Assembly: GCA_012840085.1 (NCBI GenBank)
Contig: DUMB01000081.1
Coordinates: 62,001-126,000, forward strand
Reading direction: 5' to 3'
Source of the DNA: Clostridiaceae bacterium
GTDB lineage: Bacteria > Bacillota > Clostridia > Acetivibrionales > DUMB01
Length of the DNA stretch: 64,000 nucleotides
Made by a program: the position numbers and the translations under genes. Position 1 is the first letter of the stretch; each line of letters opens with the position of its first letter. The notes below the pieces were generated by a model, which saw only the letters and a program-made list of their open reading frames with translations, was not told where the DNA came from and did not search any database. Shown here one piece after another: positions 1 to 64,000 of this stretch.

Positions 1-820
1 AGTTTGTTAAAACACCCCATGTGCCTGCATTATTTTCATTATCTTCAAACAGCATTCCTACTTGGGCACCAAAGACAAATGTATTACTTACACGGAGCAT
101 ATCGTTATGTCTAAAAATAATGCCCGTTCCATTATTGAGGAAATAGCCGTTATAGGTTGTATTCGGGGTCCAAACCTCTACATTGTGGAGAGTTGTAACA
201 TCCCATCCATAGTCAAGGTCTATACCTACCTTAGCAACTTTGGAAATGAACACATTCTCTATAGAAGATCTGCCTGTGTTCGCTTCAGGGGAATCAACAC
301 AATCAATACCAATCCATGCATGCGTGATTTTTACATTGCTGATACGAGTACCAACTCCTGCTAATAAAATTGTTGGAGCATACTGGGTAGGTGTACTACT
401 TGTTTCATTTTGATCATAATCAAATGCAAGACCACTTATAGCCGCGCCTTTATTCAATCTAATACCTGAATTTGCCGGATTGGTAGGTTTGATTACAGGC
501 ATGTTTACATCATCAGCCCCCCATGCTGCCGACATTTCACCGATCATCGACTGCTTGGTAAGATTGAGGGTTTGTGTTATCTTATATGTCCCAAAAGGAA
601 CAAAAACAGGTTTTTTCTGTGAAGCTGATTGTGCAATCGCGTTTTGAAACGCAGCCGTATCATCAGTAACTCCGTCTCCTACCGCTCCAAAGTCTTTTAC
701 GTTAATTACATTATCTGTAGAGGCCTCGCTTATAGTATTTAAAGAAACAAAAATCAGCGTAACCACAAGTGCAAGTAAAACTATTCTACTTTTTTGCCTG
801 CATTTAAATAGCATCTCCAT
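1..820 (-). CDS. Secreted pectate-lyase-superfamily protein, 3'-truncated by window edge
   Basis: An open frame of 273 codons runs off the left edge without a stop. The N-terminus has a basic start, a hydrophobic stretch and a likely signal-peptidase site near residue 33. It is followed by VINVKDFGAVGDGVTDDTAA (residues about 38-57), the hallmark opening of the Pectate_lyase_3 / right-handed parallel beta-helix family found in polygalacturonases and rhamnogalacturonan-acting enzymes. Later short Asn/Gly-rich turns fit beta-helix rungs. The start ATG at 820 has AAGGA ten bases upstream. The next gene downstream on the same strand is outside the window; upstream lies an LplABC-type importer, so a role in breaking down pectin-like plant polysaccharide is a reasonable inference. 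The catalytic residues and exact substrate lie beyond the edge and cannot be judged. Confidence 0.85.
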   Translation of the reverse strand, partial: MEMLFKCRQKSRIVLLALVVTLIFVSLNTISEASTDNVINVKDFGAVGDGVTDDTAAFQNAIAQSASQKKPVFVPFGTYKITQTLNLTKQSMIGEMSAAWGADDVNMPVIKPTNPANSGIRLNKGAAISGLAFDYDQNETSSTPTQYAPTILLAGVGTRISNVKITHAWIGIDCVDSPEANTGRSSIENVFISKVAKVGIDLDYGWDVTTLHNVEVWTPNTTYNGYFLNNGTGIIFRHNDMLRVSNTFVFGAQVGMLFEDNENNAGTWGVLTN

Positions 821-872
821 AACTCACCATTCCTTTCCCCAAAACTTACTATACATTTATTCCAACACACAG

Positions 873-2468
873 TTATTTTTTAGATGCAAGGAAAGCATCA
901 ACTTGTTTTTGCAGTTCCGCAGTGATTTTATCTACACCTGCAGCCTTTTGCTTTTCTATATAATCAGCCACTGACTGGTCGACATCTTTACAAACTCCTA
1001 ATAATAAGAGCTTGCCAAATTCATCCTGTATCTGATCCCTTTTCGCAATTTCATTCTTTATATTTTCTGAGTCAAAGAACAGGCCATATAATGGTGAGTT
1101 AATATTATTCGGTTGGCTTGCAAATTCAGCTTCCCTCTGCCAGAATCCTGAAGGATATTGTGTTGTTGGCCTCATAAACTGAGGTTTCCAGAATGCCCAC
1201 TGTGAAGGCCAATCCAGATAATTACCATTTGATGTATCCATTCCTTCCGGATAGGCAGCTGCTTCGCCGTCAAGAACATATGTCTTGCCCGGTATTCCGT
1301 ATAAAACCATATCATAAAACTCTCTATCTGTCTCCAGCAGGTTCATAAACATCAGAACTCTTTCAGGGTTTGCGGCGTTTTTATTAATAGCTACTACGTT
1401 TGCCAGTGGAGTACGGTTATAAAATTTCTTTTCAGGATAAAGCTGCGATCTGTCAGTTTCTATGCCATTGGTATAATTTTTAACAACAGATGACCACTCA
1501 TGAGTGCTATAGGTTAAAAATGCTTTTCCCTGATCAAAGAAAGTATTGATATCTGTTTTATCTATAACTGCATCCTTTGGAATGATACCAGCATCATACC
1601 ACTTTTTGGCATATTCAACCGCCTCTTTAAAGGCTTGTGTCTGCTCAAAAGGAATTACTTTGATATCAGGATCATTCATATCAAATACAAATCCATGAAA
1701 ACTCAAGTCTGCCAATTCATACTTTAATTGCGTAATTAGTCCGACAGCGTATGGGAATCCCCCTTGTGTACTTATGTTAAATATCCTCAAGTTTGGGAAC
1801 GCTTTTTTAGCATCATTTAATACTTTATCAATATCTTCAATTGTTTTTATCGAATCTGTTTTAATGTCGAAACCGTCTTTTGGCAGGAGATCTTTACGCC
1901 ACATCAGATAGCCCCTCTGATTTTGTTTCATTGTCCATGGCAGACATAATATATTTCCGTTAACTGTAGCTGCTTCCAACACTCCTGAGCTTTGGTATGT
2001 TGCATAAAGATCCGGCGCATATTCAGGCAGAAGATCATTTAATGCAAGGTATGCACCCTTGTTCACCATTTGGGGATAGACCAACCAGTCCCCATCAAAG
2101 TTCATATCCCAGTTATCTCCTGAAGATGCCATAACAATCAGTTTGTTTGCATAGTCTCCAAAAGGTACATAATTGATTTCAAACGTTGCGTTCAGCTTGT
2201 CCTTGTATTTCTCACTGATTGCTTGCCATACTTCATCTGTGGCTTCTTTTTTATCGCCACCGAAGAAAAATCTTAATTTAACCTCTTTCAAAGCTTCACT
2301 TGTCTGTTTTTCTGTCTCGTTTTCTGTCTCGCCTTCTGTTGAAGTAGTTGTCTTGTTTTCGGCAGAAACATCACTATTGGTATTTCGGGATCCACAACCA
2401 ACCAACAGAGAAATAAATACCGCTACTGCAACTAACATTGAAAGTAACTTAACAATTTGTTTTTTCAT
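873..2468 (-). CDS. Extracellular sugar-binding lipoprotein of an LplA/YtcQ-type ABC importer
   Basis: This is a 531-residue solute-binding protein with a lipoprotein signal peptide ending in LVGC (lipidated Cys near residue 25), then a Ser/Thr/Glu-rich tether and a long family-1-type binding domain. Its length (over 500 aa) is typical of the LplA/YtcQ group, which binds oligosaccharides from pectin-type polymers and works with two permeases and a shared MsmX-like ATPase; no ATPase gene is present here. I chose ATG 2468 because AAGGAG sits eight bases upstream; an upstream GTG at 2477 is too close to that site. It is the last importer gene in the order permease, permease, binding protein, a layout common in this family. 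The ligand cannot be read from the sequence. Confidence 0.9.
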   Translation of the reverse strand: MKKQIVKLLSMLVAVAVFISLLVGCGSRNTNSDVSAENKTTTSTEGETENETEKQTSEALKEVKLRFFFGGDKKEATDEVWQAISEKYKDKLNATFEINYVPFGDYANKLIVMASSGDNWDMNFDGDWLVYPQMVNKGAYLALNDLLPEYAPDLYATYQSSGVLEAATVNGNILCLPWTMKQNQRGYLMWRKDLLPKDGFDIKTDSIKTIEDIDKVLNDAKKAFPNLRIFNISTQGGFPYAVGLITQLKYELADLSFHGFVFDMNDPDIKVIPFEQTQAFKEAVEYAKKWYDAGIIPKDAVIDKTDINTFFDQGKAFLTYSTHEWSSVVKNYTNGIETDRSQLYPEKKFYNRTPLANVVAINKNAANPERVLMFMNLLETDREFYDMVLYGIPGKTYVLDGEAAAYPEGMDTSNGNYLDWPSQWAFWKPQFMRPTTQYPSGFWQREAEFASQPNNINSPLYGLFFDSENIKNEIAKRDQIQDEFGKLLLLGVCKDVDQSVADYIEKQKAAGVDKITAELQKQVDAFLASKK

Positions 2469-2527
2469 ATCACTCACTCCTTATATATTTTTTATTCTTA
2501 ACCAGCTTGCGCTGAATAAGGCTCATC

Positions 2528-3415
2528 TCAACCTTTAACCGCACCTACCATAATTCCCTTTATAAAGAATCTCTGTAAAAATGGATACAATAAGACTATG
2601 GGGCCAATCGTTATTATACATGTAGCCATCTTGACTCCCTCAGTAGGTGCTAACTGTTTCGAATTTCTCAATTCAGGCACATTCATTTGCGAATTAAGAA
2701 ATGTAATATTTGAAACTATAATTCTTAGTAAATACTGAATTGGTCTTAATTTATCACTATCTATCAACATCAAAGAGAGCCACCAGTCATTCCAGTACAT
2801 TAATGCAATAAACAGACCAATTGTAGCCAGTGCCGGCTTCGCAAGCGGAATTATTATTTGAACAAACGTTCTGAATTCTCCCGCACCATCTATTTTTGCA
2901 GCTTCCTTCATCTCATCAGGTATTGCATTAAAGAAGTTCCGCAAAAGAAATATATACCAGCCATTTGCGAGGTATGGAAGAATCAGGGCAGCCAGAGTAT
3001 CTTTCAGATGTAAGTAATTCACACAAACGATGTACCATGGCACCATACCTCCACTGAAAAGAATAGTAATCAAACAATATATCGATATGAATTTTCTATA
3101 CTTAAGAGTTTTCCGCGTCATGGCATATGCTATCATTGAATTGATTATAAGCGAAGCTATTGTTCCAAGAACTGTGACGGTAATTGTTATGATATATGAA
3201 CTTATTAACATTCCTGGTCTCTGGAATAAAACTCTATACGAAAGCAATGTAGGATTCTTAGGAAAAATAGTATAGCCGTAGTTCATAATATCTTCCTCTG
3301 TGCTTAGTGACCCGCTTACTACCATTAAAAACGGCAAAAGGCAGCATATAGTTAATACAGCAACTAAAAAATATATAGCGCTTTGAGCCAGAAAATGTTT
3401 TACCTTAGCATACAT
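2528..3415 (-). CDS. Carbohydrate ABC transporter permease, LplC/YtcP type
   Basis: This is a 295-residue inner-membrane permease with about six hydrophobic segments. The cytoplasmic EAA loop reads EAAKIDGAGEFRTFVQIIIPLAKPALATI (quoted in part: EAAKIDGAGEF near residues 178-188), which docks the ATPase. The C-terminus ends in VKG, usual for the MalG-like subunit. ATG 3415 has GAGAGG nine bases upstream; an ATG three codons earlier abuts the SD site and is unlikely to be used. It sits 36 bases after the partner permease and 59 bases before the binding protein, so the three genes look like one operon. Confidence 0.92.
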   Translation of the reverse strand: MYAKVKHFLAQSAIYFLVAVLTICCLLPFLMVVSGSLSTEEDIMNYGYTIFPKNPTLLSYRVLFQRPGMLISSYIITITVTVLGTIASLIINSMIAYAMTRKTLKYRKFISIYCLITILFSGGMVPWYIVCVNYLHLKDTLAALILPYLANGWYIFLLRNFFNAIPDEMKEAAKIDGAGEFRTFVQIIIPLAKPALATIGLFIALMYWNDWWLSLMLIDSDKLRPIQYLLRIIVSNITFLNSQMNVPELRNSKQLAPTEGVKMATCIITIGPIVLLYPFLQRFFIKGIMVGAVKG

Positions 3416-3451
3416 ATAAGACATCCTCTCATGAAAAATTCGCTTTGCTTA

Positions 3452-4438
3452 CTAAAACAGTGATGAATCCTCATCAATCTTTTTGACTATCATATTACTT
3501 CCAATTACAAGTATGAATGACAGAACTGATTGTACCAGCCCTGTAGCAGATGCCATACCGATATCTCCCGTTATTCTTAATGCACGGTATACAAAAGTGT
3601 CAATTACATCGGTAGTAGGATAAAGAGTTGAGGCATCCCCTACCGTAGCATAAAACATGCCGAAATCTGCATTCATTATCTTTCCTAACTGCAGCAACAC
3701 AAGAACTATAATAGTAGGCCATAAAAGGGGTAGGCTTATATATCTGATCTGCTGCCATCTCGTAGCACCATCTATATTTGCTGCTTCGTAATATGAAGAG
3801 TCTATTCCGGTTAATGTTGATAGATACATTATGCAACCATACCCTGTATTTTTCCAACGATTAATAAGTATTAGAATAATTGGCCATGCTCCCGGAGTGA
3901 AATACCAATCAACCTCTCTCATCCCAAGACTCGATAGTAAGCCATTGATTGCACCGTGTTCAGAACTAAACAAATTGTACACAAATACTCCAACAACAAT
4001 CCAAGATATAAAATATGGCAAAAAAGTTATCAACTGTGCCGTCTTTTTAAACCATTTACATCCAATCTCGTTAAGCATGAGTGCAAATCCTACTTCTGTT
4101 ACCACGCCAATTGTAATAAATGCGAAGTTTAGCAGAAGAGTATTTCTTATTGCTCTCAAAGCTGATGATGAATCAAAGAGAAACTGAAAATTATAAAATA
4201 AAGGTTTCATCCATTGGCTTCCAAAGATACCTTTATCAAATTGATAGTCTTTAAAAGCTATAATCAGCCCAAAAAGGGGAAAGTAATTGAATAAGAATAA
4301 TAAAACCAATGCGGGTACAGCCATTGCATATAATGTTTTATTTTTAAAAATTTCTTTAAGAAAATTGAATAAAATATTGATAATTCTTAATTTATTTTTT
4401 GATTCATTATATGCAATAACTTTATTTGATAAGTTCAT
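3452..4438 (-). CDS. Carbohydrate ABC transporter permease, LplB/YteP type
   Basis: This is a 328-residue permease with an N-terminal cytoplasmic extension of about 35 residues before the first membrane segment, then five or six further segments. The EAA loop (EAANIDGATRWQQIRYISLP) is intact near residues 220-239. The longer N-terminus and the FPLFGLIIAFKDY segment after the first helix are typical of LplB/YteP rather than of MalF. The start has AAAGGAG nine bases upstream. It is the first gene of the importer operon and is divergent from the AraC-type regulator at 4799, the usual place for a controlling regulator. Confidence 0.92.
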   Translation of the reverse strand: MNLSNKVIAYNESKNKLRIINILFNFLKEIFKNKTLYAMAVPALVLLFLFNYFPLFGLIIAFKDYQFDKGIFGSQWMKPLFYNFQFLFDSSSALRAIRNTLLLNFAFITIGVVTEVGFALMLNEIGCKWFKKTAQLITFLPYFISWIVVGVFVYNLFSSEHGAINGLLSSLGMREVDWYFTPGAWPIILILINRWKNTGYGCIMYLSTLTGIDSSYYEAANIDGATRWQQIRYISLPLLWPTIIVLVLLQLGKIMNADFGMFYATVGDASTLYPTTDVIDTFVYRALRITGDIGMASATGLVQSVLSFILVIGSNMIVKKIDEDSSLF

Positions 4439-4798
4439 GAGATCATGCTCCTTTATTTATCCTCATCTGGAATAAGTTATTGAAGTGCACTGCCCAGTCA
4501 AGTTACGTTTCCAAGTTTAAAGCACATATCACTTTTTTTAAAGATTTGATTTTCACAAACAACTATAAAAAATCAAAAAAGCTACTCTTATTTTTAAAAA
4601 TTTACTCTTAATTTTATTAATTTTTCCAAAAATTGAAGAGACTCAAACATACTATGATTGAAAACATAATGCATTTAATGTATTATCTATATTAGATTAG
4701 AAAACATAGTTAATTTTAACAGTCCTATAATAAGTAACTTTTTTATTGCACTCCATTTAATTTTATGATCATATTCATTTATATCGGAGGTATTTTTA
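4439..4798. other. Divergent promoter region between importer operon and AraC-type regulator
   Basis: This AT-rich 360-base gap has no open frame of note. It must hold promoters for both divergent transcription units. The only structured signal I see is a direct repeat of ACTCTTA at 4584 and 4604 (annotated separately). The regulator start is preceded by GGAGGT at 4785-4790. Confidence 0.5.
4584..4617. promoter_or_regulatory. Candidate AraC-type operator (two direct half-sites)
   Basis: TACTCTTATTTTTA and TACTCTTAATTTTA are direct repeats whose starts are 20 bases apart, about two helical turns. AraC-family proteins often bind such tandem direct half-sites on one DNA face. The position between the divergent importer and regulator fits an operator. 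The evidence is pattern and position only. Confidence 0.3.
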
Positions 4799-7119
4799 AT
4801 GTTATTTAAAATACAAATTAATAACCATTTATTTAGCGCAAGAAAGTATTATTTAAAACTTCTTTTGTCGTTCCTCTTTATGGCAACTTTAATTGTGCTA
4901 TCAATATCGATAATTTTCACACAACTTTATACCAAAGATATTTATGATCAGTTGTCAGTTGACTACGTTAATAATATTTCCAGCGTTCAGCATGAATTTG
5001 ATAACGTATTTTCCCAACTTAAAAATACATATGTTTTTATGATACAGCTTCCCGACATCAATAATTTTCTGACTTCACCGAACAATGACCTTTCTTCCAT
5101 CAACCGTGCCTCAGGTTATTTAACATCTTTAAACAGCATTAATCCTTATTTATACTCAACCATTGTTTTCAATAAAGATACCGATTTTGTGTTGACGGCT
5201 GGAAAATTTGATTATGCTGATATCAAACAGTTTACCGATAACAAAATAAAAAGGTTGGACATTAAAAGCGATTTGAACATTGTGTCCTGTACATTAAACC
5301 AAAGTGCTGCCAGAAGCACAAAACCATTTGACACCATTTCAGTAATATTTATGCCATCAGATTCGGAAAATGTCTTTAACAATGCAGTTATTATGAATGT
5401 AGACAGAAATGAAATTGAAAAAAGACTGCTTGCTAATATTGAGGGAGGTATCATTGTAGCAGATAATTCCGGAACAGTTGTATTTGAGTCATATAGCGGG
5501 CTAAGTAAAAATTCTATTGCAGATGAAACATATTTTCATAATATATTATCATCAGATTTCCTAAAAGGGAGCTTCAAGTTCACGCAAAATGGTTCTCCGG
5601 CCATCGTTTCCTATACTAAAAGTATTATGACTGATTTATATATTATAAATATCAGATCCATAAATAAATACTCTGATATTATTTTTAAAAAATAAGCCCT
5701 GTCATCATCACATGTTTAGTAGTTCTTATCTTTTTTATCATTATAAGCTATGTTCTTTCAAAAAGCGCCTATAAACCAATAAAAAAAGCTATGGAACCAT
5801 TTTTAAGGTCGGATTTAGGCTATCTTAATGCAAACATGAGTGAACTTGATATGATTCCAAAAGTATATGAAGATACTTTAAAACAATTACATGAACTTGA
5901 AGCTCAAAGTCTTAGCAACAAGAGTAAGTTGAAAGAATTTTTTCTAAGATCGCTTATAACATCTGAATTTATTTCTGATTCAGATAGGAGCAAAATCAAA
6001 GAGTATGTATTTAATATTGTATTTGAAAATTTAATTTTTATCTCAATCAGTATTGACAATATTAATGATATGCCTGCTGATAAAATGTATTCCCACAAGA
6101 TTGCATTGTGCAAAACAATACCACAGCTTCTTAAAAACGACTTCAGATGCGAAGTTGTCAATATGCCGGATGGAGAAATAGCTTTATTATTGAACTTCAG
6201 AAATGAGTATGAAAATAGTTTTGATTTGCTTCTTGATTCACTTAGCAAAATAAGAGAAATATCCAAACAACTATCCAACACTACTGTGACTATTGGAGTT
6301 GGAGGAATAGCCAATAGTATTGACGAATGCGCACAAGCTTATAAAAAAGCCGTTGAAATGGTTAAATACAGGTTTATATTAGGATTAGACAAGACTATTT
6401 ACAAAAAGTATCTGGACGAAAATATATCTACAAATTTATGCTATCCAATTGAATTGGAGGATAAGCTCATATCCTCAATTCGTTTAAACAAAAGAGATTC
6501 TTTTATCGACGTTCTTGAAAGTATGATTGATATAATTCAGTATCACTCTTACCCAGAAACGGTTTCTGCATTTTTTAACATTACTACTGCATGCATAAAA
6601 ACTATAAATCAAGTTTTAGCGCAAAGCACCAATAAATACTACCTAAATTTTGATGAATTCAGAAACATTTTTTCCAAACTTCTGACTATAGATCAGGCCA
6701 AGAAATGGATATTGAGTCTATTTGATGAATATCAACAAATTGTTGCACAAATCAGCAACTTAAAAAATGTTAAACACTATAGTCTGGTAAATAAAATTCA
6801 GGATTATATCAAACAAAATTTCCATAATCCTAATCTTTCTGTTGAGTCTATTGCTGACTTAACAGGATATACTTCTTACTATTTTTCAAAAATATTCAAG
6901 GATATTTTGGGTATCAATATAAATGAATATATCAAACAACTTAGAATAAATAAAGCAAAAGAGCTTTTGGAGACAACAGATTACAAAACAAATGAAATTT
7001 CAGATATGAGTGGCTTTACCAATGTCAGCAACTTTTATCTTGTCTTCAAAAAAGAAGTTGGACTGACTCCTTCCTCATACAGGGAATATATTAAACAAAG
7101 CGGTGGTGTTAAGCCCTAG
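4799..7119 (+). pseudogene. YesN-like membrane-anchored AraC-family regulator, split by a -1 frameshift
   Basis: Two open frames together make one regulator. Frame A (4799-5695, 298 codons) has an N-terminal membrane helix and a Cache-like extracellular domain. It stops at TAA directly after ATTTTTAAAAAA. One frame back, the sequence continues without a break as ISPVIITCLVVLIFF, the expected second membrane helix, then a cytoplasmic linker and a C-terminal AraC double helix-turn-helix (last ~100 residues, to 7119). The intact family has TM, sensor, TM, linker and HTH_18 in one chain of about 770 residues, so one A is missing from an A-run (A6 where A7 would keep frame). It may be a true pseudogene, a sequencing error, or rescued by slippage on AAAAAA. 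The internal ATG at 5791 would yield only a soluble DNA-binding half. It probably controlled the neighbouring importer. Confidence 0.85.
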
Positions 7120-7155
7120 CATGAAAAACATCAATAATTATTTAAGAATTATATA

Positions 7156-7186
7156 AGCAGCCTAATGAAACCATTAGGCTGCTTTT
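7156..7186. terminator. Bidirectional rho-independent terminator
   Basis: AGCAGCCTAATG (7156-7167) pairs perfectly with CATTAGGCTGCT (7172-7183) around an AAAC loop, followed by TTTT. It lies between the convergent AraC regulator and hsp20 genes. Confidence 0.85.
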
Positions 7187-7189
7187 CCA

Positions 7190-7615
7190 TTATTGAATGT
7201 CTATTCTTCTGCCCTTGCCTTTCGAAGGCTCAGCCTTCGGAACTGTAATTGACAATATACCATCCTTGTATTCAGCCCTTGCCTTGTCTGATTTTACTTG
7301 TGCAGGAAGGGGAATTGTTCTTGAAAAATTCCCGTAATACCGTTCAGTCCTGTAGACATCTTCATCCTTGAACTCGTTCTCTCTTCTTGTCTGACCTGAA
7401 ATTCTCACCGAATCTTCATCAATAAATACATTCAAGTCTTCTTTTGAAACTCCGGGTATTTCAGCCTTTACTATTACATCATTTTCAGTTTGATATACAT
7501 CCACTCTTGGAGTTGATACTCCTCCAAATATCTTGGATGGAAAGTCAAGCCAACTGCTCATTTCTCTGCCAATATTATCTATATCCCTGAAAGGATTCCA
7601 TGGTACAAGAGCCAC
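7190..7615 (-). CDS. Hsp20/alpha-crystallin small heat-shock protein
   Basis: This is a cytoplasmic ATP-independent chaperone that holds unfolding proteins. The 141-residue product has a short N-terminal arm (ALVPWNPFRDIDNI), an alpha-crystallin domain from about residue 40 (VDVYQTENDVIVKAEIPGV), the conserved DGILSITVPK strand, and a C-terminal I-x-I-type tail (RRIDIQ). I chose GTG 7615 because GGAGG (7623-7627) lies seven bases upstream; the in-frame ATG at 7621 is only one base from that SD. A second Hsp20 gene lies at 50905. No CtsR or CIRCE operator is visible in front of this copy, unlike the other one. Confidence 0.93.
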   Translation of the reverse strand: MALVPWNPFRDIDNIGREMSSWLDFPSKIFGGVSTPRVDVYQTENDVIVKAEIPGVSKEDLNVFIDEDSVRISGQTRRENEFKDEDVYRTERYYGNFSRTIPLPAQVKSDKARAEYKDGILSITVPKAEPSKGKGRRIDIQ

Positions 7616-8121
7616 ATCCATTCCTCCTTTGTTGTTTATCAATATTAGTAGTTTATCAGTAATATTTTTTGATACTAACCTTTTTTTTATTACTTTTTTA
7701 ACTCATTTATATTTTTTCATTTATGTTTTTTAATACTTCAATCTATCGCCTTTTCAAGCTGACAAATCTGTTTTTATCATTTCTGTCTGCTGCCGGATAT
7801 GCTCATTATTTTTGTCGCAGGATTCGATCAGTTAACTCTGGGCAGCGGCTGTCAGTATAGTACAACTTACATTAACAATAAAATTACCCGCGGAAGAGAA
7901 AAAAAAGCCCTTTTCTTTCATACTAAAGATGCTCCTTATAATTGAAATCTTTAACCAAAAACAAATATGTGCTTTTCGAATATGATTGGCAATACCGGCA
8001 CGTTCATAATACCGGCATGTAAATAAAAAAAGGGCGAAAGCCATGTCGATACAGACACGGCCTCGTCCGAATCTCGTAAAATGCATTGGGGGTTTATATC
8101 ATTTGTTGAACTTAAATATTA
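7616..8121. other. Non-coding gap between hsp20 and the SQ operon 3' end
   Basis: This 506-base stretch holds the T/A-rich hsp20 leader and, near 7960-8062, short structured sequence: a repeated AATACCGGCA pair, then a GC stem (annotated as a possible terminator). The 84-codon open frame at 7832-8086 has no SD site and a composition unlike its neighbours, so I do not call it. Part of this stretch resembles sequence in the ribU leader near 28664 (see findings). Confidence 0.5.
8024..8062 (-). terminator. Possible terminator of the sulfoquinovose operon
   Basis: On the minus strand GCCGTGTC pairs with GACATGGC (one G-U) around a 6-base loop, and TTTCGCCC then T7 follow. The T-run is eight bases from the stem, longer than ideal, though a second tiny GGC/GCC stem bridges it. 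It lies 60 bases after the last gene of the operon. Confidence 0.45.
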
Positions 8122-9240
8122 TTACACAAGCCTTAAAAACATCCTTTTTATTTCTTCAGTTCCCATAGGAACTGGATTATTCAGTATATTTGGGTGCTTG
8201 CACTTTTCTGCAAGGCTGTCAAGATCCTTAATATCAATTCCTGCGTCAGCTAATGTGATTTTCATTCCCATAGCCTGTTTCATTTCCCTTATTCTTTTAC
8301 CCATAGCTGCTGCATTCTCAAATCCTATATCTTTCGCAAAGTCGTTGACTCTTCCTCCCTCGGCCTCAGCATTAATTTCACATAGCAGGTCGAGGGTAAA
8401 TGCACAGGCTTCGCCATGTGGAATATGATAAATATTTGTAAGCGGGAAGGAACAGGCATGTGATGCTGCTGTCTTCGGCAGTGTAAAAGCAAGTCCTGCA
8501 ATAACCGATGCTTCACACATCTTTTCTCTTGCCACTACGTCATTTCCGTTGTTATATGCTGCCTCAAGATATTTAAATGCTAATCTGGCTGCATGTAATG
8601 CCAGAGCATCGCATATAGGCTGATGATTTTTGCTCCAGAATCCTTCCAAAGCATGAGATATAACGTCGAGTCCCGTTGATGCCGTAACCTTGGGAGGTAC
8701 GGAATATGTCAGTTCGGGATCAATTATCGCTACCTTTGGATAAAGCTTTGAATTTGCAATAGGTGCTTTGATTCCTTTAGTCATGTCACTCAAAACTGAA
8801 ACACAGGTAACTTCGCTGCCTGTACCCGCTGTTGTAGGTATAGCTACAAGAGGCAGCACATCCTGAGTAAGTGTCTTTCCTCCGGTATGGTATGCTTCTA
8901 TGGTATCATCAGTCAAGGCAATGCCGCAGGCTGCTTTTGCACAGTCCATTGAGCTTCCGCCGCCAAGGGCAATTGCGAAATCAGCGCCGCATTTTCTCAT
9001 AATGTCAGCACATCTGTTGACATCTTCAACACGGGGATTAGGCGTAATATCCGAAAATACTTCCAGTATTCTTCCTCCACCTGATTCACATATTTTTTTT
9101 GCAAGGCCGTTCTGAGCAAAAAACGGGTCGCATACCAGAACTCCACGGTTCCAGCCTTTATTCTTAAGCAGGCTTTCAATATCTCTGGCACCACCTGTCT
9201 TAAATATTATTTCGACAGGCTGTTCATATACCCAATCCAA
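8122..9240 (-). CDS. Iron-type alcohol dehydrogenase, candidate sulfoacetaldehyde reductase
   Basis: This 372-residue protein belongs to the group III (Fe-dependent) alcohol dehydrogenases. Visible motifs are GGGSSMDCAKA (nucleotide binding), IPTTAGTGSEVT, and the metal ligands Asp and His in GLDVISHALEG, His in ASHACSFPL and His in IPHGEAC. The family reduces aldehydes with NAD(P)H in the cytosol. In the sulfo-transketolase pathway as I recall it, an enzyme of this family (SqwF) reduces sulfoacetaldehyde to isethionate and regenerates NAD+; the operon context here points to that role. TTG 9240 is my start choice (AAGGGAG ten bases upstream); a longer frame begins at TTG 9273 inside the previous gene. 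It is the last gene of the operon. Function is inferred from context, and 1,3-propanediol- or lactaldehyde-type activity is possible. Confidence 0.85.
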   Translation of the reverse strand: MDWVYEQPVEIIFKTGGARDIESLLKNKGWNRGVLVCDPFFAQNGLAKKICESGGGRILEVFSDITPNPRVEDVNRCADIMRKCGADFAIALGGGSSMDCAKAACGIALTDDTIEAYHTGGKTLTQDVLPLVAIPTTAGTGSEVTCVSVLSDMTKGIKAPIANSKLYPKVAIIDPELTYSVPPKVTASTGLDVISHALEGFWSKNHQPICDALALHAARLAFKYLEAAYNNGNDVVAREKMCEASVIAGLAFTLPKTAASHACSFPLTNIYHIPHGEACAFTLDLLCEINAEAEGGRVNDFAKDIGFENAAAMGKRIREMKQAMGMKITLADAGIDIKDLDSLAEKCKHPNILNNPVPMGTEEIKRMFLRLV

Positions 9241-9266
9241 ACTTAACACTCTCCCTTCCAAGAGAA

Positions 9267-10349
9267 TCAGCAAAAGTTTCTTAAAAGCTTTTCCGCATCA
9301 TCCATTTCCATATCAGGATAGATAATATATATCCCGTCATTTCCATACCTTTTTATTAAACGCTTTGTGGCATCCACCCAATAGTCAGAGTCATACTCAC
9401 TAACCAGTATCCATAAGGATTTGCCTGCAGACCTGACCTTATCATAAATAGGGTACCATTCCTCGCTCAGCCCATCGGCCTTTCCCGCTCCCGGCGTCCA
9501 CTGAAGGGCATCAAGCTCATCTATTTCAAGAATAGCATCAAGGTGGCGTATGGCATCAACACCATCAAGATGGTATAACGAATTATCAAGTTTCATACAT
9601 TGTTTTTTAATAGAATTCTGCACAAACTCCCTGTATTGCTCCTCAGAAATTATTGCTGAAAAGTCACACTGAAGTTTTGCAACCTTTCCTTCTGACCATA
9701 TATGAAATCCATTATAGGTGCTTTCACCGGTGGGGGTCTTTACAAGGTCGTAGAACCTGTCATAGTACTCAAAATACAGATTATCCAGATCCTCAACCAA
9801 TTTCTTTACAATTTCCGGATTGTCCATAATATCAAAACATAAATTCTCTGCACCGCGCATCGAAGCAAGTATGTCAAGGTTCTCCACAATATCAGGAATA
9901 TCTACAAAGACATCTCCACCTATTAACCGGCACGCTTCCTTAATACTTTCATAATGCCGCTTAAACCATACAGAATCCTCATCAAAATCGAGCTTTGGAT
10001 TATTTCCCCAATCATCTACAAACTTTTCAAACCAAACAGAATCTTCACCAAAAATGGGCTTGCAGCCAAGATAAGCCGCCATCGCTCCCGGCCCCATAAA
10101 AATTTTGAAGTGTGGGAACCCTTCAGCCAGGAAAGCATGCTGGCGACAGTAATTCATGTAATTTGCGACTGTTTTGCCGGGATGCAGCCATTTTTCTTCC
10201 ATATTGGCATAGGGCTCAACTTCCTCAAGGGGCTCGACAGCTTCCTTCCTTCTGGCTACTATACGCATCATAGGGCGGTCCATACTTTCACCCTTCCACC
10301 ATGCATTCATTCGCTGGCGTGTTTCCTGCCAGTTGTCTTTATACTTCAT
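9267..10349 (-). CDS. Uroporphyrinogen-decarboxylase-fold protein, role unknown
   Basis: This 360-residue protein has the look of the URO-D / corrinoid-methyltransferase-partner superfamily: an N-terminal NWQETRQRMNAWW segment, a central DIPDIVENLDILASMRG helix-loop, HIWSEGKVAKLQCDFSAIIS, and a YHLDGVDAIRHLD strand with the conserved His/Asp pair. Members outside haem synthesis act as methyltransferases for methylamines, methanol or methoxy compounds, and many have no known substrate. No corrinoid protein gene is adjacent. The gene is inside the sulfoquinovose operon, 26 bases before the dehydrogenase and 133 bases after the RpiB-like gene. The published SQ pathways I know of have no step for it, so it is an unexplained component. 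Confidence 0.75.
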   Translation of the reverse strand: MKYKDNWQETRQRMNAWWKGESMDRPMMRIVARRKEAVEPLEEVEPYANMEEKWLHPGKTVANYMNYCRQHAFLAEGFPHFKIFMGPGAMAAYLGCKPIFGEDSVWFEKFVDDWGNNPKLDFDEDSVWFKRHYESIKEACRLIGGDVFVDIPDIVENLDILASMRGAENLCFDIMDNPEIVKKLVEDLDNLYFEYYDRFYDLVKTPTGESTYNGFHIWSEGKVAKLQCDFSAIISEEQYREFVQNSIKKQCMKLDNSLYHLDGVDAIRHLDAILEIDELDALQWTPGAGKADGLSEEWYPIYDKVRSAGKSLWILVSEYDSDYWVDATKRLIKRYGNDGIYIIYPDMEMDDAEKLLRNFC

Positions 10350-10482
10350 ATCCTAATCCCCCAGTATTCTTATCCTAATCACCAATTCATTAACTCTGTT
10401 AACAGCAGTTCACTATTCAGGAAATTGCTGCACAGCAAACATGACAGTTAATGTATTTATAGCAGTTATACATTTTTGGCGG

Positions 10483-10953
10483 TTAATATATTTTATCTTC
10501 CAGTGCCTCAAACTCTTTTTTGGCATTTTTCAGGAATTCCTGGCGCCATTCTTCAAGACCCTGAGTGAACGCGGTCTCAAGGAAAATTTTACACATTTCT
10601 ATTCCCATGTTTTCGGCAATTATCCAGCCTCCCATGCAAAGAACATTGGAGTCATTGATTGCGCGGCACATACGGGCTGCATATAAGCTTTCCACACAAG
10701 CTGCCCGGATACCTTTGTACTTGTTTGCCACTTGCGCCATTCCCATTCCGGTTCCACATATCAATATTCCTCTGTCCGCTTTCCCATCCTGTATCAACTG
10801 AGCGGCCTCAGGCGCAACTTTAAAGAAAGGAACTCCAACATCCGGATTTGTTGTCCCTATTTCTATAAATTCATAATTATTTTCTTTAAGATATGCTTTA
10901 ATTGCCTCTTTAAGGCTATAACCCGACTTGTCAGAACCGATTACTATTTTCAT
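10483..10953 (-). CDS. RpiB/LacAB-family sugar isomerase, candidate sulfoerythrose isomerase
   Basis: This 156-residue cytosolic isomerase keeps the RpiB catalytic cysteine motif ICGTGMGMAQVANK and GIRAACVESLYAARM. Several residues that read phosphate-sugar substrates in RpiB differ: the usual DH-x-G at the start is DKSG, the tyrosine-proline before the first helix is VP, the ring-opening histidine in R-x-HND is isoleucine (CRAINDSN), and the C-terminal RHxxR phosphate clamp is not present. Loss of the ring-opening His suits an open-chain substrate. In the sulfo-transketolase route SqwI, an RpiB relative, interconverts 4-deoxy-4-sulfoerythrose and sulfoerythrulose, which cannot form a furanose ring. 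The gene follows the split transketolase by 97 bases. A tetrose-phosphate isomerase is the main alternative. Confidence 0.85.
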   Translation of the reverse strand: MKIVIGSDKSGYSLKEAIKAYLKENNYEFIEIGTTNPDVGVPFFKVAPEAAQLIQDGKADRGILICGTGMGMAQVANKYKGIRAACVESLYAARMCRAINDSNVLCMGGWIIAENMGIEMCKIFLETAFTQGLEEWRQEFLKNAKKEFEALEDKIY

Positions 10954-10978
10954 GATACGATATCTCCTTTAATCTTTA

Positions 10979-11062
10979 TTTCTCTGCCTTATTTTATTTC
11001 TCTCCCTCATTTTTTAGTTTTCTTTATCTTATTTTTTAGCTTTCTTTGCCTCATTTTTTAGC
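10979..11062. repeat. Degenerate 22-bp tandem repeat spanning a stop codon
   Basis: Three 22-base units (10997-11018, 11019-11040, 11041-11062) and one shortened unit (10979-10996) share the core TTTCTTTGCCTCATTTTTTA on the plus strand. The TGA stop of the transketolase gene (11051-11053) lies inside the last unit, so the array starts in the final codons and extends downstream. Confidence 0.85.
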
Positions 11063-11980
11063 CTCTACAGCTTCCAGTGCCTTAGCTGCAATATTTTCAG
11101 CTGTTAGCCCAAACCTGATTTTAAGTTCCTCCAGCGTTCCTACCTCTCCAAAAATGTCCTCTACCCCAACACTTCTAAGAGGTACCTGGCACTTTTCGCA
11201 TATTACCTCTGCTATCGCACTGCGCAAACCACCTATGATATTGTGGTTTTCTGCGGTTACTATGCATCCTGTTTTAGCAACCGATTTTAGAATTGTATCA
11301 CTGTCAATGGGTTTAATTGTATGTACATTAATTATTTCCGCATTTATTCCCTTTTGCCTGAGAATTTCCCCGGCTCTCAGTGATTCGCCCAACATTATCC
11401 CGGAAGCTGCGATTGTAACATCTTTTCCTTCCTGAATAACATCAGCCTTGAAGAGATCAAACTCATAATCATCATTGAAAATTTGAGGTTGAGCCTTACG
11501 GAAAAGCCTCAGATAAACAGGACCGTCATATTCAACTATTTTAGGCATTGATTTTTTCAATTGTACCGCATCAACAGGCTCGAAAATTACCATTGAAGGT
11601 ATAGAACGAACAACACCTATATCCTCCATGCTCATATGCGTACCGCCGTTTAACTCGGCTGATATTCCAGGGTCTGTGCCTACAATTTTAACATTTTGCT
11701 TTGCATATGCTATTGATATGGCTATCTGGTCACAAATTCTGCGTGTTGCAAAAGGACAGAAAGATGTTATAAATGGTATAAACCCATAAGATGCCAGTCC
11801 TGCAGCCACAGATGCCATATTCTGCTCTGCAACTCCTACGTCAAAAGCTCTTTCTGGGTATTTATTTCTTAAAAACAATGTGCCGTTAGCTTTTGAAAGG
11901 TCTGAATCAATTACGACTATACGCTCATCACTTTCCATCATGCGGTCAAGCTCTGAAGCAAAAACAGCTCTCATTTCCAT
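11051..11980 (-). CDS. Transketolase C-terminal subunit of the SQ operon
   Basis: This 309-residue protein carries the transketolase pyrimidine-binding domain (RIVVIDSDLSKANG, then AEQNMASVAAGLASYG with the catalytic Glu that activates thiamine diphosphate) and the C-terminal domain (AENHNIIGGLRSA). It is one half of a split transketolase whose PP-binding half is the next gene upstream, 15 bases away. In this operon the pair is the best candidate for the sulfosugar transketolase (SqwGH type), moving a two-carbon unit from 6-deoxy-6-sulfofructose to glyceraldehyde 3-phosphate. A second split pair at 31173-32958 is presumably the pentose-phosphate enzyme. The final codons and stop are part of a tandem repeat. 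Confidence 0.9.
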   Translation of the reverse strand: MEMRAVFASELDRMMESDERIVVIDSDLSKANGTLFLRNKYPERAFDVGVAEQNMASVAAGLASYGFIPFITSFCPFATRRICDQIAISIAYAKQNVKIVGTDPGISAELNGGTHMSMEDIGVVRSIPSMVIFEPVDAVQLKKSMPKIVEYDGPVYLRLFRKAQPQIFNDDYEFDLFKADVIQEGKDVTIAASGIMLGESLRAGEILRQKGINAEIINVHTIKPIDSDTILKSVAKTGCIVTAENHNIIGGLRSAIAEVICEKCQVPLRSVGVEDIFGEVGTLEELKIRFGLTAENIAAKALEAVEAKK

Positions 11981-11995
11981 AGTTCCAATTCCTCC

Positions 11996-12814
11996 CTATC
12001 TCAGTTCCTGCAGAGCGGCTTCCAACTGCTCTTTTGTTATAGGCATATTATGATTTCCTGCTCCCACTGCTTCTATAAAGGACACGCCTTTGCCTTTAAT
12101 AGTGTCAAGAATGATCATTGAAGGTTTTCCTTCAGTTTTTTTAGCTTTTTCTATTGCTTCATATATGGCAAAATGATCATGCCCATCTATTCTCTGAACG
12201 TGCCATCCGAAACTCTCCCACTTTGCAGGCAGGTCGGACAAACTGTTAACCTCATCTATAGGCCCATCTATTTGCAATTTGTTGTAATCAGTGAAGGCAA
12301 TCAGGTTATCCAGCTTCTTATGGGCAGCAAGCATTGCGGCTTCCCATATCTGGCCCTCCTGGGATTCACCGTCACCGATAATTGTATATATATATGCCCC
12401 GTCTTTTTTAATTTTTGAGCCTATTGCTATACCTACTGCACAGGAAAAACCCTGTCCCAGGGCGCCGGTTGTCATGTCGACACCGGGGGTTTTGTTCATG
12501 TCGCAATGACTGGGTAAGTTTGTACCCAATCTGTTAAGCGTATAAAGCTCATCCTTCGGGAAAAAACCCTTGCTTGCCAAAGTCGCATACAATGCAGGGC
12601 CAGCATGTCCTTTTGATATAATGAGACGGTCTCTGCCTTCCATTTTCGGATTAGCCGGATCTACATTCATTTGTGAATAGTACAGCACTGTCAGAACATC
12701 CACTATAGAGAGACATCCTCCTATATGACCTACACCCAGATTTCCTATACACTCTATTGTAAGCCTTCGGATTTCCTTGCTTTTTTCTTCAAAAGATGCT
12801 TTATCCATTACCAT
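11996..12814 (-). CDS. Transketolase N-terminal (thiamine diphosphate) subunit of the SQ operon
   Basis: This 272-residue subunit holds the ThDP/Mg binding motif GDGESQEGQIWEA followed about 27 residues later by DYNKLQIDG, plus GHAGPALYA and the STGALGQGFS-type loop (MTTGALGQGFS). Near the N-terminus it reads GHIGGCLS where the other copy in this window reads GHPGGSLS; this loop is next to the active site, so substrate change is plausible. It is translated just before the C-terminal half. Start ATG 12814 has AAGGAG nine bases upstream. It follows the importer permeases by 29 bases. The sulfosugar assignment rests on operon context. Confidence 0.9.
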   Translation of the reverse strand: MVMDKASFEEKSKEIRRLTIECIGNLGVGHIGGCLSIVDVLTVLYYSQMNVDPANPKMEGRDRLIISKGHAGPALYATLASKGFFPKDELYTLNRLGTNLPSHCDMNKTPGVDMTTGALGQGFSCAVGIAIGSKIKKDGAYIYTIIGDGESQEGQIWEAAMLAAHKKLDNLIAFTDYNKLQIDGPIDEVNSLSDLPAKWESFGWHVQRIDGHDHFAIYEAIEKAKKTEGKPSMIILDTIKGKGVSFIEAVGAGNHNMPITKEQLEAALQELR

Positions 12815-12843
12815 ATCACTTCACTCCTTGCATAATATATTTG

Positions 12844-13728
12844 TCATCCTTTGACAGCGCCACTTGTGAGCCCTGCTATTATTTGATTCTGGAATAGTAC
12901 ATAAGCAGTAATACTGGGCAGGATACTAACTATAATTGCAGCATACATCGATACATAATCTGTACTGAACTGATTTGTAAAATATCTTATTCCAAGCTGA
13001 ATAGTTCTCACGGTCTGTGATGATGTAAGCAGATTTGCATATACAAATTCATTCCAACATGTCAAAAACTGAAACGTACCGGCTGTTACAATTCCCGAAC
13101 GGGACAATGGAAAAATTACGGTAAAAAACCTCTTGTAAAAGTTAGCGCCATCTATTACTGCAGCCTCTTCCAGTTCCTTTGGAACCGACTTCATAAAGCC
13201 CATAACTATAAATGTGGAAATAGGTACACCGATAGCCGTGTAGACAAGAATCAGTCCGCCCATCTTATTATATAACCCAATATTGCTGATAAGCACAAAG
13301 TATGGAACCATCAGGGCATTTAAGGGAACAAGTATTCCGGATGAAAACGCTGTCTGCAACAGCTTATTTCCCTTAAATTCAAATCTCGACACTGAATATG
13401 CAGCCATTGAAGTTATGAGAATATTTAAAGCTGTAGCAGCCATTGAAATGACTACCGAGTTTAACATCATTCTTCCAATTCCTGAAACCGTTATAGCTTT
13501 TGTGTAGTTTTTAAACTGCCATATCTTAGGCAGAGAAAATGGATTTGCCATAAGCTCGCCATTTGTTTTCAGAGACGCAATAGCCAGCCAAATTACGGGA
13601 AATACCGCATATGCGAATAGAAACAGCAAAAATGTCCACTTTAATATGCTTAAAATAATTGATGCCGGAGAAACGTCTCTTTTAATTCTTATTGCATCTT
13701 TTTTAATTCTTACTGCATCAGTTGACAC
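12844..13728 (-). CDS. Sugar ABC transporter permease, MalG type (SQ operon)
   Basis: This 294-residue permease has a cytoplasmic N-terminus, about six membrane helices, an EAA loop (EEAAVIDGANFYKRFF) and a C-terminus ending in GAVKG. I start it at GTG 13728, which has GGGAGG seven bases upstream; the longer frame from TTG 13764 overlaps the previous gene and lacks an SD site. The N-terminus contains a recent in-frame 21-base duplication (DAVRIKK then DAIRIKR). With the preceding permease and the lipoprotein at 14917 it forms a three-part importer, likely for sulfoquinovose or its glyceryl glycoside; the ATPase is not encoded here and is probably a shared MsmX-type protein. Confidence 0.9.
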   Translation of the reverse strand: MSTDAVRIKKDAIRIKRDVSPASIILSILKWTFLLFLFAYAVFPVIWLAIASLKTNGELMANPFSLPKIWQFKNYTKAITVSGIGRMMLNSVVISMAATALNILITSMAAYSVSRFEFKGNKLLQTAFSSGILVPLNALMVPYFVLISNIGLYNKMGGLILVYTAIGVPISTFIVMGFMKSVPKELEEAAVIDGANFYKRFFTVIFPLSRSGIVTAGTFQFLTCWNEFVYANLLTSSQTVRTIQLGIRYFTNQFSTDYVSMYAAIIVSILPSITAYVLFQNQIIAGLTSGAVKG

Positions 13729-13744
13729 TGCAAGCCCTCCCTTC

Positions 13745-14614
13745 CTAATAGTTTGGTCGACCAATAGTATTTCTCAGCGTCAGTATAACAATGGTACCTA
13801 CACATATGAGCACTACCGCAGCCGCACTGGAAGTCCCGTATGCATAATTCTGCATTTCTTTATAGAGATAAAGTACCATAACAGAAGTCCTGTTTGATGG
13901 GCCTCCGTTTGTCAGCATATAGACCTGTTCGAACTGACGCATGCCATTGATCATCGCAAGCAGCATACATGTTACTATTGAGGTTTTTGCCAAAGGCACC
14001 GTAATACTGATGCTTTGACGTATTCGGCTTGCACCGTCTATATCAGCTGCCTCATAATAATCTTCAGGTATACTCTGTATATCAGCAAGTATTATTACCA
14101 TAAAGTAACCTACATAAAATACCCAGTAAATCAATAGAGCCGGGAAAGCGGTGTCAAGTGAACCGAGCCAGTTCTTCTCCAAATGTCCAAGGCCTAAAAT
14201 TCTTAAAATTCCGTTGAGCATACCGTATTGTGCATTGTAAACCGCTGACCATAATGTTGCCAGCGCAACACCGGAAATAACCTGCGGGAAAAAGTAAACC
14301 GTTCTGAATATTTTCCATCCTCTGGGCTTATACGAAAGCAGAATGGCTGTAAGTACTGCCAACGGCACTTGTACAAATCCGGCAACAAGTGCCCATATAA
14401 TATTATTGGTTATAGATCGAATAAAAACTTTATCAGTGAATATCTTAATGTAGTTGGTCAAACCTGTAAATACCGGGGCATCAAAACCGGACCACTTATT
14501 AAAGCTCATTATTACAAGATATATAACCGGATAAACAAAGAATGCTATAAACAGAATCAAAACAGGCAGCAAGAAAAGTATTACTCCTATTTTTTCATCT
14601 CTTTTCACATTCAT
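13745..14614 (-). CDS. Sugar ABC transporter permease, MalF type (SQ operon)
   Basis: This 289-residue permease has six predicted membrane helices and an EAA loop (YEAADIDGASRIRQSISI). Its N-terminus is short, as in sugar importers of the CUT1 group. The start has GGGGGG seven bases upstream. It is 16 bases before the partner permease and 302 bases after the binding protein gene; that gap carries a strong stem-loop and a tandem repeat, an arrangement that usually lets the binding protein be made in excess. Confidence 0.9.
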   Translation of the reverse strand: MNVKRDEKIGVILFLLPVLILFIAFFVYPVIYLVIMSFNKWSGFDAPVFTGLTNYIKIFTDKVFIRSITNNIIWALVAGFVQVPLAVLTAILLSYKPRGWKIFRTVYFFPQVISGVALATLWSAVYNAQYGMLNGILRILGLGHLEKNWLGSLDTAFPALLIYWVFYVGYFMVIILADIQSIPEDYYEAADIDGASRIRQSISITVPLAKTSIVTCMLLAMINGMRQFEQVYMLTNGGPSNRTSVMVLYLYKEMQNYAYGTSSAAAVVLICVGTIVILTLRNTIGRPNY

Positions 14615-14916
14615 GATTTACCCCCCCTCAATATGCATTTTACTATTTAATATCATCCAGCTTATATGTACTTTTCATATTTTCTATGTACTATCCGCAC
14701 GTTTTATGCATCGCATTAATATTTTCAACTTCTCCATACCGGTAGATATCAGTGGTCTGTTATCCCTCCCACTGCCGCAGCAGGAGGGAGGGATAAACTA
14801 TTGACTGTTTACTTTCAAATCTTTTACTTTTTAGTTGCTATCTCTTCTTATTTATTGTTATTATCTTTTCTTACCTCTTGGTATTATATCCTCTTACCTC
14901 TTGCTATTATCACTTC
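14615..14916. other. Intra-operon gap between binding-protein and permease genes
   Basis: This 302-base gap lies inside the SQ operon. It contains the end of a 23-bp tandem repeat and a strong stem-loop (both annotated). I see no separate gene or promoter in it. Confidence 0.6.
14760..14796 (-). other. Strong intercistronic stem-loop in the SQ operon mRNA
   Basis: TTATCCCTCCC (14760-14770) pairs perfectly with GGGAGGGATAA (14786-14796), and the enclosed bases can form a further CTGC/GCAG stem. No T-run follows on the minus strand, so it is more likely an mRNA 3'-end protector for the binding-protein message than a terminator, like the malE-malF element of enteric bacteria. Confidence 0.65.
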
Positions 14917-14931
14917 TTACCTCTTGGAATT
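14840..14931. repeat. 23-bp tandem repeat, four units, spanning a stop codon
   Basis: Four units of exactly 23 bases occupy 14840-14862, 14863-14885, 14886-14908 and 14909-14931, with a decayed fifth before them. Shared core on the plus strand: CTTCTTACCTCTTG. The TAA stop of the binding-protein gene (14917-14919) lies in the unit nearest the gene, so the array is seeded from the last codons (Asn-Ser-Lys-Arg-stop). Confidence 0.9.
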
Positions 14932-16254
14932 AAGCCGTTCAACAAATTGTTCCGGTGTTAATTCTCCAAGGACAAGCCCTGACAATGCCATCGGCAATTC
15001 ATTGTATACTGCCGGAGTATTCATATACTGGAAGTGTCCGACAATGTATGGAGCTTCATTAATCTGTTTTATCATCTCAGCCTGCAGACGTTCTAATTCT
15101 ACACCTGTATCTACGCTCTTTACATAGAACAATGATCCTGCTGCAGCTGAAAGTTCAGTAACTCTCTCAGGTTTAGTAAGGTATTTCATAAATTCTATTG
15201 CAGCATTAGCCTTATCTTTATCATCAGTAGCACCGGCTGCAAGTAATGCCTGAGGATTTCCGATATATCCGCCCTTGCTTCCCCTGCCGCCTTCATAGAC
15301 AGGACATGGAGCTATTGCCACATTTTCATACATATTGTTTTGCCCATCAGTCTTGAGCCTTCCTATATACCAAGGTCCGTTCATGAAGATTGCTGTTTCT
15401 TCAGCAAGGAAGTGACCGCCGGAAACGGAAGCACCTGCACCAACAGCATCTTTCGTGGTGTAATTAAACATTTTCTTGATAACTTCTGCAGCCTGTACAT
15501 ATGCAGGATCATTTGGATTTTCATAAATATCAGGCCCGCCAATGGCTACTAACACCTGTGAGTACCACAGCATTGTTGTCCAGGCATTTTCCCCTGTCAT
15601 CTGAGAGAAAGGTGTAATCCCTGCTGCCTTAAGATCTTCAGCGCATTGCCAGAGCTCATCAAATGTTTCGGGGAACTTATCCCATCCTGCCTGCTTTAAG
15701 AGCTTTTTATTATACATTACAGGTGTTACTGCCATTTCATAAGGTATAGCATATACTTTTCCGTCAACTGTAGTGTTGTTCAGAGCACCACTTACAAAAT
15801 CATTTGCCCATCCGCTGTTTACTGCTTCAGTGAGATCAAGAAGTTTACCACTTTGCAGATAGAATGGTATGTCACTGTCAATGGTGAAGAAATCAGGTGC
15901 GTTTCCTGCTGATACTGTAGTTCTTAGCTTATCTCTGTATGCCTGGTAGTCGGAATTTTCTTCAATCACAACTTCAATTTTACCTTTGTTTTCCTCATTG
16001 AATTCCTGGACAAACTTTGCAATAGTCGATGCTTTGGAGTCTACTCCAACCCAGATACAAGGCCAGGTAAGTGTAACTTTTTTTGCGGGAGCAGCATCTT
16101 GCTTCTGCTCTGAAGTAGTTGAAGAGTTTCCGGAACTCGTTCCCGGGTCTTTCGTTCCCGGGTCTTGTGAACTATCCTTTCCACAGGCCACAAACAATGA
16201 CGCTGCCATGATGATACAGATGAGTAGTGCCAGGGTTCTCTTTAAAGTTTTCAT
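14917..16254 (-). CDS. Sugar-binding lipoprotein of the SQ operon importer
   Basis: This 445-residue family-1 solute-binding protein has a lipoprotein signal ending LFVAC (Cys 24), a Ser/Thr/Gly linker, and a core with ADFFTIDSDIPFYLQSGKLLDLTEAV, MYNKKLLKQAGWDKFPETFDE and FMNGPWYIG, as in maltose/multiple-sugar binding proteins. It is anchored outside the membrane and hands the ligand to the two permeases at 12844 and 13745. Start ATG 16254 has AAGGAGG eight bases upstream. The operon context suggests sulfoquinovose or sulfoquinovosyl glycerol as ligand; the sulfonate-reading residues cannot be picked out by eye. Confidence 0.9.
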   Translation of the reverse strand: MKTLKRTLALLICIIMAASLFVACGKDSSQDPGTKDPGTSSGNSSTTSEQKQDAAPAKKVTLTWPCIWVGVDSKASTIAKFVQEFNEENKGKIEVVIEENSDYQAYRDKLRTTVSAGNAPDFFTIDSDIPFYLQSGKLLDLTEAVNSGWANDFVSGALNNTTVDGKVYAIPYEMAVTPVMYNKKLLKQAGWDKFPETFDELWQCAEDLKAAGITPFSQMTGENAWTTMLWYSQVLVAIGGPDIYENPNDPAYVQAAEVIKKMFNYTTKDAVGAGASVSGGHFLAEETAIFMNGPWYIGRLKTDGQNNMYENVAIAPCPVYEGGRGSKGGYIGNPQALLAAGATDDKDKANAAIEFMKYLTKPERVTELSAAAGSLFYVKSVDTGVELERLQAEMIKQINEAPYIVGHFQYMNTPAVYNELPMALSGLVLGELTPEQFVERLNSKR

Positions 16255-16353
16255 GAAATCTGCCTCCTTATTATTTTTTTATTTATAGCCCTAACTTTAA
16301 TAATTTACCGGGCCTAATAACTTGGTATGGCAATAACACTACAGCTGCGTTTG

Positions 16354-17085
16354 CTAAACCAGCATAAATATTCCTGAAACAAGCAGTACTAAATAAGTGA
16401 ATCTTGTAAAAAAAGTTTCGTTCATTTTATCATGGGCCAAATTCCCTACAACTGCCCCAACAAGCAGGAATGGTAATCCGTATACCGTTGTTCTGGCAAC
16501 TTCAGCTGTAAAGTCTCCGGCAGCAATCATCTGCAGAAGTATAACAGTGTTCAGCGTTACCCATATAAGACACAAAGTTGCGCGAAACTGTGACTTCTGC
16601 TTTATTTTTTCTGTAGCATATATTATGACAAGAGGGCCTCCGGACGAATATGCTCCGTGTATTATGCCTCCCAGGAAAACACAGATTAGTGCAGGAATAT
16701 CTTTTATCCGGCCCCTCTTTTTAACAACTTCAAATGATAAAAGCAATCCCCTTATTGAAGTAACCGCCATAAATATAGCAAGAGCTATAATAAGAGGCTT
16801 TCTTGGCATCCATTGATAGGCCATAATGCCAATAGGAAGACCTAATATCAGCATGCCCATCATTTTCAGGTAATGATTCCACTGAATCTGGCGGAATCCC
16901 TTTACTGCAAAAATGAGGCAGAGCAGCAATGCATAGAGAGTAAGGACAGGTTTGGCAACTTCCATGCCTAAGAGCATGATAGAGAAAGGCATTGCCAGGA
17001 CAGTACATCCAAAGCCTGTTATCCCCTCCAGAAAATGAGTCGATACTACTACCAGTCCAAACAGCAAAATAGTTGAAATATCCAT
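16354..17085 (-). CDS. TauE/SafE-family membrane exporter, candidate sulfonate exporter
   Basis: This 243-residue protein has about eight hydrophobic segments and the duplicated layout of the TauE/SafE family (FLEGITGFGCTVLAMPF near the start, and FLGGIIHGAYSSGGPLVIIY in the second half). Relatives export sulfite, sulfoacetate, sulfolactate or other small sulfonates, and such a gene is standard in SQ clusters because the C2 or C3 sulfonate end product must leave the cell. Here the expected cargo is isethionate. ATG 17085 has GGAGG five bases upstream. It starts 11 bases after the DUF4867 gene ends. Cargo is inferred. Confidence 0.85.
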   Translation of the reverse strand: MDISTILLFGLVVVSTHFLEGITGFGCTVLAMPFSIMLLGMEVAKPVLTLYALLLCLIFAVKGFRQIQWNHYLKMMGMLILGLPIGIMAYQWMPRKPLIIALAIFMAVTSIRGLLLSFEVVKKRGRIKDIPALICVFLGGIIHGAYSSGGPLVIIYATEKIKQKSQFRATLCLIWVTLNTVILLQMIAAGDFTAEVARTTVYGLPFLLVGAVVGNLAHDKMNETFFTRFTYLVLLVSGIFMLV

Positions 17086-17096
17086 TTTGTCCTCCA

Positions 17097-17753
17097 TCAA
17101 AGCCTGATTACAATGTTTTCGCCTGTTATACCTTCATATGCACCGCGGCTTTTCAGAGCCTCAGCTTCAGGATGCACAAACAGCCACTTATTTTTCATCC
17201 ACAATGCCGGATCCCTTCTTATAGGTGAATCAAGCGGCAAATTGGTTCCTTCAGGCAAAATTACAATCATTTTAAAGCCGTTTGTTTCAACGGCACAGGG
17301 TGAAAAGTGAAGTGTCGTGCTGTAAAGCTCTACCGCTTCGCCCTTTCTGATGTAAAAGGCTTCAACTTTTTTACTGTCTATTTTACCTCCGCATATTTCT
17401 GTTACTGATGCTACAAGCAGTAGACTGTCTGTCACAGCCACATTTATTTCACTGCTTTTATGGTACTCAAGAGCGTTCAGCTTTACGTTATGTCCATTGC
17501 AATACCCAATCTGAATAGGCATTTCACCGTAAAAAAACTGTGTCAGCTCGTTAAATATTTTGAAGGAATGCATATTCTTATCATCTGCAACATATATATT
17601 ACCTTCATCAGGTATGCTTACATGTTTATCAACATACTCAATTAACTGGGAAAAATCGTATTCATCTATTATTCTCCCATATTTTTTAAATTCAGGACTG
17701 TTTACAGGCCTTATGCACAGTGTTGGATTCTTTTGTCTTATCTTTTCAAGCAT
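17097..17753 (-). CDS. DUF4867-family protein, candidate sulfoquinovose isomerase
   Basis: This 218-residue protein matches my memory of the DUF4867 family (IQIGYCNGHNVKLNALEYHKSSEINVAVTD, shown in part: IQIGYCNG and EYHKSSEINVAVTD; later TTLHFSPCAV). The His/Glu spacing (EYHKSSE, then a His in TLHFSPC) looks like a cupin metal site. As I recall, the SQ isomerase of the Firmicutes transaldolase pathway (SftI/SqvD), which makes 6-deoxy-6-sulfofructose, is from this family; I cannot check that here. ATG 17753 overlaps the sulfoquinovosidase stop by eight bases (ATGCTTGA), so translation is coupled to it. The fucose-isomerase-like protein at 19919 is the competing candidate. Confidence 0.75.
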   Translation of the reverse strand: MLEKIRQKNPTLCIRPVNSPEFKKYGRIIDEYDFSQLIEYVDKHVSIPDEGNIYVADDKNMHSFKIFNELTQFFYGEMPIQIGYCNGHNVKLNALEYHKSSEINVAVTDSLLLVASVTEICGGKIDSKKVEAFYIRKGEAVELYSTTLHFSPCAVETNGFKMIVILPEGTNLPLDSPIRRDPALWMKNKWLFVHPEAEALKSRGAYEGITGENIVIRL

Positions 17754-19767
17754 TTTTCCATATCCCTTCTCTGCGGATATCTTCAAAAATCTCTTTGTAT
17801 GGTGAATCTTTACGATAAAATACCGCCGGTTTGCCTATGGGAGTATCTATCTCCACCCATCCCTTGCCAAACTGCCTTCCATCCCACAAATATACCCATT
17901 CATCCTCCGGCAGGTACAAGGTCTGTACTGTCTGTCCTTCGTTGTAGACAGGAGCCACCGCAAGGTCCCTGCCAAACAAATACTGGTATTGTAAGCTGTA
18001 GGTGTCTTTGTCATTCTCATAATGTATGAAGAATGGACGCATTAAAGGCATACCTTTAGATGCGTTCTCCTCAAGCAAATCTCTGATGTATCTGCTCAGT
18101 TTAGCATGTATTCTTGTAGCCCATGCGAAGTGTGAAATAGTCTCTTCATCTGAATCAAACTGCCAGTTATCGTCAGGACGGTTACCCTCATGTGTCCTCA
18201 TGACCGGAGTAAATATCCCAAATTCAGCCCAGCGCTGGAACAGCTCCTTTGTCCTGCGCATACCGTAAAGGGTTGTATATCCCCCTATATCACTGGTATG
18301 TATTCCGTACCCTGACATACCAAGGGACAGTGCTGCTGTTATTACTGAAGCAAGACCATCATCAAGACTCCAGTCAACATTTTGGTCCCCCGCCCATATC
18401 ATTGTGGCATATTTCTGTGAACCAGTATAACCTGCTCTCATGAAAAATACCGACTTACCAAGCCTGCCTGACTTTACAAGTGCATTATGGTTTACCTCTG
18501 CCCACAGTGCAGGCCATTTGTTATGCATTATCATGGCATCTTCACCACTGTAAAGTACAGCATCTACCGGCAGGTATTCGCCGAAATCGGCCATCCAGCC
18601 ATCGATTCCCATATCAATCAGATTTCTGACTATCATGTCGCTGAACCATTCACGGGCATCAGGATTGGTAAAATCTACGATTCCACAATAAAATTCTCCG
18701 AAATCAACTATATAGGTGTCTCCATTACTATTACGAACAAGATAATCTTTCTCCTTAGCCTCTACGAATTGAAGGCCGTCAACACAGACATAAGGATTGA
18801 CATAAGCTAAAAAATGAATCCCTTCTTTTTTCCATCTCTTAATCTGTTCATCAAGCCCCGGATACAATTCCTTGTTCCAGTGCCAATCCCACTTCAGCCG
18901 TTTCCCAAAAGACGTATACCTGACGCCTACCCAGTCTTGCGCCCAGACAGCATTTATCACTGCCCCGGCTTCCCGCATGCGCTTTGCCTTTTCAACACAG
19001 ATGCGGGTACCTCCCTGTATCCCCAGCCATGCGCCGGTATAAGCCCATTCCGGCAGTACTGTCTGCCTGCCAAGAAGCCCTGTAAGTTTATATAAAAGTT
19101 CCGCATATGTATCTGCTGTCTCAAAGGTAATGTTATACTCCGTACCCCATATGTGCAGTTCATGGTAATTTTCATGTCTGAAATCCAGAATCTGATACTC
19201 ACCATTGTCTACATGGCAATAATACTTTCTGGAAGAAATAAACGTAGGCTGCGGAAAGAATGTCGTCCAATAATCACCACCACCGCCATCATTACAATCT
19301 GCAAGGAATGTGGTCATAGTCTTTTTATTTCGCCCTACCCCCTGCTCAGTAGTGAATATAGGAAATTTTCTTCCTCTTAAATTAAAGTATGAGAATTGTT
19401 CACCGCCGCCATAAACATATTCATCTTTGCAGGCCGTAAGCCGCAACCAGCTTCTGTTGTAGCAATCTTTTCCCTTTGTTATGATGCGAAGCCTGCCATT
19501 CTCTTCAAACACTTTCATTTCAAGTGCATTGATTTTATCTATATGAAATAGTCTTATTATGCAAATATCCTTTTCTTGTTCTATCTCAAAGCTTTCAAGT
19601 GGAAGACGCTCGATAATCTCATCCTGCACGTCGAAATTGCCAACCTGCATTTTGATGGTTTCGCTGCCTTTCCCAACATATGCACAAGGGTTTTTACGGC
19701 TATGATTTATCAGTACTCTGCCATCCAATCGGATTATAAAACTGTCGTGACTGATGCTTACATCCAT
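17746..19767 (-). CDS. yihQ: Sulfoquinovosidase (GH31, YihQ type)
   Basis: This 673-residue GH31 hydrolase cleaves alpha-sulfoquinovosides such as sulfoquinovosyl glycerol. E. coli YihQ is close to the same length. The catalytic nucleophile lies in GGWMADFGEYLP-like GWMADFGEYLP (about residue 400) and the acid in WAGDQNVDWSLDDG. The residues that bind the sulfonate in YihQ, as I recall Arg301, Trp304 and Tyr508, have equivalents here: Arg and Trp in FGKRLKWDW and Tyr in IGGYTTLYG. Ordinary alpha-glucosidases and alpha-xylosidases of GH31 lack this set. The MRTHEGNRPDDNWQFD block also matches. There is no signal peptide, so it acts inside the cell. ATG 19767 has GGAGG eight bases upstream. This gene is the strongest single reason for reading the operon as SQ catabolism. 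Confidence 0.93.
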   Translation of the reverse strand: MDVSISHDSFIIRLDGRVLINHSRKNPCAYVGKGSETIKMQVGNFDVQDEIIERLPLESFEIEQEKDICIIRLFHIDKINALEMKVFEENGRLRIITKGKDCYNRSWLRLTACKDEYVYGGGEQFSYFNLRGRKFPIFTTEQGVGRNKKTMTTFLADCNDGGGGDYWTTFFPQPTFISSRKYYCHVDNGEYQILDFRHENYHELHIWGTEYNITFETADTYAELLYKLTGLLGRQTVLPEWAYTGAWLGIQGGTRICVEKAKRMREAGAVINAVWAQDWVGVRYTSFGKRLKWDWHWNKELYPGLDEQIKRWKKEGIHFLAYVNPYVCVDGLQFVEAKEKDYLVRNSNGDTYIVDFGEFYCGIVDFTNPDAREWFSDMIVRNLIDMGIDGWMADFGEYLPVDAVLYSGEDAMIMHNKWPALWAEVNHNALVKSGRLGKSVFFMRAGYTGSQKYATMIWAGDQNVDWSLDDGLASVITAALSLGMSGYGIHTSDIGGYTTLYGMRRTKELFQRWAEFGIFTPVMRTHEGNRPDDNWQFDSDEETISHFAWATRIHAKLSRYIRDLLEENASKGMPLMRPFFIHYENDKDTYSLQYQYLFGRDLAVAPVYNEGQTVQTLYLPEDEWVYLWDGRQFGKGWVEIDTPIGKPAVFYRKDSPYKEIFEDIRREGIWKNA

Positions 19768-19918
19768 TTTGAATACCTCCAGCAGTGCTTGATTTTTCTC
19801 CAATGTTGCATTGCCTTACAATACTCCGCTTATTCCACTTTACTTTGCCCTTCTTCTTTTATTGCCTCGTACCATTTCTGATGCATCACTATGCTTTTAA
19901 TGCATTAGGATTTCGCAC

Positions 19919-21238
19919 TTATTCTATTAATTCATAGTTCATTATTTTTGAAAAAATCTTAAAGGCTTTTAGTTTATCAGAGTAAATCATGGCGAGATGA
20001 TGTGCCACACCTGTTGATGTTACAGTGTCAAGCACTTCGTTAACCGGTTTGTCAAAAATTACTTTAGCATAGGTGCCGGTAAGTTCCTTTTCCATTGGCA
20101 CTACAGTACCGCCTTGAACAAAGAGACGTGTCTTTCCTCTTGCTGAATCAATCCTCATAATATTCATACGTCCTGATTTCATTACAAAGCCGGCTGTTAC
20201 TCCGCGGCCACCGGCGAAATATGTATCAAGGCTTCTGATGCAATTGCCGTCCCAAAGGTTCATTGGTGCTACGCCACAGTGCCAGAGCAAAGCATAATTT
20301 TCCTCAAAATTTACCTGTGAAAGGTCTGCAAGAAATGGTGTCTGCCGTTCTCCTACAGCATCACATGCAAGCATTGACATGACGCCTTCAATATCGCCTT
20401 CACATCCAAGAATATAGCCTTTGGATTGCAGGATGGACATGGCAGCACATGGTGATATACCATACATATTTGCAAATTCCGGCCAGCAGCGTACAGCCAG
20501 AGCTGTTAATGCGTGATTTTTCATAAACTTTTCAAACTTAACACATAGTGCAGCGACCTTGTCTTTCTGATCATCCGAAATATCACTGCAATTAAATCCA
20601 TCTGATATTTCTTTTAAGAAAAGCTCTTTATCTTCGGGAAGAACCTGCATTGAAAGGATGTCACTAATTTCATAATGGTCAATAAGAATGCCCGTCTGTG
20701 CAAAATTTTGCATTTCATCGATATCCAGATTGAAAAATCCATGAGCACGGTACCCAACTATACCAATGTGAGCACTTTCCAGCGCGGCTTTCATTCTTAT
20801 GGCATCTATCCAGTCAGTATCGATTTTATCGCCGACAATACATATATAATCATTAAACCCTGCTTTATAAAGATTTGATGCATTCAGATTTACACCACAT
20901 ACAGAATTGAGACGAATTTTACCGCCATTATAGGGCAATTCGCTGAAAGCCCAAAGCAGAACCGGCTTATTCAGGAGTCTCTTCAGTATTAATGCGAGGT
21001 GTCCCAGGTGGAATGTACCTGTTATTATCACAAGGCCATCCAGTTGCTTTGCTGATAGTCTTTCTGCTGCAGCATAGGCTTCATCGGTATTAATGATAAG
21101 CTCCGGTTCAAACTCCCACTCTACTTTCGGGACTTCTTTCAGTTCTTCCATGGTCCTTGCATATATTTCTGCCGCAGCCTTAAAATCATATGTCTCTCTG
21201 GCCAGGCACACAACACCTATTCTCACATTTTTCAGCAT
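19919..21238 (-). CDS. L-fucose/L-arabinose isomerase-fold protein, second candidate sugar isomerase
   Basis: This 439-residue protein resembles the fucose isomerase group: an N-terminal Rossmann-like half (KNVRIGVVCLARETYDF, VIITGTFHLGHLAL), a middle domain, and a C-terminal half with CEGDIEGVMSMLACDAVG, whose Glu/Asp resemble the Mn ligands, and LWHCGVAPMNL with a candidate ligand His. These enzymes interconvert aldoses and ketoses. It is the first gene of the SQ operon; the sulfoquinovosidase starts 151 bases later. It may convert SQ to sulfofructose, process another sugar released with SQ, or act as an epimerase-like helper. Start ATG 21238 has GGGGG seven bases upstream. Confidence 0.8.
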   Translation of the reverse strand: MLKNVRIGVVCLARETYDFKAAAEIYARTMEELKEVPKVEWEFEPELIINTDEAYAAAERLSAKQLDGLVIITGTFHLGHLALILKRLLNKPVLLWAFSELPYNGGKIRLNSVCGVNLNASNLYKAGFNDYICIVGDKIDTDWIDAIRMKAALESAHIGIVGYRAHGFFNLDIDEMQNFAQTGILIDHYEISDILSMQVLPEDKELFLKEISDGFNCSDISDDQKDKVAALCVKFEKFMKNHALTALAVRCWPEFANMYGISPCAAMSILQSKGYILGCEGDIEGVMSMLACDAVGERQTPFLADLSQVNFEENYALLWHCGVAPMNLWDGNCIRSLDTYFAGGRGVTAGFVMKSGRMNIMRIDSARGKTRLFVQGGTVVPMEKELTGTYAKVIFDKPVNEVLDTVTSTGVAHHLAMIYSDKLKAFKIFSKIMNYELIE

Positions 21239-21539
21239 TGTTAATCCCCCTAAAGAACTATTTACTTAAAATTATAAATTAATTAACTAAGCTTATATAT
21301 AATTGTCAGCTTTTATAAAATTCCCTTGAGCCAGTTCAAAAGTTGGAAACCAGATGTCAGCTTTTGCCTCATAATATTGAAATTAGAAGCTTATGAAGAT
21401 AATGCTATAAAAACAAAACTGTCATAAACAATTTATTGTGTATAGTTATATAGTATAACAAATAAATGGATTTGTAAATACTATTAATTAAATTATTTAA
21501 TTAAATTTTTATTTCAAACTTCATTTATTTCGTTTACTT
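21239..21539. other. Leader and promoter region of the SQ operon
   Basis: This is a 301-base non-coding stretch between ROK gene and SQ operon. It holds the promoter (21450-21478), a leader of about 205 bases, and two copies of TGTCAGCTTTT (at about 21306 and 21354) on the plus strand, of unknown meaning. I see no riboswitch fold or leader peptide. Confidence 0.5.
21450..21482 (-). promoter_or_regulatory. SigA-type promoter of the SQ operon with shared 14-base word
   Basis: Minus strand: TTTACA (21473-21478), 17-base spacer, TACTAT (21450-21455). The -35 sits inside the word AGTATTTACAAATC, which is repeated exactly over the -35 of the nagA operon promoter at 26287-26300. A ROK repressor gene is encoded between the two promoters. 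Confidence 0.55.
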
Positions 21540-22739
21540 TTAATTAATAACGCCTCCATTGCTGAAAAAGTGCTTTATCGCAAGAGATGCAGGACCTTTT
21601 GTATCAAGTTCTCCATTATACTCACTTTTTACCAATAATGTTCTAATGTCTTTGTAGTGGTTGTTGTCCAGCATAAAATCATACAGCAGTTCAAGAAAAT
21701 CTTTATTTTCAAACACTTCTCCATATAATACAACTTTTTCCGGATCGTATAGTGTTATGGCATTCTTTATTGTCAGCGCAAAATAGCGCATTGCTCTTGA
21801 CATAATATCCCGAATAGTCATATCTCCACCCTTATATGCTTTCATAATAATATCTATATCAAAGCCTGGAAAATTACCCTGTGTCAATTCATACAAGACG
21901 GGTGTAGACCTTTGTGAATAAACCGCTTTTATACTCCTTTCTATTGCATCGTAAGAGACTATGGTTTCAAGGCAGCCACATTTCTTACACCTGCATGGTA
22001 CTCCAAGCGGGTCAACCACGACATGACCTAACTCAGTTGCACGGTAGTTATAACCGGTAAATAGTTTTTCGCTAATGGCCAGTGCACCACCTATTCCAGG
22101 TCCATATTTCACAAGCAGCATGGAACTCGGCTTCTCTTTCGAATAGAATAGCTGTCCCCGGGCAATGCTCCTGACATTATTATCTACACTCACAGGCAGC
22201 TTAACCTGTTCTGCAAACATACGCTTCACCTCAACGTTATCACGCCACATACCAAAGGATTCAAGGCTTACGCCATTTTGATTGTCAACTATACCGCGAA
22301 CCCCTATACCAATACCTACAATACATTCCTTTTTTACTTCAGGCATTATTTTAATGCTGTCTGCTATTACACTGCAGGTATGTTTTACCAGCTCTTCAGG
22401 TGTACTGAATTCAGATGTGTTAAGATGGTGTTTAAACAGGGTTCTGCCCTTTAAATCAATACATATTATTTTCGTACAGTTGAGGTTTATATTCACACCT
22501 ATGGCGTAGAATTTATTGCGTTTTATATCAATAATAACCTCTTTACGTCCTACTCTGCTGGAGTTCAGCTCTTCTCCAATTTCCTCAAGCAAGCCCTCCT
22601 TTATCATGTCATTGGTAATAAGCGTAATAGCTGCCGGCGTAAGTTTTAACCGGGCTGCTATTTCCTTGCGGGAAAGCCCGCCATGAGAATAAAGAAGCTC
22701 AAGTATTGATGCTCTGTTTTGTTTTTTTACATGAATCAT
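21540..22739 (-). CDS. ROK-family transcriptional repressor (NagC/XylR type)
   Basis: This 399-residue protein has an N-terminal winged helix-turn-helix (SRKEIAARLKLTPAAITLITNDMI, residues about 20-45) and a ROK sugar-kinase-like domain. That domain has VGIGIGVRGIVDNQNG and the ROK zinc motif CRCKKCGCLETIVS, with an upstream His in ELGHVVVDPLG. Such proteins repress sugar operons and release DNA on binding a sugar or sugar phosphate. It is the last gene of the nagA-nagB-oxidoreductase unit and lies directly upstream of the SQ operon promoter. The shared promoter word suggests that it controls both units; this is inference. Confidence 0.9.
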   Translation of the reverse strand: MIHVKKQNRASILELLYSHGGLSRKEIAARLKLTPAAITLITNDMIKEGLLEEIGEELNSSRVGRKEVIIDIKRNKFYAIGVNINLNCTKIICIDLKGRTLFKHHLNTSEFSTPEELVKHTCSVIADSIKIMPEVKKECIVGIGIGVRGIVDNQNGVSLESFGMWRDNVEVKRMFAEQVKLPVSVDNNVRSIARGQLFYSKEKPSSMLLVKYGPGIGGALAISEKLFTGYNYRATELGHVVVDPLGVPCRCKKCGCLETIVSYDAIERSIKAVYSQRSTPVLYELTQGNFPGFDIDIIMKAYKGGDMTIRDIMSRAMRYFALTIKNAITLYDPEKVVLYGEVFENKDFLELLYDFMLDNNHYKDIRTLLVKSEYNGELDTKGPASLAIKHFFSNGGVIN

Positions 22740-22846
22740 ATTCGTTCCCTTTGCAGCTATATTACTTCACCCCTTTCTTCTTTCTGTCCTGTATCCCGCT
22801 ATATTTACGCCAGTAACAGAAATATTTCTATTTTGGACTTTAATTA

Positions 22847-23926
22847 TCATATTTTATAACTTACTCCATATTTTTCTTCAAGCTCGCTTATATAAACTAC
22901 TCTCTTTTCAGCAGCGGATATCTCCGCAGCCACAGCCACAATTATGCTGTTTAGCCCGGTATATACATCTGTCAGCGGCTGCTTGCCCTCCCTTATGCAT
23001 TTCGCAAGATCTTTCAGTGAAAGGTTGATATCCTCGCAGTGGGCTTCATAATTGTTACGTATGTATGTATAATGCATCTCGCTCTTGCCTGCCCTGTCCC
23101 ATACAAATAGTTCATCATCACGCATGTCTATCCTGCCCTTACTGCCCAGCAATCCAAATTCAAGATGCGGCATATGCTTTTGTCCGTTCCTGGGCGGAGC
23201 AAACAGACACAGAGCTAACATTGCCCTCACTCCATTTTCATATTCTACTGTTACAAATGCATTGTCAAGTACGTCAGTATGCCTGTATTCCACCTGATTG
23301 TCTCCACTTGCATATACCGTAACCGGTTTTGCTCCCGCAAACATATTGAACAGGTCAAAGTGATGGCAATTCTTTTCCACCAGCGTTCCGCCGGAATACT
23401 TCCTTTTGATTATCCAATCAGGTACTGAGCCTTCTTTCTTTAACAGAGGATGTCTGAATTCATGACACCACAGAAGCTTGACATCTCCTGCTTCATCTAT
23501 GTGATTCCTGATTTTTTCGATAACGTCCGAATACCTTAGTTCAAGTCCAATCTGCACAACCGTTCCTGCTTTTTTGGCTGCTTCTGCAATCCTTTTGCAG
23601 CCGTCTATAGTTATAGCCATTGGTTTTTCCAAACGCAGATGCTTCTTTTTTTCAAGACAGGCCAAAGCCATTTCCTCATGGAGAAAGTCCGGAGTTACTA
23701 TTGCTACCAGGTCCATATCACATTTATTGAGCATGTCTTTATAATCAGTATACGTTTCAACATTTCTTCCTGTTTGATAAAAGTAGTCTTTTATATTGTC
23801 AATATGAGTCTGGTAATTATCGCATACAGCCACAACTTCAAAATCTTCCAGTTTATCAAAACAATTGCGTACCTGGGATTGCCCCATTAATCCCAAACCT
23901 ATTACAGCCACCTTTATCTTATTCAT
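22847..23926 (-). CDS. Gfo/Idh/MocA-family NAD(P)-dependent oxidoreductase
   Basis: This 359-residue protein has an N-terminal Rossmann fold (VAVIGLGLMGQSQ), the family motif EKPMAIT (here RLEKPMAIT, near residue 98) and a C-terminal alpha/beta dimer domain with a catalytic-type KNCHHFDLFNMF segment containing the His pair. Members oxidise or reduce sugars and inositols. It lies 11 bases after the nagB-like gene, so it is co-transcribed with amino-sugar genes. An oxidoreductase is not part of ordinary GlcNAc use, which hints at a modified or glycosidic amino sugar as substrate. Substrate unknown. Confidence 0.88.
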   Translation of the reverse strand: MNKIKVAVIGLGLMGQSQVRNCFDKLEDFEVVAVCDNYQTHIDNIKDYFYQTGRNVETYTDYKDMLNKCDMDLVAIVTPDFLHEEMALACLEKKKHLRLEKPMAITIDGCKRIAEAAKKAGTVVQIGLELRYSDVIEKIRNHIDEAGDVKLLWCHEFRHPLLKKEGSVPDWIIKRKYSGGTLVEKNCHHFDLFNMFAGAKPVTVYASGDNQVEYRHTDVLDNAFVTVEYENGVRAMLALCLFAPPRNGQKHMPHLEFGLLGSKGRIDMRDDELFVWDRAGKSEMHYTYIRNNYEAHCEDINLSLKDLAKCIREGKQPLTDVYTGLNSIIVAVAAEISAAEKRVVYISELEEKYGVSYKI

Positions 23927-23937
23927 AATAGACTCTC

Positions 23938-24774
23938 CTATCTGAGTTGCCCTAACGGCATCTCCGCTACATAGCTTGCAATAATCAGTTTTGCATCAGG
24001 GTGCTCCTGGAAAAATGACGCCGGTACCTTAGCAGTTACCTCACCATGAAGTATCTTTCTGACAATACCCTTCTGCCATGTCCTGTTCAAATAAAATCTT
24101 ATCTTCTTTGCAGACAGTATTTCTCTCATGCCAACAGTAACACACCACTGTGGTATATAGTCAATATATCCGTTAGCTGCCGTAACTGCATTTATAGTTC
24201 TTGTCTCACGGCTTAATTTAAGCACCCTGGAAGGTAGGTTTTTGAACTCTTCGTTGGAGATTGTTTCACCGGGCTCCGGAGGTTCATTAAATGCAATATG
24301 CCCGTTTATACCTATTCCTCCATAAGCTACATCTACTCCACCAAGCTGCTCGATTATATCCGGAATATCTTTTACATTATCCGGCGAAGGGATTATTCTG
24401 TTTTCCTCGGGCATTACAAGCTCAGGATCAACCCTTAAGTAAAATTCCCTGTCCATAAAAGCCGCAAAGCTTAGAGGATGCTCCTTCGAGATGGGCTTTC
24501 CATCGTCATCAAGGTATTCATCCATATTTATAAAAAAGACGTTTTTCAGATTTATCTTTTCCTCATTGATCAGCCTGGCCAACCTTCTATACTGGCCTAC
24601 AGGGCCAACAGGCACTATGAATACCGTTCTTTTGCCTGCTGCATTATTTGCCTTTATTTCCTTGAGCATGTGGAAAGCCATGTGGTAATAGATATCGTCT
24701 TCGGTATCAACTATCTCAAGCGCAATCCTGCTCCCTTTCCCTAGTTCTTCAGGTGTAATGTCTTCAAACTTCAT
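23938..24774 (-). CDS. Glucosamine-6-phosphate deaminase-like protein
   Basis: This is a 278-residue member of the NagB/RpiA/SugarP-isomerase fold. The hallmark GGIGINGHIAFNEP is present (near residue 150), preceded by NMDEYL, the site of the catalytic Asp. NagB converts glucosamine 6-phosphate to fructose 6-phosphate and ammonia. It is about 20-35 residues longer than typical NagB and diverges elsewhere, so it may use a related substrate. ATG 24774 is preferred because the ATG four codons earlier directly abuts AAAGGG. It pairs with nagA upstream (212 bases) and the oxidoreductase downstream. Confidence 0.85.
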   Translation of the reverse strand: MKFEDITPEELGKGSRIALEIVDTEDDIYYHMAFHMLKEIKANNAAGKRTVFIVPVGPVGQYRRLARLINEEKINLKNVFFINMDEYLDDDGKPISKEHPLSFAAFMDREFYLRVDPELVMPEENRIIPSPDNVKDIPDIIEQLGGVDVAYGGIGINGHIAFNEPPEPGETISNEEFKNLPSRVLKLSRETRTINAVTAANGYIDYIPQWCVTVGMREILSAKKIRFYLNRTWQKGIVRKILHGEVTAKVPASFFQEHPDAKLIIASYVAEMPLGQLR

Positions 24775-24889
24775 ACCAGCCACCATCCCTTTCGTAATTA
24801 ATCAGACAATTATTTAAAATAAATTATCTGTACCATTATTAAATTTGTAATTAAATTTGTGCTTAGATTAAATCTGTACTTATGATTTA

Positions 24890-25013
24890 ACATTAGGTCA
24901 ATGCGCAATAGGTTTATTTATAACTTATTTGCAGCAGGTTTATGTGCAATAGATTATGCTCAATAGATTTATGTACAATAATAATCTTATATCCTATTGC
25001 GTACAATTTTCCC
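24890..25013. repeat. Degenerate ~15-bp tandem repeats at the 3' end of nagA
   Basis: On the minus strand the unit TATTGTACATAAATC recurs as TATTGAGCATAATC, TATTGCACATAAACC and TATTGCGCATTGACC, and the nagA end (ATTGTACGCAATAGGATATA) is a related unit containing the stop. Similarity is looser than in the other arrays. The stretch 24775-24986 holds nothing else that I recognise. Confidence 0.6.
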
Positions 25014-26174
25014 GTCTAATATCGTTACTTTAACTCTTCCTGCATTATCTACAAGATTTATATCAGCAAGCTTTCCACATTCAACCGAGCCTCTGTCACT
25101 TATACCAAGGGAACTTGCGGGTGATTGTGTAACCATATATACTGCCTCTTCCAGAGGAACTCCTCCTCTGGCAACCAATCTTTCAACCATTTTGGAAACA
25201 GGCGTTATACTTCCGGCAAAACGGTTTGAACCCTTTATAAGTGCTACATCGTCTGCAACCTCTATTTCCACGCCATCATCCTTACTGCCCAGCATGTAAT
25301 TCCCCTTCGGCATACCAGCAGCCCGCAGGCTGTCAGAAACAAGACATATCTTTTTGTATCCCTTACACTTGTAAATAAAATCGAATAATCTGTCAGGAAT
25401 ATGACATCCATCTGCAATAACTTCCACCCATAGCCTATCATCAAGAAGCCCTATTTGTGTCAGTCCAATGTGCTTTTGAGGCGTATCACGCCTCGATATC
25501 CCGGAACTGCAGCAGTATATATGAGTCACATTAGTCATACCTGAATTGATTGCCTCATCAATCTCCGTATCTATGGCCCAGTCATGCCCGCCTGATACTA
25601 CTATTCCTCTTTTTACACACTCTTTTATGAGCCTGTCTATTCCCTTTACATCCGGGGAAACAGTAATAAGTTTTATTACGTCGCTGTTTTTTATTACAAA
25701 CTGTATACTCTCTTCATCCGGAACAGCAAGGTATTCCTCAGGTTGTGCGCCCCTATTCTGCCTGCTTAAAAAGGGTCCTTCAAGATGCACTCCAATTACT
25801 CGCCCATGACAAGTTTTATGCTTTCGTACATTATCTATGGCTTTCTGAATACTGCTAAAACTTGCCGTCAGTGTGGTAGCCATAAATGATGTTACTCCAT
25901 TATCAAGGTGGAATTCAGATATCCTGTCCAATGCTTCGGCTGTCCCATCCATGGTGTCAAAACCATAACCCCCGTGACTATGTATATCTATATACCCAGC
26001 ACAGGCATACAATCCACTGCCATCCAGCACATCTCCGGAATCCGGAATATTATCTGAGTTTCTACTAAAACTACTCATTGGCGATATTTCAGAAATAATA
26101 CCATCTGTAATTCTAATGTAGCTTTCTTCACTAATGCATGCATTGCTGATTATCCGCACATTGATAATATCCAT
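24987..26174 (-). CDS. nagA: N-acetylglucosamine-6-phosphate deacetylase-like amidohydrolase
   Basis: This 395-residue TIM-barrel amidohydrolase of the NagA family removes acetate from GlcNAc 6-phosphate in the cytosol. Visible motifs: YIDIHSHGGYGFDTMDG (metal-site region), GVHLEGPFLS (catalytic Glu ligand), SGGHDWA, and LVSDSLRAAGMPKG (catalytic Asp). The usual HLFNAM after the second metal His is HIYCCSSG here, and the acidic Asp is preceded by Ser instead of Thr, so it is a divergent member. It is the first gene of the unit nagA-nagB-oxidoreductase-ROK. Start ATG 26174 has GGGAG nine bases upstream. Confidence 0.88.
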   Translation of the reverse strand: MDIINVRIISNACISEESYIRITDGIISEISPMSSFSRNSDNIPDSGDVLDGSGLYACAGYIDIHSHGGYGFDTMDGTAEALDRISEFHLDNGVTSFMATTLTASFSSIQKAIDNVRKHKTCHGRVIGVHLEGPFLSRQNRGAQPEEYLAVPDEESIQFVIKNSDVIKLITVSPDVKGIDRLIKECVKRGIVVSGGHDWAIDTEIDEAINSGMTNVTHIYCCSSGISRRDTPQKHIGLTQIGLLDDRLWVEVIADGCHIPDRLFDFIYKCKGYKKICLVSDSLRAAGMPKGNYMLGSKDDGVEIEVADDVALIKGSNRFAGSITPVSKMVERLVARGGVPLEEAVYMVTQSPASSLGISDRGSVECGKLADINLVDNAGRVKVTILDGKIVRNRI

Positions 26175-26267
26175 AATCGGCTTCTCCCGGATTTGATTAA
26201 AAAATTTAATTAATAATGCAAAAAAAAGAACACTTTCACATATAATAACTAATGAGCTTCTAAAAAT

Positions 26268-26300
26268 ATCATATAATATGTAGTTTGATTTGTAAATACT
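26268..26300 (-). promoter_or_regulatory. SigA-type promoter of the nagA operon
   Basis: Minus strand: TTTACA (26291-26296), 17-base spacer, TATGAT (26268-26273). The -35 is embedded in AGTATTTACAAATC, identical over 14 bases to the SQ operon promoter. Confidence 0.5.
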
Positions 26301-26522
26301 TTTTAAGTAATTCTTTAAATTTACATGTATGATTATTAATTATTAATAGATTACTAATTTTAATAGATTATCAATCATTTAATAGATAGATTATAGATCA
26401 TTGATTATTAATTAAATTATTAATTATAGATTATATTAATTATAGATTATTAATTATTAATATATAGTTCTTAATAGTTTTTTAAGCGATTATCAATTTA
26501 TCAATTATTAAAGTTATTAAAT
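26301..26522. repeat. AT-rich low-complexity tract
   Basis: Nearly pure A/T with many degenerate repeats of ATTATTAATTATAGATT type. It lies between the nagA promoter and the decayed IS200/IS605 end. I see no gene in it. Confidence 0.7.
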
Positions 26523-26825
26523 TGACACTCCCCATGACTGAAGTCAGGGGATTCTTTGGTGGTAGTCGGAAGTCCATTTCTGGTATCCGTAGTTCCCCAA
26601 AGTTCAGGGTATGCTATCACCCCTCCTAAGACAGTGCATATAGCATCTTAGGCTGGCAGACTATCGCTTACGCTACACCATCTGCCACAGGTACATTCAA
26701 TATATTTATTGCACTTAATCTATCTCTATGTGTACTAAATCCACATTCTTTACATACATATTTTCTATCTTTTGCGCAGTTGTGCTGACAAAACATAACT
26801 TGAGCTTGTTATGCCAGCGAAAAGA
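26523..26825 (-). mobile_element. Decayed IS200/IS605-type element: TnpB C-terminal fragment plus right-end hairpin
   Basis: On the minus strand a 46-codon fragment (26808 down to a TAA at 26668-26670) reads HNCAKDRKYVCKECGFSTHR then DRLSAINIL. This is the zinc-ribbon and RuvC-III end of TnpB (IS605 OrfB). One of the usual CxxC pairs is degenerate, and a stop in frame lies just upstream at 26809-26811, so the rest of the gene is gone. Downstream, 26530-26550 forms the CCCC-x-TGACT/AGTCA-GGGG hairpin typical of the right end of these elements. In intact copies the RNA across this end is the guide (omega/reRNA) of TnpB. No TnpA is present. Confidence 0.75.
26530..26550. other. IS605-type right-end hairpin
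   Basis: CCCCATGACTGAAGTCAGGGG folds as CCCC/GGGG with an inner TGACT/AGTCA stem and one bulged A. It marks the right terminus of the element, close to TTGACAC at 26522-26528. Confidence 0.65.
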
Positions 26826-26849
26826 CAGCACAACAAGCCAAATTAATGC

Positions 26850-27890
26850 CTAATCCGCAAACCTCATAAGCTGGTCCTTCGTGAATATCCATTCAGGTGT
26901 GGCAAGCTGGTCACTAAAGTCCAACGAATACCAGGGGCTTAAGTTTTCGCTCTCGGGATTTTTTAAGATATGTATGTCCTGGGCAGGCATATAACTTTGA
27001 GCCAGCATGAATAATTTTTCTCCGCTATCCCCGTTTTCTGCCATATCCACAACAATTACACAGTGCCCGGGACTGCCGCCTTTTATGAATACATCCCCAA
27101 TTTTCATTTCTTCAATGGAAACCGGCTGCATTTCCCTGGAAAGGGACAATGTCCCTGCATATGCAAATACCATGTCCATATAGCGTCTGAAACTTGTATA
27201 ATCAGTTGAATAGTCTGTTTCTTTAATCCAGCGGACTGTATTGTTATTTATGTAAATTCTGTATCCCTGCACCCACTTGTTATAATCTGCTCTAAATCCA
27301 TTGGTGAAATTAAAATGTATTTTGTCATATAATCCGTTCATGTAAAGGTATTCCGCTCTCAAGCGCATCACTGCATCAGCACACTGCTGTAAATCCCGGT
27401 CACCTACATCCATATCAATGACAGCCTCATGCACTTCCCTGGGCTTGATTCTACCGTCATAGTATTTTACCTCTGTGCCATGGGGCTTTAACGGCAATTG
27501 CCTGAGATATTCTTCAAAAGAACCTTCCTGAACTTTAACCCTTTCAAAGCCTGATGGCACACTAAACCTTTCCTCAATAGTCATTCCTCTTTCATTTATA
27601 AGGATTACGGCAGATTCAGGAGAATCGGCATTTTGCTCGTTGCCTTGAATACTGTTGTTTTGAACTTTGCCCGGTCCAGAGCCTTGTTCATCCTTGCCTT
27701 TCTCATCATTTTGCACAGTATCTTGATCCATGCTGTTTTCAGCCGTTTGATCGACGCTTTGGCTTTTGTCTTGCTCAATTTCAACAGTTTTTGGCGGCTG
27801 TACTTTATTCCAGCCGCACCCGCCACTGAAAAGAGCCAGCATAATCATAAAAACAATTAATTTAAATGTTTTGGTTGGTATGCTGTACAT
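26850..27890 (-). CDS. DUF4846-family lipoprotein
   Basis: This 346-residue protein has a lipoprotein signal (ALFSGGC, Cys near residue 25), a low-complexity Asp/Gln/Asn-rich tether to about residue 90, and a C-terminal domain that I recognise as DUF4846. That domain has IEERFSVPSGFERV, KYYDGRIKP, MRLRAEYLY, INFxFTNGFRADYNKW-like HFNFTNGFRADYNKW, and GGSPGHCVIVVDMA, whose Cys-His resembles a papain-like (NlpC-like) turn. It would be anchored on the outer face of the membrane. The function of the family is unknown to me. Start has GAGG seven bases upstream. It follows ribU on the same strand but is separated from it by a repeat array. Confidence 0.8.
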   Translation of the reverse strand: MYSIPTKTFKLIVFMIMLALFSGGCGWNKVQPPKTVEIEQDKSQSVDQTAENSMDQDTVQNDEKGKDEQGSGPGKVQNNSIQGNEQNADSPESAVILINERGMTIEERFSVPSGFERVKVQEGSFEEYLRQLPLKPHGTEVKYYDGRIKPREVHEAVIDMDVGDRDLQQCADAVMRLRAEYLYMNGLYDKIHFNFTNGFRADYNKWVQGYRIYINNNTVRWIKETDYSTDYTSFRRYMDMVFAYAGTLSLSREMQPVSIEEMKIGDVFIKGGSPGHCVIVVDMAENGDSGEKLFMLAQSYMPAQDIHILKNPESENLSPWYSLDFSDQLATPEWIFTKDQLMRFAD

Positions 27891-27911
27891 ACATATATCC
27901 TCTGCTTTTTC

Positions 27912-28041
27912 AGCTATGCTTTTTTTATTTGTCTGCCTCTTTAGTTTTACTATATTTCTTTAATTTTACTATACTTCTTTAACTTTACTATATTTTATCT
28001 CTTTAATTTTACTATATTTTTTCATTTAGCTATGCTTTTTT
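27912..28041. repeat. 19-24-bp tandem repeats at the 3' end of ribU, with a copied stop region
   Basis: Units beginning CTTTAATTTTACTATATTT occupy 27939-27957, 27958-27976, 27977-28000 and 28001-28025. The ribU stop region AGCTATGCTTTTTT (28028-28041) reappears exactly at 27912-27925 on the far side of the array. So the array is flanked by two copies of the gene's end. Confidence 0.85.
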
Positions 28042-28602
28042 CAATACAATCTTTCTAATTTCACCTTTAAGCTTTATACATAAAACTACGGTTGTGACAG
28101 AAACAATAGTCCATTTTACCAGATTAAAAGGAATACCTGCAGTTATTACAAAGTTCATTTTCTCCGTAGCATTCGTCATACCGTACAAAGGTAATGTTAT
28201 GAAATAATTAACGATGTTTATTGCCACAGTGCCTATCAGTGTTCCGGCCACATAAGGCATAATTTTAAAAATTCCTTTATCAGAAGCCATACTGCTCCTT
28301 GAGGATATAAATATAACCGGCAGCATATAGCCGACTCCCGCAAAGAAATTAGCTATTTCCCCGGATGCCATGGGCTCTTTAGATATAAGAAGAAAATGAA
28401 GTATATTTTTAATAAGTTGAACAGCTACACCAACAACCGGACCTGCAGCCAAACCGCCGATAATGGCGGGAACGTCACTAAAGTCAATCTTTAAGAATGG
28501 TGGAAAAATAAATGCCAACGGAAATTCAAAAAAATACAGAGCAAAAGCCAGTGCTGAAAGCACACCTGTCAATACTACCAATCTTGTTTTTAAAGAGATC
28601 AT
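28030..28602 (-). CDS. ribU: Riboflavin transporter substrate-binding subunit RibU (ECF type)
   Basis: This 190-residue membrane protein has about six helices and is the S-component of an energy-coupling-factor importer. The motif FFEFPLAFIFPPFLKIDFSDVPAIIGGLAAGPVVG (shown in part: FLKIDFSDVPAIIGG, residues about 37-51) is characteristic of RibU, and the KNILHFLL helix follows. It captures riboflavin and depends on a shared EcfA/A'/T module encoded elsewhere. An FMN riboswitch with a terminator precedes it, which settles the substrate. Start ATG 28602 has GGGGG eight bases upstream. Confidence 0.95.
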   Translation of the reverse strand: MISLKTRLVVLTGVLSALAFALYFFEFPLAFIFPPFLKIDFSDVPAIIGGLAAGPVVGVAVQLIKNILHFLLISKEPMASGEIANFFAGVGYMLPVIFISSRSSMASDKGIFKIMPYVAGTLIGTVAINIVNYFITLPLYGMTNATEKMNFVITAGIPFNLVKWTIVSVTTVVLCIKLKGEIRKIVLKKA

Positions 28603-28742
28603 TCCTCATTCCCCCTACTTAATAATATCAATTTGATCTTTTCCAAATTTAATTTGTATCTATGTCCTTTCGAATACTATTCGAAATGCCGGCATGGGCA
28701 TAGATGCGGTCGGGAACATTTCGTGTTCCCTTTAGGTCAAAT
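28603..28742 (-). other. ribU leader between riboswitch terminator and start codon
   Basis: A 140-base leader with two palindromic bits: TTCGAATACTATTCGAA and GGGAACA/TGTTCCC (28712-28730). Part of it resembles 7960-8062. Function not known. Confidence 0.4.
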
Positions 28743-28774
28743 AAAAAATCCCTGAATATAAACTTCAGGGATTT
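28743..28774 (-). terminator. Rho-independent terminator of the FMN riboswitch
   Basis: Minus strand: AAATCCCTGAA pairs with TTCAGGGATTT around a 7-base loop, followed by T6. It lies between the aptamer and ribU, so FMN binding would cause transcription to stop here. Confidence 0.88.
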
Positions 28775-28817
28775 AACGTCTAAGTAAACATCTTAAAACC
28801 GTTAAATTATATAAACA

Positions 28818-28940
28818 CCATCTTCTTCCATCCAGACTTTACTGTCGGCCCCGGAATCTCACCAGGTCTGCTTTCGCTCGCGGGCTAATGGCTTCATGCC
28901 ACATTACCGCCGATCGGGAATTTCACCCTGCCCTGAAGAT
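28818..28940 (-). promoter_or_regulatory. FMN riboswitch (RFN element)
   Basis: On the minus strand the RFN consensus blocks appear in order: ATCTTCAGGGCAGGGTGAAA, ATTCCCGATCGGCGGTAAT, GCCCGCGAGCG, AGACCTGGTGAGATTCCGG, GGCCGACAGTAAAGTCTGG and the closing ATGGAAGAAGATG. The ends (ATCTTC and GAAGAAGAT) pair as P1. It senses flavin mononucleotide and controls ribU through the terminator downstream. Confidence 0.97.
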
Positions 28941-29007
28941 TATATTCAATTTTACATTTGTATTCTACCACGGGTGGTGGAAAATTTCAATAGCATATGT
29001 GCAAAAG

Positions 29008-29913
29008 TTATACTTTGCCGCTGCTGCCGCCTCCGCCTGATCTGCCGCCGCCACCTGACGAACCTCCGCCGAAGCCGCCTCCGCCGAAGCCGCCTCCACC
29101 GAAACCGCCTCCGCCGAAACCGCCGCCGCCCCAGCCGCCACCGCCCCAGCCGCCACGGCCACCGCGTCTGCCGCCTCCGAAGAAACTGTTCCAGAAGAGA
29201 ACTTTCAAAATGAATGAGGTAACTCTAAATTTCAAAAAAATCCCATCAAAAACAAGGAAAAATACTATAAACGCGAAAAATCCCAAACCCGAGCTATCAT
29301 CACTTCTATTCCTGTTTCCGCCATTATGCTGATCCTGATTCAAATCTCCGGGGGATGGACTTGTATCTGCATTTATTTCAACATTATATTCTTTTGCGAC
29401 TTCGTTTACAACCGCCGCATATCCATAATAAAATCCGGAATCAAAATCATCGTATTGCGTATACGGCCTTATATAATTTTCACGAATTTCCGCAGTCTTT
29501 ATATCAGGTACGGCTCCTTCCAGACCATATCCCACTTCTATCCTCAGAAGCCTTTCAGCCTTTGCAAACAATATGAGAATGCCATTGTCCACATCTTTTT
29601 GGCCTATTCCCCATTTCTCAAAAAGCTTGTTGGCATATTCATCTATATCCTCACCATTCAGGGAGTCTATAGTCACCAAAACCACCTGGGCTCCCGTTTT
29701 ATCTTCCAGTTGCTTTCCCAGCCTGTATATTTTTTCTTCCGTCTCATAATTCAAAACATCTGCAAAATCATTTATAAAAAACTCCTGTGTAGGAGATGGA
29801 TAATTATCTGCAGATACGTGAATAGTTAAAGCTGAAAAAAAGGCCATGATTAATACAAAAAAAGCAATACACCTTTTCAGCTTGCATCCCCCCTGTTCTT
29901 CCCTCTTTATCAC
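29008..29913 (-). CDS. TPM-domain membrane protein (YgcG type) with Gly-rich tail
   Basis: This protein of up to 301 residues has a signal peptide (hydrophobic FFVLIMAFFSALTIHVSA), then a TPM domain (FINDFADVLNYETEEKI, TGAQVVLVTIDSL, NGILILFAKAERLLRIEVGYGLEGAVPD). A membrane helix follows near residue 215, then a tail of repeated FGGGGFGGGG units. YgcG/TPM proteins often pair with LemA, which is next door here, but their job is unclear; some relate to photosystem repair or phosphatase activity. The start is uncertain: GGGGGG lies seven bases before a CTG at 29880, while the GTG at 29913 lacks an SD site. The Gly-rich tail gives a repetitive Pro-rich frame on the other strand that is not a gene. 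Confidence 0.85.
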   Translation of the reverse strand: MIKREEQGGCKLKRCIAFFVLIMAFFSALTIHVSADNYPSPTQEFFINDFADVLNYETEEKIYRLGKQLEDKTGAQVVLVTIDSLNGEDIDEYANKLFEKWGIGQKDVDNGILILFAKAERLLRIEVGYGLEGAVPDIKTAEIRENYIRPYTQYDDFDSGFYYGYAAVVNEVAKEYNVEINADTSPSPGDLNQDQHNGGNRNRSDDSSGLGFFAFIVFFLVFDGIFLKFRVTSFILKVLFWNSFFGGGRRGGRGGWGGGGWGGGGFGGGGFGGGGFGGGGFGGGSSGGGGRSGGGGSSGKV

Positions 29914-29988
29914 TACAAATAATAAAATTAAACTGAGTATCCATTGTCCTTAAAACTTTTGTTAAGACTATTGTCCGCTAAAACCGTC

Positions 29989-30081
29989 TTGCTTATGATT
30001 CGTCCCCATATTTTACTTGTAATTCGTCCACATTGTGCATTAGTAATTCGTCCGTATTAAAATGCTATTAGTCAGAAGTTC
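29989..30081. repeat. 24-bp tandem repeats at the 3' end of lemA
   Basis: Units at 29989-30012 and 30013-30036 (24 bases each) and 30037-30063 share the core AATTCGTCC. A fourth, diverged unit at 30064-30081 (GCTATTAGTCAGAAGTTC) contains the lemA stop (30072-30074). Confidence 0.75.
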
Positions 30082-30662
30082 ACTTTCGGGGCTTTAGCCG
30101 CTTCCGGATCAGCCTTGTAGTATTCCTTCGGGGTGAATCCCATCAATCTTGCAAATATGCTTCCCGGGAATTTCTTAATCTTTATATTATATTCCTCTAC
30201 TTTTTCAATGAACCTTCTTCTTTCCACGGAAACTCTGTTTTCCGCACCTTCAATTGCGACCTGCAGGTCGTGGAACTGCTGACTTGCCTTCAATTCCGGG
30301 TAATTCTCAACCAGCATGAGTACTTCCTTTGTTGCCTGTGTAAGCTTTTCATCTGCCGCAACTTTTTCGTCTATACCTGCCGAGTTATTCATAAGAACAG
30401 ACCTTGCAGCGGCAATGTCACCAAAAACTTTTTCCTCATGCTTGGTATATCCCTTTACAACTTCAACAAGGTTTGGTATTGTATCAAGCCTGCGCTGCAT
30501 TACATTCTCTACCTGGCTCCAGCTTTTTTCCATTTCCTGTTCTGCAACAACAATTCCATTATAGGTTGAAATTGCACTTATGATAATTATAAACACCAGT
30601 AATCCTATTATTCCCCACTTTATCCATCTGCCCCACGGATATGCATTGTAGTTGTATGCCAT
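30072..30662 (-). CDS. lemA: LemA-family membrane protein
   Basis: This 196-residue protein has one N-terminal membrane helix (residues about 16-35) and a long helical cytoplasmic or extracytoplasmic domain with the LemA signature SWSQVENVMQRRLDTIPNLV (in part) and NPELKASQQF-like YPELKASQQFHDLQVAIEGAENRV. The function of LemA is not settled. ATG 30662 has GGAGG nine bases upstream; the longer start at 30671 would place the SD against the codon. It is the first gene of a lemA-TPM pair, with a clear promoter 260 bases upstream. Confidence 0.92.
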   Translation of the reverse strand: MAYNYNAYPWGRWIKWGIIGLLVFIIIISAISTYNGIVVAEQEMEKSWSQVENVMQRRLDTIPNLVEVVKGYTKHEEKVFGDIAAARSVLMNNSAGIDEKVAADEKLTQATKEVLMLVENYPELKASQQFHDLQVAIEGAENRVSVERRRFIEKVEEYNIKIKKFPGSIFARLMGFTPKEYYKADPEAAKAPKVNF

Positions 30663-30904
30663 TTCAATCACCCTCCAAATCAGTTCAATATAATCTTGAT
30701 AATCTTAACGCAATAAGGCTTTAAAACTACTTTAACACAAATTCTAGTATTCGTTAACCTTTATTTAATAATTATGCTTTTTTTCAGGATAAATCCTGAT
30801 TTGCAGCATGTTTTAAAAGATTGCATTGATATTGTTTATTAGTCACCTCCATCTATATATTTTTTGGCTCACGTATTATGTTGCCCTATACATTATATTG
30901 TATG

Positions 30905-30919
30905 TAGAGCTACGCTCTA
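30905..30919. promoter_or_regulatory. Candidate operator at the lemA start site
   Basis: TAGAGC-TAC-GCTCTA is a perfect 6-base inverted repeat placed where transcription from the adjacent promoter should begin. Confidence 0.35.
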
Positions 30920-30925
30920 TATATT

Positions 30926-30954
30926 ATTATATATTAAAATCCATCGTGTGTCAA
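30926..30954 (-). promoter_or_regulatory. Consensus SigA promoter for lemA-TPM
   Basis: Minus strand: TTGACA (30949-30954), exactly 17 bases, TATAAT (30926-30931). The -35 is the innermost unit of a tandem array in which TTGACA occurs repeatedly. Confidence 0.8.
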
Positions 30955-31046
30955 TAAAATATGCATCAATAAAATGTGCGCCAAAAATATGTGCTAATAA
31001 AATGTGTCAATAAAATATGCGCAAATAAAATGTGTCAACTAAATAT
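30949..31046. repeat. ~14-bp tandem array carrying repeated TTGACA
   Basis: On the minus strand about seven units of TTGACACATTTTAT / TTGCGCATATTTTA type follow one another directly upstream of the lemA promoter; at least three contain TTGACA. Unlike the other arrays, it is at the 5' side of a gene. Confidence 0.75.
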
Positions 31047-31055
31047 ATGCCAGTT

Positions 31056-31100
31056 AAAAAAGAGACAGAATCAACTCATTGTCAATCCAGTCTCTTTTTT
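31056..31100. terminator. Rho-independent terminator after the transketolase pair
   Basis: AAAAAAGAGAC (31056-31066) pairs with GTCTCTTTTTT (31090-31100). A second partial copy of the right arm (CAGTCTCTTTTTAG) lies at about 31121-31134, closer to the gene, so the region has been locally duplicated. Confidence 0.7.
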
Positions 31101-31172
31101 GTTTCATCTGGCCCCTTTATTAATTCAGTCTCTTTTTAGTTTTATATAACAGCTTTACTTGCAGTACAAAAT

Positions 31173-32111
31173 CTATTTTTTCATTTTTATAGCTTCTTTA
31201 GCTTTGTTTGCAATGTTTTGCGCAGTGAGCCCATACATTTCAAGCAGTTTGGCAGGTTTTCCGGATTTTCCGAATTTGTCTTCTATACCTACTCTCTTAA
31301 GCGGGACAGGGTAGTTTTCTACCAAAACTTCCGCTACAGCACTGCCAAGTCCACCTATTATGTTGTGTTCCTCAGCAGTAACCAAAGCGCCTGTTTCCTT
31401 GGCCGCCTTTATGATAATTTCCTCATCTATAGGCTTAATGGTGTGAATATTTATAACTCTTGCTTCTATTCCTTCCTTAGCAAGGATATCTTTTGCTTCT
31501 AAAGCATACTGAACCATAAGTCCTGTAGCAACAATCGTTACATCTTTGCCATTTGCAAGAGTAGCGCCCTTGCCAAGCTCAAACTTGTAATTCTCATCAA
31601 ATAATGTAGGAACTGCAAGTCTTCCCAATCTCAAATACACAGGACCGTCATGCTCTATGGCTGCCTTTACAGCAAGCCTTGTTTCAACTGCATCTGCCGG
31701 ACTGATTACTACCATGTTGGCCATTGAACGCATTATTGCAATATCCTCAACAGCCTGATGGGAAGCTCCGTCCTCACCTACTGAGATACCCGCATGAGAT
31801 GCAGCTACCTTTACATTCAGCTTTGGATAGCATATTGAGTTCCTGATTTGTTCACATCCGCGTTCAGCTGCAAATATAGCAAATGTGCTGGCAAATACAA
31901 TTTTACCGCAGGAAGCTATTCCTGCTGCTGTTGCCATCATATTACCTTCAGCTATTCCCATATTCAAAAATCTCTCAGGATATTTTTTCTTGAAGGTATC
32001 AGTCTTTGTAGACTTAGACAGATCGGCGTCCAATACTACTATTCTTTCATCTCCTCCAAATTCCGCAAGAGCACTTCCATACGCTTCTCTTGTAGCTATC
32101 TTATCTGCCAT
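31173..32111 (-). CDS. Transketolase C-terminal subunit (probable housekeeping copy)
   Basis: This 312-residue subunit has VVLDADLSKSTKT, the catalytic-Glu segment MGIAEGNMMATAAGIASCG, SHAGISVGEDGASHQAVED and AEEHNIIGGLGSA. With the N-terminal subunit one base upstream it makes a complete transketolase that shuttles two-carbon units in the pentose phosphate pathway. The usual Gly-x-Asp-GxSHQ motif here is intact, whereas the SQ-operon copy reads SAELNGGTHMSMED, a visible active-site difference. Start ATG 32111 has GGAGG nine bases upstream. Confidence 0.92.
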   Translation of the reverse strand: MADKIATREAYGSALAEFGGDERIVVLDADLSKSTKTDTFKKKYPERFLNMGIAEGNMMATAAGIASCGKIVFASTFAIFAAERGCEQIRNSICYPKLNVKVAASHAGISVGEDGASHQAVEDIAIMRSMANMVVISPADAVETRLAVKAAIEHDGPVYLRLGRLAVPTLFDENYKFELGKGATLANGKDVTIVATGLMVQYALEAKDILAKEGIEARVINIHTIKPIDEEIIIKAAKETGALVTAEEHNIIGGLGSAVAEVLVENYPVPLKRVGIEDKFGKSGKPAKLLEMYGLTAQNIANKAKEAIKMKK

Positions 32112-32112
32112 A

Positions 32113-32958
32113 TTACTCGCCCTCCAATTCAGATAAAATTATATCCAGCTCGGCTATAGCCTGGTCTCTCTGTTCCTTGTTAGGAGCAGTACCGTGCCAT
32201 CCTGCCTGATTCTCCATAAATGATACACCTTTACCCTTAACTGTATGAGCAACCACCATAGTAGGCATTCCCTTTGTTTTCTTCGCCTGGTCTATTGCGT
32301 TTATAATCTGCTCATAATCATGTCCGTCAATTTCTATAACATTCCAGCCAAATGCCTTGAATTTGTCAACGATAGGCTCAGGTGACATAACATCAACTAT
32401 TTTACCGTCGATTTGCAGTCCGTTGTAGTCAAGAAATGCAGTGAGATTATCCAGCTTATAATGAGCCGCAGACATAAGAGCCTCCCATACTTGTCCTTCC
32501 TGAAGCTCTCCGTCTCCCAATATTGAATATACTCTGTAATCTTTCTTATCCAATTTTCCTGCAAGAGCCATACCCGTTGCAGCAGAAATTCCCTGGCCAA
32601 GTGACCCTGTGGACATGTCAACTCCCTTAACATATCTCATGCTTGGATGGCCTTCCAAATAGCTGTCAGCACTTCTGAAAGTTACAAGATCTTCTACAGG
32701 GAAGAAACCTCTTTCAGCAAGTACCGCATACAGGGCAGGTGCACAGTGGCCTTTTGAAAGAACGAATCTATCTCTATCGGACCAGTCAGGATTCTTAGGA
32801 TCTACGCGCATTTCATGAAAATATAAAACAGTCAAAATATCTGTACATGAAAGCGATCCTCCCGGATGACCGGATGAGGCACTGTATACTTCATCAATTA
32901 TATGCTTTCTGACTCGGGTAGCTATTTTTTTCAGTTGCTTTAATTCTCGCTTATCCAT
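32113..32958 (-). CDS. Transketolase N-terminal subunit (probable housekeeping copy)
   Basis: This 281-residue ThDP-binding half has [49 protein letters not shown] and [15 protein letters not shown] followed by DYNGLQIDG. It matches the canonical transketolase more closely than the SQ-operon half. ATG 32958 is chosen because AAGGAG lies ten bases upstream; the frame opens further at TTG 32979. It is transcribed with the C-terminal half. Confidence 0.92.
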
Positions 32959-33131
32959 CAGATTACATCTCCTTCTCAAGAATTTTCATAGAATAGTATA
33001 CTACAGCATGAAAGATTAGTCCATAGCTTGATAATGAACTGTGATAATTACTTACTCAGATTTGTTAATTTATATCATTTTATGTTATACATATTATGTT
33101 AAATGATAATTTCACACGTACAGAAATCCGC

Positions 33132-34058
33132 TCACGTTTCTGTATAATTCTTAAAACCTTCACCGAGGACCTCCCGCACATCAGTTAATATTACAAAGGC
33201 TTTTTTATCTATATCATTTACAATCTCTTTTAATTGTTTTAACTGTCCCCTGTGAACAACGCATAATAACACTTCTCTGTCATTACCGGTATACATTCCC
33301 GTTCCTTTTAAGGCAGTCACGCCTCTGTCCAGAGTTGTCATCAGTTTCTGAGATATTTCATCTGATTTATCGGATATTATAAAGACTGCCTTTGCGAAAT
33401 TGACACCTTCCAGAATTGCATCAATCACCTGTGAGGATATATATAAGGTAACAATTGCATACAGTGCAAGTTGAAAGCTCCCGAAAGAAATGGCTGCAAA
33501 AATAATTACACTTGTATCAATAAACAAAAGAATCTGCCCGACTGTAAAACCGGGAATAAAATTATGAACGATTTTGGCAGCAAGGTCTGTTCCTCCCGTA
33601 GTTGCTCCGGACCTTAATACCATACCAAGGCCCAAACCCATTAAAAATCCGCCAAATATAGAATATAGCAAGACATCAGAGTATGAGGCCATCTGGTCAT
33701 ATCCAAGAAGAAATTTTTCAATAAATGAATTTGCCAAAGGCTCAGTAACATCTATAGCCACCGAAAGGAACACAGTGCTGAACAATGTTCTTACAATAAA
33801 TTTCTTTCCTATATATTTTATACCCATTATAAATAGGGGCACATTTAAAACCAGCATTATAATTCCTACTGAAATACTGCCGTTAGTCAGATAATAGATA
33901 ACGGTTGCTATACCGCTTACGCCACCGGGCGCTATTTTATACGGTACCAGGAATATATTGATTGATGCTGCTGTAATAATTGATCCAATTATTATCAGCA
34001 AATATTCCTTACATACCTCAAAAATTTTGCTTTCGCTCATGGCTTTCATCTTTTTCAT
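33132..34058 (-). CDS. YitT-family membrane protein (DUF161 + DUF2179)
   Basis: This 308-residue protein has five or six membrane helices (residues about 15-215) and a small C-terminal DUF2179 domain (FIISDKSDEISQKLMTTLDRGVTALKGTGMYTG, shown in part: LDRGVTALKGTGMYTG). Helix motifs LVPYKIAPGGVSGIATVIYY and LRSGATTGGTDLAAKI are typical of YitT. The transported compound, if any, is not known. It is a single gene divergent from the cell-wall glycosyltransferase at 34309. Confidence 0.9.
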   Translation of the reverse strand: MKKMKAMSESKIFEVCKEYLLIIIGSIITAASINIFLVPYKIAPGGVSGIATVIYYLTNGSISVGIIMLVLNVPLFIMGIKYIGKKFIVRTLFSTVFLSVAIDVTEPLANSFIEKFLLGYDQMASYSDVLLYSIFGGFLMGLGLGMVLRSGATTGGTDLAAKIVHNFIPGFTVGQILLFIDTSVIIFAAISFGSFQLALYAIVTLYISSQVIDAILEGVNFAKAVFIISDKSDEISQKLMTTLDRGVTALKGTGMYTGNDREVLLCVVHRGQLKQLKEIVNDIDKKAFVILTDVREVLGEGFKNYTET

Positions 34059-34248
34059 AGCAAAATTCCTCTGTGTTTTATTTTTATACTTTTGTCATTT
34101 ACGTTCTGATCTCATTTATTGCCAGTAGCTTCTGTGTTGCTTATAAACTCATGCAACACATATACATCCGCATAGTTTTTTCTTTATAATATCTTTATGA
34201 TATATGTTTTGCAATAAATGCAAGCTTTAGTCAAGAAGGATGCAAATA

Positions 34249-34277
34249 TTGACAAACATACTGCTATAAAATAAACT
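34249..34277 (+). promoter_or_regulatory. SigA-type promoter for the GT-CsaB / tagA unit
   Basis: TTGACA (34249-34254), 17 bases, TAAACT (34272-34277); the start codon is 32 bases further on, after an AAGGGG site. Confidence 0.5.
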
Positions 34278-34308
34278 TTAAATAATAATAAAGATAAGGG
34301 GATAAATC

Positions 34309-36531
34309 ATGAAGGTTTTGCACCTCATAGGCGGAGGGGACATAGGTGGTGCCAAGGTACATGTCCTTTCCCTTGTAAAAGAGCTTGGAAAACATATAGA
34401 TGTTAAAATAGTGAGTTTCAGGCCGGGCGTATTCGCTGATGATGCTCTGGCTATGGGTATAGATGTAGAAGTTGTCAAGTCAGGAAACATTATACGTGAC
34501 ATACGAAGGGTTATCAGCATTGTTAAAGAAGGCGGGTATCAAATAATACACTCCCATGGTGCAAAAGCCAATATGTTTGCACTTATTGTAGCACATTTTA
34601 CCAAACTGCCTACCGTTACTACCGTGCATAGCGACTACAGACTTGACTACATGCACAGTTTGACCAAGAGGCTGACTTTTGGCTCAATAAATTCCATTGC
34701 TTTGAGATTCATCAACTATTATATCGGTGTGTCCAATAACTTCAGGAAAATGCTTATTGAAAGGAAATTCAACCCTGAAAACATTTTTACCCTCTACAAC
34801 GGAATGGACTTTAAGAAGCCTCTGAAATCATACTCAAGGGAAGAGTTTTCAGCAAAATACCATCTTGACCTCCATGATGATGATATAGTTGTTGGTATTG
34901 CAGCACGTCTTTATCCTGTAAAAGGTATAGACACTCTGATTAATGCTGCAAAACTTGTTGTTGAAAAAAATCCTTCGGTAAAATTTGTTATCGGCGGAGA
35001 CGGCGAGGATAGAGAAAGGCTGGAAAACCAGGCAAAATCCCTTGGAATAACTGATAATGTGTTTTTCCTGGGCTGGCTTAACGATCCTTATGAACTTATG
35101 AGCAATGTTGACATCAGCGTACTTACCTCCATCAGCGAAAGCTTTCCCTACTCAATACTTGAGGGGGCAAGATTTAAGAAAGCCACAATAAGCAGTAATG
35201 TAGGGGGTATCCCCGACCTTATAGAAAGCGGGGAAAACGGGTATCTCTTTAATCCCGGTGATTATCATACTCTGGCTCAATATATTCTGGAGCTTGCATG
35301 CGACGACGAAAAAAGAAAGATTATGGGTGAGAAAATATATGAAAAAGCCAGTACAATGTTTTCACTGGAAAATATGTGCGCCACCCAGCTTTCAATATAC
35401 AAAACCGTTCTTGAAAAAACTGCCGCAAAGTCTTCAGGATATGATGTCATAATTTCCGGATACTATGGCTTTAAAAATATTGGAGACGATGCAATGCTAA
35501 TGGCAATTATAAACAATCTCAGGACCTATAATAAAAACCTGAAAATTGCCGTTTTATCCAATAACCCAACCGAGACAAAATCCATGTACTCGGTAGATTC
35601 CATAAAAAGGGTAAACTTTTTGCATATATTAAGAGTTATGAAGAGTGCCAAATTGTTCATCTACGGAGGAGGAAACATAATTCAGGACAATACAAGCACT
35701 CGTTCGCTCCTGTATTATCTGAGTACAATATGGCTGGCAAAAAAAATGGACTTGAAGATTATGTTCTATGCAAATGGAATAGGCCCATTAAGAAGAAACA
35801 ATAATAAAAACCTGACACGTAAAATACTGAATAAGGTAAATGTTATCACCCTTAGGGAAAACCTGTCAATGCAGGAGCTCGAAAATCTCAATATCAATGA
35901 GCCCCATATCATTGTTACAGCTGATCCTGCCCTTACCGTTGAGGCGGCTCCCGGGGAGGAAGCAGATAAGATTTTGCTAAAAGAAGGGCTGGGGCTTTCC
36001 GGTCCCTACGTTGGTTTTTCAGTCCGCAACTGGTACAAAAGCGAGAAGTTTGTTAAAGTAATTGCTCAGACAGCCGACTACATGGCAGAAAATTACGGAA
36101 TAAAACCTGTATTTTTCCCCATGCATTATCCGGATGACATCTTTGTAATTGAGGAAGTTGTATCCCACATGAAAACCAAAGGATACATTATCAAAAATAA
36201 ATATTCCGTTCCTCAGACTCTTGCTGTCATAGGAAAAATGGATATGCTTATAGGTATGAGGCTGCATGCCTTGATTTTTGCCGCCAGCAGCGGAGTTCCC
36301 ATAATAGGGCTGGCTTATGAACCAAAAATCGAAGGATTTCTCCAGTATGCCAACCAGCCTTCCGCCGGCAATGTCACTCAGCTTGAATTTGATAAACTCA
36401 AAAGTATTGTCGATGATGTATGGCTAAACAGAGTTGAAATATCCGAACGGCTGAAAAAGGATGTAGAAGTACTAAAAAGAAAAGCTCTGGAAAATGCTAA
36501 AATTGCAGTTGGATTAATTGAAGAGGATTGA
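34309..36531 (+). CDS. Fusion: GT4 glycosyltransferase + CsaB-like polysaccharide pyruvyltransferase
   Basis: This is a 740-residue two-enzyme chain. Residues about 1-375 form a GT-B family 4 glycosyltransferase (HLIGGGDIGGAKVHVLSL, SHGAKANMFA, AARLYPVKGIDTLI, and the ESFPYSILEGA nucleotide-sugar motif). Residues about 382-740 are a pyruvyltransferase of the CsaB/WcaK group (ISGYYGFKNIGDDAML, IYGGGNIIQDNTS, FYANGIGPLRR, IGMRLHALIFAASSGVPIIGL). CsaB puts pyruvate on secondary cell-wall polysaccharide so that SLH-domain proteins can bind. Joining it to a sugar transferase suggests that both act on the same wall polymer. The TagA gene follows six bases later. Start ATG 34309 has AAGGGG seven bases upstream. 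Confidence 0.9.
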   Translation: MKVLHLIGGGDIGGAKVHVLSLVKELGKHIDVKIVSFRPGVFADDALAMGIDVEVVKSGNIIRDIRRVISIVKEGGYQIIHSHGAKANMFALIVAHFTKLPTVTTVHSDYRLDYMHSLTKRLTFGSINSIALRFINYYIGVSNNFRKMLIERKFNPENIFTLYNGMDFKKPLKSYSREEFSAKYHLDLHDDDIVVGIAARLYPVKGIDTLINAAKLVVEKNPSVKFVIGGDGEDRERLENQAKSLGITDNVFFLGWLNDPYELMSNVDISVLTSISESFPYSILEGARFKKATISSNVGGIPDLIESGENGYLFNPGDYHTLAQYILELACDDEKRKIMGEKIYEKASTMFSLENMCATQLSIYKTVLEKTAAKSSGYDVIISGYYGFKNIGDDAMLMAIINNLRTYNKNLKIAVLSNNPTETKSMYSVDSIKRVNFLHILRVMKSAKLFIYGGGNIIQDNTSTRSLLYYLSTIWLAKKMDLKIMFYANGIGPLRRNNNKNLTRKILNKVNVITLRENLSMQELENLNINEPHIIVTADPALTVEAAPGEEADKILLKEGLGLSGPYVGFSVRNWYKSEKFVKVIAQTADYMAENYGIKPVFFPMHYPDDIFVIEEVVSHMKTKGYIIKNKYSVPQTLAVIGKMDMLIGMRLHALIFAASSGVPIIGLAYEPKIEGFLQYANQPSAGNVTQLEFDKLKSIVDDVWLNRVEISERLKKDVEVLKRKALENAKIAVGLIEED

Positions 36532-36537
36532 TGGCCT

Positions 36538-37275
36538 ATGAGAGACGTAATTGATATTATGGGCGTACCCATAGATAATGTAACAATGGGACAAGCATTG
36601 GAAAAACTTGAAAACTTTCTTTCTGAAGACGGAGTCCACATGGTGTTTACTCCAAATTCAGAGATTATGATGGCTGCCAGAAGGGACCCTGAACTTGCTC
36701 AAATATTTAAACAGGCTCACATGCTTGTTGCTGACGGAGCGGGAGTGGTGCTTGCTTCGAAAATACTTGGAACTCCACTGCCCGAAAAAGTCTCGGGATA
36801 TGATCTGGTAAAAAACAGCTTCTCAATAGCTGCACGCAGGACTATAAGATATTTTTTGCTTGGAGCTAAACCAGGTACGGCAGAAACTGCAGCTAAAAAC
36901 ATTATGAGAGATTATCCCGGTGTTGAAATTGCCGGCTGCCATCACGGTTATTTTAAGCCAGAGAATGAAAGTGCAATAATAGATGCCATAAACCGCAGCC
37001 ATGCTGATATACTGCTTGTAGCACTAGGTGCGCCCAAGCAGGAAAAGTGGATTTACAAGCACAGGAACGAGTTGAATGTAAAAGTATGCATTGGTGTTGG
37101 AGGCAGCCTTGATGTTTTTGCCGGAAATGTCTCCCTGGCACCCGACTTTTTCAGGAATAACGGTCTTGAATGGCTGTACAGGCTCTATAAAGAACCCTGG
37201 AGATTTAAAAGAATGCTTGACCTGCCTAAATTTATACTCCTTGCAATTGCAAAGAGATTAAGGCTGGTAAAATAG
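36538..37275 (+). CDS. tagA: WecG/TagA/CpsF-family glycosyltransferase
   Basis: This 245-residue GT26 enzyme has FTPNSEIMMAARRD, LVADGAGVVLASKILG, LLVALGAPKQEKWI and GVGGSLDVFAGNVSLAPDF in order. TagA adds N-acetylmannosamine to the lipid-linked GlcNAc primer at the start of wall polymer synthesis. It follows the GT-CsaB fusion by six bases, so the operon covers linkage-unit synthesis and pyruvylation of a secondary wall polysaccharide. The last codons and the TAG stop are the first unit of a 21-bp repeat array. Confidence 0.93.
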   Translation: MRDVIDIMGVPIDNVTMGQALEKLENFLSEDGVHMVFTPNSEIMMAARRDPELAQIFKQAHMLVADGAGVVLASKILGTPLPEKVSGYDLVKNSFSIAARRTIRYFLLGAKPGTAETAAKNIMRDYPGVEIAGCHHGYFKPENESAIIDAINRSHADILLVALGAPKQEKWIYKHRNELNVKVCIGVGGSLDVFAGNVSLAPDFFRNNGLEWLYRLYKEPWRFKRMLDLPKFILLAIAKRLRLVK

Positions 37276-37440
37276 AGATTAACAGCGGTAAGATGTAAAT
37301 CAGGCCGGTAAAACAGAAATTAAAACCAATAAAATAAAAATTAAGACCGGTAAAAGGGAGTTAAGACTGGTAATACGGAGATTAAAAGCGGTATAACGGA
37401 GATTAAGCCCGAAAAAATGGTGAATTAGACGGAAAAATCG
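37266..37440. repeat. 21-bp tandem repeat, eight to nine units, spanning the tagA stop
   Basis: Units start at 37266, 37287, 37307, 37328, 37349, 37369, 37390, 37411 and 37431 (20-21 bases each), with consensus close to GGTAAAACGGAGATTAAGAC. The first unit contains the last two codons and TAG stop (37273-37275) of tagA. Most units carry a further TAA. A terminator follows at 37461. Confidence 0.92.
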
Positions 37441-37460
37441 CATAACAGAACATGAGAAAC

Positions 37461-37491
37461 AAAAAAATGAAACCAAACGGTTTCATTTTTT
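37461..37491. terminator. Bidirectional rho-independent terminator
   Basis: AAAAAATGAAACC pairs with GGTTTCATTTTTT around AAAC, between the convergent tagA and coiled-coil genes. Confidence 0.88.
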
Positions 37492-37510
37492 ATTGTTTAA
37501 CTCTAAAAGT

Positions 37511-38092
37511 CTATTTTATTTCATATGTACCTTTAAACAACAGATATACTTTCTGGCTTACGGCCTTCAAGCCTCTGCCGTCATCCCTTGAAACCAGCAA
37601 GAGATGGTCGCGAGGTATTTCATCACCTGTAAATAAGTTCCTGCCGTCACCTGAAGTTATATCAGACAGGCCATCTCCGTCCTTCCCTGATATTGCTGTA
37701 GCCTTACCTGCCCTCAGAATTATCTCTGAACTTGCGCCGGCTATCAGTGTCTGTCCTGCCTCAAGTTCAATAACTTCAAACAGTAAACTTGTTGAATGGT
37801 CTTCCACCTTTTGATCCAAAACTTCTACAAGAGCAGTGAGCTCATCAATTCTTTCTTCAAGGTCTTCGAGCTTTTCAATCTTTTTATTTAGCTGATTAAC
37901 TTTTTCGTCCACATAGTCAACACTTGCAACCGTAATATTTGATACATCAACACTTTGCCCATTGGCGGTTGCTTCCTGGGCACTTCCTTTGTGCAACGAA
38001 CCTCCGAACACTGTCCAGATCAGTGAAATTCCCATAAATACAACTAAAACAAAAATTATATGTACTATTTTTTTACTGCCTGGTAATTTCAT
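37511..38092 (-). CDS. Membrane-anchored coiled-coil protein of unknown function
   Basis: This 193-residue protein has one N-terminal membrane helix (IIFVLVVFMGISLIWTVFG), a heptad-rich coiled coil (VNQLNKKIEKLEDLEERI, through about residue 100) and a C-terminal beta-rich part with LEAGQTLIAGASSEIILRAG and HLLLVSRDDGRGL. I have the impression that this C-terminal part is widespread in Clostridia, but I know no function. The domain after the helix would face outward. ATG 38092 is chosen over TTG 38107 because GGGGG lies eight bases upstream. It follows ndoA in the same direction. Confidence 0.75.
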   Translation of the reverse strand: MKLPGSKKIVHIIFVLVVFMGISLIWTVFGGSLHKGSAQEATANGQSVDVSNITVASVDYVDEKVNQLNKKIEKLEDLEERIDELTALVEVLDQKVEDHSTSLLFEVIELEAGQTLIAGASSEIILRAGKATAISGKDGDGLSDITSGDGRNLFTGDEIPRDHLLLVSRDDGRGLKAVSQKVYLLFKGTYEIK

Positions 38093-38190
38093 CTTTTGTA
38101 CCCCCAAAACAATTCTATTTTTACATTTTTATAAGTTTTTATAATATTAATTGAGTTTATATCACATTAATACTTTTCAATATGTATCAC

Positions 38191-38541
38191 TCAGATATCT
38201 GTCAAACCGAAGCTGATAATCAATGCTTCGTTTACTTTTTCCATCAACTCATCATCAAGATGGTCGATTTTTTCTCTAAGTCTTCTTTTATCAATAGTTC
38301 TAATCTGTTCCAAAAGAATTACCGAATCTTTCGGGAGCCTGTATTCCTGTGCGCTTATTTCAATGTGCGTCGGCAGCTTAGCCTTGTTTATCTGTGATGT
38401 AATAGCGGCAGCAATTACAGTTGGACTGTATTTGTTGCCTACATCATTCTGCACAATGAGCACAGGCCTGATACCCCCTTGTTCTGAGCCAACAACCGGG
38501 CTCAAATCAGCATAAAAGATATCACCACGTTTTATTACCAC
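38191..38541 (-). CDS. ndoA: MazF-type mRNA interferase NdoA (EndoA)
   Basis: This 116-residue toxin is near-identical in layout to B. subtilis Ndo[56 protein letters not shown] and [13 protein letters not shown]. It cuts single-stranded RNA at specific sequences when not bound by its antitoxin. Start GTG 38541. The antitoxin gene ends three bases before it, and alanine racemase lies upstream, the classical alr-ndoAI-ndoA order. Confidence 0.95.
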
Positions 38542-38544
38542 TCT

Positions 38545-38820
38545 TTATTCCAACTCCCCGAGCCGTTCTTCATAGTTTTGTTGTTGATCATTATCGGCTT
38601 CCAAACATATCTCCGTAAGCTTTACATTAATTTCCGCCATTTCCTGGTAACCCTTCTTCATTCTGTCCCTCATTTCGATTTTCCTTCTCTCCCGTATATA
38701 TAGTTTCATTGCCTCTCGTACAAACTCACTTCTGTTAATTTTCTCCACCGAAACAATTGAATCTACTTCCTTTAGCAGATTGTCAGGAAGACTTACCAAA
38801 ATTTTTTTAATTTGAGCCAA
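38545..38820 (-). CDS. ndoAI: NdoAI (EndoAI) ribbon-helix-helix antitoxin
   Basis: This 91-residue protein has an N-terminal CopG-type ribbon-helix-helix (KKILVSLPDNLLKEVDSIVS, then KINRSEFVREAMKLYI) that binds DNA and a C-terminal tail that wraps the NdoA toxin. The start codon is TTG at 38820 with a G7 run five bases upstream. It is transcribed with ndoA, and probably from its own promoter in the 359-base gap upstream. Confidence 0.92.
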   Translation of the reverse strand: MAQIKKILVSLPDNLLKEVDSIVSVEKINRSEFVREAMKLYIRERRKIEMRDRMKKGYQEMAEINVKLTEICLEADNDQQQNYEERLGELE

Positions 38821-39179
38821 AATAACCCCCCCACTTCTTTTCCGGCAACTATCAGCATTTCAAATAAAGGAAGCTGTGAAGTTTTATAATATTCCATCTT
38901 CACAGGCATTCCCTACTTGCTGATGTGCAGCCGGGGTTATAATTTGTAAAGAAGCCAACCCACAAATACATTATTATAATTTCACAAAACCCGCCAAAAA
39001 TTCGCTGTCAATACACAGAATTTCAAAATTGCTGTTTGCTTAAATCGTCTTTGCAAATTTTAACTGTCCATAATTCAACCAGGATACACTATTACTATTA
39101 ATAATATATATAATTATATAGTCTGTATTATGCACAGGTCAAATTAAAAATATATTACACCTTCGTCCTTTAATTGCCA
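38821..39179. other. Non-coding gap between alr and ndoAI
   Basis: This 359-base AT-rich stretch should contain the ndoAI promoter. TATAAT-like and TTGACA words occur on the minus strand near 38970-39017, but not at standard spacing, so I do not assign a promoter. No gene or repeat array seen. Confidence 0.5.
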
Positions 39180-40349
39180 CTAAATCAAATAATTGAGGAC
39201 CCTGCTTATTTTCCCGTGCTCAAGGTAAACTCTCGGGACTCTTTTTCCTATAATACTTACTATTTCATAGTTTATTGTGCCTATGGCCCTCGCAATATCC
39301 TCAACTTTAATTTCACAATTGCCCTGTTTGCCAAAAAGCACCACTTCATCCCCTACACGGACTTCGTTCTTCAAATCCGTTACGTCGACCATACACTGGT
39401 CCATGCAGATTCTTCCAACTATCGGAGCTATTTCGCCGTTTATCAGCACTTTTCCTTTATTGCTTAAAAGTCTTGTATAACCATCCGCATATCCTATGGG
39501 TATTGTTGCAATTTTACTCTCATGCCTTGTCTTAAAAGTTCTCCCATAGCTTATGTATGTATTCTTTTCTACATTCTTCACCAGAATAACATTTGCTTTT
39601 AATGTCATGGCAGGCTTAAGGTCCAGTTTTCTTCTGTCCACCTCTTCCGACGGATACATACCATATAGTATAATGCCTGGCCTGACCATATCCAGATGCA
39701 TTTCAGGGAAGTCAATGATAGCAGCACTGTTTGAGACATGCTTTATGGGAATATATACTCCTATTCGGCTTAATTCACTGCAAATGCTCATAAACCGCTC
39801 AAATTGCATGTAAGTATATCTTTTATCCTTTTCATCCGCTGAAGCAAAGTGAGTAAATAACCCTTCCACTATTATTCCCGGAAGCTTGCTGATTGCCACA
39901 ACATCCTTTACCGCGCTGTATCCCGGCATAAACCCTACTCTTGTCATACCGGTATCTATTTTAATATGAATTTTCACGTTCCTGTGAAGTTTTACCGCGG
40001 CAGCTGACAGGGCTTCTGCAAGGTCATGGCTGAAAACGGTCTGAGTTACGTCATTCAGAATTATTTCCTCAGCTCTTGCCGGATCTGTATAGCTTAAAAT
40101 GAGAATGGGAACATCAATTCCGTTTTTCCTCAATTGTATAGCTTCATCAAGCATGGACACTGCAAGACGGGTTACCCCATTGGCCAGGAGGGTTCTCGTA
40201 ACTTCCATAACACCGTGGCCATAAGCATCAGCTTTAACCACGCCCATGAGTTCTGCTTTTTTATTGGTGATTCTCCTTATTTCACGCACATTGTGAGCAA
40301 TATTGTCCAGGTTAACCTCAGCCCATGACCTGTTAAGCTTATATTCCAT
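39180..40349 (-). CDS. alr: Alanine racemase
   Basis: This is a 389-residue PLP enzyme that makes D-alanine for peptidoglycan. The PLP lysine is in AELMGVVKADAYGHG (near residue 40). HIKIDTGMTRVGF and the C-terminal tyrosine-bearing ISYGRTF and IPIGYADGY segments are all present. The length is normal. It lies between nnr (167 bases upstream) and the ndoAI-ndoA module, a conserved Firmicutes order. Start ATG 40349 has GAGGG eight bases upstream. Confidence 0.96.
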   Translation of the reverse strand: MEYKLNRSWAEVNLDNIAHNVREIRRITNKKAELMGVVKADAYGHGVMEVTRTLLANGVTRLAVSMLDEAIQLRKNGIDVPILILSYTDPARAEEIILNDVTQTVFSHDLAEALSAAAVKLHRNVKIHIKIDTGMTRVGFMPGYSAVKDVVAISKLPGIIVEGLFTHFASADEKDKRYTYMQFERFMSICSELSRIGVYIPIKHVSNSAAIIDFPEMHLDMVRPGIILYGMYPSEEVDRRKLDLKPAMTLKANVILVKNVEKNTYISYGRTFKTRHESKIATIPIGYADGYTRLLSNKGKVLINGEIAPIVGRICMDQCMVDVTDLKNEVRVGDEVVLFGKQGNCEIKVEDIARAIGTINYEIVSIIGKRVPRVYLEHGKISRVLNYLI

Positions 40350-40389
40350 ACAATTATCCCTCTATTCTGATCTGCTTATCTTAAAAATC

Positions 40390-40456
40390 TGATTATTTTA
40401 ACAAACTGATTTATTTACATACTGGTTATTTTAACAAAGTTATCTGAACAAAGACG
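40390..40456. repeat. ~17-bp degenerate tandem repeat between nnr and alr
   Basis: CTGATTATTTTAACAAA, CTGATTTATTTACATA and CTGGTTATTTTAACAAA follow one another, then a partial copy. The array is about 60 bases past the nnr stop and does not visibly include it. Confidence 0.65.
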
Positions 40457-40516
40457 GACAGTTCTATCATCAGACCTGTCCTTGAAAATTTCCCGGTAAA
40501 TAGTTTTTTATCATGC

Positions 40517-42067
40517 TTATCGTCCCAGTGATTTCAATATTCCCGGAAGCTCTTCTATAATATCTCCGGCTATCATGCCGCACTCTCCTTTTTTGCTGCG
40601 GGCTTCGTCTCCGGCATATCCGTGCAGGTACACACCTGCAACTGCTGCATCTTCAGGCTTCATTCCCTGTCCGATAAAACCTGCGATAATTCCGGTGAGA
40701 ACATCACCGCTGCCTGCCGTAGCCATACCCGGGTTACCGGTTGTGTTCAGGAACAAAGTACCGTCAGGCTTTGCAACCACCGTCCCTGAACCCTTAAGCA
40801 CCGTTACAACATTCCATCTTGCTGCAAATTCTCTTGCGACTTCCAGCCTGTTATTCTGAATATCCGCAATATCAATGCCTGTAAGCCTTGACATTTCACC
40901 GGGATGAGGGGTTATGACCGCAGGAACTTTCAGATACTTTAAAATACTGACATCTGCAGAAATGGCATTGAGTGCATCGGCATCAATAACCAGCGGAACC
41001 TGAGCTTTTTTTATTATACTTCCGACTATTTCAATTATGGCATTATTTACTGAAAGACCGGGGCCGATTGCAATGACGTCTTTCTTTTCAGTAACAGTAT
41101 CTATCATGTCAATCAGGCTTTGCGACAGGCGTCCGCTTCCATCATCATCAAGCGGTAGAGTTATTGCTTCGGTTACTGACGAAGCGTATACGTGCCACAA
41201 GCTTGAGGGAACTCCAAGATAAACAAGGCCGGCACCTGACCTCAATGCCGCCCTGGCCGTCAGACAGCCGGCACCAGTCATACCTGTGGAACCGCTTATA
41301 ATAAGCACTCTTCCAAAACTACCTTTATTAGCATCCTTTTTTCTTACAGGTATCATGGAAGATACATCATGTTTGCCCAAAGTATATGTATTTATCAGGA
41401 AATTCTCTATAGCCTTCTGCGGTATTCCAATATCTGCAACGGTAATTTTTCCTGTATATTCGCAGCCCGGATGTACCAGCAGGCCAATTTTGAGCAATGC
41501 AAAAGTTACAGTTCTGGAAGCTCTGATGCAGCATCCCATTACTTTACCATTCTCACCATTGATTCCGGAAGGTATATCTATAGAAATTACTGCCTTCGAT
41601 GAGCTGTTTACAATGTCTATCAAACGTGCCGGTATACCTCTCACATTTCCTTTCAGGCCTGTTCCAAATATGCCGTCAACTACAAGGTCAGCCCTTACCA
41701 GCACATTTTCAAACTCCGGGAATTGTTCCTCGCTTATAAATTCAGTTACATCAATTCCGATATTTTCAAGGATCTTAAGATTTGCCGCTGCATCCCCTTT
41801 GATTTCATCTTTTTTTGCCAGTAAGTATGTCTTTATATCAATTCCTTTATTGTAAAGATGTCTTGCAACAGCAAGAGCATCTCCTCCATTGTTTCCTTTA
41901 CCCGCCAATATAACAACTTTTCTGCCACATAAATCAGGCAGCATGTCTAAAATCTCATTTACAACGCATACTGCCGCATTCTCCATCAGGACTATTCCCG
42001 GTATACCAATCTCATTTATTGTAAATTTGTCAATTTCACTCATCTGTTCCGGTTTAACAATTTTCAT
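40517..42067 (-). CDS. nnr: Bifunctional NAD(P)H-hydrate epimerase / ADP-dependent dehydratase
   Basis: This 516-residue metabolite-repair enzyme rescues damaged NADH and NADPH. Residues about 1-215 are the YjeF-N epimerase (AGKGNNGGDALAVARHLY, DGIFGTGLKG, IDIPSGINGENG). Residues about 225-516 are the ribokinase-like dehydratase (GSTGMTGAGCLTARAALRSG, AIGPGLS, VITPHPGEMSRL, GNPGMATAGSGDVLTGIIAG). Both active sites look complete. It lies upstream of alr, as in many Firmicutes. Confidence 0.95.
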   Translation of the reverse strand: MKIVKPEQMSEIDKFTINEIGIPGIVLMENAAVCVVNEILDMLPDLCGRKVVILAGKGNNGGDALAVARHLYNKGIDIKTYLLAKKDEIKGDAAANLKILENIGIDVTEFISEEQFPEFENVLVRADLVVDGIFGTGLKGNVRGIPARLIDIVNSSSKAVISIDIPSGINGENGKVMGCCIRASRTVTFALLKIGLLVHPGCEYTGKITVADIGIPQKAIENFLINTYTLGKHDVSSMIPVRKKDANKGSFGRVLIISGSTGMTGAGCLTARAALRSGAGLVYLGVPSSLWHVYASSVTEAITLPLDDDGSGRLSQSLIDMIDTVTEKKDVIAIGPGLSVNNAIIEIVGSIIKKAQVPLVIDADALNAISADVSILKYLKVPAVITPHPGEMSRLTGIDIADIQNNRLEVAREFAARWNVVTVLKGSGTVVAKPDGTLFLNTTGNPGMATAGSGDVLTGIIAGFIGQGMKPEDAAVAGVYLHGYAGDEARSKKGECGMIAGDIIEELPGILKSLGR

Positions 42068-42099
42068 ACTATACTCAACTCTTTCTTAATGCTACCCCT

Positions 42100-42735
42100 T
42101 TAGCCTTTACTTTTTCCAAAAAAAATTCTGTCCAGCTTTTCCAGCTCTTCCGACCCCAGCAGATCGTGGAAATAGGAATAAGTATCTGCTCCGTCCTGAG
42201 CCAGGAGTTCTCTTTCGCTTATATATTCCTTTAGTCTGACCCGTGTCTCTTCTATGAGCCGGTCCAGTTCCTCCACTCTCTTTTGGTTCGACCTAATTTT
42301 AACATACACCAGTTTTATTGTATATTCAAGCAGTTCAAGGTTTGCCTCTTTTATGAGGCCGGGAATATTGTCAAGGTTTACTTCTATTTCTCGTTTTCTT
42401 TCATTGATACGCTTTATTTCTTTCTCACACCACTGCATTTGCCTTTTTGCTTCTTCGCTGTTTTTGTCAAACGCTTCAGGTGTAAGTTTTATTATGTTTT
42501 CCATGCACTGCTTTTTTCTCACCTGAATCTCTTCCAATTCTGCAATAAGGCTGGATTGTTGTTTGAGAAGTTCTTTTATTCTTTCTTCGCATCTTAATAT
42601 GTCAGTTGTTTTCTCGGTATTTTTGAAGAGATTGTTCCACCTGCCGTCAAGGGGCAATAATACTATATCATTTTTCCTTAAAACTCCGATATCGAGTTTT
42701 GGTTTTCGTACGGGTCTGGTGAAAAACTTCCACAT
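42100..42735 (-). CDS. Predicted coiled-coil protein of unknown function
   Basis: This 211-residue, highly charged helical protein has long stretches of Lys/Glu/Arg heptads (residues about 45-190) and no signal peptide or membrane helix. The start ATG 42735 has GGGAGG nine bases upstream. It follows the O-antigen-ligase-like gene on the same strand and precedes nnr. I do not recognise a family. A perfect 19-base tandem duplication sits just upstream of its SD site. Confidence 0.7.
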   Translation of the reverse strand: MWKFFTRPVRKPKLDIGVLRKNDIVLLPLDGRWNNLFKNTEKTTDILRCEERIKELLKQQSSLIAELEEIQVRKKQCMENIIKLTPEAFDKNSEEAKRQMQWCEKEIKRINERKREIEVNLDNIPGLIKEANLELLEYTIKLVYVKIRSNQKRVEELDRLIEETRVRLKEYISERELLAQDGADTYSYFHDLLGSEELEKLDRIFFGKSKG

Positions 42736-42747
42736 AACTTTAGACCT

Positions 42748-42785
42748 CCCGTTTCTTCTTTTGTAACCCGTTTCTTCTTTTGTAA
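42748..42785. repeat. Perfect 19-bp tandem duplication at a ribosome binding site
   Basis: CCCGTTTCTTCTTTTGTAA occurs twice with no gap (42748-42766 and 42767-42785). The minus-strand copy nearest the gene ends in GGG of the GGGAGG site. Confidence 0.95.
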
Positions 42786-42860
42786 ATAGAATTCTCAGCA
42801 GTCTCAATATATTTATCGGAAAAATGATATATCAAGCATAAGATTTATATAATCTGTTTT

Positions 42861-42950
42861 CAGATTCCTTTTTTATTTCAGACCTCTTACTTTATTCAAA
42901 CTCTCTTACTTTATTCAAATCTCTTCCTTTATACAACTACAACGAATCTC
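42861..42950. repeat. 18-19-bp tandem repeats at the 3' end of the O-antigen-ligase-like gene
   Basis: Units at 42861-42878, 42879-42896, 42897-42915 and 42916-42934 share CAAACTCTCTTACTTTATT-like sequence. The gene's last codons and stop (42937-42939) lie in a further, diverged unit containing GAATCTCTTGAAG, so the array starts from the end of the gene. Confidence 0.8.
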
Positions 42951-44487
42951 TTGAAGCTTTTCCGGACAGTGCCATATTTATCGCTGCAATAAATATAGCT
43001 GTATTGAACCAGAACATATTCATGGTTCTTGGATAGAACCATACATAATCAGTCAGTCCCATAGCTAATATTGCTGCATATGATGCAACACTTGCAGCAA
43101 TTACATTATTCAGAAAAGTATTTTTTGAACTGTATATGCTGACAAAACTTTTTTTAACCATCCTTGCAACAAACCATATAAATGATAAAATACCGGTCAA
43201 ACCCATTTCAAGCCATATTTCAATGGGCAGCATATGGGAATGGGCAGGCGTCTTTAACCGGGAATAGCCCGCAAATAATTTCATTGGAGTTTCAGGCCCA
43301 AGTCCAATACCTGTAATCCAGTAATCTTTCAGCATGGCAAGAGAGCTTTTCCATATATCTATTCTGTAAAGGCTCGATGAATCCTTGCCTACAGAGCGCA
43401 GCCTGGACAGTATTGAATTGGGCAGGAAGGGTATAGCTGCAACGCCGATAATTATTATCAGAGGAATAAGCTTCCTGTTTTTCATAAATACAAACACAAA
43501 AACTCCTATTGCAAAGGCTATCCATGCCGCCCTTGTGCTTGTGAGAACAAGATTAACAAGAACAAGTGCTGTAAGGGCTGACAGCAGTAATTTTACTTTT
43601 TTGCTTTTTGATTCTAAAAAGGCGACGATAAAGTATGGCATTGTCAGAAGAAGGTATGCGGCATAATCGTTGGGGTTTCCCATGGTGGAAAATACCCTGC
43701 TCACACCTTTACTATAACGTAAATCCACCATTCTCGGGTCTACGGGGATTTTGTTGGCATACTGCCATATACCATACAGCGATGCCAATGTTACAGCAGC
43801 GATTATTATATGCATTAAAGATTTGATGCTTCGCTCGGTCTTCAGACAATTTACCATAATCAGCACCGTCAAAAACATAACGGCATAAAAAGCGAATGCT
43901 CTCAGACTGGCTTTCAGAGCTATGGAAGTTACCGTAGCAAGAAAAGTCGACAGGGCAAATACTATCAATGCAATGTCAACCTTTCGTACATCAAGTGAAC
44001 TGCTGCCGTCATGTACAATTTTGACGAGATACAGCACAAAAATGCAGAACACCAGCACCAGAGTGTACTGATTATGCCATCTGTCATGAGGTACAACCGT
44101 ATGAATTAATATTGCCGCACCAATGACGATTTCAAATCTTGAAACCAGCTTGTCCAGCAAACGGTATAATATACTGCATTCATAAGCGGTTCTGAACAAC
44201 TGAACAAACTTTTTTATTGCGGCAATAAATAAATTAATAACACCCTGTATAATTTTATAAAATACGCTGTGTTCAAAGAACTTTCCGCTCTTTTCGTCTT
44301 TTCTTATGAATTGCCATAATCCGCTGCCATCAAACCAGGATTTAAGCGTACACGAGATCTTCACCAGAATACGGTGCAAAACACTTTCCCTGTAAGATGT
44401 GCAGAATTTATATATAAACCATCGTATAATTCTATATAAAATACTTTGTGATATGATACTCTCTTCCATACCCGCGCCAGAATGCAA
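42937..44487 (-). CDS. O-antigen ligase / polymerase-like membrane protein
   Basis: This 516-residue protein has an unusual cytoplasmic N-terminus of about 110 residues with repeated ILYRII-like segments, then about ten membrane helices and a Wzy_C-type periplasmic loop (STMGNPNDYAAYLLLTMPY, STRAAWIAFAIGVFVF, GIGLGPETPMKLFAGY, and AHSHMLPIEIWLEMGLTG, with the catalytic-type His). Such enzymes join or polymerise lipid-linked glycans. Start TTG 44487 has AAGGAG nine bases upstream, inside the end of the previous gene. It belongs to the polysaccharide operon running from 48206. Confidence 0.87.
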   Translation of the reverse strand: MHSGAGMEESIISQSILYRIIRWFIYKFCTSYRESVLHRILVKISCTLKSWFDGSGLWQFIRKDEKSGKFFEHSVFYKIIQGVINLFIAAIKKFVQLFRTAYECSILYRLLDKLVSRFEIVIGAAILIHTVVPHDRWHNQYTLVLVFCIFVLYLVKIVHDGSSSLDVRKVDIALIVFALSTFLATVTSIALKASLRAFAFYAVMFLTVLIMVNCLKTERSIKSLMHIIIAAVTLASLYGIWQYANKIPVDPRMVDLRYSKGVSRVFSTMGNPNDYAAYLLLTMPYFIVAFLESKSKKVKLLLSALTALVLVNLVLTSTRAAWIAFAIGVFVFVFMKNRKLIPLIIIIGVAAIPFLPNSILSRLRSVGKDSSSLYRIDIWKSSLAMLKDYWITGIGLGPETPMKLFAGYSRLKTPAHSHMLPIEIWLEMGLTGILSFIWFVARMVKKSFVSIYSSKNTFLNNVIAASVASYAAILAMGLTDYVWFYPRTMNMFWFNTAIFIAAINMALSGKASRDSL

Positions 44488-44493
44488 TCAGCG

Positions 44494-44991
44494 TCACTCC
44501 TTTACTGTGATTTCAGTAATCCTTCCATTGTATAAAGCGGCATTGCCGACATAGAGAGTTAAAGTCTGACCAACATAATAGTTGGCTTTGTCTATTAATA
44601 CCCCAAGGTTGTCCTTCATTCCTTTTGCATCCATGGTTATTACAACAGAATAATAACCTTCCCTTGAAACTCTCACATTCTGGCCATCTTCCGTGGTCAA
44701 CCAGATTATGGCGTCTCCTGTCTCTATATTTGATACTCTTCCAAAGCTGGCATTCTGAACAGATTCCCTGACCGGGTCTCCCACCTTAATGGCATCGACG
44801 ACAAAATCCTGTACTTCATCAACCAGAAATTTTATCTGTATGTCGTCTTGCTTTGTAAACACCGTATTACCTGCATTGGGTCTGGTAAACTTGTAACCTA
44901 TTCCCACTACCGCTATAATTATTACTAAAATGACCAAAATATCTATAATTGATATTTTACCAAACAGTTTTCCTTTGCTATCAATAATCAT
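44494..44991 (-). CDS. DUF4330-family membrane-anchored protein (copy 2)
   Basis: This 165-residue protein has a conserved start (MIIDSKGKLFGKISIIDILVILVIIIAVVG, in part KLFGKISIIDILVI), giving a short basic tail and one membrane helix, then a beta-rich extracellular domain with VGDPVRESVQNASFGRV and YVGQTLTLYVGNAALYNGRI. It resembles the next gene upstream throughout, so the two are paralogues from a tandem duplication. Function unknown; position inside a polysaccharide operon suggests an envelope role. GGAGG lies seven bases before the start. Confidence 0.82.
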   Translation of the reverse strand: MIIDSKGKLFGKISIIDILVILVIIIAVVGIGYKFTRPNAGNTVFTKQDDIQIKFLVDEVQDFVVDAIKVGDPVRESVQNASFGRVSNIETGDAIIWLTTEDGQNVRVSREGYYSVVITMDAKGMKDNLGVLIDKANYYVGQTLTLYVGNAALYNGRITEITVKE

Positions 44992-45034
44992 TCTTCCAAC
45001 CTCCGCATTTCAGTGTACGGGATAAAGTTTAAAA

Positions 45035-45529
45035 TCAGCCAATTTTCTTCATGTCGCAAATTTTGCCGTAAACCTGTGTTTTACCAATGTTAAGCACAAT
45101 TGACTGACCTATGAAATACTCGCCGGAACCTATCGTTACGCCGTTATCTCCATAAATTCCGGTACCTTCCATGGTTATGTATACACAAGAATATCCTTCT
45201 TTTGAAGACTTAATGAGTTTTGCCTGGTTGGTCCTGACCCAGGAGACAGACTTGTCCCTTTTTATATCTACAACATTGCCAAAACTTGCTTTATATACTG
45301 ATTCACGAGCCGGATCTCCAATTTTTAATTCATCCGCAACAAAATCTCTTAACTCCTCTATCACATATACAATTTGAATTTTGTCCTCTTTTTGTGTAAA
45401 AGGACTTCCGGTATCGCTTTTTTTAAATTTTCCGCCCACAAACACAGCTATCGCAATTACAATTACAAGGGCTAACACATCTATGATGCTAACTTTTCCA
45501 AACAACCTTCCTTTTTTGTCTATAATCAT
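45035..45529 (-). CDS. DUF4330-family membrane-anchored protein (copy 1)
   Basis: This 164-residue paralogue of the following gene has MIIDKKGRLFGKVSIIDVLALV at the start (in part GRLFGKVSIIDVLALV), one membrane helix, and the same IGDPARESVYKASFG and FIGQSIVLNIGKTQVYGKI motifs. The 43-base gap to copy 2 and the parallel domain order point to local duplication. It follows the GT4 gene by 18 bases. No catalytic motif visible. Confidence 0.82.
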   Translation of the reverse strand: MIIDKKGRLFGKVSIIDVLALVIVIAIAVFVGGKFKKSDTGSPFTQKEDKIQIVYVIEELRDFVADELKIGDPARESVYKASFGNVVDIKRDKSVSWVRTNQAKLIKSSKEGYSCVYITMEGTGIYGDNGVTIGSGEYFIGQSIVLNIGKTQVYGKICDMKKIG

Positions 45530-45547
45530 TTTCAGACACCTCTCTGG

Positions 45548-46669
45548 TTACCTTTTTAAGCCTTTGATATATAAATTATATGTGCTCTCCGCAGTGTTGT
45601 CCAGATTAAACTCCTTTTCAACAATTTCTAAAGCATTCTTCCTGAATGTATTGTAAAGCTCAGTATCATTAACAATTTTGTGAATAGCAGCGGCAAAGCC
45701 ATCAGTGTCACCAAATTCCACCAGTATCCCACAGTTATTTTCCGCATTTATAATCTCAGAGGGTCCGCCGGAGTTGGTTGCTACTACCGGAAGACTGCAA
45801 GCCATGGCCTCAAGGATTGATATTCCAAGAGCTTCACTCATGGAATGAGATACGTAAAGGTCACTGCTGTGCAAAATGCTTCTGACATCTTTTCTGAATC
45901 CGGCAAAAATAACCGAATCCGAGATTCCCATTATGCTTGCAAGATTTTTGCAGTGCTCAAGGTTCTCTCCGTCACCCACAAGGAGAAACCACACTTTTCT
46001 TCTTGAACCCCTGCCGCTTTTCTGCCTGATTTTCGAAAATTGCTTTATAGCTTCCAACAGGAATAGATGGCCCTTTTCCTCACTGAACCTTGCCACCGAA
46101 GTCACAACAAAATCCTCTTCTCCGATACCGAACTCCTCTCTTGCTTTTAAGTTGCGCTCTCCCTTCCAATAGTCAAGGTTCACGCCATTATATATAACGC
46201 TGATTTTTGAAGGCCTTATTCCTTCCGATACCATCATATCTTTTACGGCATTGCTTACTGCAATTATTTCGTCGGTAGCAGCTGAAAACAAAAGGTCTGT
46301 AAGCTTGACCAGAATGTTCTTCTTCGCAAGCAGATGTCCTGTGTTAACCAGCACCACTCTGTTGCCTAAAAGTTTTGACAGCACGCCGATATAGTTTTCT
46401 CTTAAAAAGTGAGTATGAACTATATCAATTGACAGTTCTTTGCACAGTTTCTTAACCTGCATTGCAGCCTTGATATCATAAGGACTTCTCATGGCAATTT
46501 TATAAGTCTTTATTCCCATTTTTCTAGCCTGTCTTAACATGGGCCCGTCTTCAGAATAAGCAACATGGAACTTGCACTTATTGTCATGCAATGCCTCTGC
46601 AAGAGATAATATGTACCTTTCTGACCCGCCCTTTCCAGGATAGTTGATTAGATGCAAAACATTAAGCAT
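45548..46669 (-). CDS. GT4-family glycosyltransferase
   Basis: This 373-residue GT-B enzyme has HLINYPGKGGSERYILSLAEAL at the N-terminus (in part YPGKGGSERYI), VYNGVNLDYW-like IYNGVNLDYW, SVARFSEEKGHLFLLEA, and SHSMSEALGISILEAMACSLPVVAT with the family E-x7-E motif. It transfers a sugar from a nucleotide donor to a growing glycan at the cytoplasmic face of the membrane. ATG 46669 overlaps the MurJ-like stop by eight bases (ATGCTTAA), with GGAGG five bases upstream inside the previous gene. Acceptor unknown. Confidence 0.92.
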   Translation of the reverse strand: MLNVLHLINYPGKGGSERYILSLAEALHDNKCKFHVAYSEDGPMLRQARKMGIKTYKIAMRSPYDIKAAMQVKKLCKELSIDIVHTHFLRENYIGVLSKLLGNRVVLVNTGHLLAKKNILVKLTDLLFSAATDEIIAVSNAVKDMMVSEGIRPSKISVIYNGVNLDYWKGERNLKAREEFGIGEEDFVVTSVARFSEEKGHLFLLEAIKQFSKIRQKSGRGSRRKVWFLLVGDGENLEHCKNLASIMGISDSVIFAGFRKDVRSILHSSDLYVSHSMSEALGISILEAMACSLPVVATNSGGPSEIINAENNCGILVEFGDTDGFAAAIHKIVNDTELYNTFRKNALEIVEKEFNLDNTAESTYNLYIKGLKR

Positions 46670-48206
46670 TTGTTCCTCCAAATTTATTCTTAATTTTTTC
46701 AACAACTTCGACAGCCTCGTCCACTTTCAGCAAACAAGCTACAACAAAATACACAACAACGCCTGCCAACACCGGAATAGCCAGCTTTAACCCCTTGTCC
46801 AGGAAAGCATGTCCAAAAATAAGCTGTTTTAATAACGACGTCAAGGGCAAAATCGATAATAACATTATACCACTTGAAACAGCAATTTTTAAAGTCGCAG
46901 AAAAAAGTATCCTTCCACCGAATGCACCCACCTTTTTTCTCATCATAAGCAGTATAGTCAATGCTCCAACAGCTGTCGATATTGAGTAGGCAGCAGGAAT
47001 TCCAAGAACGCCTAAAAAGTTGATGAGCACAAGGCTGCTTGCAATATTCACCAGCATGATAACCACACCGTTTATAGCAGGCCTTTTTGTATCTTTTAAA
47101 GAATAAAAAGCTCTGTCTACAATTTCCTTTATTCCGATTCCTATTACTCCCGGAGAATACAGAGCCATCATATTACTTGCCAAAGATACGTTATCCGCCG
47201 TTACTTTTCCCCAGCCATAGAGAAAATCAATCAATTGATATCTTACTGCTATAAAACCTGACGCAATAGGCAAAAGGAAAAAGAGAACCACCTTCAGCAC
47301 CTTCATCAGATTATCCTTAAAGCCTTCCATGTCATTCCTGGCTGCAAGTACTGTAAATTTAGGGAAAAATACAGAAGTAATTGAATATATAAAGGCCAGC
47401 ACTGCATAAAGTACGAGGTTTTGTACGGTGGTAAGCAGCGCCACCGTATCTTTGAAGTTTGCAGACAGTGTAGTATTAAAAAGCATGTTGAGCTGATAAG
47501 CTGAAGTGCCTATCAGGACAGGCGGTATAAGCCTCAATGCATACCTTATATCCTCATCCCTGTAATTGAAAGAGATGCTGAACCTGTATTCAGTCCGCAT
47601 AAGCGCCGGAATAAGGATCAACGCCTGGGAAGCGAGGCCAATAAATGTGGCAATTAACAGGCCTTTTACACCGAATTTTTCTCCCAAAAAAATAACATAA
47701 AATATAACAATCAGACTGCTTGGAACGCTTACAAAGGCCGGCATGTTGTAGCGGTCCATGGACTGGAGTATTCCCTGAAATATGTAATTAAGCCCGTAAA
47801 AAATCATTACCGGAAACATTATCCGTAATGAAGCAACAGCAAAGCCAAAGCCTTCGAATTTGAACCTTGTAAGGGATATTATAAGCGGTGCAGCTGCCAT
47901 CCCAACCAAAGTAAGTCCCATGGTGAAAACAACTGAAAGGCATGTAATATTATTCGCAAATTTGTAAGCCCTGTCTTTCTCCCCCGTTCCGATATAACCG
48001 GCAAATATGGGTATAACCACCGTCACCAGAGCAGTTCCGAAACTATTGAAAATGATGTTGGGAAGCTGCAGTGAATATGAATATATATCCATATAAAGAT
48101 TAATGCCAAAATAGGCAATATAGACCATATTGCTCACAAGAGACAAAAGCCTCGAGAATATCGTGATAAACATTACTATTCCAACTGTTTTTGCAGTACT
48201 TTTCAT
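46662..48206 (-). CDS. murJ: MurJ/MviN-family lipid-linked glycan flippase
   Basis: This 514-residue MOP-superfamily flippase has about 14 membrane helices. The N-terminal half has the MviN signature (MVYIAYFGINLYMDIYSYSLQLPNIIFN, in part YFGINLYMDIYSYS) and RLIPPVLIGTSAYQLNMLFNT. MurJ moves lipid II or related lipid-linked precursors outward. It heads an operon with a glycosyltransferase and a Wzy-like protein, so it may serve a capsule-like polysaccharide instead of peptidoglycan; the family cannot be told apart further by eye. Confidence 0.88.
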   Translation of the reverse strand: MKSTAKTVGIVMFITIFSRLLSLVSNMVYIAYFGINLYMDIYSYSLQLPNIIFNSFGTALVTVVIPIFAGYIGTGEKDRAYKFANNITCLSVVFTMGLTLVGMAAAPLIISLTRFKFEGFGFAVASLRIMFPVMIFYGLNYIFQGILQSMDRYNMPAFVSVPSSLIVIFYVIFLGEKFGVKGLLIATFIGLASQALILIPALMRTEYRFSISFNYRDEDIRYALRLIPPVLIGTSAYQLNMLFNTTLSANFKDTVALLTTVQNLVLYAVLAFIYSITSVFFPKFTVLAARNDMEGFKDNLMKVLKVVLFFLLPIASGFIAVRYQLIDFLYGWGKVTADNVSLASNMMALYSPGVIGIGIKEIVDRAFYSLKDTKRPAINGVVIMLVNIASSLVLINFLGVLGIPAAYSISTAVGALTILLMMRKKVGAFGGRILFSATLKIAVSSGIMLLSILPLTSLLKQLIFGHAFLDKGLKLAIPVLAGVVVYFVVACLLKVDEAVEVVEKIKNKFGGTNA

Positions 48207-48690
48207 CTATTTTGCATATCCTTCCGCTAGTTTTTTAATAATCATTTTATTTTCAAATAATTATATCACCAGCAGAGCAATAGTCCAATAGGGTTAAAAG
48301 GATAGTTATGTTGACATAATAAATGTTTTTGCTTAAAATGTTTCCGGGAATACACGTTAATTTTTTGACACTTTATTACATACGCAAATGATTGTGATTT
48401 CAACACATTTGAGATATGGAGCCAGTGAGATAATGGGGCATGATGGGGGGACAGTATTGGGAGGGACAGTTCTCAATTTTTCATATTAGGAGGGACAGTT
48501 CTCAATTTTTCATACTTATTGCTTCTGAAAGTTAAGAAATGCTTCCAATTGCGCGAAGTTGGGAAGTGCCCTCTATTATACGGAATATTATACGGAAGTT
48601 GAGAAGTGTCCTCTATTGTATGAAAGTTGAGAAATGTCCCATATTATAGAAATGTCCCCTATTATATAAAATACACAGGAGGAAAAGAAA
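48207..48690. other. Gap with inverted clusters of a GGGACAGTTCTC repeat
   Basis: This 484-base gap lies between the divergent murJ-like and flavin-binding genes. 48207-48458 should hold the murJ promoter; I see nothing definite there. 48459-48668 is repeat sequence, annotated separately. Confidence 0.6.
48459..48668. repeat. Two direct and about four inverted copies of a ~27-bp repeat
   Basis: GGGACAGTTCTCAATTTTTC occurs in two units (48459-48485, 48487-48514). From 48525 on, four or five units of the reverse complement type appear (GAAAGTTGAGAAATGTCC, GAAGTTGAGAAGTGTCCTC and variants). The cluster thus has a head-to-head layout and shares its GGGACAGTTCT core with the palindromes at 49108 and 50817. 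Confidence 0.85.
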
Positions 48691-49083
48691 ATGCAGGAAG
48701 TATACGAGTTTCTAAAGAAATGCGGAACATATTATCTGGCTACAGTAGAAGGCGATCAGCCAAGAGTCAGACCTTTTGGTACAGTGGATATTTTTGAGGG
48801 TAAGCTTTATATCCAGACAGGCAAAGTAAAAAATGTTTCCAAGCAGCTCCAGGCAAATCCAAAGGCAGAAATCTGTGCTTATGCCGACGGAAAGTGGCTT
48901 AGGGTAGCCGGCAAGCTTATCAGGGACGACAGAGTAGAGGCAAAAAAGCATATGCTTGATAATTATCCGGAACTTCAATCTATGTATTCAGCTGAGGATG
49001 ACAATACAGAGGTTCTCTATTTTGAGGATGCAACAGCTACCTTCTATTCATTTACCGAAGAGCCAAAGGTAATCAAGTTTTAA
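48691..49083 (+). CDS. Pyridoxamine 5'-phosphate oxidase-like flavin-binding protein
   Basis: This 130-residue split-barrel protein has YYLATVEGDQPRVRPFGTVDIFEGKLYIQTG (in part YLATVEGDQPRVRPFG) and NPKAEICAYADGKWLRVAG, typical of FMN-binding PNPOx-like proteins such as heme/flavin reductases and nitroimidazole-resistance relatives. It is too short and diverged to call a true PNP oxidase. The start has GGAGG seven bases upstream. The MocR gene follows at 49277, in the same direction, separated by a REP-like palindrome. Confidence 0.87.
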   Translation: MQEVYEFLKKCGTYYLATVEGDQPRVRPFGTVDIFEGKLYIQTGKVKNVSKQLQANPKAEICAYADGKWLRVAGKLIRDDRVEAKKHMLDNYPELQSMYSAEDDNTEVLYFEDATATFYSFTEEPKVIKF

Positions 49084-49107
49084 GGAAGATTTTCCGCGAG
49101 ACAAGGA

Positions 49108-49163
49108 GACAAGGGGACAGTTCTTCTGTCTGAAAGCTCAGACAGAAGAACCGTCCCCTTGTC
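49108..49163. repeat. REP-like palindrome, GGGGACAGTTCT core
   Basis: Arms of 26 bases (from GACAAGGGGACAGTTCTTCT to the matching AGAAGAACCGTCCCCTTGTC) with an AAGC loop and one mismatch form a very stable hairpin 25 bases after the flavin-protein stop. A preceding copy of GAGACAAGG suggests slippage at its edge. It may also act as a terminator. Confidence 0.88.
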
Positions 49164-49187
49164 TTGGAATATCCATTTTGCTAAAAT

Positions 49188-49199
49188 TGTATCGATACA
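49188..49199. promoter_or_regulatory. Candidate MocR operator
   Basis: TGTATCGATACA is a perfect 12-base palindrome 78 bases before the MocR start codon, a plausible autoregulatory GntR-type site. Position and symmetry are the only evidence. Confidence 0.3.
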
Positions 49200-49276
49200 G
49201 TTGTTTTTGTGAACAATAATATTTGCGAATGACGACATTCAATTCCACAATACATGATTTATAGGGAGTTGTTTTT

Positions 49277-50788
49277 ATGAGTGATATTCCAGGCTTGCTT
49301 GATTCCATTAAACTTGACAAAAATTCAAAAATACCCATGTATATGCAGCTATGCAACAATATTAAAGAAATGATACAGCAAGGCATCCTGCTGCCCGATT
49401 TTAAGCTGCCTTCGGTACGGCAATTCAGGGATTCTCTTAAAATAAACCAGGTAACAGTGGTTTCTGCATTAAAGCTACTGGAAAATGAAGGATATGTATA
49501 TACGAAACAAGGCAGCGGTACTTTTGTATCCCGCAGTATACCTCCAGCATCATATAATGTTTCGGGTGATGCAAATCCAATTTCCGACGAGCTTTACCAG
49601 CAGGATGATACGTTTTTGATAAGTAACGGCCAAATAAAAATAGGGGCCAACACTGTAAACTTCGCCAGCGCAACTCCCACACCGGACCTTTTCCCCGTAG
49701 AAGATTTCAGGAAAGTACTTGATGAAGTGCTTGAGCGTGACAGGGGAAATGCTTTCGGGTATCAGGACAGCCAGGGTTTTTATCCTATTCGGGAATCAAT
49801 ACTCAGAATACTGCATAAATCAAATATAGCAACCACTCCTGAAAGTATTCAAATTATTTCAGGAGCTCAACAGGGTATAGATATTATTTCAAAAGCGCTT
49901 CTTGCACAGGGTGATTATGTAGTTACTGAAAGCCCCACTTATACCGGTGCACTTGCAGTTTTTAAATCAAGAGGCGCCCATATAGTAGATGTTGAAATGC
50001 TGGAGGACGGACCTGACCTTGATATATTTGAATACAACATAAAGAAATATCGTCCAAAGCTTGTGTATTCAATTCCTTCTTTTCAGAACCCAACCGGGTA
50101 TTCCTACAGTAACAGAAAAAGAAAGGAAATTATCAATCTGTCCGCCAAGTATGACTTTTATATACTGGAGGATGATTACGTAAGCGATCTTGACTTTGAA
50201 AACAGGAACTATCTGCCTCTTAAGGCTATTGATACACATGACAGAGTTATATTCATAAAAAGCTTTTCAAAAATATTCATGCCGGGCTTGAGGCTGGGAT
50301 TCATGATAGTCCCGTCAAAACTGACAAACATTATTCTGCAGGCCAAGCATACAACGGATATATCCACTTCAGGCCTGATTCAGCGGGCTTTTGACCTCTA
50401 CATCAGGGAAGGATACTGGGACAGGCATTTTAAATTTATGTTCAATATATATAAGGAAAGGTATCTTAAAATTACCCAGGCACTTGACAGTTATCTGCCT
50501 GCCGGTGTCAGATTTTCAAGGCCTGGGGGCGGTCTGAACATCTGGCTCAACCTTCCTTATGGCTTTCCAATTGAGACACTTATCAGGCAGGCAGCATCGG
50601 AAGATATTGTGTTTGCCCCGGGCAGAATTTTCTACAGCAGCCCGCACGTACAAAAGCTTGATAACATACGCCTGAGTTTTGCATCTGTATATATAGAACA
50701 GATTGAAGACGGTATCAGAAAATTATGCGATATGATTTCACGGCTGGGAAACAGTAAAGGCGAAAACAGGAGAATACCGCTGCTGTAA
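49277..50788 (+). CDS. MocR/PdxR-type regulator (GntR HTH + aminotransferase domain)
   Basis: This 503-residue regulator has an N-terminal GntR winged helix (PMYMQLCNNIKEMIQQGILLPDFKLPSVRQF, in part FKLPSVRQF; GSGTFVSRS) and a C-terminal class I aminotransferase-fold domain with SGAQQGIDIISKALL, FQNPTGYSYS, LEDDYVSDLDF and the PLP lysine in FIKSFSKIFMPGLRLGF. Such proteins sense PLP or amino acids and often control vitamin B6 genes. The neighbour at 48691 is a PNPOx-like protein, a weak hint of a B6 link. GGAG lies eight bases upstream of ATG 49277. Confidence 0.93.
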   Translation: MSDIPGLLDSIKLDKNSKIPMYMQLCNNIKEMIQQGILLPDFKLPSVRQFRDSLKINQVTVVSALKLLENEGYVYTKQGSGTFVSRSIPPASYNVSGDANPISDELYQQDDTFLISNGQIKIGANTVNFASATPTPDLFPVEDFRKVLDEVLERDRGNAFGYQDSQGFYPIRESILRILHKSNIATTPESIQIISGAQQGIDIISKALLAQGDYVVTESPTYTGALAVFKSRGAHIVDVEMLEDGPDLDIFEYNIKKYRPKLVYSIPSFQNPTGYSYSNRKRKEIINLSAKYDFYILEDDYVSDLDFENRNYLPLKAIDTHDRVIFIKSFSKIFMPGLRLGFMIVPSKLTNIILQAKHTTDISTSGLIQRAFDLYIREGYWDRHFKFMFNIYKERYLKITQALDSYLPAGVRFSRPGGGLNIWLNLPYGFPIETLIRQAASEDIVFAPGRIFYSSPHVQKLDNIRLSFASVYIEQIEDGIRKLCDMISRLGNSKGENRRIPLL

Positions 50789-50816
50789 AGCGGAAGACAT
50801 GACAGGGGACGGGCAT

Positions 50817-50861
50817 GACAGGGGACGGTTCTATGTCCATGACATAGAACCGTCCCCTGTC
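50817..50861. repeat. REP-like palindrome, GGGGACGGTTCT core
   Basis: Perfect 21-base arms (GACAGGGGACGGTTCTATGT and its complement) around CAT lie between the convergent MocR and hsp20 genes. A partial duplicate GACAGGGGACGG begins at 50801, and several CCTGTC words follow. It shares its core with the elements at 48459-49163 and probably terminates both genes. Confidence 0.9.
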
Positions 50862-50904
50862 CTCTGCCCTGTCGCTCTGTCAACCCTGCTGTCAATCCTG
50901 TCAA

Positions 50905-51354
50905 TTATTGAATATCGATTCTATGTCCTTTGCTCTTGCGGTTTTCGTCTTTAGGAAGCGTGATGGTAAGAATTCCGTCATTGTACTTTGCCTTTACATC
51001 CTCGTGCTTAATGCTGTCTACATAGAAGCTTCTGCTGAAAGAACCGTACCTTCTTTCCTTTCTGATGTAGTTCTCTCTTTCTTCGTTTATAACTTCATTG
51101 CGCTGTACTGATATTGTAAGCACATCATCCTGTAAATCAATCTTGATATCCTCTTTTCGCGCTCCGGGAATTTCAGCTTCAATTATATACTCCTTATCTG
51201 TCTCACGTATATCGGCTCTAATTGAACTGCCGGCTGCAAAAAAGCCAGGAAAAAACACATCATCAAAGAAATCTTCGAATATCGATCTGATCCCCCAGGG
51301 ATCTCTTCTTGCCAAATTGTTTTCTCTTCTATTGAATGGTGTAAGTCCAAACAT
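50905..51354 (-). CDS. Hsp20/alpha-crystallin small heat-shock protein under CtsR control
   Basis: This 149-residue chaperone has an N-terminal arm (FGLTPFNRRENNLARRDPW), an alpha-crystallin domain (IRADIRETDKEYIIEAEIPGARKED, in part YIIEAEIPGARKED), YNDGILTITLPK and an IDIQ tail like the copy at 7190. ATG 51354 has GGAGG eight bases upstream. A consensus CtsR operator and a SigA promoter lie in its leader, so heat or protein-damage induction is expected. It has a different leader from the other hsp20 gene, so the two are probably under separate control. Confidence 0.95.
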   Translation of the reverse strand: MFGLTPFNRRENNLARRDPWGIRSIFEDFFDDVFFPGFFAAGSSIRADIRETDKEYIIEAEIPGARKEDIKIDLQDDVLTISVQRNEVINEERENYIRKERRYGSFSRSFYVDSIKHEDVKAKYNDGILTITLPKDENRKSKGHRIDIQ

Positions 51355-51402
51355 ATACGACACCTCCAAAATATTTTAATATATTTATTGTTTGTTTTTG
51401 TC

Positions 51403-51419
51403 TTTGACTATCTTTGACC
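51403..51419 (-). promoter_or_regulatory. CtsR operator
   Basis: Minus strand GGTCAAAGATAGTCAAA fits the CtsR consensus RGTCAAANANRGTCAAA at every position. It is just downstream of the hsp20 promoter's -10, where repressor binding would block transcription. Confidence 0.9.
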
Positions 51420-51428
51420 TTCGCTTAC

Positions 51429-51457
51429 ATTATCTCACACCGGTACTTATTATGCAA
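51429..51457 (-). promoter_or_regulatory. SigA promoter of hsp20
   Basis: TTGCAT (51452-51457), 17 bases, GATAAT (51429-51434) on the minus strand, directly upstream of the CtsR box. Confidence 0.7.
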
Positions 51458-51528
51458 AATTTGTTTTTGACCTTATCTGACTTTTATTTGGCAAAATATC
51501 TTATTTTGTGAAAATATCTGAATATTAC

Positions 51529-53091
51529 TCACAGTTTCATGTTATTTTGGTATTTTTTGAACCCTACCAATCTCAATAATTCTTCCTTATCCAAAGCACC
51601 AATTATAAAGTTCAGGGCCAAGCTTATTACTAAATTGCCCGCTACCGCAAGTACCACATTAATAATATAATTGTCTGTAAAAATTGAGAAAAAGCTGTAT
51701 ATATATTTTCCTGCAGCAAGAACAGCGATGCCCACAATTCCCGGTTTAAAGACCCAGTTCCTGATGTCAAAATGCATTCCTGTAACTGAAGAGACTTTGT
51801 ATAAATCAAGTATGCACACAATTGCCAGACTGATAATCATACCCCATATATAGCCTTTGATTCCATACTTGGGGACACAGAAATACACAAAACATATTCT
51901 TATTATGTACCCTATTGAAGAGTTTCTGAGTGAGACACCCTGTTTCCCGAGGCCGTTCATTATACCCAGAAGCGTCTGCTGAAGATATACAAAAATGCAG
52001 GTGAATGAGAGCAAACTGAGTATCCACCCTATGTCTTCTTTTTTGTAAAGTATATCTCCAATTTCTTTGGGATATGTCATGAATACTGCAGTAAACATAA
52101 AACCAAGCACAAATGTTATCTGTATTGACTTGGAGATTCTATATACAGCCGCTCTGAGGTTCTTAAGCGACATGGCTTCTGAAATTGCCGGCACAAGAGT
52201 TGTAGCAAGAGATGATGTCACTATACACGGGAAGAAAACAAGGGGCATTGCCATACCCGTCAGCCTACCGTACAGTTCAATACTGGTCTGATAATCATTT
52301 CCTCCTGCCAGCAACATCCTTGGTATCATTATATACTCTACTGCAGCCATTATAGAGGTGATAAACCTGTTAAAAGATATAGGTGTCGCTATGGTTATCA
52401 TATTTTTAAAAATTACCCTTTTTCGCAAAATACCTGTCCTTGGAAGACGTTTTGATCTGTTCTTTCTCGCAAGATAAATTATATACAGCACCGCAAGATT
52501 TGAAACTTCCCCTATTGCCATGCCCGCTGTAGCGAGGGCACACGCGTACTCCAGCCCGAGTTTAAGAAAGTATGAAGCCATTAATAAGACAAGGCCTATT
52601 CTCACAATTTGCTCCACAATCTGCGAAATTGCTGTCGGTGTAACATCCTGCGTACCGTAAAAATATCCTTTCAGAGCAGAAGCGGTTGCAATAACCGGGA
52701 TGCTCGGCAAAAGGACAAGTAAGGAAAAATAGGTCCTGTTATCCTTCAAAATTGTTTTAACAATGAAATCAACATTTAATGCAATGAGAACAGATATGAT
52801 AATGCCGCAAATAAGTATAAAAACAGCGGCACAGGAGGTTATCCTCCTTAAATTGATATAGTGGCCCCTGGCTTCTTCTTCAGCAACCATCTTTGATACC
52901 GCTATGGATATTCCCGAGGTAAGGGTAAGAATTATCAGGGAATATACAGGCGAAATCAGCTGAAAAAGCCCCATACCTTCGGCCCCGATAAGATTTGAAA
53001 GGTATATTCTGTATATAAATCCAAAAATCCTTACAATGAGCCCTGCTATCATAAGTATAATAGCACCGCTGAAAAATGACTTCTTAGACAT
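51529..53091 (-). CDS. spoVB: Stage V sporulation protein B-like MOP flippase
   Basis: This 520-residue membrane protein has about 14 helices. The start (KKSFFSGAIILMIAGLIVRIFGFIYRIYLSNLIGAEGMGLFQL, in part IYRIYLSNLIGAEGMGLFQL) is the SpoVB signature. SpoVB-group proteins are needed for spore cortex peptidoglycan and are likely precursor flippases. A second MOP flippase, MurJ-like, is at 46662. The gene stands alone, 98 bases after the thioesterase... direction minus, start with GAGG five bases upstream. Confidence 0.88.
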   Translation of the reverse strand: MSKKSFFSGAIILMIAGLIVRIFGFIYRIYLSNLIGAEGMGLFQLISPVYSLIILTLTSGISIAVSKMVAEEEARGHYINLRRITSCAAVFILICGIIISVLIALNVDFIVKTILKDNRTYFSLLVLLPSIPVIATASALKGYFYGTQDVTPTAISQIVEQIVRIGLVLLMASYFLKLGLEYACALATAGMAIGEVSNLAVLYIIYLARKNRSKRLPRTGILRKRVIFKNMITIATPISFNRFITSIMAAVEYIMIPRMLLAGGNDYQTSIELYGRLTGMAMPLVFFPCIVTSSLATTLVPAISEAMSLKNLRAAVYRISKSIQITFVLGFMFTAVFMTYPKEIGDILYKKEDIGWILSLLSFTCIFVYLQQTLLGIMNGLGKQGVSLRNSSIGYIIRICFVYFCVPKYGIKGYIWGMIISLAIVCILDLYKVSSVTGMHFDIRNWVFKPGIVGIAVLAAGKYIYSFFSIFTDNYIINVVLAVAGNLVISLALNFIIGALDKEELLRLVGFKKYQNNMKL

Positions 53092-53189
53092 TGCTACCTC
53101 GTAAAAATATAATTCTTCTTAATTAATATTTTCAGAAGTGCATACTTATGACATACTGCTCATTAAACTCGTTAAACTAAGTTAAATCC

Positions 53190-53711
53190 CTATTCGAAAT
53201 CGCAATGTTTTCTTTTAAGACGCTCTTGCCTTCGCTGCTCAGCCTCTAGGAAATCCTTCTTTTCCTGTTCTGTCTCGATAATCAGCGGTGGTACCGGAGT
53301 CGGTCTTCCATTTTCATCAAGGGCAACATATGTGATATATGCCTTGTTTGTCAGAATAACGCTCCCGGTCTTGTAATTCTCCGCATATGCTCTTACGGTG
53401 ACCTCCATTGATGTTCTGCCAACCCATGTAAGTTTTGCTTTCAGAATGACCAGTTCTCCCATTCTTGCCGGATGTCTGAAATCAAGGCTGTCAAGGGCAA
53501 CAGTCGCCACAACCCTGCCCGAATGTCTGGAAGCTGCCATAGCTCCGGCAATATCTATCCAGTGCATGAGCCTTCCTCCCAACAGATTGCCCAATATATT
53601 TGTATCGTTCGGGAGGACAAGTTCCGTCATCTCTATTTGTGATGCGGATGGTGGCTTTCCACAGCAAATGCTGTTATTTTCATTATCATTGTTTTTTAGC
53701 ACATCATGCAT
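53190..53711 (-). CDS. Acyl-CoA thioesterase (hotdog fold)
   Basis: This 173-residue hotdog protein of the YciA/BFIT group hydrolyses acyl-CoA. Motifs: TELVLPNDTNILGNLLGGRLMHWIDIAGAMAASRHSG (in part NILGNLLGGRLMHWID, with the catalytic-type Asn/Asp) and ALDSLDFRHPARMGELV. A charged C-terminal tail of about 25 residues follows. ATG 53711 overlaps the mrfB stop by eight bases (ATGCATGA), with GGGAG eight bases upstream, so it is translationally coupled to mrfB. Its tie to DNA repair is unclear; co-transcription may be incidental. Confidence 0.9.
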   Translation of the reverse strand: MHDVLKNNDNENNSICCGKPPSASQIEMTELVLPNDTNILGNLLGGRLMHWIDIAGAMAASRHSGRVVATVALDSLDFRHPARMGELVILKAKLTWVGRTSMEVTVRAYAENYKTGSVILTNKAYITYVALDENGRPTPVPPLIIETEQEKKDFLEAEQRRQERLKRKHCDFE

Positions 53712-54948
53712 TTCCAACACTCCCTGTCTTTCTCCTGAGCCGTTCAAGTCTTTTTTTCAAATCTTTATGATATATATTATTCATAATACCCATTCCGGCG
53801 CTTATTCTAACAGCCTCTTCTACAATTTCAAGTGCCTTGAAAGGGTCCTTTTTCTTATGCTCATAATACTTTGCCAGCTCTATCATAGGGAATATTTTGG
53901 GGATAGAAGGGTCTTTGAGCATATTGTTCCAGTGTTCAACAGCCTTTTCATAGTTTTTGCTTCTCTTGTAAATTTGAGACAGCTTTTTTGAGGCAGATTC
54001 CTTGACTATAATACTTTCGGCTCCCATACACGCCTCAAAGCAGTCTATAACATTCTGGTAATCGCCGCTTGATTCAAATATTTTGCCTATCCCTAGCAGC
54101 TCCCTGTCTCCGTCGGTTTCCGCCAACGGATTCTCAAGCATTGAGCATATCCTGTTCAAAAGTGACACCATTGACATTATGTCCAATTTATTATGCTTTA
54201 TTACTCGTTTAATTCCCCTTGCGTCTCTGTCCTCAAGATACTTGAAATATATTGAAGGTATCATAGCGCCTGGAACATCATCCGTCCTGCATTCTTCAAG
54301 CACTTTTTCCTCTATCGACACCAGGGAACAGCTTTCCAGCTTAAGCTTCCATATTTTTCTTGCGGGAAAAAGAAGATCCAGATGTACAGGTTCACTCATC
54401 GACGGTTTTATTCTGTTAAAAACAAATCTCGTATGAAGCAGATTCCAGTCAAAAGCTTTGCCGTTAAAGGTTATAAGCCCTTTATACTTTGACAGCAGCT
54501 CGTTAAGTGCAGTGAGCATGGCAGGCTCTTCGTCATAATCCCTCATAAAAAACTGGCGCAGTACGAATTCTCCTTTTTCAAAAAATCCCGTTCCAACCAG
54601 AAACGCTACAGTGCCTGTTCCTCCGGAAAGCCCGGTGGTCTCAGTATCAAGAAACAAAAAATCCTTCAGACTCATATCATTATCAATATCACCGCAAATG
54701 TTCCTTAAAATACCGGTGTTGAGCGTTTCCGTATTCCCGATACTGCACCCGCCATAAATATATGATGCAGGATATCTTTCCTCTGTTACAAAACAGGAAC
54801 CCTCGCCATTGCTGCATATAAACCCTTCCAAAAGTTTGTCTATATCAAAATTGCTGCGTACCGGCTCCTGCTGTCTTGCAACAGACTCCTTTTTCATAGC
54901 CAAGCTCTTTTTATACATTTCAAGCTTGCTTTTTAAGTCCTGGTACAT
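53704..54948 (-). CDS. mrfB: MrfB-like DEDDh exonuclease with TPR tail
   Basis: This 414-residue protein has an RNase H-like DEDDh exonuclease domain (residues about 85-270): LFLDTETTGLSGGTG (D-x-E), TFNGKAFDWNLLHTRF, and IKHNKLDIMSM with the final His/Asp. TPR-like helices follow from about residue 290 to the end. B. subtilis YprB/MrfB works with the helicase YprA/MrfA in repair of mitomycin adducts. The helicase gene is directly upstream and overlaps by 16 bases, matching that pair. GGAGG lies four bases before ATG 54948, inside the helicase gene. Confidence 0.9.
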   Translation of the reverse strand: MYQDLKSKLEMYKKSLAMKKESVARQQEPVRSNFDIDKLLEGFICSNGEGSCFVTEERYPASYIYGGCSIGNTETLNTGILRNICGDIDNDMSLKDFLFLDTETTGLSGGTGTVAFLVGTGFFEKGEFVLRQFFMRDYDEEPAMLTALNELLSKYKGLITFNGKAFDWNLLHTRFVFNRIKPSMSEPVHLDLLFPARKIWKLKLESCSLVSIEEKVLEECRTDDVPGAMIPSIYFKYLEDRDARGIKRVIKHNKLDIMSMVSLLNRICSMLENPLAETDGDRELLGIGKIFESSGDYQNVIDCFEACMGAESIIVKESASKKLSQIYKRSKNYEKAVEHWNNMLKDPSIPKIFPMIELAKYYEHKKKDPFKALEIVEEAVRISAGMGIMNNIYHKDLKKRLERLRRKTGSVGNA

Positions 54949-57218
54949 ATATCCTCCAAAACAATATCAATCATTTTCAAAGTTGTTTTCTTAGGATTCC
55001 CGTTGCCTGAAAATTCCTCCACAGGCCCTACACATGACGGACAGCCCTGTTCACAAGGACATTGTTCTATCATTTGCCTGGCTGCGCTAAAAAGCTCTCT
55101 GTGCAGCTCATACAGCTTATCGCTGAACCCTATTCCTCCCGGATAGTTATCGTAAATATAAAGAGACGGCTTTTGCGTAAATGTGGATCTGACCTGGTAA
55201 ACCACCTTTATATCACCCGGGTCACACATAAGGTAAATCGGTGCCGCATTTGCAATAATGTTTGACAGTCCCAGAAGCCCATTCTGCATATCATTTTTTG
55301 AAATTCCTATTTCGCTTTCTTCAGGAAAACCTATCCAGTAAGACGTGGTGTGCATTTCAGTTTCCGGCAGGTTTACAGGACCGGAACCGATATTTTCATG
55401 GGTATACAGTTTAATTTTCTTAAACATGGTGACCAGCGCCGTTACCATAACTTCGCCGGCACTCTTTTGTATCCTGCCGTCCATCTCTTCCCGGAATACG
55501 TCCAAAACCTTGAGGTCTACAGCAAGGTTTGCATCTGTATAATAATCAACATCGACCTTTCTCACATATGCCTTTTTGTCATCAAAATCAAGTTTCTCAA
55601 CCTGGTATTGCTGGCCTTCATGAATGTAAACAGCTTCCTCATGAATGAGCATTGGTGCGCTGAATCTGTCAACTTCCCCGATAACCCTGTGCTGTGGTTC
55701 AGATATGTCTATAATTATAAAATTCTCATTTGATGCGCTTCTGAGACTGATATCATCTGCAGGAAAAACGTCGGACATAAAGTGCCAGCGACTGCCCACA
55801 TGCCTTACCAGTCGCGCTTCCTCCATATATGCAAGCATTTCATCTGTGGTTTCGACACCGAATTTCTCCCCGTCTTCAAAAGGCAGTTCAAACACGGCAC
55901 ATTTCATGTGATTGTAAAGTATCACCAGATTGTCGGGATTTATCAGACCGTACTCCGGACTGCTGCCGAAAAAGTAATCCGGATTGTTTACTATATACTG
56001 ATCAAGCGGACTGCTGCTTGCCACCATAAATACCACGGATTCACCGCTGCGCCTTCCCGCTCTTCCTGCCTGCTGCCAGGTGCTGGCTATACTGCCCGGG
56101 TATCCGCAGATAACGCAAGCCTCCAGGCTTCCTATATCAATCCCCAGCTCCAGGGCATTGGTGGAAACAACCCCTGTAATCTCGCCGCTTCTTAATCCCT
56201 GCTCGATCTCCCGCCTCAAATTGGGCAGATATCCTCCTCTATATCCTCTTACTCTGCTTTCCTTGCCCATTTTCCCGTGAAAAATATCTTTCAGATATGT
56301 GACCAGCACTTCAACACTCAAGCGGCTTCTTGTAAATACGATGGTCTGTATGTCATTTCTTATAAGCATTTCCGCAATTCTCCTGGCTTCCAGCAAGCTG
56401 CTTTTTCTTATACCGAGTTCTTTGTTTACAACAGGAGGGTTGTAAAAAATAATATGCTTTTTACCGGAGGGTGCTCCATTGTTGTCAATTAATACGACAT
56501 CGCTTCCAATCACTTTGGATGCAAGCTCTGCCGGGTTTGCAATAGTTGCGGAACAGCATATGAATTGGGGATTGGATCCATAGAAATTGCATATCCTCCT
56601 TAACCGCCTTATTACATTTGCGAGATGGCTCCCGAACACACCCCTATAATGATGTATTTCATCTATAACCACGAATTTAAGATTCTCAAACAACTTTGTC
56701 CATTTAGTGTGATGCGGCAGTATACCGCTGTGGAGCATGTCGGGATTTGTCACTACAATATGTCCTGCCTGTCTTATGGCTTTTCTTGCTGACTGCGGAG
56801 TATCCCCGTCATATGTATAGGTCTTTATATCAATTTCAGCCTCTGTTATAAGCTCGTGCAGCTCTGTCATCTGATCCCGGGACAGTGCCTTTGTAGGAAA
56901 CAGGAAAATGGCTCTTGAATCGGAGTCTTTTAAAATGGCATTGAGAACAGGAATGTTATAGCATAAAGTCTTCCCCGATGCAGTAGGAGTAACTACAACA
57001 ACATTTTTACCCTTCTCAATCTCTTCTACGGCTGAAGCCTGGTGTGAATAGAGCTTATGTATTCCTCTGGCTGAAAGAGCTTTTTTAATGCGCGGGTCAA
57101 CGCAATTGGGTATTTCAGAATAAACACCTTCCCGGGAAGGTATTTCTACCCACTTTGTAACATTGTCCATAATTGCATTTGAAGATTTTATATAATCAAG
57201 CATTTGTTCCAGATTCAC
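54933..57218 (-). CDS. mrfA: MrfA-like DEAH-box helicase with DUF1998 domain
   Basis: This 761-residue superfamily 2 helicase has Walker A VVTPTASGKTLCYN, the DEIH box (FVVIDEIHHYRGVFG), SATIANP, and the motif VI region AGRAGRRSGESVVF. The C-terminal DUF1998 has the zinc site CPCEQGCPSCVG with four Cys. YprA/MrfA of B. subtilis moves on DNA in mitomycin-C repair with MrfB. Start is GTG 57218, with GGAG nine bases upstream. All helicase motifs look intact, and the length is as in B. subtilis (~750 aa). Confidence 0.93.
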   Translation of the reverse strand: MNLEQMLDYIKSSNAIMDNVTKWVEIPSREGVYSEIPNCVDPRIKKALSARGIHKLYSHQASAVEEIEKGKNVVVVTPTASGKTLCYNIPVLNAILKDSDSRAIFLFPTKALSRDQMTELHELITEAEIDIKTYTYDGDTPQSARKAIRQAGHIVVTNPDMLHSGILPHHTKWTKLFENLKFVVIDEIHHYRGVFGSHLANVIRRLRRICNFYGSNPQFICCSATIANPAELASKVIGSDVVLIDNNGAPSGKKHIIFYNPPVVNKELGIRKSSLLEARRIAEMLIRNDIQTIVFTRSRLSVEVLVTYLKDIFHGKMGKESRVRGYRGGYLPNLRREIEQGLRSGEITGVVSTNALELGIDIGSLEACVICGYPGSIASTWQQAGRAGRRSGESVVFMVASSSPLDQYIVNNPDYFFGSSPEYGLINPDNLVILYNHMKCAVFELPFEDGEKFGVETTDEMLAYMEEARLVRHVGSRWHFMSDVFPADDISLRSASNENFIIIDISEPQHRVIGEVDRFSAPMLIHEEAVYIHEGQQYQVEKLDFDDKKAYVRKVDVDYYTDANLAVDLKVLDVFREEMDGRIQKSAGEVMVTALVTMFKKIKLYTHENIGSGPVNLPETEMHTTSYWIGFPEESEIGISKNDMQNGLLGLSNIIANAAPIYLMCDPGDIKVVYQVRSTFTQKPSLYIYDNYPGGIGFSDKLYELHRELFSAARQMIEQCPCEQGCPSCVGPVEEFSGNGNPKKTTLKMIDIVLEDICTRT

Positions 57219-57595
57219 AAGGCACCACTCCTAGCATATTAACTGCCATGTTACTGCGGCCGGAAATGAACTCCATCCTGCCAACGCAAGCATAGACGAA
57301 AGCTACCCAATGGCAGTTAATCTTTTTTAATACGCCTGCCACTTTTTTGCTGCGCAAACAGGCAGTTGCGCATAATATTCAAGCTTTGCTTTCACATTAA
57401 TACCACATTTATCGAACATATATTCTTGAGTATATTCTATTATACTGATTTTTGAAAATCAACCTGAAATCAATATGAAAATCACTCTCAATTATTCACA
57501 CTTTTTTTACTTTTTTCCGAAGACTTTTATGATATAATTTTTTCAAATACGCCACAATAAAATTATATAGTTTTGTAAAGATTGGAGAAACATAA
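57219..57595. other. Divergent intergenic region with inverted-repeat element
   Basis: This 377-base gap between mrfA and the amidase holds an 84-base unit bounded by inverted repeats (57238-57321, separate entry) and a second hairpin, TGCGCAA/TTGCGCA, at about 57351-57372. The rest is AT-rich and should include the amidase promoter, which I could not place firmly. Confidence 0.5.
57238..57321. other. 84-bp element bounded by 12-bp inverted repeats
   Basis: ATTAACTGCCAT (57238-57249) and ATGGCAGTTAAT (57310-57321) are perfect inverted repeats enclosing about 60 bases that are more GC-rich than their surroundings. T6 follows the right arm. It could be a small MITE-like insertion or a structured RNA that ends in a terminator. 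I recognise no RNA family. Confidence 0.5.
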
Positions 57596-58498
57596 ATGCA
57601 CGAGTCAAACAACAAACACTTGAGTTTCGTAAAACAAGCAAAAAGGATACTTGCCAATAAGAAGAGAAGGAAGTTTTTCATTAGAAGAATAACAATACTT
57701 GCTTGTTTAGTCTTAGTATTAAGTTCCGCTTTATATATGTTGTTTCGCTCACAACCTTCAAACCCTGAGCCGGTTAAGGACAGTAAAGATATAACAAATG
57801 AGAAGAGCAACAGGAGCATTACCCGGATAATGCCCGAGACTAAAGATAATGATATTAAAACCTATCTGAATGACAAGCCTGTAGTTATAGATGCAGGACA
57901 TGGCGGTATTGATCCTGGTTCAAACAACGGTGACCTTGTTGAAAAGGACATAAATCTGGATGTAGCATTAAAGATAGGCAAACTATTGGAGCAGGAAGGA
58001 ATTAAAACAATACTTACCAGAAACGATGATACTTTCATGAAGCCCAGCGAAAAAATAGGTTTTGCCAATGAAAACGATGCTTGCCTCTTTGTAAGCATAC
58101 ACTGCAATTACTTCGACGACACTTCTGTCAATGGGACAACTACATATTATTATCCCTCAGATTATAAAGATGCGGGTAATCTTCCGGGCAAAGAATTTGC
58201 AACCATGATTCAGGAAGCACTTATGAATCATATAGGTACCAGAGACAGGGGAATAGCTCCGGGTCCTAAGACAATTGTCTTAAAAAATTCGAAAATGCCT
58301 TCCGCACTTGTGGAACTTGCTTTTATCACAAATCCTTCTGATGCCGCACTTCTGGCTTCTGAAAATTTCAGGCAGAAGGCCGCCGAAGGTATAGCGCAAG
58401 GTATCAAAAAAGCGGTTGAAATTTTGTATTCAAAAGCAGATACCGGTTCAGCAGATACCGGTACCTCATCTGAAAACAACACTATTCCACAGCCATAG
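57596..58498 (+). CDS. Membrane-anchored N-acetylmuramoyl-L-alanine amidase
   Basis: This 300-residue Amidase_3 enzyme has a basic N-terminus, one membrane helix (residues about 35-55), a short linker, and a zinc-hydrolase domain: [14 protein letters not shown] (zinc His), [14 protein letters not shown] (zinc Glu), [10 protein letters not shown] (zinc His) and [14 protein letters not shown] (catalytic Glu). It cuts the bond between MurNAc and the stem peptide. CwlD, which acts in cortex synthesis, is a close relative, but this protein is longer. GGAG lies eight bases before the ATG. It overlaps the converging dus gene by 17 bases. Confidence 0.93.
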
Positions 58499-59453
58499 AG
58501 TACAAATAGCTTTCTAAAAGAGCTTTTATCCGGTCAGGGGATGTCAACTTGAATACCTGCTCTTTTATACTTGTTGAATTTCTCATCCCCTTGATATACC
58601 ATGCAATGTGCTTGCGCATTTCAAGGACGCCCATTCGTTCACCTTTTAATGCAATAAGCATATCCATATGTCTCATTATTGTATTTATCTTTTCACGAGC
58701 TGAAGGTTCAGGGAGAATTTCCCCCTTCTCCAAATAATGGAGTATTCTTTTGAATATCCATGGATTTCCCTGGGCGCCTCTGCCCACCATAATTGCATCA
58801 CAACCTGTATGTTCGAACATGGCTGCTGCATCAAGTGGTCCAAAAATATCCCCGTTTCCAATAACGGGTATGGATACGGCTTCTTTTACTTTACGGATTA
58901 TATCCCAATCAGCTTTTCCACTGTAAAACTGGTTTCGGGTTCTTCCATGAACGGCAACGGCACTTGCACCATTTTCCTCTGCTATCCTGGCAAGTTCAAC
59001 TGCATTTATCTTGTCTTCATCCCAACCTTTTCGCATTTTTACGGTTACAGGCTTTGTCGATGCATTTACCACAGCCTTTATTATCTCTCCGGCAAGTCCG
59101 GGATTGAGCATAAGTGCCGAACCTTCCCCGTTTTTTGTGATTTTTGGAGTTGGACAGCCCATATTAATATCAATTATGGCCGCATCCGTCTCATTTAACT
59201 GTTGTGCAATTTCAGCCATTATTCCAGGGTCTGAACCAAAAATCTGAATAGCTGCAGGTTTTTCTTCACTGTCTATCTCAGTAAGCTTAAAACTCTTCTC
59301 ACTGTTATAGTGCATTCCCTTGGCACTGACCATCTCAGTATATACTAAACCACATCCCTGTTCCTTGCACAGTATTCTGAACGGCATGTCTGTAACTCCG
59401 GCCATGGGAGCGAGAAATACATTGTTTTTGAGTTCTACATTTCCTATCTTCAT
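58482..59453 (-). CDS. dusB: tRNA-dihydrouridine synthase (DusB type)
   Basis: This 323-residue FMN enzyme reduces uridines in the tRNA D-loop. Motifs: [37 protein letters not shown] (catalytic Cys), [28 protein letters not shown] and [11 protein letters not shown]. Length and order are standard. ATG 59453 has AGGA seven bases upstream and is preferred to GTG 59459. A tRNA gene lies 81 bases upstream on the same strand. Tail-to-tail overlap with the amidase is 17 bases. Confidence 0.95.
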
Positions 59454-59534
59454 AAACACATCCTGCCCAAAAGAAAAAATAAGCGTCTTTCAAATTTGAA
59501 AGCCGCCGCTATAGCTTCGCTATGCTATGTCTTA

Positions 59535-59609
59535 TGGCGCCCCGGACAGGAATCGAACCCGTATCAGTGGAACCGGAATCCACTACCTTATCCATTAGGC
59601 CACCGGGGC
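59535..59609 (-). tRNA. tRNA-Arg (anticodon CCG)
   Basis: The minus strand folds as a full cloverleaf of 75 bases: acceptor GCCCCGG/CCGGGGC, discriminator G, encoded CCA, T arm CGGGTTCGATTCCTG, and anticodon arm GTGGA-TTCCGGT-TCCAC with CCG at the centre, reading CGG arginine codons. Confidence 0.97.
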
Positions 59610-59728
59610 ATAAATAAAATCCAATACATTATATAATAAATCTATATTGTATTATAAACTAATAAAACAGTATTATCAACACCTATAAATGGTGCATATT
59701 TTTCATATAATCTCTCTAAAAATTCTTC

Positions 59729-60346
59729 TCACAGGCCATAAAACATTTTCATCAGCCAGTCTATCCCGAAGTCAAAAGCATAAGAGAGAGCATAGGTCCA
59801 CACAAATACCAAAAAGAAAACCAGCCCTCTAAAAACAGGCATAAATTTATAAATTGATTTAATGCCCCTTGATATGGCAGCAGCAAACCAAAACGGCAAA
59901 ACAAATGCCAAAAGAACCGCAATATATGTCACAAGGTCATAATTCAAGTTCGTGCTTTTTCCCACTATTGCATAAATTACTATTTCCACCGGCACTATAA
60001 CAATGTGTGCCAGCATGTACACCTTCATTAGTCTTATACGCTGTATATTCTGCGGTTCCCTTACTTCTCCCTCTTTCTTGAATTTTTTAAAAATATCAAA
60101 AAGAGGTATTGCAAAAAATGTTACATCAATAAAACCTACCACAGCGGCTAATAACAGGGCAATTAATATATTTAAAAGTAAATTCACTTCCGGCTTATTC
60201 CCAAAAATATTCTGCCAGTTGAAAACCACGTCAGATGCAATGTCAACAACGCCAATAAGGAATATACCTATGTACAGTGTAATCTTCCTTCCTCCGGTTT
60301 TCTGGTATAACGATCTTGGAAGAAGGAGTATGTCAGAAAATTTCAT
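59729..60346 (-). CDS. Multi-pass membrane protein of unknown function
   Basis: This 205-residue protein has about five membrane helices (IGIFLIGVVDIAS, LLLNILIALLLAAVVGFIDV, LAHIVIVPVEIVIYAIVG, YIAVLLAFVLPFWFAAAIS, GLVFFLVFVWTYALSY). The layout resembles Yip1-like proteins, but I am not sure of the family. ATG 60346 has GGGAG eight bases upstream. It stands alone between the tRNA and a small TM protein. Confidence 0.75.
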   Translation of the reverse strand: MKFSDILLLPRSLYQKTGGRKITLYIGIFLIGVVDIASDVVFNWQNIFGNKPEVNLLLNILIALLLAAVVGFIDVTFFAIPLFDIFKKFKKEGEVREPQNIQRIRLMKVYMLAHIVIVPVEIVIYAIVGKSTNLNYDLVTYIAVLLAFVLPFWFAAAISRGIKSIYKFMPVFRGLVFFLVFVWTYALSYAFDFGIDWLMKMFYGL

Positions 60347-60521
60347 AGTATTGTCTCCCGCCATACATAATGTAGTTTTAATTTGCTATGCAATAACTTT
60401 TTTTATACTATAACTTTTTATAGTATAACATATTTGCCGGGAATGAAATCAATAGTAAAATTATAAATTTTATTAGTTTTAATAGCTGCTGCAGAGATTG
60501 ATACAGAGGACGCACCTGATC

Positions 60522-60887
60522 CTATAACAATCTTGTTAACAGGAGAATAAACAGTACTATACTGCTTGTTAATACAATATTAATTACAGTGTTTATAGAA
60601 AATAATTTCCGGAGTTTATTTTTTTCGCGGTTGACATCACGCCTGAGTTCAGCCTGCTGTTTGCATTCTTTTATATAGTTTTCAATAATTGCCTGAGCCT
60701 CATTCAGCAGAAGATCATCCTTCCTCCTTTTTTCATTCTCGCTGAAGTTTTTAGCAAGGGATAGTTTTCCCATATCAGAGCTATTTTTTATATCATAATC
60801 ATTTTTCAGTATTAAAATAGCTTCTTCAATTAAATTGGATGGTATATCCTTTAGTACGACAATTTTTTTGGTGACTCCGCTTACCAT
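60522..60887 (-). CDS. Small protein with C-terminal membrane anchor
   Basis: This 121-residue protein has a short basic start (SGVTKKIVVLKDIPSNLIEEA), a charged helical middle and one membrane helix at the very C-terminus (INTVINIVLTSSIVLFILLLTRLL, in part IVLTSSIVLFILLL), so it is tail-anchored. GGAGG lies five bases before the ATG. It is 130 bases after spoIIE on the same strand. No known family; clear start and SD site make it a likely real gene. Confidence 0.7.
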   Translation of the reverse strand: MVSGVTKKIVVLKDIPSNLIEEAILILKNDYDIKNSSDMGKLSLAKNFSENEKRRKDDLLLNEAQAIIENYIKECKQQAELRRDVNREKNKLRKLFSINTVINIVLTSSIVLFILLLTRLL

Positions 60888-61016
60888 ATAAACCTCCGTA
60901 AATCTTCATGCGTTTTTTGTGCAAAGACACACTGTATCTTTCTTGTTTTGTTGTATTTTTCACCAGGAACATATCTTGCACATTATATACGGTAGTTTAT
61001 GAAAAAAACGAGAAAA

Positions 61017-63425
61017 TTATACTTTCACACTCTCCCAAACTTTTGCCACAATTACAGACATGTCATCTGCAGGCATCCCGTTGGAATTCTTATATGCTCT
61101 GTCAAGTATCAAATCTGCAATCTCCTGCGGATTTGTGCTGTTTATACTCTGTATGAAGTCCTTAAGACTCTTCCCATAGTCGGAGGTTTCTCCAAAGCAG
61201 TCTTCAATTCCATCCGTCACCATAATAACAAAATCTCCACTGTTAACTTTTTTATGTACAAGTTCAACATCTATATTGCTGAACAATCCGGCAGGCAGTG
61301 ACGCTGACTTGACTACTTCCACTCTGTCAGGTCTTTTTATATATGTTGGTACTGCCCCTACCTTTACAAATTCAACCTTGCCTTCATACAAGTCTATTAT
61401 TGACATGTCAACGGTAGAAAAGGAATCATCACCTGACCTGAGAGCAAGTATTGAATTTATCATCTTTACTGCAAGATCTTTATCAAACCCTGACTCCATT
61501 AATTGCTCAAGAAGATTTATTGTCACTCTGCTCTGCATAGCTGCCTTTTGCCCTGATCCCATTCCATCGCTCAAAGCTGCGATATACTTTCCATCACCGG
61601 TGCTAAAAAAGGTATAGCTGTCTCCCGACGTAGAACTTTTGTGTTTTGGAATCCTGGCAACACCTGTTGTTACCCTGAAAGCCTCCTCCTCTACAAATTT
61701 AATTGCGCATGAGCCGTCGGTGTAGTTTCTGAAACATTCATTGCTCTCTTTCACCATTTTCCTGCCCATGACGGCGGAGATAACCTTTTCAATTGTATTG
61801 ATACAGTTTCTTCTTCCGCCACACCCCTTATGGGAAACCGTTACTTCATATTTGCCCCACCTGTTTTCGATCACCGAAACTTCATTTACTTTTATGCCCT
61901 CTCTGTCCAGCTCTACCATCAGAGCATCTTCCAAATCCACTCTGAAACGTACATTTTCGCTGATTTCAGATGCAAGATTATATATAACCTTTGACAAGCC
62001 TTCCAATTGCTGTGATATAAGGCGCCGACTCTCTCCGAGCCTGTTCTTCCATACCATATTGAGTTTAAACACTTCGTATTCATTATTAATAGCGTTTACA
62101 AACTCATTCACTCTTTCACACCTGTCTAAAAATGATTGCGGTATGTCTTCCGCCCCAAGCCACCCCTTTGCCTCAAGACGTTCCACTATTTTGAACATGA
62201 CCTGGTATGTCTCATAGAAATTTCTGTCCCAACAGTGTCTGCAGAGGCTGCAGTCTTTACAAACTTTGTCAGCAATCCTGTCAAACATGACTGTTATATC
62301 CTGACTGTTTGCAGTAACGCTGGTCTGGGGTAGATCTGTAAAGGTGGCAGCCAGTTCCCCATATGCTTTGCCAAATTTATTCAGTCTTTCAGCTGTTATT
62401 TCCCTTACCCGTGTGCTTTGGAAGTCAGTTAAAGTATCTGAAGTCCCTTTTTTAATAAATGCAGAGGATATAAAGTCTATAAACTTATTTGGCGTTATCA
62501 TAAATACAATTACAGCAGCAACTATCTCACCAAGGTGAATTAATATATCCGTAGAACCATTCAAATAAAGCGTCAGCATTGCGTTTCCCATAACAAATCC
62601 AAGACAGGACCCTACTTTACCCAAGTTTCGGAAAAGTCCTGAAAGCAGTCCGCAAAATGCATATGATCCTATTATAAGAGGGGTTGTATTACCCGACATA
62701 TTTACGATTAAACCCACAACCACACCTATTGCCGCACCAACACCTACACCTGATTTATAGCTCAATATCAGAATTATCAGGATACAAAAAATATTTCTGA
62801 TATTTATCCCTAAAATGCTTATGGTACCCAAACCGGCAATTGCCAGAGCCATAGTTATTGCAAAGCTGATAATTCTCTCATTTGTTGCCGTATAAAAACT
62901 TTTTCTGTTTTCTATCAGCAATGTGGCATTCGCGAATATAAACACCAGTAAGAACACAATAGAAGAAAATAAAAACGCTTTAAGTATGTCAAATAACAGA
63001 TATCCATTTATAAATACAGGAATTAACTCTGGCAGAAGCGAACTGGCAAATGCAAGCAATGCGCAACTGGCGACATGTTTTGAAATTTTATTCTTAAACA
63101 AAGTATCCAATATGCTGAAAAGTGCCATACAAGCTGCAGCCTGGAATATCTTTGGGCCGGCACCTGCAGTAAGCATACCTGCCAGTACGGATATTGCTAT
63201 AGATGTCATGCTTACGTTGGCACCTGCCGCAGCTGCAAAGAATGATATTCCAAACGGCATCATTCCCCCTGAGATAAACGCCCTGCCTAAAAGAAATGCA
63301 ATGGCTGTAAATGCAAGATTGTTTTTTGATGTTAACAATTCAATAATACTTTTACCTTTTGTTTTTTTCTTTTCACCCAGTATTCCTGTTGTTCTTCCAT
63401 ACTGTAATGTCTCAGTTCTCATCAT
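61017..63425 (-). CDS. spoIIE: Stage II sporulation protein E
   Basis: This 802-residue protein has about ten N-terminal membrane helices (residues about 30-335), a cysteine-bearing central domain (VCKDCSLCRHCWDRNF) that drives FtsZ-linked septum work, and a C-terminal PP2C phosphatase (residues about 595-800: YIAALSDGMGSGQKAAMQS, TVDMSIIDLYEGKVEFVKVGA, DFVIMVTDGIEDCFGE, ADDMSVIVAKVW). The phosphatase acts on SpoIIAA-P to activate SigF in the forespore. Metal-binding aspartates are all present. The promoter has the 22-base spacing and Spo0A-type boxes expected for this gene. This confirms a spore former. Confidence 0.97.
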   Translation of the reverse strand: MMRTETLQYGRTTGILGEKKKTKGKSIIELLTSKNNLAFTAIAFLLGRAFISGGMMPFGISFFAAAAGANVSMTSIAISVLAGMLTAGAGPKIFQAAACMALFSILDTLFKNKISKHVASCALLAFASSLLPELIPVFINGYLLFDILKAFLFSSIVFLLVFIFANATLLIENRKSFYTATNERIISFAITMALAIAGLGTISILGINIRNIFCILIILILSYKSGVGVGAAIGVVVGLIVNMSGNTTPLIIGSYAFCGLLSGLFRNLGKVGSCLGFVMGNAMLTLYLNGSTDILIHLGEIVAAVIVFMITPNKFIDFISSAFIKKGTSDTLTDFQSTRVREITAERLNKFGKAYGELAATFTDLPQTSVTANSQDITVMFDRIADKVCKDCSLCRHCWDRNFYETYQVMFKIVERLEAKGWLGAEDIPQSFLDRCERVNEFVNAINNEYEVFKLNMVWKNRLGESRRLISQQLEGLSKVIYNLASEISENVRFRVDLEDALMVELDREGIKVNEVSVIENRWGKYEVTVSHKGCGGRRNCINTIEKVISAVMGRKMVKESNECFRNYTDGSCAIKFVEEEAFRVTTGVARIPKHKSSTSGDSYTFFSTGDGKYIAALSDGMGSGQKAAMQSRVTINLLEQLMESGFDKDLAVKMINSILALRSGDDSFSTVDMSIIDLYEGKVEFVKVGAVPTYIKRPDRVEVVKSASLPAGLFSNIDVELVHKKVNSGDFVIMVTDGIEDCFGETSDYGKSLKDFIQSINSTNPQEIADLILDRAYKNSNGMPADDMSVIVAKVWESVKV

Positions 63426-63457
63426 TTGTACCCCCCGTAATTATATTGGCAGCACTG

Positions 63458-63525
63458 ATTATAACTGCTGTACCCGGAAAATATTTGTCAAACGGCGTAA
63501 AATAGATTTAAGATTTTTTTGACAA
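63458..63525 (-). promoter_or_regulatory. Spo0A-type spoIIE promoter
   Basis: Minus strand: TTGACA (63486-63491) is 22 bases from TATAAT (63458-63463), too wide for ordinary SigA use but as in the Spo0A-dependent spoIIE and spoIIG promoters of B. subtilis (21-22 bases). TTTGACAAA over the -35 and TTGTCAAAA at 63517-63525 resemble 0A boxes (TTGWCRAA). Confidence 0.75.
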
Positions 63526-63697
63526 TAAATTTCAAAAGGTTCTTCTGAATTACATAGAGAGCTTTGAAAAGCAATAACTCTAATGTTGAGTTAAAGTTTG
63601 AAATGCTGAATATAAAAAATAAACGTGTAACTTTTAGTCACAAACTTTTTTAAAAAAGACAAAATAAGTGACATAAACGGAGATTTGAAAATGCAAT

Positions 63698-63733
63698 AAA
63701 AAAAGCTTTATTTAAATATAATAAAGCTTTTTT
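63698..63733. terminator. Rho-independent terminator downstream of the Asn-rich gene
   Basis: AAAAAAGCTTTATT pairs with AATAAAGCTTTTTT across a short AT loop; symmetrical A and T runs allow use in both directions. Confidence 0.85.
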
Positions 63734-63775
63734 ACGTGTCTTTTATTTATTGTGTCTTTTATTCAACTAAGTTTA

Positions 63776-64000
63776 TCAGAACCACCATCGTATTTTAATG
63801 CCTTTGTTGTTGTTTTTATCGTCATTGTTGCTGTTAGTGTCTTTTTTGTTATCTCTCTTGTTATCGCGGTTGTTATCATTGTTTTTATTATTCTTGTTAT
63901 TTCCCTTGTTGTCACGGTCGTTATCATCGTCTTTATTGTTCTTGCTATTTCCCTTGTTGTAGCGGTTGTCATCATCGTTTTTATTATTCTTGTTATTTCC
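63776..64000 (-). CDS. C-terminal end of an Asn/Lys/Asp-rich repeat protein (5' part outside window)
   Basis: The frame enters from the right edge and ends at TGA 63776-63778. It contains three near-identical 48-base units encoding about GNNKNNKNDDDNRYNK, then a decayed unit, then the ending GIKIRWWF. The opposite-frame 70-codon open frame at 63763-63975 is a Thr-rich shadow: the A/C-rich codons read as Asn/Asp/Lys here, which gives a coherent 16-residue repeat. Such low-complexity tails are usually surface-exposed or disordered. The Trp-Trp-Phe end is distinctive. I do not know the family, and the N-terminal part is not visible. Confidence 0.65.
   Translation of the reverse strand, partial: GNNKNNKNDDDNRYNKGNSKNNKDDDNDRDNKGNNKNNKNNDNNRDNKRDNKKDTNSNNDDKNNNKGIKIRWWF

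Follow-up and report, generated by a model that had tools for sequence, protein, structure and literature searches.

A divergent URO-D-superfamily protein in a clostridial sulfoquinovose operon as a proposed corrinoid-dependent O-demethylase

The protein encoded at positions 10349 to 9267 on the minus strand of the window (the whole 64,000-nucleotide stretch of DNA analyzed here) is probably an MT-I-type corrinoid-dependent O-demethylase of the URO-D superfamily, recruited to a sulfosugar operon and served by a partner encoded in trans. We assign this reading a probability of about 0.6. Methyl transfer had been one of several options offered by an earlier sequence-only reading of this DNA, and it is now the best-supported activity on the basis of gene fusions, adjacent genes for corrinoid proteins and MeTHF methyltransferases, genomic co-occurrence, and the active-site motif. 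The subfamily to which the protein belongs is tied to sugar operons and to corrinoid methyl transfer, and the protein is one of many such enzymes in the sugar operons of anaerobes. Corrinoid methyltransferases and O-demethylases of the URO-D superfamily are already known, and the literature searched contains no description of a glycan-operon clade that has a His-x-Asp motif, a triple fusion, and a corrinoid partner in trans.

The open reading frame recognized in the sequence-only reading is real: it is a single intact frame of 360 amino acids that begins with ATG. Its placement between an isomerase and a dehydrogenase gene is likewise borne out. An RpiB-family gene resembling SqwI, the 4-deoxy-4-sulfoerythrose isomerase (10483–10953), lies 133 bp upstream, and an Fe-type alcohol dehydrogenase gene (Fe-ADH; 8122–9273), whose product resembles the sulfoacetaldehyde reductase SqwF, lies downstream. 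The reported 26-base gap to the latter stands if the ADH starts at the TTG at 9240, but the longest ADH frame, from the TTG at 9273, overlaps the URO-D stop codon. A terminator scan revealed no minus-strand terminator in the interval separating the RpiB-type and URO-D genes; the strongest minus-strand terminator-like hairpin (8064–8037, a consensus match only) comes after the ADH gene, the last gene ahead of it, and appears to close the operon.

The remaining genes of this operon, all on the minus strand, encode the two halves of a split SqwGH-like transketolase (C-terminal half, 11051–11980; N-terminal half, 11996–12814), two sugar ABC permeases (12844–14614), a sugar ABC solute-binding protein (14917–16254), a TauE/SafE-type exporter resembling SqwE (16354–17100), a DUF4867 protein (17097–17786) named SftX in the literature (PMC13219744), a GH31 sulfoquinovosidase of the YihQ family (17746–19803), a sulfoquinovose (SQ)-isomerase-like protein (19919–21238; NF048012 at 189 bits, below its cut-off), and a ROK/NagC-type regulator (21540–22739). 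The GH31 protein matches E. coli sulfoquinovosidase YihQ (5AED) over its full length (E 2.6e-260), and its GIQGGT, AQDW, and GKR-x-x-W stretches align with those of 5AED. Together with the split transketolase, RpiB-type isomerase, Fe-ADH, TauE exporter, DUF4867 protein, and SQ-isomerase-like protein, which make up the sulfo-transketolase (sulfo-TK) gene set as described (PMC12890257), this enzyme establishes that this is an authentic operon for the plant sulfosugar sulfoquinovose, as had been claimed. DUF4867, a label without an assigned function, recurs in the SQ operons L156, L160, L161, and L166, and is also found near the URO-D relatives L095 and L142, neither of which is accompanied by a true sulfoquinovosidase (SQase).

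The protein is too divergent for the available URO-D models. None of the Pfam and NCBIfam models recognizes it, and PF01208 gives no match at E values up to 1, matching only 15 of 56 relatives (best E 3.8e-5). A profile search of PDB sequences with the window family likewise yielded chance-level matches only, with the methyltransferase MtaA not among them. An AF2 model built from the alignment of the 56 relatives has a mean pLDDT of 95.4 and a pTM of 0.92, and the top Foldseek match to this model is MtaA (4ay8, E 1.5e-8; also 4ay7), followed by UroD enzymes. Identity to MtaA in the Foldseek alignment is 12–13%, short of the mark of more than 25% to a characterized SCMT. In VIA-align, UroD and MtaA are level at Z 19.6–19.8 over approximately 300 residues, and cobalamin-independent methionine synthase scores 12–13. 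The model thus places the protein in the URO-D/CIMS superfamily, with a (beta/alpha)8 fold predicted over its full length, and the fold claim of the sequence-only reading is correct at the superfamily level; given the divergence from the Pfam and NCBIfam models, that reading saw beyond the HMM libraries. Because UroD and MtaA match the model equally well by Z, the fold alone does not select between a decarboxylase and a methyltransferase.

The active site is more informative in this respect. Ten residues are invariant among the 56 sequences, which share 23–53% identity: P79, G86, W106, D153, D159, D229, H260, D262, G263, and Q283. Profile-profile comparison (probability 98%, E ~1e-14) sets H260-L-D262-G263 against the H-S-C-G of canonical superfamily members, so that an invariant His-x-Asp in the window subfamily occupies the place of the His-x-Cys within the His-Cys-Cys zinc motif of S-methyltransferases; HxC is absent from the subfamily. 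The S-methyltransferases of the superfamily bind zinc through His-Cys-Cys, and in the O-methyltransferases one or both Cys residues are replaced by carboxylates or non-ligands (Kountz and Balskus, PMC10418091). It follows that the window protein, with His and a carboxylate in place of Cys, matches the O-methyltransferase pattern at a putative metal site. Canonical URO-D members of the same genome carry HxC or HxD at this motif position, both kinds being present.

A direct link to corrinoid chemistry is found among the relatives. In six rumen-type Clostridiales loci (L138, L140, L141, L144, L147, and L153), a single protein of approximately 967 amino acids joins, in this order, a pterin-binding MeTHF-type methyltransferase, a two-part B12-binding domain (with the DFHDIGK motif), and a URO-D domain that is 41–43% identical to the window protein. 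The domains of the L141 fusion were identified by Pfam; in L138 a frame change separates the first domain from the rest. Elsewhere the same components are encoded side by side. A gene for a MeTHF:corrinoid/iron-sulfur protein methyltransferase, scoring above the NF005719 cut-off, lies directly upstream of the URO-D gene in L118, the same methyltransferase domain is encoded upstream of URO-D in L119 and L121, and a free corrinoid protein gene adjoins URO-D in L048 and L137. In the tree, the fusions, the loci with MeTHF-methyltransferase neighbors, and L137 all fall within clade B. The window protein forms a branch of its own inside a 47-sequence clade (support 99/99), and L048 lies outside it. 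With L048 outside and the clade B cases inside, the corrinoid association brackets the window protein, most of the cases coming from one clade.

The sequence-only reading noted that no corrinoid protein is encoded nearby, which is right for this contig. The genome as a whole encodes one free corrinoid protein, which is MtgC-like and resides on another contig (C67:25804-26436), followed by genes for a RACE-type activase, a PocR-AraC regulator, and a DUF2284 protein. The RACE on C67 is the sole RACo-domain protein of the genome. The only other B12-binding_2 protein is a MetH-like protein on contig C13, an 816-amino-acid frame with pterin- and B12-binding domains, and it shares pterin binding with just one other protein of the genome, a FolP-like 283-amino-acid frame on C56. 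The lack of a neighboring corrinoid gene would be accounted for by the lone corrinoid protein and reductive activase on C67, and pairing of the window protein with the C67 corrinoid protein in trans is accordingly put forward here as putative, from gene content. The genome contains no MttB-type methyltransferase, and the search for pterin-binding proteins revealed no dedicated MT-II (MeTHF:corrinoid methyltransferase).

Co-occurrence across genomes points in the same direction. Among 291 genomes of the class, with thresholds of E < 1e-30 for the URO-D subfamily and E < 1e-69 for the corrinoid protein, a free corrinoid protein is present in 38 of the 39 genomes that have the subfamily and in 40 of the 252 others (Fisher's exact test, ~1e-24). 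A permutation confined to taxonomic families, which takes out most of the phylogenetic effect, gives P ~1e-5; it counted 39 rather than 40 genomes in the second group, with the same result. The one exception, G095, is 86% complete. The window's genome also has 26 canonical URO-D genes above the Pfam PF01208 cut-off, and eight of 14 control genomes had any. With these 26 paralogues in the same genome, co-occurrence alone is no proof that the subfamily uses the corrinoid protein: the C67 protein may be a common hub for all members of the URO-D superfamily, and it could serve only the canonical paralogues and not the window protein. Several of these approximately 26 genes (e.g., L211–L230) lie by glycosidase or sugar ABC transporter genes, an expansion around one corrinoid hub.

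The genomic surroundings of the subfamily are dominated by sugar metabolism. Neighbor families were counted within ~9 kb of relatives at 74 loci, and the commonest are GH31 (20 loci), sugar ABC permeases (16–18), GH106 (nine, all adjacent), split transketolase halves (seven), and GH95 (seven). The closest relatives, in L076, L078, and L082 (51–53% identity), reside in operons that also encode two split transketolases along with a transaldolase and an L-fucose-isomerase-like protein. Judging from this gene content, the likeness to the window operon is one of pathway style and does not extend to sulfosugar genes; these operons possibly represent a further transketolase pathway acting on a sugar. 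L078 and L082 also carry a DUF1537-type kinase and PdxA around the URO-D relative. In the window's own genome, a paralogue on contig C64 lies among GH38, GH65, and GH31 genes; both intact genes of the subfamily sit in glycan operons. A literature search for URO-D genes in polysaccharide loci returned nothing relevant.

A part of the sequence-only reading that does not survive is the proposal of a co-selected role in SQ catabolism. Eleven other true-SQase loci were collected from samples of the class and the phylum, and the family gene, sought at E 1e-3, is absent from all of them. Four of these loci have full sulfo-TK sets, two of the four coming from one genus; an order-wide search added two more SQase genomes, from one genus already sampled, and their loci stand outside the 11-locus count. 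In G199, which has the Fe-ADH closest to that of the window (57%), a gap of 4 bp separates the end of SqwI from the Fe-ADH, and no gene lies between. Approached from the other side, a scan of genome contigs with the window protein as a single sequence found no relatives, and an alignment query recovered 80 loci. These 80 closest relatives are 40–53% identical to the window protein, and none has a true SQase beside it. GH31 enzymes encoded next to relatives were considered as sulfoquinovosidases and rejected, since they score 84–169 bits as compared with 531–773 for true SQases. A lack of co-occurrence with SQ genes across genomes had been named beforehand as the outcome that would refute the proposal, and the survey gave that outcome: among the loci examined, the subfamily and SQ genes occur together nowhere beyond the window operon. 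Its absence from the other SQase loci, and the absence of SQases beside its relatives, indicate that the window gene has not been co-selected with the SQ pathway, and a general step of the SQ pathway is rejected on the same 11 loci. The complete sulfo-TK pathway requires no URO-D-type step (PMC12890257), and the sulfo-TK literature searched makes no mention of such a gene. The window URO-D gene appears to be a lineage-specific insertion in an operon of a known type.

The proposed reaction would begin with the binding, in the TIM barrel, of a substrate that bears an O-methyl group, most likely an O-methyl sugar. The ether oxygen would be bound near H260/D262 and activated, probably by a metal, and the methyl group would pass to Co(I) of the separate C67 corrinoid protein, with RACE rescuing oxidized cobalt. 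In relatives, the methyl group would leave by way of the MeTHF methyltransferase. Since the window's genome has no dedicated MT-II, this role would have to fall there to MetH or to a thiol-type URO-D paralogue, and for the same reason we do not place the protein, although it would work like an MT-I, among the classical three-component O-demethylase systems. The demethylated sugar would then enter the catabolic pathway of the operon, in this case the sulfo-transketolase route for sulfoquinovose. The analysis itself shows the fold, the residue conservation, the gene fusions, the gene neighborhoods, and the co-occurrence, and from these we infer the binding of a metal, the identities of the methyl donor and of the final acceptor, and any activity on a sulfosugar; O-methyl sulfoquinovose as the substrate is a guess from the operon, and no such compound was found in the literature searched. 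More broadly, and only tentatively, anaerobic bacteria could possess an extensive, hitherto undescribed complement of URO-D methyltransferases that strip O-methyl groups from sugars, each encoded in the operon of its own sugar and all sharing one corrinoid protein and activase, with the window gene dedicated to O-methylated sulfoquinovose or a related sulfosugar.

The corrinoid evidence would apply equally to a corrinoid methyltransferase whose methyl donor has no relation to the sugar skeleton (a methoxylated aglycone or methanol, for instance), or to one that works in reverse and methylates a substrate, with the SQ operon providing only co-expression. UroD-superfamily O-demethylases of aromatic ethers are indeed known (PMC10418091). 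However, the neighbors of the subfamily are mostly sugar genes (GH31, GH106, GH95, ABC transporters, transketolases, and isomerases), and both intact subfamily genes of the genome lie in glycan operons, with GH38, GH65, and GH31 around the C64 copy, which makes such a donor rather unlikely. Less probable still is a corrinoid-independent decarboxylase or lyase of the URO-D fold that acts on a sugar acid or sulfonate intermediate. PF01208 takes its name from a decarboxylase, and against the model UroD structures reach the same Z as MtaA, but this reading leaves unexplained both the fusions to a corrinoid protein and pterin methyltransferase and the co-occurrence in 38 of 39 genomes, and it supplies a step that the complete sulfo-TK pathway does not need (PMC12890257).

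It is also conceivable, though we doubt it, that the gene is a passenger, a URO-D copy that came to lie between SqwI and Fe-ADH yet contributes nothing to SQ metabolism. Among the operons examined it occurs in one SQ operon only, the 4-bp junction in G199 has nothing in its place, and a decayed, related URO-D fragment upstream on the same contig suggests that URO-D copies come and go. On the other hand, the window frame is intact, retains all of the invariant residues, abuts the ADH gene, and is preceded by a ribosome-binding-site-like stretch and no terminator. The fragment itself (L053:6690-6830, corresponding to G000:C72:58752-58829; minus strand, intergenic) is the remnant of a second gene of the window subfamily, located ~3.2 kb ahead of the window start; it is 58% identical over 26 amino acids, most of the gene having been lost.

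As a proposed corrinoid-dependent O-demethylase, the window protein can be set beside several known systems. MtaA/MtbA-type enzymes (MtaA, 4AY7/4AY8) and Mlp of the type 1 mlp clusters (PMC10418091) share the URO-D fold with it and work with a corrinoid protein and RACE, as is proposed for it, and the corrinoid/RACE locus of the window's genome resembles the mlp clusters, including in its lack of a folate methyltransferase; some mlp-cluster organisms are likewise reported to have no dedicated MT-II (PMC10418091). The window protein differs from MtaA and Mlp in sequence (~12% identity), in having His-x-Asp as opposed to the His-Cys-Cys zinc site, and in residing in a sugar operon and not a corrinoid locus. 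With the OdmB/VdmB-type MT-I enzymes of acetogens, likened here by description, it shares the proposed ether cleavage to a corrinoid protein, a carboxylate for Cys, and, in six loci, fusion to MT-II and corrinoid domains; the known substrates of OdmB/VdmB are aryl methyl ethers, whereas the window gene has a glycan context and a genome without a dedicated MT-II. HemE has the same fold (Z 19–20), but the window protein is not recognized by PF01208 and has no heme context. Relative to the sulfo-TK pathway (SqwGH, SqwI, SqwF) of Clostridium sp. MSTE9 and Faecalicatena, the host operon has the full set and the window gene is extra.

A known aerobic route for O-methyl sugars uses a cytochrome P450; we know of no anaerobic enzyme that removes O-methyl groups from sugars, and the literature searched gave none. 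Should the proposed activity be correct, many genes labeled uroporphyrinogen decarboxylases in gut and digester bacteria would gain a testable function, and glycan breakdown would be linked to one-carbon metabolism. Because the genome pairs approximately 28 URO-D-superfamily genes with a lone free corrinoid protein and a lone activase, many of these genes could be assayed with the same biochemical set-up. Separately, two loci (L211:6424-9249 and L192:4876-7670) encode a URO-D protein with a thioredoxin-like C-terminal extension beside a small CxxC protein and a CobW-like GTPase, and in L192 this set adjoins the genes for the PocR regulator and corrinoid protein.
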